From Bacteroidia bacterium (lineage in GTDB: Bacteria > Bacteroidota > Bacteroidia > DATLTG01), in assembly GCA_039924845.1 (NCBI GenBank), contig JBDTAC010000032.1, positions 1 through 32,408 on the forward strand: 32,408 bases of DNA, written 5' to 3'. Shown piece after piece: positions 1-32,408 of this stretch. The first letter of the stretch is position 1, and every line of letters begins with the position of its first letter. The notes beneath the pieces were generated by a model, which did no database searches, had not been told where the DNA came from, and saw nothing but the letters and a program-made list of their open reading frames with translations. The position numbers and the translations under genes were made by a program.

Positions 1-43
1 ACTTTTAATGTAGGGGTCCTGGGTTCGAATCCCAGCGGGATCA
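1..43 (+). tRNA. tRNA-Lys (TTT), 3' part only
   Basis: The left edge of the window cuts this tRNA just before its anticodon loop. A 7-nt loop at 2-8 reads CTTTTAA, giving anticodon TTT (Lys). It is followed by the 3' anticodon stem (9-13), a 5-nt variable loop, a T arm with five perfect pairs (19-23 with 31-35) around TTCGAAT, the 3' acceptor strand (36-42) and discriminator A43. CCA is not encoded, as is usual in Bacteroidota. The Lys identity depends on reading the loop without its 5' stem, which lies outside the window. Confidence 0.8.
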
Positions 44-49
44 CAAAAT

Positions 50-79
50 AAAAAAGCCTTCAGAATTGAAGGCTTTTTT
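50..79 (+). terminator. Intrinsic terminator after tRNA-Lys
   Basis: The stem GCCTTC (56-61) pairs perfectly with GAAGGC (68-73) around a 6-nt loop. It is flanked by A6 upstream and T6 downstream, so the stem can extend to 12 bp and could work in both directions. It separates the tRNA from the regulator gene. Confidence 0.85.
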
Positions 80-84
80 AATAC

Positions 85-106
85 TTCGAAAAAATATTTT
101 TTTGAA
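85..106. repeat. AT palindrome copy, upstream of the DtxR-type gene
   Basis: 22-bp copy with arms TTCGAAAAA and TTTTTTGAA. Its last base is the A of an alternative ATG at 106. Confidence 0.85.
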
Positions 107-108
107 TG

Positions 109-116
109 TATATTTG
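109..116 (+). promoter_or_regulatory. Candidate -7 box TATATTTG for the DtxR-type gene
   Basis: This matches the Bacteroidota sigma-A -7 consensus TAnnTTTG. It ends only 4 nt before ATG 121, so a transcript from it would be almost leaderless. No clear -33 TTTG is seen; the AT palindrome at 85-106 occupies that area. Confidence 0.4.
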
Positions 117-120
117 CGAT

Positions 121-777
121 ATGTATTCATTCACGGAAGAAAATTATTTAAAAGCCCTCTTTAACCTCGCCGACAAAAATGGCGAAGCAAACGTGAAAGA
201 ATTGTCCAAACATTTGGATATAAAAATGTCTACCGTTACCAGCATGATGAAGAAACTGGCGGAAAAAGGAATGGTGCATTACAAAAGCTATCAACCGCTT
301 CATCTCACTGAAAAAGGAAAAAAAGAAGCTGGATTAATTATTCGCAAACATCGGTTAACCGAAATGTTTTTATTTGAAAAGATGGGATTTGGTTGGGAAG
401 AAGTGCATGCCATTGCGGAACAAATTGAACACATTCATTCGTCTGTTTTTTTTGATAAAATGGATGGTTTACTCGGCTTTCCGAAAACAGATCCTCACGG
501 CGCTCCCATTCCGGATAAAAACGGAAAGATTACGTGGAAAGAATACAAATCGTTGAGCGATTGCAAAGCGGGAGAAACCGTTAAAATATGCGCTGTCATT
601 AATTCGTCTGACGATTTCCTTCGTTTCTTAAACAGCCGGAATCTTCACCTCGGATTAAAAATAAAAATACATTCCATCGAAACGTTTGATAAAAGTATGG
701 TGATTAGCTACGGAAAGAAAAGTGCCGAAACGCTTAGCTACACAGCTTCCGAAAAATTATTGGTGGACAAAGTTTGA
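121..777 (+). CDS. DtxR/MntR-family metal-dependent transcriptional regulator
   Basis: This is a 218-residue protein with an N-terminal winged helix (FTEENYLKALFNL, then VKELSKHLDIKMSTVTSMMKKL), a metal-binding dimerisation region rich in His and Glu (EQIEHIHSS, about residues 100-115), and a C-terminal FeoA/SH3-like domain (about 145-215). That is the full iron- or manganese-responsive repressor architecture. Members bind Fe2+ or Mn2+ and repress metal uptake genes; which metal applies here cannot be told from sequence. I prefer ATG 121 because family proteins begin close to the FTEENYLK motif. An in-frame ATG at 106 would add MYICD but overlaps the AT palindrome and the candidate -7 box. 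No metal transporter is adjacent, so its targets are elsewhere. Confidence 0.88.
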   Translation: MYSFTEENYLKALFNLADKNGEANVKELSKHLDIKMSTVTSMMKKLAEKGMVHYKSYQPLHLTEKGKKEAGLIIRKHRLTEMFLFEKMGFGWEEVHAIAEQIEHIHSSVFFDKMDGLLGFPKTDPHGAPIPDKNGKITWKEYKSLSDCKAGETVKICAVINSSDDFLRFLNSRNLHLGLKIKIHSIETFDKSMVISYGKKSAETLSYTASEKLLVDKV

Positions 778-901
778 TATAGTTTAAAATAGGAAGCAAG
801 CATTTTTTGTCCGCAGCTTTCAATTGCAATTTTACAAAGCGATATATTCTCACGTTAGCCATATTGACGTAATGGTTGGCTAAACTGCTTTCGAATGAAG
901 T
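778..901. other. Non-coding gap with a short inverted repeat
   Basis: No plausible gene is visible. TTAGCCA (855-861) and TGGCTAA (877-883) form a 7-bp inverted repeat with a 15-nt loop. It has no T tract, so it is a weak candidate for a terminator or a binding site. No convincing terminator for the upstream regulator was found. Confidence 0.4.
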
Positions 902-1172
902 TTAGGTTTTGTTACGTTTAGTTTTCTCTAATTGAATAATACATTCGTTTATTAATTGCTCGTGAAATTCTTCATCAAGTCCAAACCAAACTAGTATATC
1001 TAAAACATTATCTAAACAAACATCGACCTTTTTTAATTTCTTCAAGAGAATTTAGCTCAATCAAGTTTTCTATCTCCTTAATCTGTTTTATATCTAAAAT
1101 TATAGAACTCTCTTTTATTTTAGCATCTTTCAAAACACCCCTTAAATATTCCTTGTCTAAAAAAAATTTCAT
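902..1172 (-). pseudogene. Small hypothetical gene broken by a +1 frameshift
   Basis: On the minus strand an ATG at 1172 opens MKFFLDKEYLRGVLKD and runs about 48 codons to a T6 tract at 1029-1034 (A6 on the coding strand). Beyond that the frame soon stops, but the neighbouring frame continues as VDVCLDNVLDILVWFGLDEE to a stop at 902-904. Removing one A from the run gives one uninterrupted protein of about 89 residues, acidic in its second half. I do not recognise the family. It may be a decaying gene, a slippage-prone gene or a sequencing indel. The downstream half lacks a start of its own. Confidence 0.5.
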
Positions 1173-1389
1173 ATTTTTCAATTAGGCACACCTTACTTCT
1201 AAGTCTGATTAACTCATTTCTATTTCAACTCAAATGTGTTGCTTTTCTATTCAAAACATTAATTTTTCAAGTCAATTTTACTTACGTTGAATACCATTCG
1301 CGAGGAATTTTTCTCATTCCTAAAACTATTGAGTTATTCCTTTTCAATAATGTATTCCTTACTAAAAAAATGAAACAGAAAGTACGAAA
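1173..1389. other. AT-rich non-coding stretch
   Basis: No gene is supported here. On the minus strand there is only a 12-codon reading frame beginning MRKIPREW, too short to call. A 6-bp inverted repeat AGGAAT (1303-1308) and ATTCCT (1316-1321) is present without a T tract. Confidence 0.4.
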
Positions 1390-1626
1390 GAATGAATTCT
1401 GACTGAGAGAGAATGAACTGTGACTGAGCCAGTCGAAGCTGTTAGTATCACACTAAGAGCTGTTAGCATGACACTAAGAGCTGTTAGTATGACACTAAGA
1501 ACTGTTAGAATGACACTAAGAACTGTTAGTATGGTACTAAGAACTGTTAGTATGGTACTAAGAGCTCTAAGTATGTTCCTAAGAACTGTTAGTATGACAC
1601 TAAGAGCTGTAAGTAGGACACTAACA
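1390..1626. repeat. 21-bp tandem repeat array
   Basis: Nine head-to-tail 21-bp units run from 1438 to 1626, with consensus GCTGTTAGTATGACACTAAG followed by A. Units 5 and 6 are identical and units 7 and 9 are the most diverged. Across unit borders the sequence CTAAGAGCTGTTAG is palindromic at 12 of 14 positions. Just upstream, two further 21-bp units starting GAATGAA (1390-1410 and 1411-1431) share the period but not the sequence, and are separated from the array by 6 bp. The plus strand is open through the array (a 7-residue repeat like AVSMTLR), but this follows from the period being a multiple of three and there is no gene context. Confidence 0.9.
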
Positions 1627-1666
1627 GCTCATTGTTTCAGTAAAAGAGATTAAGGTGGGTTGGTGC

Positions 1667-2773
1667 TTAATTGGTAGTTCCTGGGTTAAACGGAATACCT
1701 TCTTGTTTCTTTATCTTGTCTTTCAGTTGGATGCCGTGGAGGATTTCAATGTTCACCCCATCCGACAAGCCAGTTTTGATATACGTCCGTACAAATGTTT
1801 GCGGCTTGGTTTCCACATCCACAAAAGTGGAATCGATTTTAAAAACCACCAAACCTTCCGGAAGTGCTAATACACTGTCTTTTTTCGCCAACACAATTTC
1901 GGCATTGGCACTGTAACCAGCACGAATAAAAGTACCGCCTTCTTGTTTCACGGTAGCGCGCACTTCAAACTGAATAGCGCCTTGCACAGTAGTTCCTTGC
2001 GGCGCTATGTACTCCAATGTAGCATGAAACGTTTTATTTTCGATGGCTGCAATTACGATGTTAATGGGCATGCCAATTTTAAGTTTACCTACTTCCGATT
2101 CATCTACGTTTCCTTGAAACATCAGTTGGTTCATGTCGGCAACGTCGGCAATCGTGGTGCCATCATTAAAGGTATTGCTTTCAATCACAGAACTTCCCTT
2201 TTTTACCGGAACGTCCAGCACCATTCCTTCAGAAGTGGAATACACAATGTTGGACGATTGTCCCGATTGTTTGGAAGCTCCGTTCTGCACCAATTGCAAA
2301 TTATTGGTAGACGATTGTAAGTCCGCTTTCGCGAGATCCATTTTCGAGACTTCCTGTGTATACTCCGCGTCAGCAATTACTTTTTGATCATACAATTGTT
2401 TTTCTCTATCAAATACTATTTTCTCGGCATCGTAATTAATTTTGGCTTTATCCAATTGCGTTTCAGCATCATTAAGCGTTACAATGTTCGGAATGATTTT
2501 TATTTCCGCTATTTTTTGTCCGGTTTTAACTAAGTCGCCCGGATTCACAAACAGCTCTTCCACAATACCTGAAACTCTGGGCTTAATCGCGATTTGTTTT
2601 TTAGGCACAATGGATCCGGTAGCAATTGTTTTCTGAATAATATTGGTGATAAGTGGTTGCCCTGTTTCAAAAACAATTGGTTTTTGTTCTGATTGTCGAT
2701 ACAAGAAAACACCGGTCCACACAAACAAAGCGAGAATACCTAAAACAACAATTGTAACGATGATTTTTTTCAT
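1667..2773 (-). CDS. Periplasmic adaptor (HlyD/MacA family) of an ABC efflux system
   Basis: This 368-residue protein has an N-terminal signal-anchor (residues 4-26, hydrophobic after MKK). A lipoyl/barrel-sandwich half-motif follows (IKPRVSGIVEELFVNPGDLVKTGQKIAEI, about 63-92), then an alpha-helical hairpin rich in Asp, Lys and Gln (about 100-165) and beta-barrel and membrane-proximal domains. This matches MacA-type membrane fusion proteins, which link an inner-membrane MacB-type pump to an outer-membrane TolC-type channel. It is the last gene of a three-gene operon with the permease and ATPase, 13 bp after the permease. No outer-membrane channel gene lies in the window. The substrate (macrolide, lipid or peptide) cannot be inferred. 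Confidence 0.9.
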   Translation of the reverse strand: MKKIIVTIVVLGILALFVWTGVFLYRQSEQKPIVFETGQPLITNIIQKTIATGSIVPKKQIAIKPRVSGIVEELFVNPGDLVKTGQKIAEIKIIPNIVTLNDAETQLDKAKINYDAEKIVFDREKQLYDQKVIADAEYTQEVSKMDLAKADLQSSTNNLQLVQNGASKQSGQSSNIVYSTSEGMVLDVPVKKGSSVIESNTFNDGTTIADVADMNQLMFQGNVDESEVGKLKIGMPINIVIAAIENKTFHATLEYIAPQGTTVQGAIQFEVRATVKQEGGTFIRAGYSANAEIVLAKKDSVLALPEGLVVFKIDSTFVDVETKPQTFVRTYIKTGLSDGVNIEILHGIQLKDKIKKQEGIPFNPGTTN

Positions 2774-2786
2774 AAAGAATACTAAA

Positions 2787-4040
2787 TTATTCGGTTCGTA
2801 AAGCTTCTATCGGATTAATTCTGGAGGCTTTCATGGCAGGAATTAATCCCGCTAAGGAGCCAGAAACAACAAGAATAATGGTGGCTGTTATTGCCATGTG
2901 AAAATTAATTTCTGGATGCGAAAAGTAATCACTTTTCACATTGAATTTATCCATCAAAAAGCTAATGCCTTGTATAACTCCCACGCCGCACACCAAACCC
3001 ATATAGCCAGAAACCGAAGTAATGACAATGGATTCCTGAATAATTAATCCGACAATCGACCAAGGAGTGGCGCCCAGTGCTTTGCGTACGCCAATTTCGC
3101 GCGTGCGTTCTTTAACGATGATAAGCATGATATTGCTTACGCCAACAATACCTGCGATAATGGTACCGATACCAACAATCCAGTTAAACACATTGATGCC
3201 CGCAAACAAACCGCTGATGTTTTGAAACTCTTTTTCTGCATTCCACGAACCAATGGCTCGAGCATCGTCAGGAGAGATGTCGTGTTTCAGTTCTAAAAAA
3301 GCTTTTATCTTACTTTCCACCACGGCAACACTAATGCCTGGTTTAATGTTGATAGCGTAACTGTCCACATAATTCACTTGATTGAAAGTACGTTGCAAAG
3401 TACTCAAGGGAATGTAAATGGTTTGAGCATCGTTTCTGCCGTCACCTCCAGAAGTATTTTCCAATTTAAAAACGCCTACCACTTTAAAAAAACTTCCTTT
3501 AATGTTGATGTATTTCCCGATGGGGTCTTCGATTCCGAAAAGCACTTCCGCCACACGCGGTCCAATGACTGCTATTTTTCGCATTTGAGCACCATCGAGC
3601 TCGTCTAAAAATCGTCCTTCACCAATGGTAACTGCTTTTATTTGCCGAATATCTGGCGTAGTGCCCATCACTTGGAAAGAACCGTTCTTCGTATCTCTAC
3701 TTACAGAAAACTCTCCAGAAAGACTCATTCTCGGAGCGATGTAATTGATTTCAGCAATGTTGTCTTTTAAGGCTTTGGTATCTTCGTTGGTAAGCTGTAT
3801 AAAGCGTCCCGGTTGCAAACCATGATAAGGGATAGAAGTCTTTTCTGCCCACACAAATACACTGTTCGTAGCTAAATTCGCGAAATCTCGGTAAACGCCA
3901 TTCTGCAAACCTTTTCCGGTTCCCATTAACAACACCAACATAAATATTCCCCAAAAAACGCCAAATGCCGTAAGCAATGTGCGCAGCTTGTGCTTATTGA
4001 TGGTTGCTAAAATCTCTTGCCACTTGTCGAGGTCGAACAT
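2787..4040 (-). CDS. MacB/FtsX-type ABC transporter permease
   Basis: This 417-residue protein has the MacB-like layout. There is one N-terminal membrane segment (about residues 20-45, LLTAFGVFWGIFMLVLLMGTG). A large periplasmic MacB_PCD domain (about 50-270) follows. The C-terminal FtsX domain has three membrane segments (about 283-305, 330-355 and 380-405) and the coupling motif VKERTREIGVRKALGAT in the cytoplasmic loop. Unlike E. coli MacB the ATPase is a separate gene, 4 bp upstream. With the ATPase and adaptor it forms a mechanotransmission-type export pump in the inner membrane. Confidence 0.92.
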   Translation of the reverse strand: MFDLDKWQEILATINKHKLRTLLTAFGVFWGIFMLVLLMGTGKGLQNGVYRDFANLATNSVFVWAEKTSIPYHGLQPGRFIQLTNEDTKALKDNIAEINYIAPRMSLSGEFSVSRDTKNGSFQVMGTTPDIRQIKAVTIGEGRFLDELDGAQMRKIAVIGPRVAEVLFGIEDPIGKYINIKGSFFKVVGVFKLENTSGGDGRNDAQTIYIPLSTLQRTFNQVNYVDSYAINIKPGISVAVVESKIKAFLELKHDISPDDARAIGSWNAEKEFQNISGLFAGINVFNWIVGIGTIIAGIVGVSNIMLIIVKERTREIGVRKALGATPWSIVGLIIQESIVITSVSGYMGLVCGVGVIQGISFLMDKFNVKSDYFSHPEINFHMAITATIILVVSGSLAGLIPAMKASRINPIEALRTE

Positions 4041-4044
4041 CGGT

Positions 4045-4710
4045 TTAGTCGTTTTGTATAATTCCGTCTTTTAATCGAATAATGCGATCCGTCATTTGTG
4101 CAATGTCGTTTTCGTGTGTTACAATAATAACGGTCATTCCTGCTTTGTTTACCTCTTTAAATATCTCCATTATTTCGTAAGAAGTAGTGGTGTCTAAAGC
4201 ACCCGTTGGTTCATCTGCTAAAATAACTTTCGGCTGAGAAATAAGCGCACGCGCAATGGCAACGCGTTGTTTTTGTCCGCCTGAAAGTTCTGTGGGATTG
4301 TGTTCTGCCCAATCTTTCAAACCCACTTTATCAAGGTATTCCAAGGCAATTTTATTACGCTCTCTCCTTCCAACCTTTTGATAATACAAAGGAAGCGCAA
4401 CGTTTTCCATTGCATTTTTAAAAGCGAGTAAATTGAAGGATTGAAAAACGAATCCTAATAAACGGTTTCTATAATGTGCGGCTTTTGTTTGCGATAAATT
4501 TTTGATGGAAGTATCTGCCAAAAAATAATCGCCGGAATCGTAATTGTCTAAAATACCCAAAATATTCAGCAAAGTAGATTTTCCGGAACCAGAAGAACCC
4601 ATAATGGAAACAAATTCACCTTGGTTTATAGTTAAATCAATCCCTTTTAAAACAGGAAGATGATTGTTTCCGATGGTATATGATTTATTTACTTGACTTA
4701 GTTTTATCAT
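4045..4710 (-). CDS. ABC transporter ATP-binding protein (MacB/LolD type)
   Basis: This 221-residue nucleotide-binding subunit has Walker [10 protein letters not shown] (residues 38-46), Q-loop FVFQSFNLL (Q90), signature LSGGQKQR (142-149), Walker [13 protein letters not shown] (from 162) and the H-loop His199. The AHYRN segment and length are typical of the LolD/MacB/FtsE group that pairs with FtsX-type permeases. It is the first gene of the minus-strand operon ATPase-permease-adaptor. A candidate -7 box lies just upstream at 4719-4726. Confidence 0.94.
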
Positions 4711-4718
4711 AGTAGCGG

Positions 4719-4726
4719 CAAAATTA
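4719..4726 (-). promoter_or_regulatory. Candidate -7 box TAATTTTG for the ABC efflux operon
   Basis: The minus strand reads TAATTTTG, matching TAnnTTTG, 8 nt before the ATG at 4710. If used, the leader would be only a few nucleotides long. No -33 TTTG is seen at normal spacing. Confidence 0.4.
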
Positions 4727-4875
4727 AGGAATATAGTTTAGATGCGTGCAGAATTTTATTCAACGTGTTAATTTATAAAACCCTTGCATCTAATAAGAAA
4801 TTACCATTTAAAAGAAGAGATAGAAAAATTAATTTTCAAAAGTAAGAAGGAAGTAAATAGGAGTTAAATGTAGTC

Positions 4876-4897
4876 TTCAAAAAAATATTTTTTCAAA
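4876..4897. repeat. AT palindrome copy in the divergent ABC operon/gdhA gap
   Basis: Arms TTCAAAAAA and TTTTTTCAA around a TA centre. It is not next to any stop or start codon. Confidence 0.8.
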
Positions 4898-4992
4898 GGT
4901 AATTTTTGGTCAATAGTCAATAAACCTGAAAAATCAAAAGAAAGAATGTAAATTCTATTCGTTTTTTTCTATGAAAATTAAAGAGTTTCCTA

Positions 4993-5000
4993 TAAATTTG
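4993..5000 (+). promoter_or_regulatory. Candidate -7 box TAAATTTG for gdhA
   Basis: Perfect TAnnTTTG match 60 nt upstream of the gdhA ATG. The -33 TTTG element is not evident at 17-21 bp spacing. Confidence 0.5.
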
Positions 5001-5060
5001 CCGCGTTTTTGATTTTAACAAACCACAGCCGGAGTATTCCGGTAGATTTAATTAAAGCAA

Positions 5061-6353
5061 ATGGCTACACAAACCAAATCAGTATCAGAAAAAGTTACAA
5101 AACCTACCAAGCATGAAAGCATGTTTGAAGAAGTAATGGCAAGATTTGACATTGCGGCAAACAAATACAAATTGTCGGACGATGTTGCAAAAGTTCTCAG
5201 AAACCACGAAAAACAAGTGGTAGTAAGTTTACCAATAGTAATGGACAACGGTAAAATCGAGGTATTTGAAGGTTTTAGAATTGTACACTCAACAAAATTA
5301 GGACCTTCTAAAGGTGGTATCCGTTATGCGATGGATGTAAATTTAGATGAAGTGAAAGCGCTTTCTGCCTGGATGACTTTTAAATGCGCTGTTGCAAATA
5401 TCCCTTACGGAGGTGCAAAAGGCGGCATCAAATGCGATCCTAAGTTATTATCCTTAGGCGAATTGGAAAGATTAACACGCGCGTATACTACAGCCATGAG
5501 CGATGTTTTTGGTGTAGATAAAGACGTTCCGGCTCCAGACATGGGAACAGGAAAACGTGAAATGGCTTGGATTCTCGATACATACAACAAAATAAAAGGA
5601 CATCAAGAACCGGGCGTTGTTACTGGAAAACCAATCACATTGGGCGGTTCAAAAGGAAGAGAAGCGGCAACAGGACGTGGCGTAATGGTGGCTACTTTGG
5701 AAGCAATGAAAAAATTAGGAATGGATAAAAAACGTGCTACGGCAGCGATTCAAGGCTTCGGAAACGTTGGTTCCAACACTGCAAGATTGATTCAATCCAA
5801 AGGAATAAAAATTATTGCTTTGTCGGATTATACTGCTGCTTTTTACAATGAAAAAGGAATTGATGTAACAAAAGCTTTGGCGTATGCACAACAAAATGGT
5901 GGCGTATTAAAAGGGTTTACAGGTGGAAAAGAAATCACGAACGAAGAATTATTGACGTGTGAAGTTGATGTATTGATTCCTGCCGCAATTCAAAATCAAA
6001 TTACAGAAAAAAATGCAAGTAAAATTCGCGCAAAACTAATTGTAGAAGGTGCTAACGGTCCTACTACTGCAGAAGCAGACGAGTTTTTACATCAAAACGG
6101 AGTGATTGTTGTGCCGGATATTTTAGCAAATGGTGGAGGTGTAACGGTTTCTTATTTCGAGTGGACACAAAATAAAGCAGGTTATTATTGGTCGGAAGAC
6201 GAAGTAAATGCAAAACACGATGCATCTATGGAACAAGCTTTCGAAAACGTTTGGTTCAATGCGCGTCAATACAAAACGACTTTGCGTATCGGCTCGTATA
6301 TCACAGCGTTAAAACGATTGGATAAAGCTGTTAAATACAGAGGTAACTTTTAA
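5061..6353 (+). CDS. gdhA: Glutamate dehydrogenase (Glu/Leu/Phe/Val dehydrogenase family)
   Basis: This 430-residue enzyme interconverts glutamate with 2-oxoglutarate and ammonia using NAD(P), linking nitrogen and TCA metabolism. The substrate-binding motif GPSKGGIRY (81-89) and the catalytic-lysine motif PYGGAKGGI (Lys120) are intact, as are PAPDMGTG and the dinucleotide-binding loop QGFGNVGSNTARL (about 240-252). The C-terminal region PDILANGGGVTVSYFEW is typical of the roughly 420-residue hexameric class. It appears to be monocistronic: it has its own -7 candidate and a terminator directly downstream. Cofactor preference cannot be assigned by eye. Confidence 0.95.
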   Translation: MATQTKSVSEKVTKPTKHESMFEEVMARFDIAANKYKLSDDVAKVLRNHEKQVVVSLPIVMDNGKIEVFEGFRIVHSTKLGPSKGGIRYAMDVNLDEVKALSAWMTFKCAVANIPYGGAKGGIKCDPKLLSLGELERLTRAYTTAMSDVFGVDKDVPAPDMGTGKREMAWILDTYNKIKGHQEPGVVTGKPITLGGSKGREAATGRGVMVATLEAMKKLGMDKKRATAAIQGFGNVGSNTARLIQSKGIKIIALSDYTAAFYNEKGIDVTKALAYAQQNGGVLKGFTGGKEITNEELLTCEVDVLIPAAIQNQITEKNASKIRAKLIVEGANGPTTAEADEFLHQNGVIVVPDILANGGGVTVSYFEWTQNKAGYYWSEDEVNAKHDASMEQAFENVWFNARQYKTTLRIGSYITALKRLDKAVKYRGNF

Positions 6354-6368
6354 TTTTTCCCTTTTCTC

Positions 6369-6400
6369 AAAAGACGCGAGGTGTTTGCCTTGCGTCTTTT
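6369..6400 (+). terminator. Terminator after gdhA
   Basis: AAAAGACGC (6369-6377) pairs with GCGTCTTTT (6392-6400). A G-T wobble and AGG/CCT extend the stem to 13 bp around loop TGTTTG. It ends in T4. Confidence 0.8.
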
Positions 6401-6429
6401 GTATTTAAAAACAATTCATAAACGCATTC

Positions 6430-7086
6430 ATGACAATACATAAAGAAGGTTATCCAACAATCATTATCAGCATTATTTTTTTAGCGATACTTAATTTTAT
6501 AACCTATTTCTTTTGTGGCGGATGCGAAATAGTAAAAATATTGGTGTGGATTTTTTCCGCATTTTTAATGATCATCGTTCTTCAATTTTTTAGAAATCCG
6601 AAACGAGATTTTATCATCAATGAAAACGGAATTATTGCGCCAGCAGACGGAAAAGTAGTGGTAATCGAGAAAGTCCAAGAATCAGAATATTTTAAAGACG
6701 AACGAATTCAAGTAAGTATTTTCATGTCGCCATTAAACGTGCACATCAATCGTTTTCCAATCAGCGGAATTGTCAAATATGTAAAATACCATCCCGGACT
6801 TTATTTGGTTGCTTGGCATCCAAAATCTTCTACAGAAAATGAACGTACAACAATTGTAGTAGAACATAAAAACACTAAAAAAGTATTGTTCCGACAAATT
6901 GCTGGCGCTTTAGCGCGACGCATTGTTTATTACGCTAAAGAAGGCGATAATGCTGAACAAACAAAAGAGTTTGGATTTATAAAATTTGGTTCGCGCGTAG
7001 ATTTATTATTGCCTTTAGATGCAAAAATAAAAGTGAATTTAAACCAAATCGTTAAAGGCGGACAAACGCTTATCGCGGAATTTTAA
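6430..7086 (+). CDS. psd: Phosphatidylserine decarboxylase proenzyme (short type)
   Basis: This 218-residue membrane enzyme makes phosphatidylethanolamine from phosphatidylserine. Two hydrophobic N-terminal segments (residues 9-29 and 34-53) anchor it. The core has PADGKVVVIE (71-80), FMSPLNVHINR (98-108) with the conserved His, YHPG, and the self-cleavage site FGSR (186-189), where cleavage between Gly187 and Ser188 yields the pyruvoyl-bearing alpha chain. The length fits the short PSD form common in Bacteroidota. The gene stands alone, 76 bp after gdhA with a terminator between, and ends at a bidirectional terminator. Confidence 0.94.
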   Translation: MTIHKEGYPTIIISIIFLAILNFITYFFCGGCEIVKILVWIFSAFLMIIVLQFFRNPKRDFIINENGIIAPADGKVVVIEKVQESEYFKDERIQVSIFMSPLNVHINRFPISGIVKYVKYHPGLYLVAWHPKSSTENERTTIVVEHKNTKKVLFRQIAGALARRIVYYAKEGDNAEQTKEFGFIKFGSRVDLLLPLDAKIKVNLNQIVKGGQTLIAEF

Positions 7087-7101
7087 TTTCAAAAGAAGGC
7101 T

Positions 7102-7123
7102 TTCGAAAAAATAATTTTTTGAA
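7102..7123. repeat. AT palindrome copy after psd
   Basis: Arms TTCGAAAAA and TTTTTTGAA. It lies 16 bp after the psd stop and is followed by a separate true terminator at 7139-7181. Confidence 0.85.
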
Positions 7124-7138
7124 GCGATTATTTTCATC

Positions 7139-7181
7139 AAAAAAAGGTGTTTGAAAAATTAAGTTTTCAAACACCTTTTTT
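7139..7181. terminator. Bidirectional terminator between psd and the E1 gene
   Basis: A perfect 12-bp stem (GGTGTTTGAAAA at 7146-7157 with TTTTCAAACACC at 7164-7175) has a 6-nt loop. It is flanked by A7 on the left and T6 on the right, so it can end both the psd and the E1 transcripts. Its inner part resembles the AT palindrome family. Confidence 0.92.
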
Positions 7182-7198
7182 ATAAATAAAAATTCCAA

Positions 7199-9634
7199 TC
7201 AATAAATTTTCGGATATTTTTTTGGATTCGTTTCGTGCATCATTTCATACACCTTTTCGAAAATATCATCGGCATTTGGTTTCGAAAAATAATCTCCGTC
7301 TGATCCATACGGCGGGCGGTGTTCTTTTGCTGCCAATGTTTTTGGGTCAGAATCCAAATACAAATATGCTTTTTGTTCTTCCAATACTTTTTGCAACATA
7401 AACGCACTCGCGCCTCCCGGAACATCTTCATCTAAAAATAAAACACGATTTGTTTTTTTGATGGATTCAACAATCGAATGATGAATATCAAAAGGAAGCA
7501 AAGTTTGCACATCAATAATTTCAACTGAAATATTTGTTTCTGCCAATTGTTTAGCGGCATCCGCAGCAATGCGACAAATAGAACCGTACGTTACAATGGT
7601 AACATCCGTGCCTTCCAACAAAATTTCGGGAACGCCCAAAGGAATTTTAAAAATGCCCAAATTGCTCGGTACCTTTTCTTTTAAACGATATCCATTCAAC
7701 GGTTCCACAATCACAGCAGGCTCATCAGAAGCAAGAATGGTATTGTAAAATCCGGCAGCTTGCGTTAAATTTCTCGGCACACACACATGCACACCACGCA
7801 GCGCATTAATAATCATGCCCATCGGCGAACCGGAATGCCAAATTCCTTCCAAACGATGTCCGCGTGTACGAATGATTAAAGGAGCTTTTTGTCTGCCGTT
7901 GGTACGGTATTGAAGCGTCGCCAAATCGTCGCTTACAATTTGTATCGCGTATAAAAAATAATCCAAATATTGTATTTCTGCAATCGGACGTAAACCGCGC
8001 ATCGCCATTCCTATGGCTTGCCCGATAATAGTTGCTTCGCGAATTCCGGTATCAAAAACACGATTTTCTCCGTACTTTACTTGCAATCCTTCCAAGCCTT
8101 GATTCACGCCGCCAATTTTTCCAGAATCTTCTCCAAACACAAGTACATCAGGATTATTCGCCAATATCGCATCAAAATTATCACGCAATACTTCTCGTCC
8201 GTCTGCCAATTTTTCTTCACCAGAATAATCGGGTTTTACTTCTTTTACTTTTAATGCCGATTGCATGGATTCACTGTAAAGACGAGAACTGTAGCGATTG
8301 TTATTTTCAATTTTCGAAGTTTCTAACCAATTTAGTAAAGCTGTTTTTGCTGAATTATTTTCGTTGCGCAGCAATCGTAAAGCTCTGCGAGCCGCAGAAA
8401 AAATGTCTTTACGAGAAGGTTCAAGTATTGCGCTCAAATTATTTTTTAAATCCGAAATCAAATTTCCATTTTCACTTTGCGTCGCTAAATCAGCTAATAA
8501 GGCGGAAACAGTTGCCAATTCCGCTTTTATAGGCTCACAAAAAGATTTCCAAGCTGTATTTTTTGCTTCGCGAACAATTTTTTTCGCATCTTCTTCAATC
8601 GTGGAAAGCTCATTTTCAGAGGCAATCGCCGATTTTAAAATCCATTCGCGCATTTTTTTGATGCAATCAAAATCAATTTCCCATTGCAAACGCTCTTTGG
8701 ATTTGTAACGCTCGTGCGAGCCAGACGTAGAATGCCCTTGTGGCTGCGTCATTTCTTCCACGTGAATTAAAACTGGAATGTGTTTTTCGCGACAAAGTGC
8801 AATTGCATTTTGATATGTTTCGCACAAAGCCGCGTAATCCCAGCCTTTTACCTTAAAAATTTCGTAACCGTTTTTATTTTTATCGCGCTGAAACCCTTTT
8901 AATGCTTCTGAAATATCTTCTTTTATGGTTTGATATTTTTTCGGAACAGAAATTCCATGTCCGTCGTCCCAAACGGAAATAGCCATTGGTACTTGTAAAA
9001 CACCCGCAGCATTAAGCGTTTCCCAAAATATACCTTCGGAAGTACTTGCATCTCCTATTGTTCCAAAAGCTACTTCATTTCCTTTTGAACTGAATTTTTC
9101 AAATTCTTCTTTTTGTAAATTCGCATTGTTGCGATATACTTTCGACGCAAGCGCTAATCCTAAAAGTCGCGGCATTTGCCCGCCTGTAGGGGAAATATCA
9201 GCAGAAGAATTTTTTATTTTCGTTAAATCTCTCCAGGTTCCATCTGCATTTAAACTGTGCGTTCCAAAATGTCCACCCATTTGTCTGCCGGCAGACATAG
9301 GCTCTTCCGCATGATTTGTATTCGCGTATAATCCAGAAAACCATTCCGTCAAATTCAAATTTCCGGTAGCAAACATAAATGTTTGATCGCGGTAATAACC
9401 CGAACGAAAATCACCTTCGCAAAATGCTTTTGCCATCGCAATTTGTGCTACTTCTTTTCCATCGCCAAAAATTCCGAATTTCGCTTTTCCCGTAAGTACT
9501 TCACGCCTTCCAAGCAAACTTGCCTCGCGACTTTCATTCGCAATTCTGAAATCATTTAGGACACTTTTTTTAAAATCTTCGAAAGAAATTTCTTCGTTCT
9601 CCGATTTTTTTTTCACTTCGCCTGCTTTTCCCAT
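7199..9634 (-). CDS. Fused alpha-beta E1 2-oxoacid dehydrogenase (branched-chain type)
   Basis: This 811-residue single-chain E1 decarboxylates a 2-oxoacid with thiamine pyrophosphate and passes the acyl group to a lipoyl E2. The alpha-like half (about 25-340) has the TPP/Mg motif GDASTSEG..N (194-208) and the loop HSTSGSHERY. After a helical, lower-conservation linker (about 340-470) comes the beta-like half (about 475-800), with GEDSGKIGG (501-509), YLDYFLYA, RTRGHR and the transketolase C-terminal domain including DVQTLLPFD and FLDEDVPGG. Such fusions are common in Bacteroidota and usually act on branched-chain 2-oxoacids, but pyruvate cannot be excluded. No E2 or E3 gene is adjacent. The upstream region has a TATATTTG box. 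Confidence 0.9.
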   Translation of the reverse strand: MGKAGEVKKKSENEEISFEDFKKSVLNDFRIANESREASLLGRREVLTGKAKFGIFGDGKEVAQIAMAKAFCEGDFRSGYYRDQTFMFATGNLNLTEWFSGLYANTNHAEEPMSAGRQMGGHFGTHSLNADGTWRDLTKIKNSSADISPTGGQMPRLLGLALASKVYRNNANLQKEEFEKFSSKGNEVAFGTIGDASTSEGIFWETLNAAGVLQVPMAISVWDDGHGISVPKKYQTIKEDISEALKGFQRDKNKNGYEIFKVKGWDYAALCETYQNAIALCREKHIPVLIHVEEMTQPQGHSTSGSHERYKSKERLQWEIDFDCIKKMREWILKSAIASENELSTIEEDAKKIVREAKNTAWKSFCEPIKAELATVSALLADLATQSENGNLISDLKNNLSAILEPSRKDIFSAARRALRLLRNENNSAKTALLNWLETSKIENNNRYSSRLYSESMQSALKVKEVKPDYSGEEKLADGREVLRDNFDAILANNPDVLVFGEDSGKIGGVNQGLEGLQVKYGENRVFDTGIREATIIGQAIGMAMRGLRPIAEIQYLDYFLYAIQIVSDDLATLQYRTNGRQKAPLIIRTRGHRLEGIWHSGSPMGMIINALRGVHVCVPRNLTQAAGFYNTILASDEPAVIVEPLNGYRLKEKVPSNLGIFKIPLGVPEILLEGTDVTIVTYGSICRIAADAAKQLAETNISVEIIDVQTLLPFDIHHSIVESIKKTNRVLFLDEDVPGGASAFMLQKVLEEQKAYLYLDSDPKTLAAKEHRPPYGSDGDYFSKPNADDIFEKVYEMMHETNPKKYPKIY

Positions 9635-9671
9635 ACTATTTTCTCTGCTAATTTTATTTTTCTGACAAGTA

Positions 9672-9679
9672 CAAATATA
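9672..9679 (-). promoter_or_regulatory. Candidate -7 box TATATTTG for the E1 gene
   Basis: Perfect TAnnTTTG on the minus strand, 37 nt upstream of the ATG at 9634. No -33 TTTG at canonical spacing was seen. Confidence 0.5.
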
Positions 9680-9731
9680 AGAAGAAATCGTATTTAGAGC
9701 ATTTTTTCAAATTTTTAAGTTGGGAAATTAA

Positions 9732-9757
9732 GGCTTCAAAAAAATAATTTTTCGAGC
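9732..9757. repeat. AT palindrome copy in the divergent E1/9818 gap
   Basis: Extended by GGCT on the left and AGCC on the right, giving a longer hairpin with one mismatch. Confidence 0.85.
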
Positions 9758-9789
9758 CCTGATTAATCCATTCGTTTCGATAATAGTCC

Positions 9790-9797
9790 TAAATTTG
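9790..9797 (+). promoter_or_regulatory. Candidate -7 box TAAATTTG for the 9818 gene
   Basis: Perfect TAnnTTTG match ending 20 nt before ATG 9818, a normal leader distance. The AT palindrome at 9732-9757 lies about 33 bp upstream of it. Confidence 0.5.
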
Positions 9798-9817
9798 CAT
9801 ACATTTTTATTTAGAAA

Positions 9818-10579
9818 ATGCCTTTCAAAAAAATATTTTTTCAAAGTCTTGTTTTGATATTCGCCATAACAGCGGAAGGTTTTGCGCAAACGCCTGCAAC
9901 AAATCCTGTTCTCTCCAAAATTATTGTAAGTGGAAAAATAATTTCCAATGATCCGATGGCGCCTTTGTTTAACATGATGGTGATTGACAAACGTACTTCC
10001 ACTGGTGAGTTTGCGGCTGTAGACGGCACTTTCACGATTAGTATTTTAAAAACTGATACCCTTTTATTTACTGCTCAAGGTTACGCGATTAAAAAAGTGT
10101 GCTTAAAAGATTCCATCAATAAAAATGAATATAAAATTGTGGTACACCTCAAAAAATTAGAAGTAACATTGGCTGCAGCTAATATTTTTCCGGTAAAATC
10201 ATTGGACGAGGTGCAAAATGAAATCAATCAATTTCATGATTATAAGCCGTATGATTTAACAGGAGTAAGTGCCTTTTCGAGTCCGATTACAGCGCTGTAT
10301 GAGCGTTTCAGTAAAATTGAACGTTCTAAAAGAAAAGTGGAAGAATTGGAACACGAAGATCAAAAAGAACAAATTTTAAAAGAACTTTTTCGTATTTATG
10401 TAAAAGCAGATATTATTCAATTGAATGATAAAGAATTTGACGCTTTTATCGCGTATTGTCATTTGTCGGATGAATTTATCCAAACGTCCAGCGAATTTGA
10501 TTTAGTAATGGCGATTAAAAGAAAATACGAATCCTTTTCACGACTGAAATTGCCTCTTTACGAGCAAACTTCGTTTTGA
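9818..10579 (+). CDS. Secreted protein with carboxypeptidase-regulatory-like domain
   Basis: This 253-residue protein has a signal peptide (MPFKKIFFQSLVLIF, cleavage probable after residue 23 at FAQ). It is followed by a CarboxypepD_reg-like beta-sandwich (about 35-105), with GKIISNDPMAPLFNMMVIDKR, DGTFTISI and TLLFTAQGY. The C-terminal half is charged, probably helical, and not recognised. It is probably exported to the periplasm or outer membrane; function unknown. The positive N-region and early hydrophobic core of the signal peptide (FKKIFFQ) are encoded by a copy of the AT palindrome. The stop codon TGA (10577-10579) is part of another copy. It lies 30 bp upstream of the cytochrome gene and may be cotranscribed with it. 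Confidence 0.75.
   Translation: MPFKKIFFQSLVLIFAITAEGFAQTPATNPVLSKIIVSGKIISNDPMAPLFNMMVIDKRTSTGEFAAVDGTFTISILKTDTLLFTAQGYAIKKVCLKDSINKNEYKIVVHLKKLEVTLAAANIFPVKSLDEVQNEINQFHDYKPYDLTGVSAFSSPITALYERFSKIERSKRKVEELEHEDQKEQILKELFRIYVKADIIQLNDKEFDAFIAYCHLSDEFIQTSSEFDLVMAIKRKYESFSRLKLPLYEQTSF
9824..9844. repeat. AT palindrome copy inside a signal peptide (9818 gene)
   Basis: Nearly identical to the copy at 4876. It is read in its only open frame as FKKIFFQ. Confidence 0.85.
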
Positions 10580-10597
10580 AAAATTATTTTTTTGAAA
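10575..10597. repeat. AT palindrome copy carrying the stop of the 9818 gene
   Basis: Arms TTTGAAAAA and TTTTTGAAA. The TGA at 10577-10579 is the gene's stop codon. Confidence 0.85.
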
Positions 10598-10609
10598 CAG
10601 TTTTTTACG

Positions 10610-11071
10610 ATGAAAAAATTATTTATTTACAGCTTTTTTTTATTTTTCACGTGTGTTGAATTTTATTCTTGTGATGATTCTGCGCCGAAACAAAACGCCG
10701 AGACAAGCGTCGCGAAAGCGATTCAAGATACCGCAACAAAATATGCTTCCGGAAAAGTAATTTTCGAACAAACCTGTATTACTTGTCATCAATTTGATGG
10801 CAAAGGTGTTGCAGGCACGTATCCGCCACTCGCACAATCCGATTATTTGTTGGCAGATAAGCAACGTGCCATTCAGCAAGTGCTGCAAGGTTCGAACAAA
10901 CTCATTACGGTAAACGGCAATACATTTACTTCTTTGATGCCTCCTCAAGAATTAAGCGATTTAGAAATTGCTGACGTTTTGAATTATGTATATCATACGT
11001 GGGGAAACAATGGTTACACGGTTAGTTCGGAGGATGTAAAGGTAAAACGAATTGCGCTCAAAGAAAAATAA
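10610..11071 (+). CDS. Lipoprotein cytochrome c, class I
   Basis: This 153-residue protein has a lipoprotein signal ending in a lipobox (FYSC, Cys21). A single haem-c motif CITCH (56-60) follows, and a methionine in SLMPP downstream is the likely sixth haem ligand. The region around LADKQRAIQQVLQG and ELSDLEIADVLNYVYHTWGN is the usual cytochrome c C-terminal helix. It is probably a periplasm-facing electron carrier attached to a membrane. I chose ATG 10610; a TTG at 10592 would lie within the AT palindrome and add residues before a good signal peptide. No oxidase or reductase gene is adjacent. Confidence 0.88.
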   Translation: MKKLFIYSFFLFFTCVEFYSCDDSAPKQNAETSVAKAIQDTATKYASGKVIFEQTCITCHQFDGKGVAGTYPPLAQSDYLLADKQRAIQQVLQGSNKLITVNGNTFTSLMPPQELSDLEIADVLNYVYHTWGNNGYTVSSEDVKVKRIALKEK

Positions 11072-11076
11072 ATGTG

Positions 11077-11098
11077 TTCCAAAAAATAATTTTTCAAA
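11077..11098. repeat. AT palindrome copy after the cytochrome gene
   Basis: TTCCAAAAA and TTTTTCAAA arms, beginning 6 bp after the stop. Identical over 22 bp to the copy at 11543. Confidence 0.85.
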
Positions 11099-11133
11099 GC
11101 GCTATTTCTTTTAGATATCACGTCAAAGATCTC

Positions 11134-11141
11134 TATCTTTG
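11134..11141 (+). promoter_or_regulatory. Candidate -7 box TATCTTTG for the 11159 gene
   Basis: Perfect TAnnTTTG match ending 17 nt before ATG 11159. It suggests a transcript start near 11147. Confidence 0.5.
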
Positions 11142-11158
11142 GAGAAATACATTTTCAA

Positions 11159-11530
11159 ATGAAAAAAAAATCTATCATTGAGTGGCTAACAGAGCCACAG
11201 AAACACAATTATCCGGCAGCATTTTCTTATTTATCATTGCTATATGATGAAGATTTTTCAAAAAAATCAGTTAAGAAATTGAAAGCTGCTTCGGTAGTTA
11301 ATTTTAAAGCAAAAGATATTTTTCGAGCCTCTTCTTTATCGCTTTTAGGCGTTAGTAATTTTCATGTAAAAGCGGATAGTATTAAAATTGAAAATGCTGA
11401 AAAATTATCTCCTCTCCTACTCGTACGAGATCGTTCCAATGGAAAAGCGATTATTGCAGATGGCTATCATCGCTTGTGCGCCGTCTATTTGCTCGACGAA
11501 GACGCGGTGATTCCGTGTAAAATTATATGA
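11159..11530 (+). CDS. Small protein with a ParB-nuclease-like fold
   Basis: This 123-residue cytoplasmic protein carries a C-terminal pattern LLLVRDRSNGKAIIADGYHR followed by LCAVYLLDEDAVIPCKI. It resembles the ParB/sulfiredoxin fold, where a (D/E)G.HR..A motif lies at the nucleotide-binding site. It lacks the helix-turn-helix and dimerisation domain of chromosomal ParB, so a partition role is unlikely. The N-terminal half (PQKHNYPAAFSYLSLLYDE) is consistent with stand-alone ParB-nuclease-like proteins of unknown function. It has its own -7 candidate and is followed after 36 bp by yciO. The fold assignment rests on this motif only. Confidence 0.65.
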   Translation: MKKKSIIEWLTEPQKHNYPAAFSYLSLLYDEDFSKKSVKKLKAASVVNFKAKDIFRASSLSLLGVSNFHVKADSIKIENAEKLSPLLLVRDRSNGKAIIADGYHRLCAVYLLDEDAVIPCKII

Positions 11531-11542
11531 TATAAAAAACGA

Positions 11543-11564
11543 TTCCAAAAAATAATTTTTCAAA
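11543..11564. repeat. AT palindrome copy just before yciO
   Basis: Identical to the copy at 11077 over 22 bp. It ends 2 nt before the yciO ATG and is flanked on both sides by AACGAT. Confidence 0.85.
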
Positions 11565-11566
11565 CG

Positions 11567-12184
11567 ATGTTTCTTCGAATCAATCCAAAGAGCCCCAATA
11601 CCAAGGAAATTGAGCAAGTAGTGGAATGCTTGCGTGATGGTGGCGTAATTATTTATCCCACAGATACCGTTTACGGAATGGGTTGCGATATTCATAAACA
11701 GCGCGCCGTAGAGCGAATTTGCAAACTTAAAAATATAGCGCCCGAAAAATCTAATTTTTCTTTTGTGTGTTCTGATTTAAGTCATTTGGCAGATTTTAGT
11801 AAATCTGTTGATACGAGTACTTACAAACGAATGAAACGAATGCTTCCTGGTCCGTTTACTTTTATTTTAGAAGCAAATAACAATGTTCCGAAACTATTTA
11901 AAAGCAAGAAAAAAACGGTCGGAATAAGAATTCCTGATAATTTAATTTGTCGGGAAATAGTGCAAATGCTAGGAAACCCGATTATGAGTACTTCCGTACA
12001 TGATACCGATGAAGTGGTGGAATACACCACCGACCCGGAAATTATTTATGATAATTTTAAAGATAAAGTTGACATCGTAATTGCTGGAGGCTATGGAAAC
12101 AATGAACCTTCCACGGTAATCGATTGTTCAGATGGAGATTTCACAATTGTACGTCAAGGACTCGGAATTGTAGAAGATTTTTAA
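11567..12184 (+). CDS. yciO: YciO/YrdC/Sua5-family protein
   Basis: This 205-residue protein closely follows E. coli YciO in length and motifs. It has GGVIIYPTDTVYGMGCDI (about 29-46), a Lys/Arg-Ser-Asn loop near NFSFVCSDLSHL (about 64-75), LPGPFTFIL, KTVGIRIPDN, STSVH, and TVIDCSDGDFTIVRQGLG at the C terminus. The YrdC fold makes threonylcarbamoyl-AMP for tRNA t6A37. YciO members resemble TsaC, but their physiological role is less certain, so synthase activity is a family-level inference. The ATG follows the AT palindrome (11543-11564) by 2 nt, leaving no room for a Shine-Dalgarno site. Its stop overlaps that of asnB by 4 bp. Confidence 0.88.
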   Translation: MFLRINPKSPNTKEIEQVVECLRDGGVIIYPTDTVYGMGCDIHKQRAVERICKLKNIAPEKSNFSFVCSDLSHLADFSKSVDTSTYKRMKRMLPGPFTFILEANNNVPKLFKSKKKTVGIRIPDNLICREIVQMLGNPIMSTSVHDTDEVVEYTTDPEIIYDNFKDKVDIVIAGGYGNNEPSTVIDCSDGDFTIVRQGLGIVEDF

Positions 12185-14061
12185 AGCATCGTTTTTTTAT
12201 ACCAATATTGAAAAACGATTAAGCCCCAAACTCTTGCTACGGAATCATTTGGATTATTTGAAAATAATTTTTCTTTCAGTTTTTGTATTTCTTCGAGATC
12301 GAAAATTCCTTGTTCTAAAATAAATTTTTCAGAAAGTAAATCTTCCGTAATCAATGATTTTAAATCGGTTTGAAACCATTTCAATAAGGGCACTTCGAAA
12401 CCTTGTTTCGGACGCTGAATAATTTCTTCCGGTAATTCTTTTTTAAACGTTTCTTTCAGAATTTTTTTTCGAGAATTTTTATCGATTTTATAGTAGGAGG
12501 GAAGCGAAAAAGCAAAATCAACAATATGATGATCCATAAATGGGCTGCGGACTTCCAAACTATTCGCCATACTCATTCGATCTACTTTTACGAGCATGTC
12601 GTTTTCTAAAACTAATTGCATATCGGTGTATAAAACAGAATTAAAATCAGCTGAAATAGTTTTTAAAATATTATTTTTTCGTGCCGTAAATTCGGATTTG
12701 TTTTTTTCATCGTTCAAAAAAATATTTTTTTGACGATCGTTTGTAAAGCCTGCCCAAAGCCAGTAGCGCTCCTTTTCGGATAAATTAATTCCTTCTAAAA
12801 ATTTAGTTGCTTGGCGTATTTTATTTCCAATTTTAGAATTTCGAGATTTTGGTAAAATATTTAAAATCGGTAAAAGTGAATTTGCAAAAACTTTCTCAAT
12901 TCCGATATTACGAGCTTTTAATTCTGCCGCATGTTTATTATAACCTCCAAACAATTCATCTGCGCCATCGCCAGAAAGTGCCACTTTTACTTGCTTTCGC
13001 GTATGTTTGCTTAAAATAAAAACAGCCAAAGCAGAAGAATCTGCAAAAGGTTCATCCATGTCATCGAGCATCGAAAAAAGGTCTGAAAATAAATCTTCGT
13101 TACTCAGTGAAAACACGGTATGATTGGTTTTATGCATCTTCGCCACCATTTCTGCGTAGACGGTTTCATCAAACAAAGGTTCGTTTTTAAAGCCAATAGA
13201 AAACGTGTGTAAATTTTTTGTGTGCTTCGACGCAAGCGCTGTAATAATACTGGAATCAATGCCTCCACTTAAAAAAGCGCCTACTGGAACATCCGCAATC
13301 AAACGCATTTCAACAGATTTATTTAGGAGCTTAGAAAAATATTTTTTCGAAGCATCGTAATTCAAATTAGCTGAATAGCTTTCAGAATAAGGAATTTCGT
13401 AATATTTTTTTTGATCAACGATTTTATTTTTAATCCAAAAATAATTTCCGGCAGGTATTTTTTTTACGTTTTTTAAAATGCTATCAGGAGAAGGGATGTA
13501 ATTGAGATGCAAAAATAATTGTAGTGAAACTTCATCAATTTCCTTAGGAATTCCGAACGCTAAAAGTGCTTTTAATTCCGATCCGAAAATAAATTTTTTA
13601 GTGTCTTGATAATAATACAACGGTTTTATTCCGTAGCGATCGCGTACCAAAATGGTACTCTCTTCCACTTTATCGTAAATCGCGAAAGCAAATTCTCCGT
13701 TTAATTTTTCAAAACAAGAAACGCCTTCCGTAATGTATAAATACAGTAAAACCTCTGTATCCGAAGAAGAGCGAAAGGAAATTTTTCTTTCGAGTAAGGA
13801 TTTTTTTAATTCTTGAAAATTATAAATCTCTCCGTTAAAAACAATTGTATATCTACCAGAATTATCCGTAAACGGTTGCGCAGCAGCATTCGAAACATCA
13901 ATAATAGCAAGTCTTGTGTGGCCTAATGCAACTTTGTTGTGAGTGTAAGTTCCGTTGGAATCAGGTCCGCGTTTGGCAAGTGTTTCGAGCGCAGAATTTA
14001 TTTTTTGAAATTCTTTTTCTGCATTTTCATCAAAAGAAATAATACCTGTAATTCCGCACAT
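12181..14061 (-). CDS. asnB: Asparagine synthase (glutamine-hydrolysing)
   Basis: This 626-residue enzyme forms asparagine from aspartate, glutamine and ATP. Cys2 (MCGITGI) is the Ntn glutaminase nucleophile after Met removal. The amidotransferase domain continues with RGPDSNG, LGHTRLAIID, NGEIYNF and SDTEVLLY. The synthetase domain has the PP-loop SGGIDSS (about 265-271), ALSGDGADELFGGY and RVWGLIVFQYW at the end. Two AT palindromes lie inside the gene: one near the start of the synthetase domain (KKYFSK) and one in a variable loop (RQKNIFLND). The ATG itself overlaps a third copy. The gene lies 36 bp downstream of the phosphate transporter, so it may be read in that operon. Confidence 0.95.
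   Translation of the reverse strand: MCGITGIISFDENAEKEFQKINSALETLAKRGPDSNGTYTHNKVALGHTRLAIIDVSNAAAQPFTDNSGRYTIVFNGEIYNFQELKKSLLERKISFRSSSDTEVLLYLYITEGVSCFEKLNGEFAFAIYDKVEESTILVRDRYGIKPLYYYQDTKKFIFGSELKALLAFGIPKEIDEVSLQLFLHLNYIPSPDSILKNVKKIPAGNYFWIKNKIVDQKKYYEIPYSESYSANLNYDASKKYFSKLLNKSVEMRLIADVPVGAFLSGGIDSSIITALASKHTKNLHTFSIGFKNEPLFDETVYAEMVAKMHKTNHTVFSLSNEDLFSDLFSMLDDMDEPFADSSALAVFILSKHTRKQVKVALSGDGADELFGGYNKHAAELKARNIGIEKVFANSLLPILNILPKSRNSKIGNKIRQATKFLEGINLSEKERYWLWAGFTNDRQKNIFLNDEKNKSEFTARKNNILKTISADFNSVLYTDMQLVLENDMLVKVDRMSMANSLEVRSPFMDHHIVDFAFSLPSYYKIDKNSRKKILKETFKKELPEEIIQRPKQGFEVPLLKWFQTDLKSLITEDLLSEKFILEQGIFDLEEIQKLKEKLFSNNPNDSVARVWGLIVFQYWYKKTML
12709..12737. repeat. AT palindrome copy inside asnB (variable loop)
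   Basis: Inverted repeat of 13 bp per arm with one bulged T (ATCG outer, A7/T7 inner). It is translated on the minus strand as RQKNIFLND. Confidence 0.85.
13329..13353. repeat. AT palindrome copy inside asnB (synthetase domain start)
   Basis: GCTTAGAAAAA and TTTTTTCGAAGC arms. Translated as ASKKYFSK. Confidence 0.75.
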
Positions 14062-14081
14062 GAAAAATTAATTTTTTGAAG
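14060..14081. repeat. AT palindrome copy overlapping the asnB start codon
   Basis: Core TGAAAAATTAATTTTTTGAA. The asnB ATG (14059-14061, minus) starts at its edge. Confidence 0.8.
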
Positions 14082-14097
14082 CGCTATTTTTCGTCAA

Positions 14098-15144
14098 TTA
14101 TTTCACGAAATGAGAAACGACAAGATACATAATTCCGCCCAATATCGCGGAAGCGGGAATGGTTACAATCCACGTAATAATAATATTGCTGGCAACTCCC
14201 CAACGTACGGCTGAAAAACGTTTTGTAGTACCAACGCCCATAATGGCACCAGCAATGGTTTGCGTGGTACTAACCGGAATTCCCAAGCCAGTGGCTCCAA
14301 ACAAGGTCATGGCACCTGCTACTTCTGCACTGAAACCTCCAATGGGTTTGAGGTGCGTTAATTTAACACCCATCGTTTTTACAATTTTCATTCCGCCAGA
14401 AAATGTTCCGAGCGCAATAACAGAAAGGGCTGTCATCTGCACCCAAAATGGCACTTGTACATCATCAAATGGATATAAATATTCTTTCACGAAAGGAATA
14501 TTTCGACACGAAAAAAGTAACATCGCGATGATTCCCATTGTTTTTTGTGCGTCGTTACCGCCATGCCCAATACTAAATGATGCGGAAGAAAGTAATTGAC
14601 CAACGCGAAAAAATTTATCTACCTTGTTTGGACTGTATTTACGGGCAATCCATAAAGTCAATACCATAATAAAATAACCAAAAATGAGACCGATAACTGG
14701 CGCTAAAACGATAAATAAAATAGTGATAAAAATTTTTGTTTTGAAAAAGCCCCAACCTACGCCTAAAATAAGTGCCGAAAATCCGCCTTTTGCGATGGCT
14801 GCGCCCATTAATCCACCAATTAAGGAATGCGAAGAACTTACCGGAATACCAAAACGTGCGCAGAAAAAATACGCCCATACAATAGAGCCTAAAAGTGCAG
14901 CAAAAATAAGATTGACCGACATAGAATCGGCTTGAACAAACCCACTTTCAATAGCTTTTGCAACGGGCGTTCCGAAAATAAACAAGGCTACAAAATTAAA
15001 AAAAGCCGCCCAAATAACTGCCAAACGAGGAGAAAGAATACGCGTAGAAACAATCGTTGCGATAGAATTTGCGGCATCGTTCATCCCGTTCACAAAATCA
15101 AAAACAAACGCGGTAAGAATGGTAATTAAAACAAGTGTAAGCAT
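14098..15144 (-). CDS. pit: PiT-family inorganic phosphate transporter
   Basis: This 348-residue integral membrane protein has the two PiT signature repeats, DFVNGMNDAANSIATIVSTR (about 12-31) and FSIGHGGNDAQKTMGII (about 190-206). Roughly ten hydrophobic segments are interspersed, with SSSHSLIGGLMGAAIA and STTQTIAGAIMG near the two halves. It is a low-affinity, cation-coupled phosphate carrier of the inner membrane. It follows the DUF47 gene by 5 bp, the usual pairing in which the PhoU-like partner modulates the transporter. Confidence 0.94.
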   Translation of the reverse strand: MLTLVLITILTAFVFDFVNGMNDAANSIATIVSTRILSPRLAVIWAAFFNFVALFIFGTPVAKAIESGFVQADSMSVNLIFAALLGSIVWAYFFCARFGIPVSSSHSLIGGLMGAAIAKGGFSALILGVGWGFFKTKIFITILFIVLAPVIGLIFGYFIMVLTLWIARKYSPNKVDKFFRVGQLLSSASFSIGHGGNDAQKTMGIIAMLLFSCRNIPFVKEYLYPFDDVQVPFWVQMTALSVIALGTFSGGMKIVKTMGVKLTHLKPIGGFSAEVAGAMTLFGATGLGIPVSTTQTIAGAIMGVGTTKRFSAVRWGVASNIIITWIVTIPASAILGGIMYLVVSHFVK

Positions 15145-15149
15145 AAAAA

Positions 15150-15797
15150 CTAAGTCGTTTTAACGATAATTGATTCCAATACATTGGCTGCATCTTCGCA
15201 CTTATCGGTAGCTGTTTCAAGCACCGAAAGCACTTCTTTCATTTTAATAATTTCGATGGCATCTTTTTCATCTTCAAACAAACGCGCAATGGCATTGTTA
15301 AAAATATCGTCAGCATGATTTTCAATACTATTAATACGAACGCAGGCTTCACGAATTTTGCCTACATTTTTCATGTCTTTTAATTCCTGAATGGCAATGT
15401 GAAGTTCCACGGCAGATTTTTCAATCAATTCTGATAACTTAACAATAGCGGGCGTTAAATCTTTTATTTTGTATAAATCAATGCGTTTGGCGGAACCGTG
15501 AATAAAATCCACCACATCGTCCAAAGCACTTGCTAATTGGTGAATGTCTTCGCGATCGAAAGGTGTTATAAAAGAAGCACTCAATTCATTAAAAATATCA
15601 TGTGTTATGCTGTCGCCAACATGTTCCAAACGTTCAATTTCTTTGATCAGTTCTTTTCTGCGCTCCAAACTTGGAGTGGTAACCATCGCGCAAAGCGTTT
15701 TAGAAGTTTCGAGCGCATTGCCCGATGCTTTCTCAAATAAAATGAAAAATTTTTTATCTTTTGGGACAAGCATTTGTAACAATCCGTCTAATTTCAT
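15150..15797 (-). CDS. DUF47 (PhoU-like) phosphate transport regulator
   Basis: This 215-residue, almost wholly alpha-helical soluble protein is of the PhoU_div/DUF47 family. Conserved stretches are FFILFEKASGN, EIERLEHVGDSITHDIF (about 50-66), ITPFDREDIHQLASALDDVVDFI (about 76-98) and the later ENHADDIFNNAIARLF repeat with its acidic metal-binding E..D..D pattern. Its placement 5 bp before the PiT gene supports a role in controlling that transporter. It begins the likely operon DUF47-pit(-asnB). Confidence 0.9.
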   Translation of the reverse strand: MKLDGLLQMLVPKDKKFFILFEKASGNALETSKTLCAMVTTPSLERRKELIKEIERLEHVGDSITHDIFNELSASFITPFDREDIHQLASALDDVVDFIHGSAKRIDLYKIKDLTPAIVKLSELIEKSAVELHIAIQELKDMKNVGKIREACVRINSIENHADDIFNNAIARLFEDEKDAIEIIKMKEVLSVLETATDKCEDAANVLESIIVKTT

Positions 15798-15971
15798 AAG
15801 TAATTTATTAGTGTTGAATAAATTTATTTTGGATACAAAAGTGCTAAAAAAAATAAGTGTGAATGTTATCTTAATGTTAAGAATTTTTTATTCGCGAATC
15901 TCAAACGATTTAATTTCCAGTAAGTGTTCGATCTAAACTAAAAACAATAAACTTTAAATTAATTGGCTTTG

Positions 15972-16006
15972 AAGGTTTGAAAAAATATTTTTTCAAGCCT
16001 TTTTTA
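15972..16006 (+). terminator. Terminator-like hairpin upstream of lysC
   Basis: AAGGTTTGAAAAAA pairs with TTTTTTCAAGCCTT (one G-T wobble), followed by more T residues. It looks like an intrinsic terminator on the plus strand, yet no plus-strand gene lies upstream; the neighbour is divergent. It may attenuate transcription into lysC if the promoter lies further left, or simply be an extended copy of the AT palindrome. Confidence 0.45.
15974..15999. repeat. AT palindrome copy upstream of lysC (first)
   Basis: Core TTTGAAAAAATATTTTTTCA with GG/CC extension and a T tract on the right. Confidence 0.85.
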
Positions 16007-16023
16007 TTTTATCAAATTTTATG

Positions 16024-16045
16024 TTCGAAAAATTATTTTTTTGAA
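16024..16045. repeat. AT palindrome copy upstream of lysC (second)
   Basis: TTCGAAAAA and TTTTTTGAA arms, 25 bp after the first copy. Confidence 0.85.
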
Positions 16046-16106
16046 GACGTTTTTTGCATCTTAAAAATCTTGACTTTCGCAGAAGTATTTTTTAGAAGTA
16101 ATAAAA

Positions 16107-17417
16107 ATGAAAATTTTAAAATTCGGAGGAACATCCGTAGGTTCTGCACAACGCATGGAATCTGTTGCAAAATTGATTACTTCGCCGGAATCTAAGATTG
16201 TTGTGCTTTCCGCGATGTCGGGAACTACCAACGCTTTGGTGGAAATTTCTACTGCGTTGTATCAACGCAATCACGCGAAAGCGACTGAAATAATTAATGA
16301 CTTAGAAAGCAATTATAAGAAGGTTATCACGGAATTATATCTCACTGAAAATGCCTTGAAAAAAGGCGCAGAATTGCTTTTATTTCATTTCGATTTTTTA
16401 CGTTCTTTTACAAAAGATGTGTTTACAATTTACGAAGAACGTGCCGTTTTAGCAGAAGGCGAATTGCTTTCTACTGCGCTGTTTCAATATTATTTAGAAG
16501 AAAAAAAAATAGATTCGGTATTGCTTTCTGCGCTAAATTTTATGCGTATTGATTCCAACGAAGAGCCGGATTTGAAATACATCGAAGAAAATTTAAAAAT
16601 AGAACTGGCGAAATATCCCGAAAAAAAATTATTCATCACGCAAGGATATATTTGTCGCAATGTTTTTGGCGAAATTGATAATCTGAAACGTGGCGGCAGT
16701 GATTACACGGCATCGCTGATTGGTGCTGCAATTTATTCCGATGAAATCCAAATTTGGACAGACATTGACGGCATGCACAACAACGATCCGCGCATCGTAG
16801 ATAAAACGCATCCGATTGCTGAATTATCTTTTGATGAAGCGGCGGAGTTGGCGTATTTTGGTGCAAAAATTTTACATCCTACTTGCATACTTCCTGCGCA
16901 AACACGTAATATTTCTGTACGTTTGCTCAATACGATGCAGCCGGAAGCGAAAGGAACCTTGATTACGAAAAAAATTTCCGGAGCTAATATTAAAGCCGTT
17001 GCTGCGAAAGATGGTATTACGGCGATAAAAATAAAATCGGGTAGAATGCTGCTTGCGTACGGTTTTTTACGAACTGTTTTCGAAATTTTTGAGCGTTACA
17101 AAACGCCGATTGATATGATCACAACTTCTGAAGTAGCTGTTTCTGTTACGATTGACAATACAAAAAATTTAGAAGCGATTGTGGCAGAATTGAAACAATT
17201 TGGGAGTGTGGAAATAGATTCGAATCAAGCAATTGTGTGTGTGGTAGGCGATTTTTTAGCAGAAAAACACGGTTACGCGCTGAAGGTTTTAGAGTCGTTA
17301 AAAGATATTCCGATTCGGATGATTTCTTACGGAGGCAGCCCAAATAATATTTCTTTGCTCGTCGATGCAAATCAAAAAAACGAAGCGCTTATTGCACTTA
17401 ATAAAGGACTTTTCTAA
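16107..17417 (+). CDS. lysC: Aspartate kinase
   Basis: This 436-residue enzyme phosphorylates aspartate, the first step toward lysine, threonine and methionine. The kinase domain starts with KFGGTSVGSAQRM (residues 4-16) and includes the GGSDYTASL and DIDGMHNNDPR segments and the FGAKILHP motif. The C-terminal ACT region (from about 300, KAVAAKDGITAIKIKSGRML) implies feedback control by an amino acid. It is 18 bp upstream of lysA, with the gap filled by an AT palindrome that also supplies its TAA stop. Pairing with lysA points to the lysine/diaminopimelate branch. Confidence 0.94.
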   Translation: MKILKFGGTSVGSAQRMESVAKLITSPESKIVVLSAMSGTTNALVEISTALYQRNHAKATEIINDLESNYKKVITELYLTENALKKGAELLLFHFDFLRSFTKDVFTIYEERAVLAEGELLSTALFQYYLEEKKIDSVLLSALNFMRIDSNEEPDLKYIEENLKIELAKYPEKKLFITQGYICRNVFGEIDNLKRGGSDYTASLIGAAIYSDEIQIWTDIDGMHNNDPRIVDKTHPIAELSFDEAAELAYFGAKILHPTCILPAQTRNISVRLLNTMQPEAKGTLITKKISGANIKAVAAKDGITAIKIKSGRMLLAYGFLRTVFEIFERYKTPIDMITTSEVAVSVTIDNTKNLEAIVAELKQFGSVEIDSNQAIVCVVGDFLAEKHGYALKVLESLKDIPIRMISYGGSPNNISLLVDANQKNEALIALNKGLF

Positions 17418-17432
17418 AAATAATTTTTCGAA
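17412..17432. repeat. AT palindrome copy in the lysC-lysA junction
   Basis: It contains the lysC TAA (17415-17417) and ends 3 nt before the lysA ATG. Confidence 0.8.
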
Positions 17433-17435
17433 AAA

Positions 17436-18608
17436 ATGTTTTCAGCAGACGAAATAAAAAAGTTTACAAAGCTCCCAACGCCTTTCTATTATTACGATAT
17501 GAGTTTGCTTGAAAATACGCTTCAGCAAGTAAAATTGGCATCTGATAAATACAAATACACGGTTCATTATGCTTTGAAAGCGAATGCGAATGATCCGATT
17601 TTGGAGCAAATTCAACAACATGGATTTGGTGCAGATTGTGTGAGCGGAAATGAAATTAAAAAAGCGCTGGAAATGAATTTTCTTTCCGAACAAATTGCTT
17701 TTGCCGGCGTTGGAAAATCAGATGCGGAAATAAATATTGCACTCGAAAAAAATATTTTTTGTTTCAATTGTGAATCTGTTCAGGAAATAGAAGTCATCAA
17801 TACTTTGGCGGAGAAACAAGAGAAAATAGCTTCTATCGCTTTGCGGATAAATCCCAATGTGAACGCGCATACGCATCATTACATCACTACGGGTTTGGAG
17901 GAAAATAAATTTGGAATTAATGTATGGGAATTAGACGAAGTGCTTGCTATTATTGAGAAATCAAAACATATACAATTAACCGGAATTCATTTTCACATCG
18001 GTTCACAAATTACAGATATGGGTGTTTTTAAAAGCTTGTGTTTGAAGATTAATGAGTTGCAGCAATGGTTTGCGATGCGAAAAATAAATTTGGAACACAT
18101 CAATGCTGGCGGCGGATTGGGAGTAGATTATCAGGATCCAGATAAAAATTCGATACCAGATTTCTATGCGTATTTTGGAATTTTTAATCAGTTTTTAGAA
18201 GTTCGTAACGGACAAAAGATTCATTTTGAATTAGGTCGTGCGATGGTGGCGCAATGTGGAAATTTAATTTCGAAAGTGCTTTTTGTGAAAAAAGGAATTG
18301 CGAAAAATTTTATTATTCTGGATGCTGGAATGACTGAATTGATTCGTCCTGCGCTGTATCAATCGTATCATAAAATTGAGAATATCACAAAAAATATACC
18401 TTCTGATCAAAAATATGACGTGGTTGGACCGATTTGTGAATCGTCCGACTGCTTTGGAAAATCAGTTCATTTGCCGGAAACGGAACGCGGCGATTTAATC
18501 GTTTTGAAAACGACGGGCGCTTATGGCGAAGTAATGTCTTCAGGATATAATTTACGCGAGAAAGCAGCAGCTTTTTATTCGGATAAAATAATGACCTCAA
18601 AAAAATAA
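17436..18608 (+). CDS. lysA: Diaminopimelate decarboxylase
   Basis: This 390-residue PLP enzyme makes L-lysine from meso-diaminopimelate. The PLP lysine is in HYALKAN (Lys48). HFHIGSQI, AGGGLGVDY and the C-terminal GPICESSDCFG active-site motif (Cys near residue 332) are all present, giving an alanine-racemase-like barrel plus beta domain. It forms an operon with lysC (18-bp gap). The coding region contains one AT palindrome-like stretch (LEKNIFCF), and the stop codon lies in another copy. Confidence 0.94.
   Translation: MFSADEIKKFTKLPTPFYYYDMSLLENTLQQVKLASDKYKYTVHYALKANANDPILEQIQQHGFGADCVSGNEIKKALEMNFLSEQIAFAGVGKSDAEINIALEKNIFCFNCESVQEIEVINTLAEKQEKIASIALRINPNVNAHTHHYITTGLEENKFGINVWELDEVLAIIEKSKHIQLTGIHFHIGSQITDMGVFKSLCLKINELQQWFAMRKINLEHINAGGGLGVDYQDPDKNSIPDFYAYFGIFNQFLEVRNGQKIHFELGRAMVAQCGNLISKVLFVKKGIAKNFIILDAGMTELIRPALYQSYHKIENITKNIPSDQKYDVVGPICESSDCFGKSVHLPETERGDLIVLKTTGAYGEVMSSGYNLREKAAAFYSDKIMTSKK
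17743..17761. repeat. Partial AT palindrome inside lysA
   Basis: TCGAAAAAAATATTTTTTG, read as LEKNIFC. Weaker outer symmetry than the others. Confidence 0.55.
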
Positions 18609-18617
18609 TTTTTCGAG
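18596..18617. repeat. AT palindrome copy carrying the lysA stop
   Basis: CTCAAAAAA and TTTTTCGAG arms. The central TAA (18606-18608) is the lysA stop. Confidence 0.85.
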
Positions 18618-18743
18618 CGCTTAAATTCCATCATTTCAAATATTGAAAATATTTTTTATTTCGTATTTTAATCGCAACTTAATTTTTTTTCATCCGTTAG
18701 AGACGAAGGTTTATTATTCATCTTAATCGTTTCATCTCAAAAA

Positions 18744-19046
18744 ATGTTGTGTATGAAAAGTCCTGAACTTAGCCCTCAAGCCATTGAAAAAGAAAAAATT
18801 TCCGAATTGAAATTTCATGACCGTGAAGTATTACCTTCTGCCGAACACATCAAACATCGTTGGTCTGAATTGCAGCGAGCGTCCAAACTCGGAAACATAG
18901 AACACGGAAAAATAAAAATTATTTTTGAAGATACTGGTGGCTTAAAACAAGTAGAAACTACTATTTGGGCGGTAACCGACAAACGAATTATTCTCAAAAA
19001 AGGCGTTGTCATACCCATTCATTGTATCCACGAAGTGAAGGTTTGA
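18744..19046 (+). CDS. Conserved hypothetical protein, 100 residues
   Basis: This is a small soluble protein without signal peptide or membrane segment. The N-terminal half is charged (IEKEKISELKFHDREVLPS). The C-terminal half reads as a beta-rich unit (GKIKIIFEDTGGLKQVETTI, then WAVTDKRIILKKGVVIPIHCIHEVKV), plausibly a PH-like or transcription-elongation-type small fold, but I do not recognise the family. An alternative start is Met4 (ATG 18753). The TGA stop is part of an AT palindrome that fills the 27-bp gap to the convergent namZ gene. The preceding 135 bp has no clear promoter box. Confidence 0.65.
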   Translation: MLCMKSPELSPQAIEKEKISELKFHDREVLPSAEHIKHRWSELQRASKLGNIEHGKIKIIFEDTGGLKQVETTIWAVTDKRIILKKGVVIPIHCIHEVKV

Positions 19047-19063
19047 AAAAATATTTTTTTGAA
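19042..19063. repeat. AT palindrome copy between convergent 18744 gene and namZ
   Basis: TTTGAAAAA and TTTTTTGAA arms. The TGA at 19044-19046 is the stop of the 100-residue protein. Confidence 0.85.
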
Positions 19064-19073
19064 GGATGAAATT

Positions 19074-20288
19074 TCAATTCGTAAAATCAGGATACAATAA
19101 ATATTTTTTACGAATTTGTTTGAAGATAGTCAAAGCTGGTTGCCATGTTTTTCGAATGTCATCTTCGCTCATACCCTTTATTATCTGCTCTTTCAAGACA
19201 TCGTTTCCAGCAAGTGAATTAAAATAAGAGTTGAAAAAATTCTTTTTGTCGGGATACGTTTTGTACATTCCTTCTATCCAATACAAATACATTTTTTGAT
19301 AATTTTTCATAAACACCTCTCCGAAATTTCGCAAATCATAACCAGTGCATTTTTGATTTTCAAACGGAGGATCTTTACTTTCTCCATCAATACTTTTGGG
19401 CGTAAACGAAAACGGAGCATCTTTTATTTCCGGATTTCCAATTGCTTGAAAAGGAAAATCTGTTCCGCGCGCCACGCTAATTACAGTTCCTTCAAATAAT
19501 GCTAGCGACGGATACAAATACACGGCAGCCATATTTGGTAAATTTGGCGAAGGTTTCACAGGCAATTGATACCAATCGTTGTGCGAATAATTTTTCACTT
19601 TAATGCAAGTTAAATCACATTTTTCAGCATTTGGCAACCAACCTTCGCCGTTTAACATTTGCGCGTATTCCGCCGCCGTCATTCCGTACACAATAGGAAC
19701 AGGATCTAAGCCCACAAAGGATTTGTATTTTATATCCAATACTGGACCATCCACAAAATAACCATTGGGATTAGGGCGATCCAGCACAATTAATTTAACA
19801 TGATTTTCGGCGCAAGCCTCCATTACGTAATGCAAAGTAGAAATATAGGTGTAAAAACGAACGCCCACATCTTGCAAATCATACACCACAACATCAATGT
19901 TTTTAAGGTCTTCGGCGCTTGGTTTAAAATGATCGCCATAAAGCGAAACAACATTTAAGCCTGTTTTTTTGTCTTTCGAATTATTGAAATTTTCGCCTGC
20001 ATCTTTGTTTCCACGAAAACCGTGCTCGGGAGAAAATATTTTTTTCAAGGAAACACCCAATGAAATCAAGCTATCCGCCGTATTTATTTTTCCGATAACA
20101 GAAGTTTGATTGGCAACAATCGCAACATTTTTTCCTTGTAAAAGAGACAAGTATAAATTGAATTGTTGTGCGCCAACACTCACATCGGCAGCAGTTTTAA
20201 CGGTATTGGTAACGGGTTCAATCACTTCTTGGGCAAACGAAATCCCGAAAAAGAAAAAAAGAATGCCACTCCAAAAATATTTTTTCAT
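19074..20288 (-). CDS. namZ: NamZ-type exo-beta-N-acetylmuramidase (DUF1343)
   Basis: This 404-residue exported protein has a signal peptide (MKKYFWSGILFFFFGISFAQ, cleavage after about residue 20). It is followed by the DUF1343/YbbC domain with KKIFSPEHGFRG, VVYDLQDVGVRFYTYISTL, LDRPNPNG, SVARGTDFPFQ and the C-terminal NSYFNSLAG. Characterised members remove MurNAc from the non-reducing end of peptidoglycan fragments, so it is likely a periplasmic wall-recycling enzyme. I prefer ATG 20288; an upstream ATG at 20333 would bury the signal peptide and lies before a TACTTTTG promoter box. No MurNAc transporter or amidase gene is adjacent. Confidence 0.88.
   Translation of the reverse strand: MKKYFWSGILFFFFGISFAQEVIEPVTNTVKTAADVSVGAQQFNLYLSLLQGKNVAIVANQTSVIGKINTADSLISLGVSLKKIFSPEHGFRGNKDAGENFNNSKDKKTGLNVVSLYGDHFKPSAEDLKNIDVVVYDLQDVGVRFYTYISTLHYVMEACAENHVKLIVLDRPNPNGYFVDGPVLDIKYKSFVGLDPVPIVYGMTAAEYAQMLNGEGWLPNAEKCDLTCIKVKNYSHNDWYQLPVKPSPNLPNMAAVYLYPSLALFEGTVISVARGTDFPFQAIGNPEIKDAPFSFTPKSIDGESKDPPFENQKCTGYDLRNFGEVFMKNYQKMYLYWIEGMYKTYPDKKNFFNSYFNSLAGNDVLKEQIIKGMSEDDIRKTWQPALTIFKQIRKKYLLYPDFTN
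20269..20288. repeat. Partial AT palindrome at the namZ start
   Basis: CTCCAAAAATATTTTTTCAT; on the minus strand it is the ATG and codes MKKYFW of the signal peptide. Confidence 0.5.
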
Positions 20289-20312
20289 ACTGACGTATTT
20301 ACGGATAAAAAA

Positions 20313-20320
20313 CAAAAGTA
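20313..20320 (-). promoter_or_regulatory. Candidate -7 box TACTTTTG for namZ
   Basis: The minus strand matches TAnnTTTG, 24 nt upstream of ATG 20288. Its position supports 20288 rather than 20333 as the start. Confidence 0.5.
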
Positions 20321-20367
20321 AGAAACTGTTCATGCTTTTCGAATTTTTTTTTGCTTTCGAAAAACGC

Positions 20368-20391
20368 CTTCGAAAAATTATTTTTTTGAAG
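20368..20391. repeat. AT palindrome copy in the divergent namZ/PorE-like gap
   Basis: CTTCGAAAAA and TTTTTTGAAG arms, extended by AAAACG left and CGTTTT right into a long near-perfect hairpin with T runs in both directions. Confidence 0.85.
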
Positions 20392-20547
20392 TCGTTTTTT
20401 AAACGTCAAAAACATAGCATTTTCGAAATTTTTTTTTGAGAAAATTTAACCTCTTTATATTTAGCTTTAGGAATAAATAAAAAAAAACACCTGTATCTAA
20501 AAAAAAATAGATATTTTTGATACTTGATTTTTCTTTACCGAAAAACT

Positions 20548-20555
20548 TATTTTTG
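20548..20555 (+). promoter_or_regulatory. Candidate promoter (TTG, 21 bp, TATTTTTG) for the PorE-like gene
   Basis: The -7 box TATTTTTG lies 25 nt before ATG 20581, and a TTG at 20524-20526 is 21 bp upstream as a possible -33 element. This is the best-spaced promoter in the window. Confidence 0.55.
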
Positions 20556-20580
20556 TTTCATTAAAAAAAATATTTTATCC

Positions 20581-22635
20581 ATGCGTAATCGTTACCTTAC
20601 TTTCCTGTCATTTCTTTTTGTAACTCAAACCTTGTTTTCGCAGGAAACCGGAACTTCATATAAAGATAAATTTACAGAAGGGAATTATCTGCTTTTAGAG
20701 CAAAATTACCCTATTGCACTCCAAAATTTCTTGGATGCCTACCATATTGATTCTTCTAATGCGAATATTAATTACAAAGTGGGTTTGTGCTATTTAAATT
20801 CCTCTTCTCAAAAAAATAAAGCATTGCTTTTTTTAGAAAAAGCCGTACAAAATGTGAGTAAGAATTACGATTATCTTGGAGTAGGTGAAAAACATGCTCC
20901 CATTAACGCATATTATTATTTAGGAAGAGCGTATCATTTGGCGTATCGCTTTGATGATGCTATTGCCAGCTACCAAAAATTTGAAACGTTTCTTAAAAAA
21001 AGAGACGGTGATTTAAAATCGGATGCTGATCATCAAATCGAAATGTGTCAAAACGGAAAACTCTTTTATGCAGCTCCAGGTGATGTACGAATTACCAATT
21101 TGGGAGATAGTGTGAATTCTATTTATCCAGATTATTGTCCAGTTCTTTCTGCGGATGAGAATACACTTATTTTTACTTCTCGTAGACCAGATAATACCAT
21201 TGGTAATCAAAAAACAATAGACGACCAATATTATGAACACATTTACATTTGCTACAAAAAAGCAGACGGAACTTGGACATCGCCGGTTTCGATTAGTTCG
21301 AATATTAATTCGGATGGTGTAAATAATGCTACTGTTGGCTTATCTGCCGACGGGCAAAGTTTGTTGATTTTTAAAGGAGATGTTGGCGGCGGTGATTTAT
21401 ACATTAGTACTTTAAACGGAAACGATTGGACCAAACCAATAGCACTTGGATCTGATATCAACACGAACTCTTGGGAGCCAAGTGCATCCATTAGCGCAGA
21501 TGGAAATACCATTTATTTTGTAAGCGATAGAAAGGGAGGATTGGGCGGAAGAGATATTTGGAAATGCGTGAAACTCCCGAACGGGGAGTGGAGTAAAGCC
21601 AGTAATTTGGGCGCTCCTATCAACACACCTTACGATGAAGATGGTCCTTTTATTCATCCGGATGGAAAAACATTGTTTTTTAGCTCTAAAGGACATAACA
21701 GTATGGGCGGTTTTGATGTGTTTTATTCCATTAAATCGGATACCGGATGGTCAAAGCCACAAAATATGGGCTATCCTATCAATACGCCAGATGATGAAGT
21801 GTATTATGTTGTTTCTCCAGATGGAAAACGCGCTTATTATTCTTCCGACAAAGCTGGAGGATACGGTGAAAAGGACATTTACATGATTAATTTTCCACAT
21901 TCAGTGGAACAACCACTTACTTTGATAAAAGGTGTTATTACCCCACCTGCAGGACAAGAATTACCAGATGGAATAACCATTGTTGTAACAAATACAACAA
22001 GTGGAGAAACAGTTGGTACCTATAAGCCCATCAAACGCAACGGTAACTACACATTTATTTTGCAACCGAATGCAGATTACAAAGTATCATATCAGTTAAA
22101 TGATAAAGAGTTTTACTCGGAAGACATCAATGTTCCTGCCGGATCTTCTTTTCAAGAATTAGACAGAGCCATAAAATTAGATGAAGTAAATATGCACGGA
22201 GGAATTGCTGCAGCATTAGATTCTGTTACGAAGCCGAAAGCGGATAATAAGAAGATAAATACTTCCGGATTGGAATACGCGTTGTTTTTCAAATACAATG
22301 TCAATGAAATTGATGTGAATGAAACTTCCTTCAAACAATTTGTGGACACGCTTTACACGACTTTACAAAACAATCCGAATTTAAAAATTGTGATAGAATC
22401 AAGTGCTTCCAAAGTGCCAACGCGGAAATATAAATCCAATAAAAAATTGGCTGAGCTGAGAGCAAATCATGCAAAAGAACAAATTGTAACAGCTTTAAAG
22501 GCAAAAGGATTAGGAAAAAGTCAATTGAAATTTCATAAAAAAGCTTTGGTGGGCGGACCAAAATACAATGCTGATTATGAACTTCGCAAAGCAATTTATG
22601 AACAATTCCAATTTGTGAAAATAAAACTGGAGTAA
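20581..22635 (+). CDS. PorE-like envelope protein: TPR, PD40 propeller, regulatory domain, OmpA-like
   Basis: This 684-residue protein has a signal peptide (MRNRYLTFLSFLFVTQTLFS, no lipobox cysteine). TPR repeats follow (about 25-160, NYLLLEQNYPIALQNFLDAY and YYLGRAYHLAYRFDDAIASY), then WD40-like PD40 blades (about 175-435, e.g. SADENTLIFTSRRPD, SADGNTIYFVSDRKGG, HPDGKTLFFSSKGHNSMGG). After these come a carboxypeptidase-regulatory-like domain (about 445-540) and an OmpA-like C-terminal domain (about 570-684). This order matches PorE of the type IX secretion system, which links the outer-membrane machinery to peptidoglycan. In the OmpA part the Arg of LAELRANHAK is kept, but the usual TD..G segment reads SSASKVPT. 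It could be a PorE paralogue rather than the T9SS component itself. Confidence 0.82.
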   Translation: MRNRYLTFLSFLFVTQTLFSQETGTSYKDKFTEGNYLLLEQNYPIALQNFLDAYHIDSSNANINYKVGLCYLNSSSQKNKALLFLEKAVQNVSKNYDYLGVGEKHAPINAYYYLGRAYHLAYRFDDAIASYQKFETFLKKRDGDLKSDADHQIEMCQNGKLFYAAPGDVRITNLGDSVNSIYPDYCPVLSADENTLIFTSRRPDNTIGNQKTIDDQYYEHIYICYKKADGTWTSPVSISSNINSDGVNNATVGLSADGQSLLIFKGDVGGGDLYISTLNGNDWTKPIALGSDINTNSWEPSASISADGNTIYFVSDRKGGLGGRDIWKCVKLPNGEWSKASNLGAPINTPYDEDGPFIHPDGKTLFFSSKGHNSMGGFDVFYSIKSDTGWSKPQNMGYPINTPDDEVYYVVSPDGKRAYYSSDKAGGYGEKDIYMINFPHSVEQPLTLIKGVITPPAGQELPDGITIVVTNTTSGETVGTYKPIKRNGNYTFILQPNADYKVSYQLNDKEFYSEDINVPAGSSFQELDRAIKLDEVNMHGGIAAALDSVTKPKADNKKINTSGLEYALFFKYNVNEIDVNETSFKQFVDTLYTTLQNNPNLKIVIESSASKVPTRKYKSNKKLAELRANHAKEQIVTALKAKGLGKSQLKFHKKALVGGPKYNADYELRKAIYEQFQFVKIKLE

Positions 22636-22656
22636 AAAAACCATATTCTCTTTGGA

Positions 22657-22690
22657 AAGAAGCAATACCGAAAGGATTGCTTCTTTTTTT
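22657..22690 (+). terminator. Terminator after the PorE-like gene
   Basis: AAGAAGCAAT (22657-22666) pairs with ATTGCTTCTT (22676-22685). CC/GG inside close a GAAA tetraloop with a single bulged A. It ends in T7. Confidence 0.9.
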
Positions 22691-22748
22691 ATTAACAACA
22701 TCGGAAAAGAGAGCGATATAATTCTTATTTTGCATTCAAATTTTGAGA

Positions 22749-22769
22749 TTGAAAAAATATTTTTTTGAG
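22749..22769. repeat. AT palindrome copy before the 22780 gene
   Basis: TTGAAAAAA and TTTTTTTGA arms, ending 10 nt before the ATG. Confidence 0.8.
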
Positions 22770-22779
22770 TGAAGAAAAA

Positions 22780-24339
22780 ATGACATTTAAAACACGAAAG
22801 GTTCTTTTATTATTGCTGTTTGTTACGTTCTGTTTTTTTGCTTTTTCCCAACAAGACGAACATGGTTTCATTGATCCGAGAGCTGCGAAGGAGCATTTTT
22901 CACATAAAAATTATTTGGCGGCGATGAAAGTTTACAAAGAACTCATCAAGCAAGAACCTCAAAATGTGGAATATCATTACCGCCTCGCTCAATGTTATCT
23001 GTATACACATCTTGAAAAAGAAACAGCCATTACCGAACTCAAATTTGTAACTGCCCATAATTACGATAATGAAGCGTGGTTTGATCTCGGCAAAGCCTAT
23101 CATTATGCCAATCATTTTGACGATGCTATCAAAGCGTTTACTCGATTCAAAGAAAAAGCAGATTCTAAAGACGCTGCAGAAGCAGACCGCGAAATAGAAA
23201 TGTGTAATAATGGAAAGCAATTGGTAAAATACCCTGTCAATGTTACGTTTGAGAATTTAGGTCATTTGATAAATACTGAGTTTCCTGATTATTATCCCTT
23301 TGTTCCAGACGATGAATCCTTTCTGATTTTTACTTCGCGCAGAGCCGAATCAATGGGTGGACGCAAAGAAATGGATGGTTATTATTCTTCCGATATATTT
23401 ATTTCAACTGCCGTAAATGGGAAATGGACAAAGCCAAAAAATATCGGTCCAGAAATAAATACTCCTTTAGATGAGCAAGCTGTTGGATTAACTCCCGATG
23501 GAAACAAAATGATTATTTACCTCGATCACATTGATAAATTTGGCGACTTATACGAATCTGATCGAAAAGGAAAAAACTTTGAACATCTCTATAAATTAAA
23601 TGAAAACATCAATGGAGGTTTTGAAACTGCTGGCTCTGTTTCGCCCGACGGAAATACTTTTTTCTTTGCCAGCGAACGTCCAGGTGGATTAGGAGAAACA
23701 GATATTTACATGGCTCGAAAACTTCCGAACGGACAATGGGCTTTGCCGCAAAATTTAGGATCCAATATCAATACCAAATACAAAGAAGATTTTCCCCGTA
23801 TGTCGGACGATGGAAAAACGCTTTATTTCGCTTCACAAGGGCATTCCAGCATGGGCGATTTTGATATTTTTAAAGCGGAATGGAATCCGGATGATAACAC
23901 TTGGAGTGAGCCTGTTAATCTCGGTTATCCGATTAATACTTCTGGCGATGATCGTTCGATTTGTTTTACAGAAAACAATCGTGTGGCTTATCTTTCCGCT
24001 GTCCGTGATGGTGGTTACGGTGATTATGATATTTACCGTGTTACGTTTAATAATACCAATCAGCGCTACGAAATTTTTACTGGAAAAGTAAATTCTACCG
24101 ATTCTACCATAGCAATTAGTTCGCAAATTACGGCAATCAATACCAAAACAAACGATTCCCTTTCCTTTATTCCCATACAAAGTAGTGGAAAATACGTAAT
24201 GGCACTTATTCCCGGAATATACAACATCACCATTACAGCCAATGGCTACAAAACAATTAGCGATAAAATAATTGTGTTTGATATCGGCACATTTAAAGGC
24301 GAAACCAAAAAAAATTATCTCTTAGAAAAAACGCCCTAA
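22780..24339 (+). CDS. TPR and PD40-propeller envelope protein, paralogue of the upstream gene
   Basis: This 519-residue protein has a signal peptide (KVLLLLLFVTFCFFAFSQ, no lipobox). TPR repeats (about 30-150, HFSHKNYLAAMKVYKELIKQ and WFDLGKAYHYANHFDDAIKA) are followed by PD40 blades (about 165-425; SPDGNTFFFASERPGGLGET, SDDGKTLYFASQGHSSMGDF) and a C-terminal carboxypeptidase-regulatory-like domain (about 430-519). It parallels the upstream gene domain for domain but ends before any OmpA-like module. I chose ATG 22780; a TTG at 22765 lies in the AT palindrome. A separate terminator and a weak promoter-like TATTTTG (22725-22731) suggest independent transcription. Role unknown; envelope or T9SS accessory is an inference. 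Confidence 0.82.
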   Translation: MTFKTRKVLLLLLFVTFCFFAFSQQDEHGFIDPRAAKEHFSHKNYLAAMKVYKELIKQEPQNVEYHYRLAQCYLYTHLEKETAITELKFVTAHNYDNEAWFDLGKAYHYANHFDDAIKAFTRFKEKADSKDAAEADREIEMCNNGKQLVKYPVNVTFENLGHLINTEFPDYYPFVPDDESFLIFTSRRAESMGGRKEMDGYYSSDIFISTAVNGKWTKPKNIGPEINTPLDEQAVGLTPDGNKMIIYLDHIDKFGDLYESDRKGKNFEHLYKLNENINGGFETAGSVSPDGNTFFFASERPGGLGETDIYMARKLPNGQWALPQNLGSNINTKYKEDFPRMSDDGKTLYFASQGHSSMGDFDIFKAEWNPDDNTWSEPVNLGYPINTSGDDRSICFTENNRVAYLSAVRDGGYGDYDIYRVTFNNTNQRYEIFTGKVNSTDSTIAISSQITAINTKTNDSLSFIPIQSSGKYVMALIPGIYNITITANGYKTISDKIIVFDIGTFKGETKKNYLLEKTP

Positions 24340-24345
24340 AACACA

Positions 24346-24367
24346 TTTGAAAAATTATTTTTTTGAA
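24346..24367. repeat. AT palindrome copy between the 22780 gene and the exonuclease
   Basis: TTTGAAAAA and TTTTTTGAA arms, ending 10 nt before the exonuclease ATG. Confidence 0.85.
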
Positions 24368-24377
24368 GCCTAAAAAC

Positions 24378-25160
24378 ATGACAAAATTAAAACTAAGTAA
24401 ACCGCTTGCATTTATAGATCTTGAAACGACAGGTGTAAACGTGGGTTCCGACCGAATTGTTGAAATATCAATTCTAAAACTTTTTCCGGATGGAACGAAA
24501 GAATTAAAATCGCAACGCATTAATCCAACCATTCCCATTCCGATTTTTGTTTCTAAAATTCATAATATTTACGATAAAGATATTGTGAACGAACCAACAT
24601 TTAAAGCAATGGCACACACGTTTTCTGCGTTTTTGGAAAATTGTGATTTGGCCGGTTACAATTCCAATAAATTTGACATTCCTTTATTGGTAGAAGAATT
24701 TTTGCGCGCCGATATTGATTTCGAAATTAAAGGCAGAAAATTAATTGACGTACAAAATATTTTTCATCAAATGGAACAACGCACCTTGAGTGCCGCGTAT
24801 AAATTTTATTGTGCCAAAACCTTAGAAAATGCGCACAGCGCGGAAGCCGACACCATTGCGACGTACGAAGTGTTGGAAGCACAATTGGAAAAATATCCGG
24901 AACTAAAAAATGACATGACTTTTTTGCACGAGTTTTCATCACGTAGTAAAAATGCTGATTTGGCAGGAAGAATTATTTTCGACGAGAAAGATGTGGAAGT
25001 TTTTAATTTCGGAAAACACAAAAATAAATCGGTGGAAAGTGTTTTTAAAACCGAACCTTCTTATTACAATTGGATGATGGATGGCGACTTTCCGCTGCAT
25101 ACAAAAAAAGTAATTACCGCCATTCGTTTGCGTAGTATTGCGAATAAAACGAGCGTGTAA
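24378..25160 (+). CDS. DEDDh 3'-5' exonuclease (DnaQ/ExoX-like)
   Basis: This 260-residue protein has the DnaQ exonuclease domain (about 8-175) with Exo I FIDLETTG (Asp and Glu), Exo II YNSNKFDIPLL (Asp) and Exo III HSAEADTIAT (His and Asp), so all DEDDh metal ligands are present. A C-terminal segment (about 210-255, FNFGKHKNKSVESVF, YYNWMMDGDFPLHTKKV) matches the small domain found after ExoX-type exonucleases. It likely degrades or proofreads single-stranded DNA ends in repair rather than acting as the replicative proofreader. ATG 24378 is preferred over a TTG at 24363 inside the AT palindrome. The next gene follows after 28 bp. Confidence 0.88.
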   Translation: MTKLKLSKPLAFIDLETTGVNVGSDRIVEISILKLFPDGTKELKSQRINPTIPIPIFVSKIHNIYDKDIVNEPTFKAMAHTFSAFLENCDLAGYNSNKFDIPLLVEEFLRADIDFEIKGRKLIDVQNIFHQMEQRTLSAAYKFYCAKTLENAHSAEADTIATYEVLEAQLEKYPELKNDMTFLHEFSSRSKNADLAGRIIFDEKDVEVFNFGKHKNKSVESVFKTEPSYYNWMMDGDFPLHTKKVITAIRLRSIANKTSV

Positions 25161-25166
25161 ATCGAG

Positions 25167-25189
25167 TTTCAAAAAAATAATTTTTCAAA
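25167..25189. repeat. AT palindrome copy abutting the FAH-family start
   Basis: TTTCAAAAA and TTTTTCAAA arms. Its final A begins the ATG at 25189. Confidence 0.85.
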
Positions 25190-25800
25190 TGAAAATAATT
25201 TGTATCGGACGAAATTACGCCGAACACGCCAAAGAAATGAACAGCGCTGTTCCCGAAGAACCTGTTTTTTTTATGAAACCGGAAACCGCACTCATCAAGA
25301 ATAATCAACCTTTTTATTTTCCAGATTTCTCCAAAGAAATTCATCACGAAGTGGAATTGGTTTTAAAAATTTCTAAAAACGGAAAAAATATTGACGAAAA
25401 ATTTGCACATAAATATTACGATTCCATCGGCATTGGTATTGATTTTACGGCACGCGATTTACAAAAAGTTTGCAAAGAAAAAGGTTTGCCTTGGGAAAAA
25501 GCAAAAGCCTTTGATGGCTCAGCACCTGTCAGCGAATTTATTCCGATTGCAAAATTAAATGCTCCTGAAAAAATAATTTTTCACCTCGAAATAAATAATA
25601 AAATAGTTCAAAAAGGAAATTCTGAAAATTTAATTTTCTCGTTCGATACCATCGTTGCGTACGTCTCTAAATTTGTAACATTAAAAACGGGAGACCTTAT
25701 TTTTACTGGAACTCCAGAAGGTGTGGGCGCTGTAAAAATTGGCGATGTATTGGATGCGTATCTCGAAAATGAAAAAATATTATCGTTTGAAATAAAATAA
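25189..25800 (+). CDS. FAH-family hydrolase (FAHD1/YcgM type)
   Basis: This 203-residue protein begins MKIICIGRNYAEHAKE and carries the fumarylacetoacetate hydrolase fold. It has EEPVFFMKPETAL, the metal-binding HHEVELVL (His-Glu-Val-Glu), GIGIDFTARDLQ, PWEKAKAFDGSAP and FTGTPEGVG. The short length fits acylpyruvate hydrolase/oxaloacetate decarboxylase-type members; the exact substrate cannot be assigned. ATG 25189 is chosen because it starts the conserved GRNYAEHA block; earlier in-frame codons translate the AT palindrome (FKKIIFQ). The final A of that palindrome is the A of the ATG. One further palindrome copy lies inside the gene (PEKIIFHL). Confidence 0.88.
   Translation: MKIICIGRNYAEHAKEMNSAVPEEPVFFMKPETALIKNNQPFYFPDFSKEIHHEVELVLKISKNGKNIDEKFAHKYYDSIGIGIDFTARDLQKVCKEKGLPWEKAKAFDGSAPVSEFIPIAKLNAPEKIIFHLEINNKIVQKGNSENLIFSFDTIVAYVSKFVTLKTGDLIFTGTPEGVGAVKIGDVLDAYLENEKILSFEIK
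25566..25583. repeat. AT palindrome copy inside the FAH-family gene
   Basis: TGAAAAAATAATTTTTCA, symmetric apart from its centre, read as PEKIIFH. Confidence 0.75.
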
Positions 25801-25816
25801 TTTTGCAAAAAAACGT

Positions 25817-25839
25817 TTCGGAAAAATTATTTTTTCGAA
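25817..25839. repeat. AT palindrome copy upstream of the TPR lipoprotein
   Basis: TTCGGAAAAA and TTTTTTCGAA arms, with GTTT/GAAC extension. Confidence 0.8.
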
Positions 25840-25868
25840 CGACAAAAAAACATTTTAAAATCATAAAA

Positions 25869-26804
25869 ATGAATCTTAAAAAAATTAGTTTTGAAAAAAT
25901 ATTTTTCGCTTTCCTAATAACTGCAACGTTTTCAGCATGTACAAACAATGGAACTTATGCTTTAGATTTTCTACAAAAAGGAAATGTAGCTGATTCTCTG
26001 AAACATTATAAAGAGGCAATAAATGATTATAACAAAGCCCTTGAATTTAATCCGAATTATGCCATTGCATACAACAATCGCGGAAAAACAGAAATTGACA
26101 TGGAGAATTATCAAGCAGCAATAATAGACTGCAACAAAGCAATTGTATTGAACACGAATCTATCCTCAGCCTACTCCAATAGAGGGTTAGCAGAAATTAG
26201 CTTAAAGGATTATACAAAAGCTATACAAGACTGTAACAATGCGATTGTACTCAATCCAACTATTGCAGGAGCTTATAATAATCGAGGATTGGCAGAAAGT
26301 GATATGGACAGTTGCCAAAAAGCAATAAAGGATTATAACAAAGCCATTGCATTGGATATAAGGTTTACAGAAGCTTATGCCAATCGAGGATTTATGGAAA
26401 TTAACCTACAAGAATATGAGAAGGGAATAAAGGACTTGAACAAAGCTATTGAATTGGATTCAACTTTTTCAATTGCATACTACAATCGGGGCATTGCAGA
26501 AGACAAGTTAAAGGATTATAAACACGCGCTGCAAGATTGTAACAAGGCAATTGAATTAGATTCAAATTCTGCAGTTTCTTTTCTCTATCGAGGAATGGTA
26601 AAATTTAATTCTGGTAACGCAGTTGCTTCTGTTCCAGACTTTGAAAAGGCTACTCATTTAGATTCTACTGATGTAGCTGCGTTTGCTAATCTTGGAGTAG
26701 CAAAATACAATTTAAAAGATTTTGATGGCGCAAAAATAGCTTGTAATAAAGCAATTCAGTTAGATTCTTCGCTTGCGAAAGATTTACAACAATACATGAA
26801 ATAA
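25869..26804 (+). CDS. TPR-repeat lipoprotein
   Basis: This 311-residue protein has a lipoprotein signal (TFSAC, Cys24) and then about eight consecutive 34-residue TPR units (residues about 38-305), with the recurring pattern NRG....DY..AI.D.NKAI.LD. TPR superhelices mediate protein-protein contacts; the partner is unknown. The lipid anchor places it in the cell envelope. The signal peptide's FEKIFFAF is encoded by an AT palindrome copy. ATG 25869 is chosen over an upstream in-frame ATG at 25803 because it gives a standard lipoprotein signal. It is followed by a terminator-like extended palindrome. Confidence 0.88.
   Translation: MNLKKISFEKIFFAFLITATFSACTNNGTYALDFLQKGNVADSLKHYKEAINDYNKALEFNPNYAIAYNNRGKTEIDMENYQAAIIDCNKAIVLNTNLSSAYSNRGLAEISLKDYTKAIQDCNNAIVLNPTIAGAYNNRGLAESDMDSCQKAIKDYNKAIALDIRFTEAYANRGFMEINLQEYEKGIKDLNKAIELDSTFSIAYYNRGIAEDKLKDYKHALQDCNKAIELDSNSAVSFLYRGMVKFNSGNAVASVPDFEKATHLDSTDVAAFANLGVAKYNLKDFDGAKIACNKAIQLDSSLAKDLQQYMK
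25890..25908. repeat. AT palindrome copy inside the TPR lipoprotein signal peptide
   Basis: TTTGAAAAAATATTTTTCG, read as FEKIFFA. Confidence 0.65.
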
Positions 26805-26813
26805 TTTTTTCGT

Positions 26814-26852
26814 AAAAAGCGTTTTGAAAAATTATTTTTTCGAAGAGCTTTT
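26814..26852 (+). terminator. Possible terminator after the TPR lipoprotein gene
   Basis: An extended AT palindrome: AAAAAGC (26814-26820) and GCTTTTT flank the palindromic core at 26822-26845, giving a long stem with one mismatch and a few wobbles, ending in a T run. Weaker than the other terminators because most pairs are A-T. Confidence 0.55.
26822..26845. repeat. AT palindrome copy after the TPR lipoprotein gene
   Basis: TTTTGAAAAA and TTTTTTCGAAG arms. It forms the core of a terminator-like hairpin. Confidence 0.8.
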
Positions 26853-26922
26853 TTTCTTCTCGAAAATGTGTGGTTCAAAAATTTTTTTTCAGAAAAAAGA
26901 CTTCAAATCCAATCCAAAAAAG

Positions 26923-26930
26923 TATTTTTG
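26923..26930 (+). promoter_or_regulatory. Candidate -7 box TATTTTTG for sucC
   Basis: Perfect TAnnTTTG match 39 nt before the sucC ATG. No TTTG at -33 was found. Confidence 0.5.
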
Positions 26931-26969
26931 GGAGCATTAAAAAAAATATTTCATTAAAACTAAATAGCG

Positions 26970-28163
26970 ATGAATTTACACGAATATCAAGGAAAAGACA
27001 TTTTAAAAAAATATGGCGTGCGCGTGCAAGAAGGCATCGTAGCTGACACTCCTGAAAAAGCAGTGGAGGCTGCGAAAGAATTGCAAAAGCAAACTGGCAC
27101 AAGTTGGTGGGTGGTAAAAGCACAAATTCATGCGGGCGGCAGAGGAAAAGCGGGTGGCGTTAAATTAGCCAAAAACTTGGACGAAGTAAAAAAAATAGCA
27201 AGTGAAATTATCGGAATGAATTTGGTTTCGCGCCAAACTGGTCCGCAAGGAAAAAAAGTCGGGAAAGTATTGATAGCACAGGATGTTTATTATCCTGGTG
27301 AAAGCAAAACAGCCGAATTTTATATGGGCGTTTTATTAAATCGCCAAAGCGGAAGAAACGTAATTATGTACTCTACCGAAGGCGGAATGGATGTGGAAGA
27401 AGTGGCAGCAAAAACGCCTGAACTTATTCACAAAGAAGAAATAGATCCGAAAGTGGGATTGCGCGATTTTCAATGTCGCAAAATTGCTTTCAACTTGGGC
27501 TTGAGCGGAAATGCGTTTAAAGAAATGACGAAATTTATTGCCAATCTTTACAAAGCGTATGATGGAACGGATTCGTCCATGTTTGAAATAAATCCAGTTT
27601 TAAAAACTTCGGACGATAAAATCTTAGCCGTTGATGCCAAAGTAACATTGGATAACAACGCGCTGTATCGTCATCCTGATTATCTCGCTTTGCGCGATTT
27701 AACGGAAGAAGATCCGACAGAAGTAGATGCTGGAAATCACAATTTGAATTATGTGCAATTAGACGGAAACGTAGGCTGCATGGTAAATGGCGCAGGTTTA
27801 GCAATGGCAACAATGGACATTATTAAATTGGCAGGCGGAAATCCAGCAAACTTCTTGGACGTTGGAGGAACAGCAGATGCAGCGCGAGTGGAACAAGCAT
27901 TTCGGATTATTTTGAAAGAGCCAAAAGTAGAAGCTATTTTAGTAAATATTTTTGGAGGAATTGTTCGTTGTGATCGCGTGGCGCAAGGAATTGTAGATGC
28001 TTACAAAAATATGGGAACTATTAGAGTGCCTATTATTGTTCGTTTGCAAGGAACAAATGCGGTGGAAGCGAAAAAAATAATTGATGATTCGGGACTAAAA
28101 GTTTATTCGGCAATTTTGTTGCAAGAAGCAGCAGATTTAGTTCAGCAAGTATTGAAAAAATAA
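26970..28163 (+). CDS. sucC: Succinate-CoA ligase, beta subunit
   Basis: This 397-residue subunit works in the TCA cycle, converting succinyl-CoA to succinate with NDP phosphorylation. The ATP-grasp domain starts MNLHEYQGKDILKKYGV and includes VVKAQIHAGGRGKAGGV (about 48-64), FEINP and DAKV metal-binding residues. The C-terminal CoA-ligase domain has GCMVNGAGLAMATMD, GGNPANFLDVGG and NIFGGIVRCD. The alpha subunit (sucD) is not adjacent, unlike the usual sucCD pair, so it must lie elsewhere. The TAA stop is the centre of an AT palindrome, followed by a proper terminator. Confidence 0.95.
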   Translation: MNLHEYQGKDILKKYGVRVQEGIVADTPEKAVEAAKELQKQTGTSWWVVKAQIHAGGRGKAGGVKLAKNLDEVKKIASEIIGMNLVSRQTGPQGKKVGKVLIAQDVYYPGESKTAEFYMGVLLNRQSGRNVIMYSTEGGMDVEEVAAKTPELIHKEEIDPKVGLRDFQCRKIAFNLGLSGNAFKEMTKFIANLYKAYDGTDSSMFEINPVLKTSDDKILAVDAKVTLDNNALYRHPDYLALRDLTEEDPTEVDAGNHNLNYVQLDGNVGCMVNGAGLAMATMDIIKLAGGNPANFLDVGGTADAARVEQAFRIILKEPKVEAILVNIFGGIVRCDRVAQGIVDAYKNMGTIRVPIIVRLQGTNAVEAKKIIDDSGLKVYSAILLQEAADLVQQVLKK

Positions 28164-28172
28164 TTTTTTCAA
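28152..28172. repeat. AT palindrome copy carrying the sucC stop
   Basis: TTGAAAAAAT and TTTTTTCAA arms, symmetric except at the central base. The TAA at 28161-28163 is the stop. Confidence 0.85.
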
Positions 28173-28178
28173 GCAATT

Positions 28179-28209
28179 AAATCCTTCTCCGAAAGAGAGG
28201 GATTTTTTT
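28179..28209 (+). terminator. Terminator after sucC
   Basis: AAATCCTTCTC (28179-28189) pairs with GAGAGGGATTT (28195-28205) through 11 pairs (one G-T) around a CGAAA loop, followed by a T run to 28209. Confidence 0.88.
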
Positions 28210-28247
28210 CAAATAAAATATAATAACAACCTAAAAAACAAAAAAAT

Positions 28248-29480
28248 ATGGCAAAAATTAAAGTAGCAAATCCTGTTGTAGAATTAGATGGCGATGAAAT
28301 GACGCGCGTTATTTGGAAGTTTATAAAAGACAAATTGATTCTTCCTTATTTGGATTTAGATATTAAATATTTCGACTTAGGAGTGGAACACCGCGATGCT
28401 ACAAACGATCAAGTTACGATTGATTCTGCGGAAGCAATAAAAAAATACAATGTTGGAATTAAATGTGCAACTATCACACCTGACGAAGCGCGCGTTACGG
28501 AATTTAAGTTGAAACAAATGTGGAAATCGCCAAACGGAACTATTCGTAATATTTTGGATGGAACTGTTTTTCGTGAACCGATTGTGTGTAAAAATGTACC
28601 ACGTTTAGTTCCAAACTGGACGGCTCCTATTTGTATCGGTCGTCATGCTTTTGGTGATCAATACCGCGCAACGGATTTCGTTACCAAAGGAAAAGGAAAA
28701 TTAACCATTACGTTTACGCCCGAAAATGGTGATGCTCAACAATCGTTTGAAGTTTATAATTTTAAAGGTGATGGCGTTGCACTTGCGATGTACAACACGG
28801 ATGAATCTATCAGAGGATTTGCGCATTCGTGCTTCAACATGGCTTTACAGAAAAAATGGCCACTTTATTTATCTACAAAAAATACCATTTTAAAAAAATA
28901 CGATGGACGTTTTAAAGATATTTTCGAAGAAATTTATCAGCAAGATTACAAAGCAAAATACCAAGCTGCCGGCATTACTTACGAGCATCGTTTGATTGAT
29001 GATATGGTAGCAAGCGCTTTAAAATGGAATGGAAATTTTGTGTGGGCTTGTAAAAACTATGATGGTGATGTGCAAAGCGATACAGTGGCGCAAGGCTTTG
29101 GCTCATTGGGTTTAATGACTTCTGTATTAGTAACTCCCGATGGAAAAACAATGGAGGCAGAAGCGGCACACGGCACTGTTACACGCCATTTCAGAGATCA
29201 CGAAGCAGGAAAACCAACTTCTACGAATCCAATTGCTTCTATTTTTGCTTGGACAAGAGGATTGGAATTTAGAGGAATGTTGGATAAAAATGTGGAACTC
29301 GTAAACTTCTGCAAAGCCTTAGAAGAAGTTTGTGTGGAGACTGTTGAAAGCGGAAAAATGACAAAAGATTTAGCCGTTTGTATTCACGGAAATAAAGTAA
29401 ATCACGGAGAACATTATTTGTATACTGAAGAATTTTTAACGGCTTTAGATACTAATTTGCAAAAGAAATTGGCAAAATAA
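28248..29480 (+). CDS. icd: NADP-dependent isocitrate dehydrogenase (eukaryotic type)
   Basis: This 410-residue enzyme oxidises isocitrate to 2-oxoglutarate in the TCA cycle. It starts [19 protein letters not shown], which marks the homodimeric eukaryotic-like class rather than the E. coli type. Further motifs are [52 protein letters not shown] and [13 protein letters not shown] (NADP site). It follows sucC by 84 bp with a terminator between; only 38 bp separate that terminator from the ATG and no TAnnTTTG box is visible there, so read-through from sucC is possible. Confidence 0.95.
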
Positions 29481-29500
29481 CTCTCCATTTTTAAGGCTTC

Positions 29501-29542
29501 AAAAAAAGCGTCTCGGAAAATTAATTTTTCGAGGCGCTTTTT
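29501..29542 (+). terminator. Terminator after icd, built around an AT palindrome core
   Basis: AAAAAGCGTCTCGGAAAAT (29503-29521) pairs with ATTTTTCGAGGCGCTTTTT (29524-29542) over 19 bp with two wobbles, ending in T5. The inner CTCGGAAAA and TTTTTCGAG resemble the dispersed palindrome. Confidence 0.9.
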
Positions 29543-29563
29543 AGGTTGTTCTTTCTTTTTTAT

Positions 29564-29571
29564 TATCTTTG
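29564..29571 (+). promoter_or_regulatory. Candidate -7 box TATCTTTG for the adhesin gene
   Basis: Perfect TAnnTTTG match, but ending only 4 nt before ATG 29576, which would give an almost leaderless mRNA. A TTG at 29546-29548 is slightly too close for a -33 element. Confidence 0.35.
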
Positions 29572-29575
29572 GAAA

Positions 29576-32408
29576 ATGCTATCGCGAAAAAAAAGTAAAT
29601 TATCCGTAAAAATAATTTACGTTTGTTTCCTCACATTAATTTTTTTTCTGCCCAATAAGATGGAGGCGCAATTCATTCTAAATGGAAGTGCTACAATTAT
29701 TACGCCTCAATGTTCTTCCGCAACTACAACATATCAATTAACCCCCGATTTAGGCGCACAAGCCGGAGAAATTTGGTATGCTACGCAAATTAGTTTAGCC
29801 AATCGGTTTGACATTCAATTTCAGGTTTTTCTTGGTACGAAAGATTATTATGGAGGTAGTGGTGCAGACGGAGTCTGTTTCGTTTTTCAACAACAAAGTA
29901 CCAATGCCGGTAGTGCTGGAGGAGGAATGGGATTTGGAGGTATAACACCTTCTGTTGGTGTAGAATTTGACACGTATGAAAATGGTTGGGATCCTGCTTT
30001 TTGTCATACTGCAATTGAAAAAAATGGAGATGTAAATCACACAGATGGTTCGGGTAATAATCTGGCAGGTCCAGTTCAACTTAGCTCTACTAATCCAGAT
30101 TTACCAGATGGAGCTTGGCACAGTATTGAAATTATATGGGATCCCATAACAAAAAAATTATCAGAGTATTGTGATTGTGTTTTTCGTTTATCCTACACAG
30201 GTGATATCGTAAGTACTGTTTTTGGTGGAAATCCAAACGTTTATTGGGGATTTACTGCAGGAACGGGCGGAGCCTCAAATCTACAAGAGATTTGCATCAC
30301 ACATTCTTATCTAACTAACAATCTTCGAGATACCTTGATATGCTCAGGCAACTCAGTACCATTAACTGTTTCAGGTGGAGTTTCGTACTCTTGGTCACCC
30401 GCTGCTGGTTTAAGTTCTACAACAACCGCATCTGTTACTGCAACACCAGCCACCACAACGAGTTATACGGTTTCAATAACAAATAATTGCGGATTAATTA
30501 GTAGAGACAGTGCCACCATAACAGTTAATCCGAATCCGGTTGTTACGGTTAATTCAACTGCGATATGCGCAGGCACTAATGCTACCCTCACGGGAAATGG
30601 AGCAACAGCTTATTCGTGGAGTACAGGATCAATAACAAATCCAATTACGGTAATACCAGCAACAACCACTACTTACACATTAACAGGAACAACGACAGGT
30701 TGTACGGGTACAGCCATTGCAACAGTTACGGTCAATGTATTGCCAACAATAACCGTAAATTCAGCAACAATATGTGCAGGTACAGGTGCAACTTTAACGG
30801 GCGTAGGACCAGCAGGTACGACATATAGTTGGAGTACAGGCGCAACAACTAATCCGATAACAGTAAGTCCTGCCTCAACAACGAGTTATACCGTAACAGG
30901 AACAGATGCGAATGGTTGTACAGGTTCAGCAGTAGCAACAGTTACAGTAGGTTCAACTCTGTCTATAACAGCAAGTTCACCAAGTATTTGTTCTGGTAGC
31001 TCAATAAGTTTAAGTGCAAGTGGAGGTACTACTTATTCCTGGAGTACAGGTTCCACTACAAATCCAATTACTGTAACACCACTTACTACTACAACCTATA
31101 CCGTAACAGGTACTAGTAGTACTTGTAGTGGAAGCGCAACAGTTACAGTTACAGTTGATGTTTTAAAAGCAACGGCTGCTGGTTTTCCGGCTACTTGTAA
31201 TGGAAGTTGCAATGGCTATGCAGTAGTAATTCCATCAGGAGGTACTTTACCATATACTTATTTATGGACACCAGGTGGTAATACTACAGCTAATGCGAAT
31301 AATCTTTGTGCAGGAAATTATTGTATAAAAGTATCCGATGCCAATGGATGTAGTATAGATACTTGTGTCATAATAACGGAGCCGACAGCTCTTAATGTAA
31401 GTATTCCTACCTCAAGCAATGATTCGTGTAATAGATTATGCGATGGCACAGCAACTGGCTTGACAACGGGAGGAACAGCTCCTTATACCTATTCTTGGAA
31501 TACAGTACCTGTTCAAACTACAGCGGAAGCTATATCCTTGTGTGCAGGCACCTATACTTTAACCGCCAACGATGCAGCAGGTTGTAGCAGTACTGCAAGT
31601 GTTACCATTACACAACCAACACAGATAACAGTAACACCTTCAGCCGCCACAACTATATGTATCGGACAAAGCACAACAATTAGTTCAACTGCATCAGGTG
31701 GAACACCTGCTTATACGTATAGTTGGAATGCAATCTATAACGGACAAAATTATACGGTGAGTCCTACAAGTACCCCAATTACTTATACGGTGATAGCCAA
31801 CGATGCTAATGGATGTAAATCCACACCACAAACGGTAACGGTAAGTCTTAATCCTCCGCTGAATGTTATTGCGAAAAGCGACACCTCTTTGTGTATTGGA
31901 GGACATGCTACCTTGAACGCTATCGCAACAGGTGGAAACGGAAACTACAATTATGTATGGCAGCCGGGAGCTTTTTCAGGCAGCACAATAAGTCTAACTC
32001 CAATCACTACTACTATATATACGGTAACAGTAACAGACAACTGCGGTACACCTTCGGATTCGAGTACGGTAACAGTAAAGGTTAATCCATTGCCAACAGC
32101 GAGCTTTTCGGCAGATACGACCAGCGGTTGTTATCCACTTTGTGTAACCTTTACCAATTTAAGCACACCTCCAAGTGCATCCGCTACCTGGGAGTTTGGC
32201 GATGGCAATTCGGCAACAACAGTGGGAAGTGCAAGCTATTGTTATCAAACAGCGGGTCAGTTTAGTGTAAGCTTAGCGGTAAAAGATAGTTTAGGATGCA
32301 GTAATAGTACAACGATAGGTAATTTAATAACGGTTTATCCACATCCTACTGCCAACTTTAATATGAGTCCGAATCCGGTAACGATATTAGAACCGACAGT
32401 TTTCTTTA
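29576..32408 (+). CDS. Large secreted adhesin, L-type lectin plus Ig-like, SprB and PKD repeats (3' truncated)
   Basis: 944 codons are visible and the gene continues past the right edge. After a signal peptide (about 1-31, ending MEAQ) comes an L-type (legume-like) lectin domain (about 35-242), with GADGVCFVFQQQ, GMGFGGITPSVGVEFDTYEN and DGAWHSIEIIWDP; the Asp and Asn residues fit Ca2+ and sugar binding. Then follow four Ig-like repeats of about 70 residues (250-530, pattern YSWSTG..TNPITV.P.TTT.YTVTG), two SprB repeats (531-603, 604-683: NGSCNGYAVV, GGT.PYTY.W), two more Ig-like repeats (684-840), one PKD domain (841-925, WEFGDGNS) and the start of another. A C-terminal T9SS sorting domain is expected but lies outside. 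Likely a surface-exposed carbohydrate-binding adhesin. Confidence 0.85.
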   Translation, partial: MLSRKKSKLSVKIIYVCFLTLIFFLPNKMEAQFILNGSATIITPQCSSATTTYQLTPDLGAQAGEIWYATQISLANRFDIQFQVFLGTKDYYGGSGADGVCFVFQQQSTNAGSAGGGMGFGGITPSVGVEFDTYENGWDPAFCHTAIEKNGDVNHTDGSGNNLAGPVQLSSTNPDLPDGAWHSIEIIWDPITKKLSEYCDCVFRLSYTGDIVSTVFGGNPNVYWGFTAGTGGASNLQEICITHSYLTNNLRDTLICSGNSVPLTVSGGVSYSWSPAAGLSSTTTASVTATPATTTSYTVSITNNCGLISRDSATITVNPNPVVTVNSTAICAGTNATLTGNGATAYSWSTGSITNPITVIPATTTTYTLTGTTTGCTGTAIATVTVNVLPTITVNSATICAGTGATLTGVGPAGTTYSWSTGATTNPITVSPASTTSYTVTGTDANGCTGSAVATVTVGSTLSITASSPSICSGSSISLSASGGTTYSWSTGSTTNPITVTPLTTTTYTVTGTSSTCSGSATVTVTVDVLKATAAGFPATCNGSCNGYAVVIPSGGTLPYTYLWTPGGNTTANANNLCAGNYCIKVSDANGCSIDTCVIITEPTALNVSIPTSSNDSCNRLCDGTATGLTTGGTAPYTYSWNTVPVQTTAEAISLCAGTYTLTANDAAGCSSTASVTITQPTQITVTPSAATTICIGQSTTISSTASGGTPAYTYSWNAIYNGQNYTVSPTSTPITYTVIANDANGCKSTPQTVTVSLNPPLNVIAKSDTSLCIGGHATLNAIATGGNGNYNYVWQPGAFSGSTISLTPITTTIYTVTVTDNCGTPSDSSTVTVKVNPLPTASFSADTTSGCYPLCVTFTNLSTPPSASATWEFGDGNSATTVGSASYCYQTAGQFSVSLAVKDSLGCSNSTTIGNLITVYPHPTANFNMSPNPVTILEPTVFF
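30323..31165 (+). repeat. Four in-frame Ig-like repeats of about 210 bp within the adhesin
   Basis: Tandem units of about 70 codons (residues 250-530) share CAGT.ATLTG, YSWSTG and a Thr-rich YTVTGT segment. They are clearly similar at the DNA level (recurring tggagtacagg and accgtaacagg), so length variation by recombination is possible. Confidence 0.8.

Follow-up and report, generated by a model that had tools for sequence, protein, structure and literature searches.

L-type lectin domains near the tip of a stalked surface protein are found in YwfG of Lactococcus lactis and SraP of Staphylococcus aureus, Gram-positive wall proteins whose stalks and anchors differ from those of the adhesin described below. 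SraP, which has the same fold, binds sialylated ligands, so the L-type fold can take quite different sugars. For YwfG, the available text of PMC9815576 names D152, Y154 (through its main chain), N156 and D166 as calcium ligands, includes N156 and D117 among the mannose contacts and reports a preference for alpha-1,2-mannobiose. In Bacteroidota, L-type lectin heads (PF18483) occur in T9SS proteins in which the head is followed by an Ig/SprB/PKD-type stalk and a sorting domain of either type B (PF13585) or type A (PF18962). The adhesin described here has the same order of parts, its end lying past the contig, and comparison can also be made with RemA and SprB of F. johnsoniae; the lectin domain of RemA belongs to another family, and SprB is not known to carry a lectin head. 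RemA is likewise a surface adhesin with a lectin domain that is secreted by the T9SS (PMC12618676 and PMC8481357, in the parts available); however, it carries a type A C-terminal domain (CTD) and was shown to act in gliding, as stated in the former source. SprB shares the SprB-type repeats, and a type-B signal is expected in the adhesin described here as well, but SprB is a 669 kDa repetitive protein requiring SprF, and published work indicates that PorP/SprF-like barrels serve to anchor type-B cargo (accessible sections of PMC9143113). It is the CTD that determines whether an adhesin is placed on the gliding track or fixed, and both outcomes occur (PMC12618676, available text).

The stretch of DNA analysed here (the window, 32,408 nucleotides) is the entire contig C32 (JBDTAC010000032.1) of a Bacteroidia genome of 2.66 Mb in 101 contigs that is 99.1% complete. 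The adhesin ORF covers positions 29576 to 32407 of the forward strand (944 codons), has its first ATG at 29576 and an in-frame TTG farther upstream at 29546, and is open at the right contig end, the 3' end of the gene falling beyond the assembly. An initial annotation had proposed an N-terminal L-type lectin domain followed by a mosaic of Ig-like, SprB and PKD modules; this layout was confirmed by a Pfam search of the 944 residues, in which all six listed families scored over their curated cut-offs, and the corresponding NCBIfam search gave no match at E ≤ 0.01. The protein starts with an apparent Sec signal peptide, read by eye from the translation (29576-29668; a lysine-rich start, a hydrophobic core and ...EAQ), followed by the L-type (legume-like) lectin domain at residues 27 to 242 (29654-30301; PF18483, Lectin_L-type_dom, E 2.5e-48, 165 bits against a cut-off of 78). 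The stalk begins with an Ig-like 'neck' module, Ig1 (30311-30535, edges by eye), which is closest to lectin-headed relatives, and continues with three Ig_7 modules, Ig2-Ig4 (30536-31159; three Pfam stretches, E 1.3e-11, edges by eye), and two SprB repeat modules, SprB1 (31160-31390) and SprB2 (31391-31621, edges by eye), which correspond to two Pfam stretches (E 5.6e-10). Two further Ig-like modules, Ig5 and Ig6 (31622-32089), were recognised by module comparison and delimited and named by eye; they precede a PKD domain, PKD1 (32090-32344; PKD_4, E 5.5e-10), and the start of a second one, of which only 21 residues precede the contig end (32345-32407); this start is collinear with the adhesins of the related locus L161 and of contig C54 of the same genome. 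All these features lie on the forward strand.

The Ig-like repeats had initially been described as closely similar and potentially variable in number. This overstates their likeness: Ig2-Ig4 share 57-70% protein identity in pairwise comparisons and 68-75% DNA identity (70-71% ungapped over 90-147 nt), a measure that applies to these pairs only, the other Ig pairs giving very short end-free overlaps. Over the Ig region, Tandem Repeats Finder reported no array of domain length, only two short runs with periods of 9 and 6. With about 70% DNA identity between copies and no near-identical tandem array, variation in repeat number is unsupported; of the earlier interpretation as a whole, it is the reading as an adhesin that is well supported.

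The lectin domain was modelled on 78 sequences with a mean pLDDT of 86.9. It belongs to the L-type lectins both by sequence family (Pfam) and by the jelly-roll fold of the structure model. The closest solved structure is archaeal, namely the legume-lectin domain of Methanocaldococcus jannaschii (7elv; also 7exo), with a Foldseek E-value of 2.3e-19, a VIA Z of 31.1, an rmsd of 1.6 over 201 residues and 38% identity; a literature search returned no publication on this domain. The adhesin tips of SraP and YwfG come next (Z 23.6 each), level with plant lectins. The residues for calcium and mannose binding of YwfG are kept: D98, D132, Y134, N136 and D139 of the window lectin align with D117, D152, Y154, N156 and D166 of YwfG, and the span of sugar- and metal-site residues, which further includes E130 and H144, lies at 29867-30007 (forward strand). 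The calcium ligands, for which the initial annotation had suggested a check, and the sugar-contacting aspartate are thus all present in the alignment, and the predicted pocket appears intact as far as sequence can tell. D98, D132, N136 and H144 are found in each of the 78 aligned lectins, D139 in 76 and E130, which we take to occupy the second-metal ligand position of legume lectins, in 66. It is highly improbable that the fold has been kept as a structural cap that no longer binds sugar; E130 is lost in 12 of the 78 lectins and the six-residue set is complete in 64 and incomplete in 14, but the window lectin retains every site residue and four positions are invariant throughout the alignment. 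Among heads from cultivated relatives, that of L225 (Flavisolibacter nicotianae) is without E130 and that of L239 (Segetibacter sp.) carries E at the position of D139. The window adhesin is a further clear and well-conserved case, in uncultured Bacteroidota, of a calcium-type lectin that the T9SS probably delivers to the surface, and it comes with a specific prediction of the binding site.

The adhesin is an ordinary member of a large, well-conserved and already known family. In the GTDB genome set, relatives of the lectin head are encoded in at least 486 stretches, and 80 of these, taken from named records, were kept; a lectin-headed gene is present in 26 of 99 searched genomes, including the genome of the window, which has only this one. 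Stalk make-up differs even among the closest relatives: the stalk of L161 contains eight SprB stretches and, unlike the window adhesin, no Ig_7 match, and that of L163 (also listed as L048) has three SprB stretches as opposed to two. A literature search, which lacked most subscription journals and is weak evidence of absence, found no publication on lectin-headed SprB adhesins.

The 3' end of the lectin-headed gene is complete in 72 of the 80 loci, one of which (L168) has an open 5' end. Among the last 150 residues of these 72 proteins, a type-B domain (CHU_C) was found in 66, a type-A domain (Por_Secre_tail) in five and neither in one, without overlap between the types. The sorting domain of the window adhesin, which would lie past the contig end, is by analogy most likely of type B; however, the subtype is not certain, since the five type-A relatives (L162, L176, L205, L206 and L234) include L162, one of the two heads closest to the window lectin. 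The single protein lacking a sorting domain in frame is encoded by L166 (7875-9257), possibly owing to an assembly frameshift. L161, whose head is 69% identical to that of the window adhesin, is collinear with it up to its last residue (residues 346-944 against 508-1127, 38%; residues 9-824 against 13-848, 44%) and extends for 159 residues past the cut, comprising the second PKD domain and then a type-B (CHU_C) signal. The adhesin on C54 is 45% identical over residues 709-944 of the window adhesin and likewise continues into a PKD domain and a type-B signal.

No other place in the genome matches the last 200 bases of the window with an E-value below 0.86. Five orphan sorting tails sit at contig edges elsewhere in this genome, three of type B on C77 (107 aa), C81 (61 aa) and C97 (69 aa) and two of type A on C73 (93 aa) and C61 (109 aa). 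The C77 and C81 tails, which are closest to those of L172, L169 and L161 (44-51%), are candidates for the end of the window protein on the basis of these comparisons, and the tails on C97, C73 and C61 are candidates as well. The two 5'-cut type-B tails at the ends of C77 and C81 (listed as L147 and L154) are 98.7% identical over 150 bases, the match starting exactly at the edge of C81, which fits, and does not prove, one tail shared by two genes. The genome encodes parts of the T9SS, namely SprA, split into two pieces at the edges of C18 and C93, GldL and GldJ, together with seven PorP-like genes, of which four immediately adjoin a type-B signal. Type-B sorting domains were matched 31 times in this genome, 28 of them over the cut-off, and type-A domains 70 times, 60 of them over the cut-off, five lying on tails that were also counted as type B.

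Taken together, the window adhesin is best read as a T9SS-exported, surface-anchored and calcium-dependent glycan adhesin, a reading drawn from sequence, the structure model and analogy, to which we assign a probability of about 0.75. A glycan-binding surface adhesin had already been proposed in the initial annotation, and the lectin fold, the conserved calcium and sugar residues and the sorting signals of the relatives lend it support. The signal peptide would direct the protein through Sec and the C-terminal sorting domain would direct it through SprA, after which a PorP/SprF-like barrel may hold it on the outer membrane, as suggested by the relatives and by the literature on type-B cargo. 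The Ig/SprB/PKD stalk would keep the head away from the cell, and the L-type lectin domain at the tip would bind a glycan via its calcium-ordered pocket. The likely effect would be attachment of the cell to polysaccharide, which might belong to its own matrix, to a neighbouring cell or to debris of plants or fungi. Since the published outcomes of anchoring or gliding depend on the CTD, and in view of the roles of RemA, we infer by analogy that the adhesin is a glycan grip, either fixed or mobile.

A mobile adhesin similar to RemA or SprB would be placed on the helical track by its sorting domain, so that the motor pulls on a lectin that has attached to polysaccharide. The presence of GldJ and GldL in the genome is consistent with this, as is the precedent of RemA, a lectin-containing T9SS adhesin involved in gliding, and the type-B CTD of SprB suffices to place other cargo on the helical track; however, some type-B cargo stays off the gliding machinery (PMC12618676, in the text available). 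SprB repeats are a weak gliding marker: the window adhesin has two stretches of them, but SprB-type modules match in 91 of the 99 searched genomes, and these modules alone therefore do not imply gliding. Nor was an SprF/PorP-like neighbour found in the relatives. Among 1,096 ORFs of at least 150 aa in the 80 loci, 62 of which contain a complete lectin gene and more than 1.2 kb downstream, no PorP-like gene was detected at E ≤ 1e-5, the best remaining E-value being 0.0027. The profile recovered all seven of its own sequences in a leave-one-out search (E 1.1e-17 or better), although these come from one genome and distant barrels may escape it. Lectin-headed genes are thus not regularly accompanied by a cognate PorP-like gene, which counts against a simple SprB/SprF pair, and we regard a role in gliding as rather doubtful.

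It is possible, although tentative, that the glycan adhesin recognises the cell itself by binding its own exopolysaccharide or O-antigen, thereby building aggregates or a biofilm. Overexpression of RemA aggregates cells via galactose-containing EPS, as reported in the available parts of PMC8481357. In L161, the lectin gene lies beside genes for a glycosyltransferase, an O-antigen ligase (Wzy_C) and an ABC transporter, and in L164 beside genes for an ABC-2 permease and a PMT_2 protein, which is a possible hint at binding of self-glycans; however, the window gene is surrounded by housekeeping genes, and other relatives have different neighbourhoods. The polysaccharide-type genes of L161 and L164 stand upstream of the lectin gene, and look-alike neighbours in L166 were seen by eye only. 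The isocitrate dehydrogenase encoded upstream of the window adhesin has no tblastn match at E ≤ 1e-5 in the loci of the 80 relatives (up to 8 kb of flank per side), and the adhesin locus is thus not seen as conserved. Attachment to prey or to a eukaryotic host, as suggested in the initial annotation, appears unlikely: the neighbourhood in the window offers no pointer to a host, and none is mentioned in the titles of the metagenome bins that contain the 14 closest heads.

Head and stalk of the glycan adhesin seem to have separate histories. Each module was compared with three sets, namely the adhesins of its own genome and the ORFs of either the 14 closest or all 80 lectin-headed loci, and the best match by score with at least 70% module coverage was taken. 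The lectin head has no match in its own genome and is 73% identical to relatives, and Ig1 shows 55-58% identity within the genome and 69% to relatives. Higher values within the genome were obtained for Ig2 (77%; 42% in the closest 14 and 59% in all 80), Ig3 (81%; 49% and 55%), Ig4 (69%; 40-42% and 56%), SprB1 (84%; 59% in both sets) and PKD1 (63%; 49% in relatives). SprB2 is about even (54-57% within the genome, 54% in relatives), whereas Ig5 (53-55% versus 44-47%) and Ig6 (46-47% versus 36-42%) are closer to relatives than to modules of the own genome. With nearest relatives differing from module to module, the window adhesin looks like a mosaic, and the more general point suggested by these comparisons is that a tip and part of its stalk can have different nearest relatives.

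Homogenisation of Ig2-Ig4 within the genome was considered and is weakened by a joint search of the three modules against 294 other genomes, with up to 10 candidates scored per genome: the best match there (195 bits, 59%) exceeds that of the highest-scoring other site in the genome of the window (173 bits, 62%). As they score higher in other genomes, Ig2-Ig4 would simply be common adhesin modules. For SprB1, the copy on C55 of the same genome reaches 123.5 bits and 84% identity, compared with 94.7 bits and 63% for the best match listed from 98 other genomes (up to 57 candidates scored per genome); judged by these scores, homogenisation seems to hold better for SprB1 than for Ig2-Ig4. The C55 adhesin is not lectin-headed, and Pfam finds only SprB in its 548 available residues.

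In L161 (3669-11692; JABCZY010000055.1), the lectin-headed gene is directly followed by the gene of a Gly-rich-headed adhesin. A stretch of 2,675 bases that takes in the CTD (positions 1183-3857 of the first gene) recurs in the second with 100% identity; near the end of this second copy there is a 100-base N gap. Because a collapsed repeat that is traversed twice can receive a single consensus sequence in short-read assembly, the exact identity may be an artefact, although the copies should be very alike. In L162 (7731-12084), which belongs to another bin, a lectin and a Gly-rich head are found in the same order as in L161; here, the neighbouring stalks are 84.7% identical over 528 bases, with an exact run of 137 bases up to the contig end. 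The Gly-rich head was not found at E ≤ 1e-10 in ORFs of at least 150 aa of the other 78 loci, some of which have short flanks. Stalk and neighbouring sequence share 72-78% DNA identity in L187, L193, L199 and L219, and in the remaining 74 loci no match of 60 bases at ≥ 70% was found between stalk and neighbour, which makes near-identical neighbours exceptional. It is tempting to speculate that heads and stalks are separate units, with sibling genes keeping a near-uniform stalk and anchor through gene conversion or tandem duplication while heads are exchanged, the lectin being one interchangeable tip; we put this forward tentatively and consider it less probable than not. Other heads do occur: apart from the Gly-rich heads beside the lectin in L161 and L162, PLD-like and DUF7948 heads are present on related stalks in the genome of the window. 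If heads are exchanged, a cell could diversify its adhesion targets with export and anchorage unchanged.

The adhesin gene may well form its own transcript, since an intrinsic-terminator-like hairpin (29503-29542, forward strand) separates it from the isocitrate dehydrogenase gene. The hairpin consists of 18 pairs, six of them G-C, followed by a short T-rich tail; one such structure was found as compared with a mean of 0.3 in shuffled sequences. Between 29546 and 29571, a TTG and TATCTTTG show a spacing that by eye resembles what we take to be the Bacteroidota promoter motif, and this element ends only four bases before the ATG at 29576; if it is a promoter, the adhesin transcript would be nearly leaderless. 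Farther upstream in the window, two beta-propeller (PD40) proteins are encoded at 20524-22632 and 22765-24336, one of them with a TPR. They resemble the PorE and CHU_0125 families of NCBIfam, far below the curated cut-offs, and show no Pfam match to OmpA at E ≤ 1e-5. A gene for a NamZ-type exo-beta-N-acetylmuramidase lies at 19077-20333 on the reverse strand.
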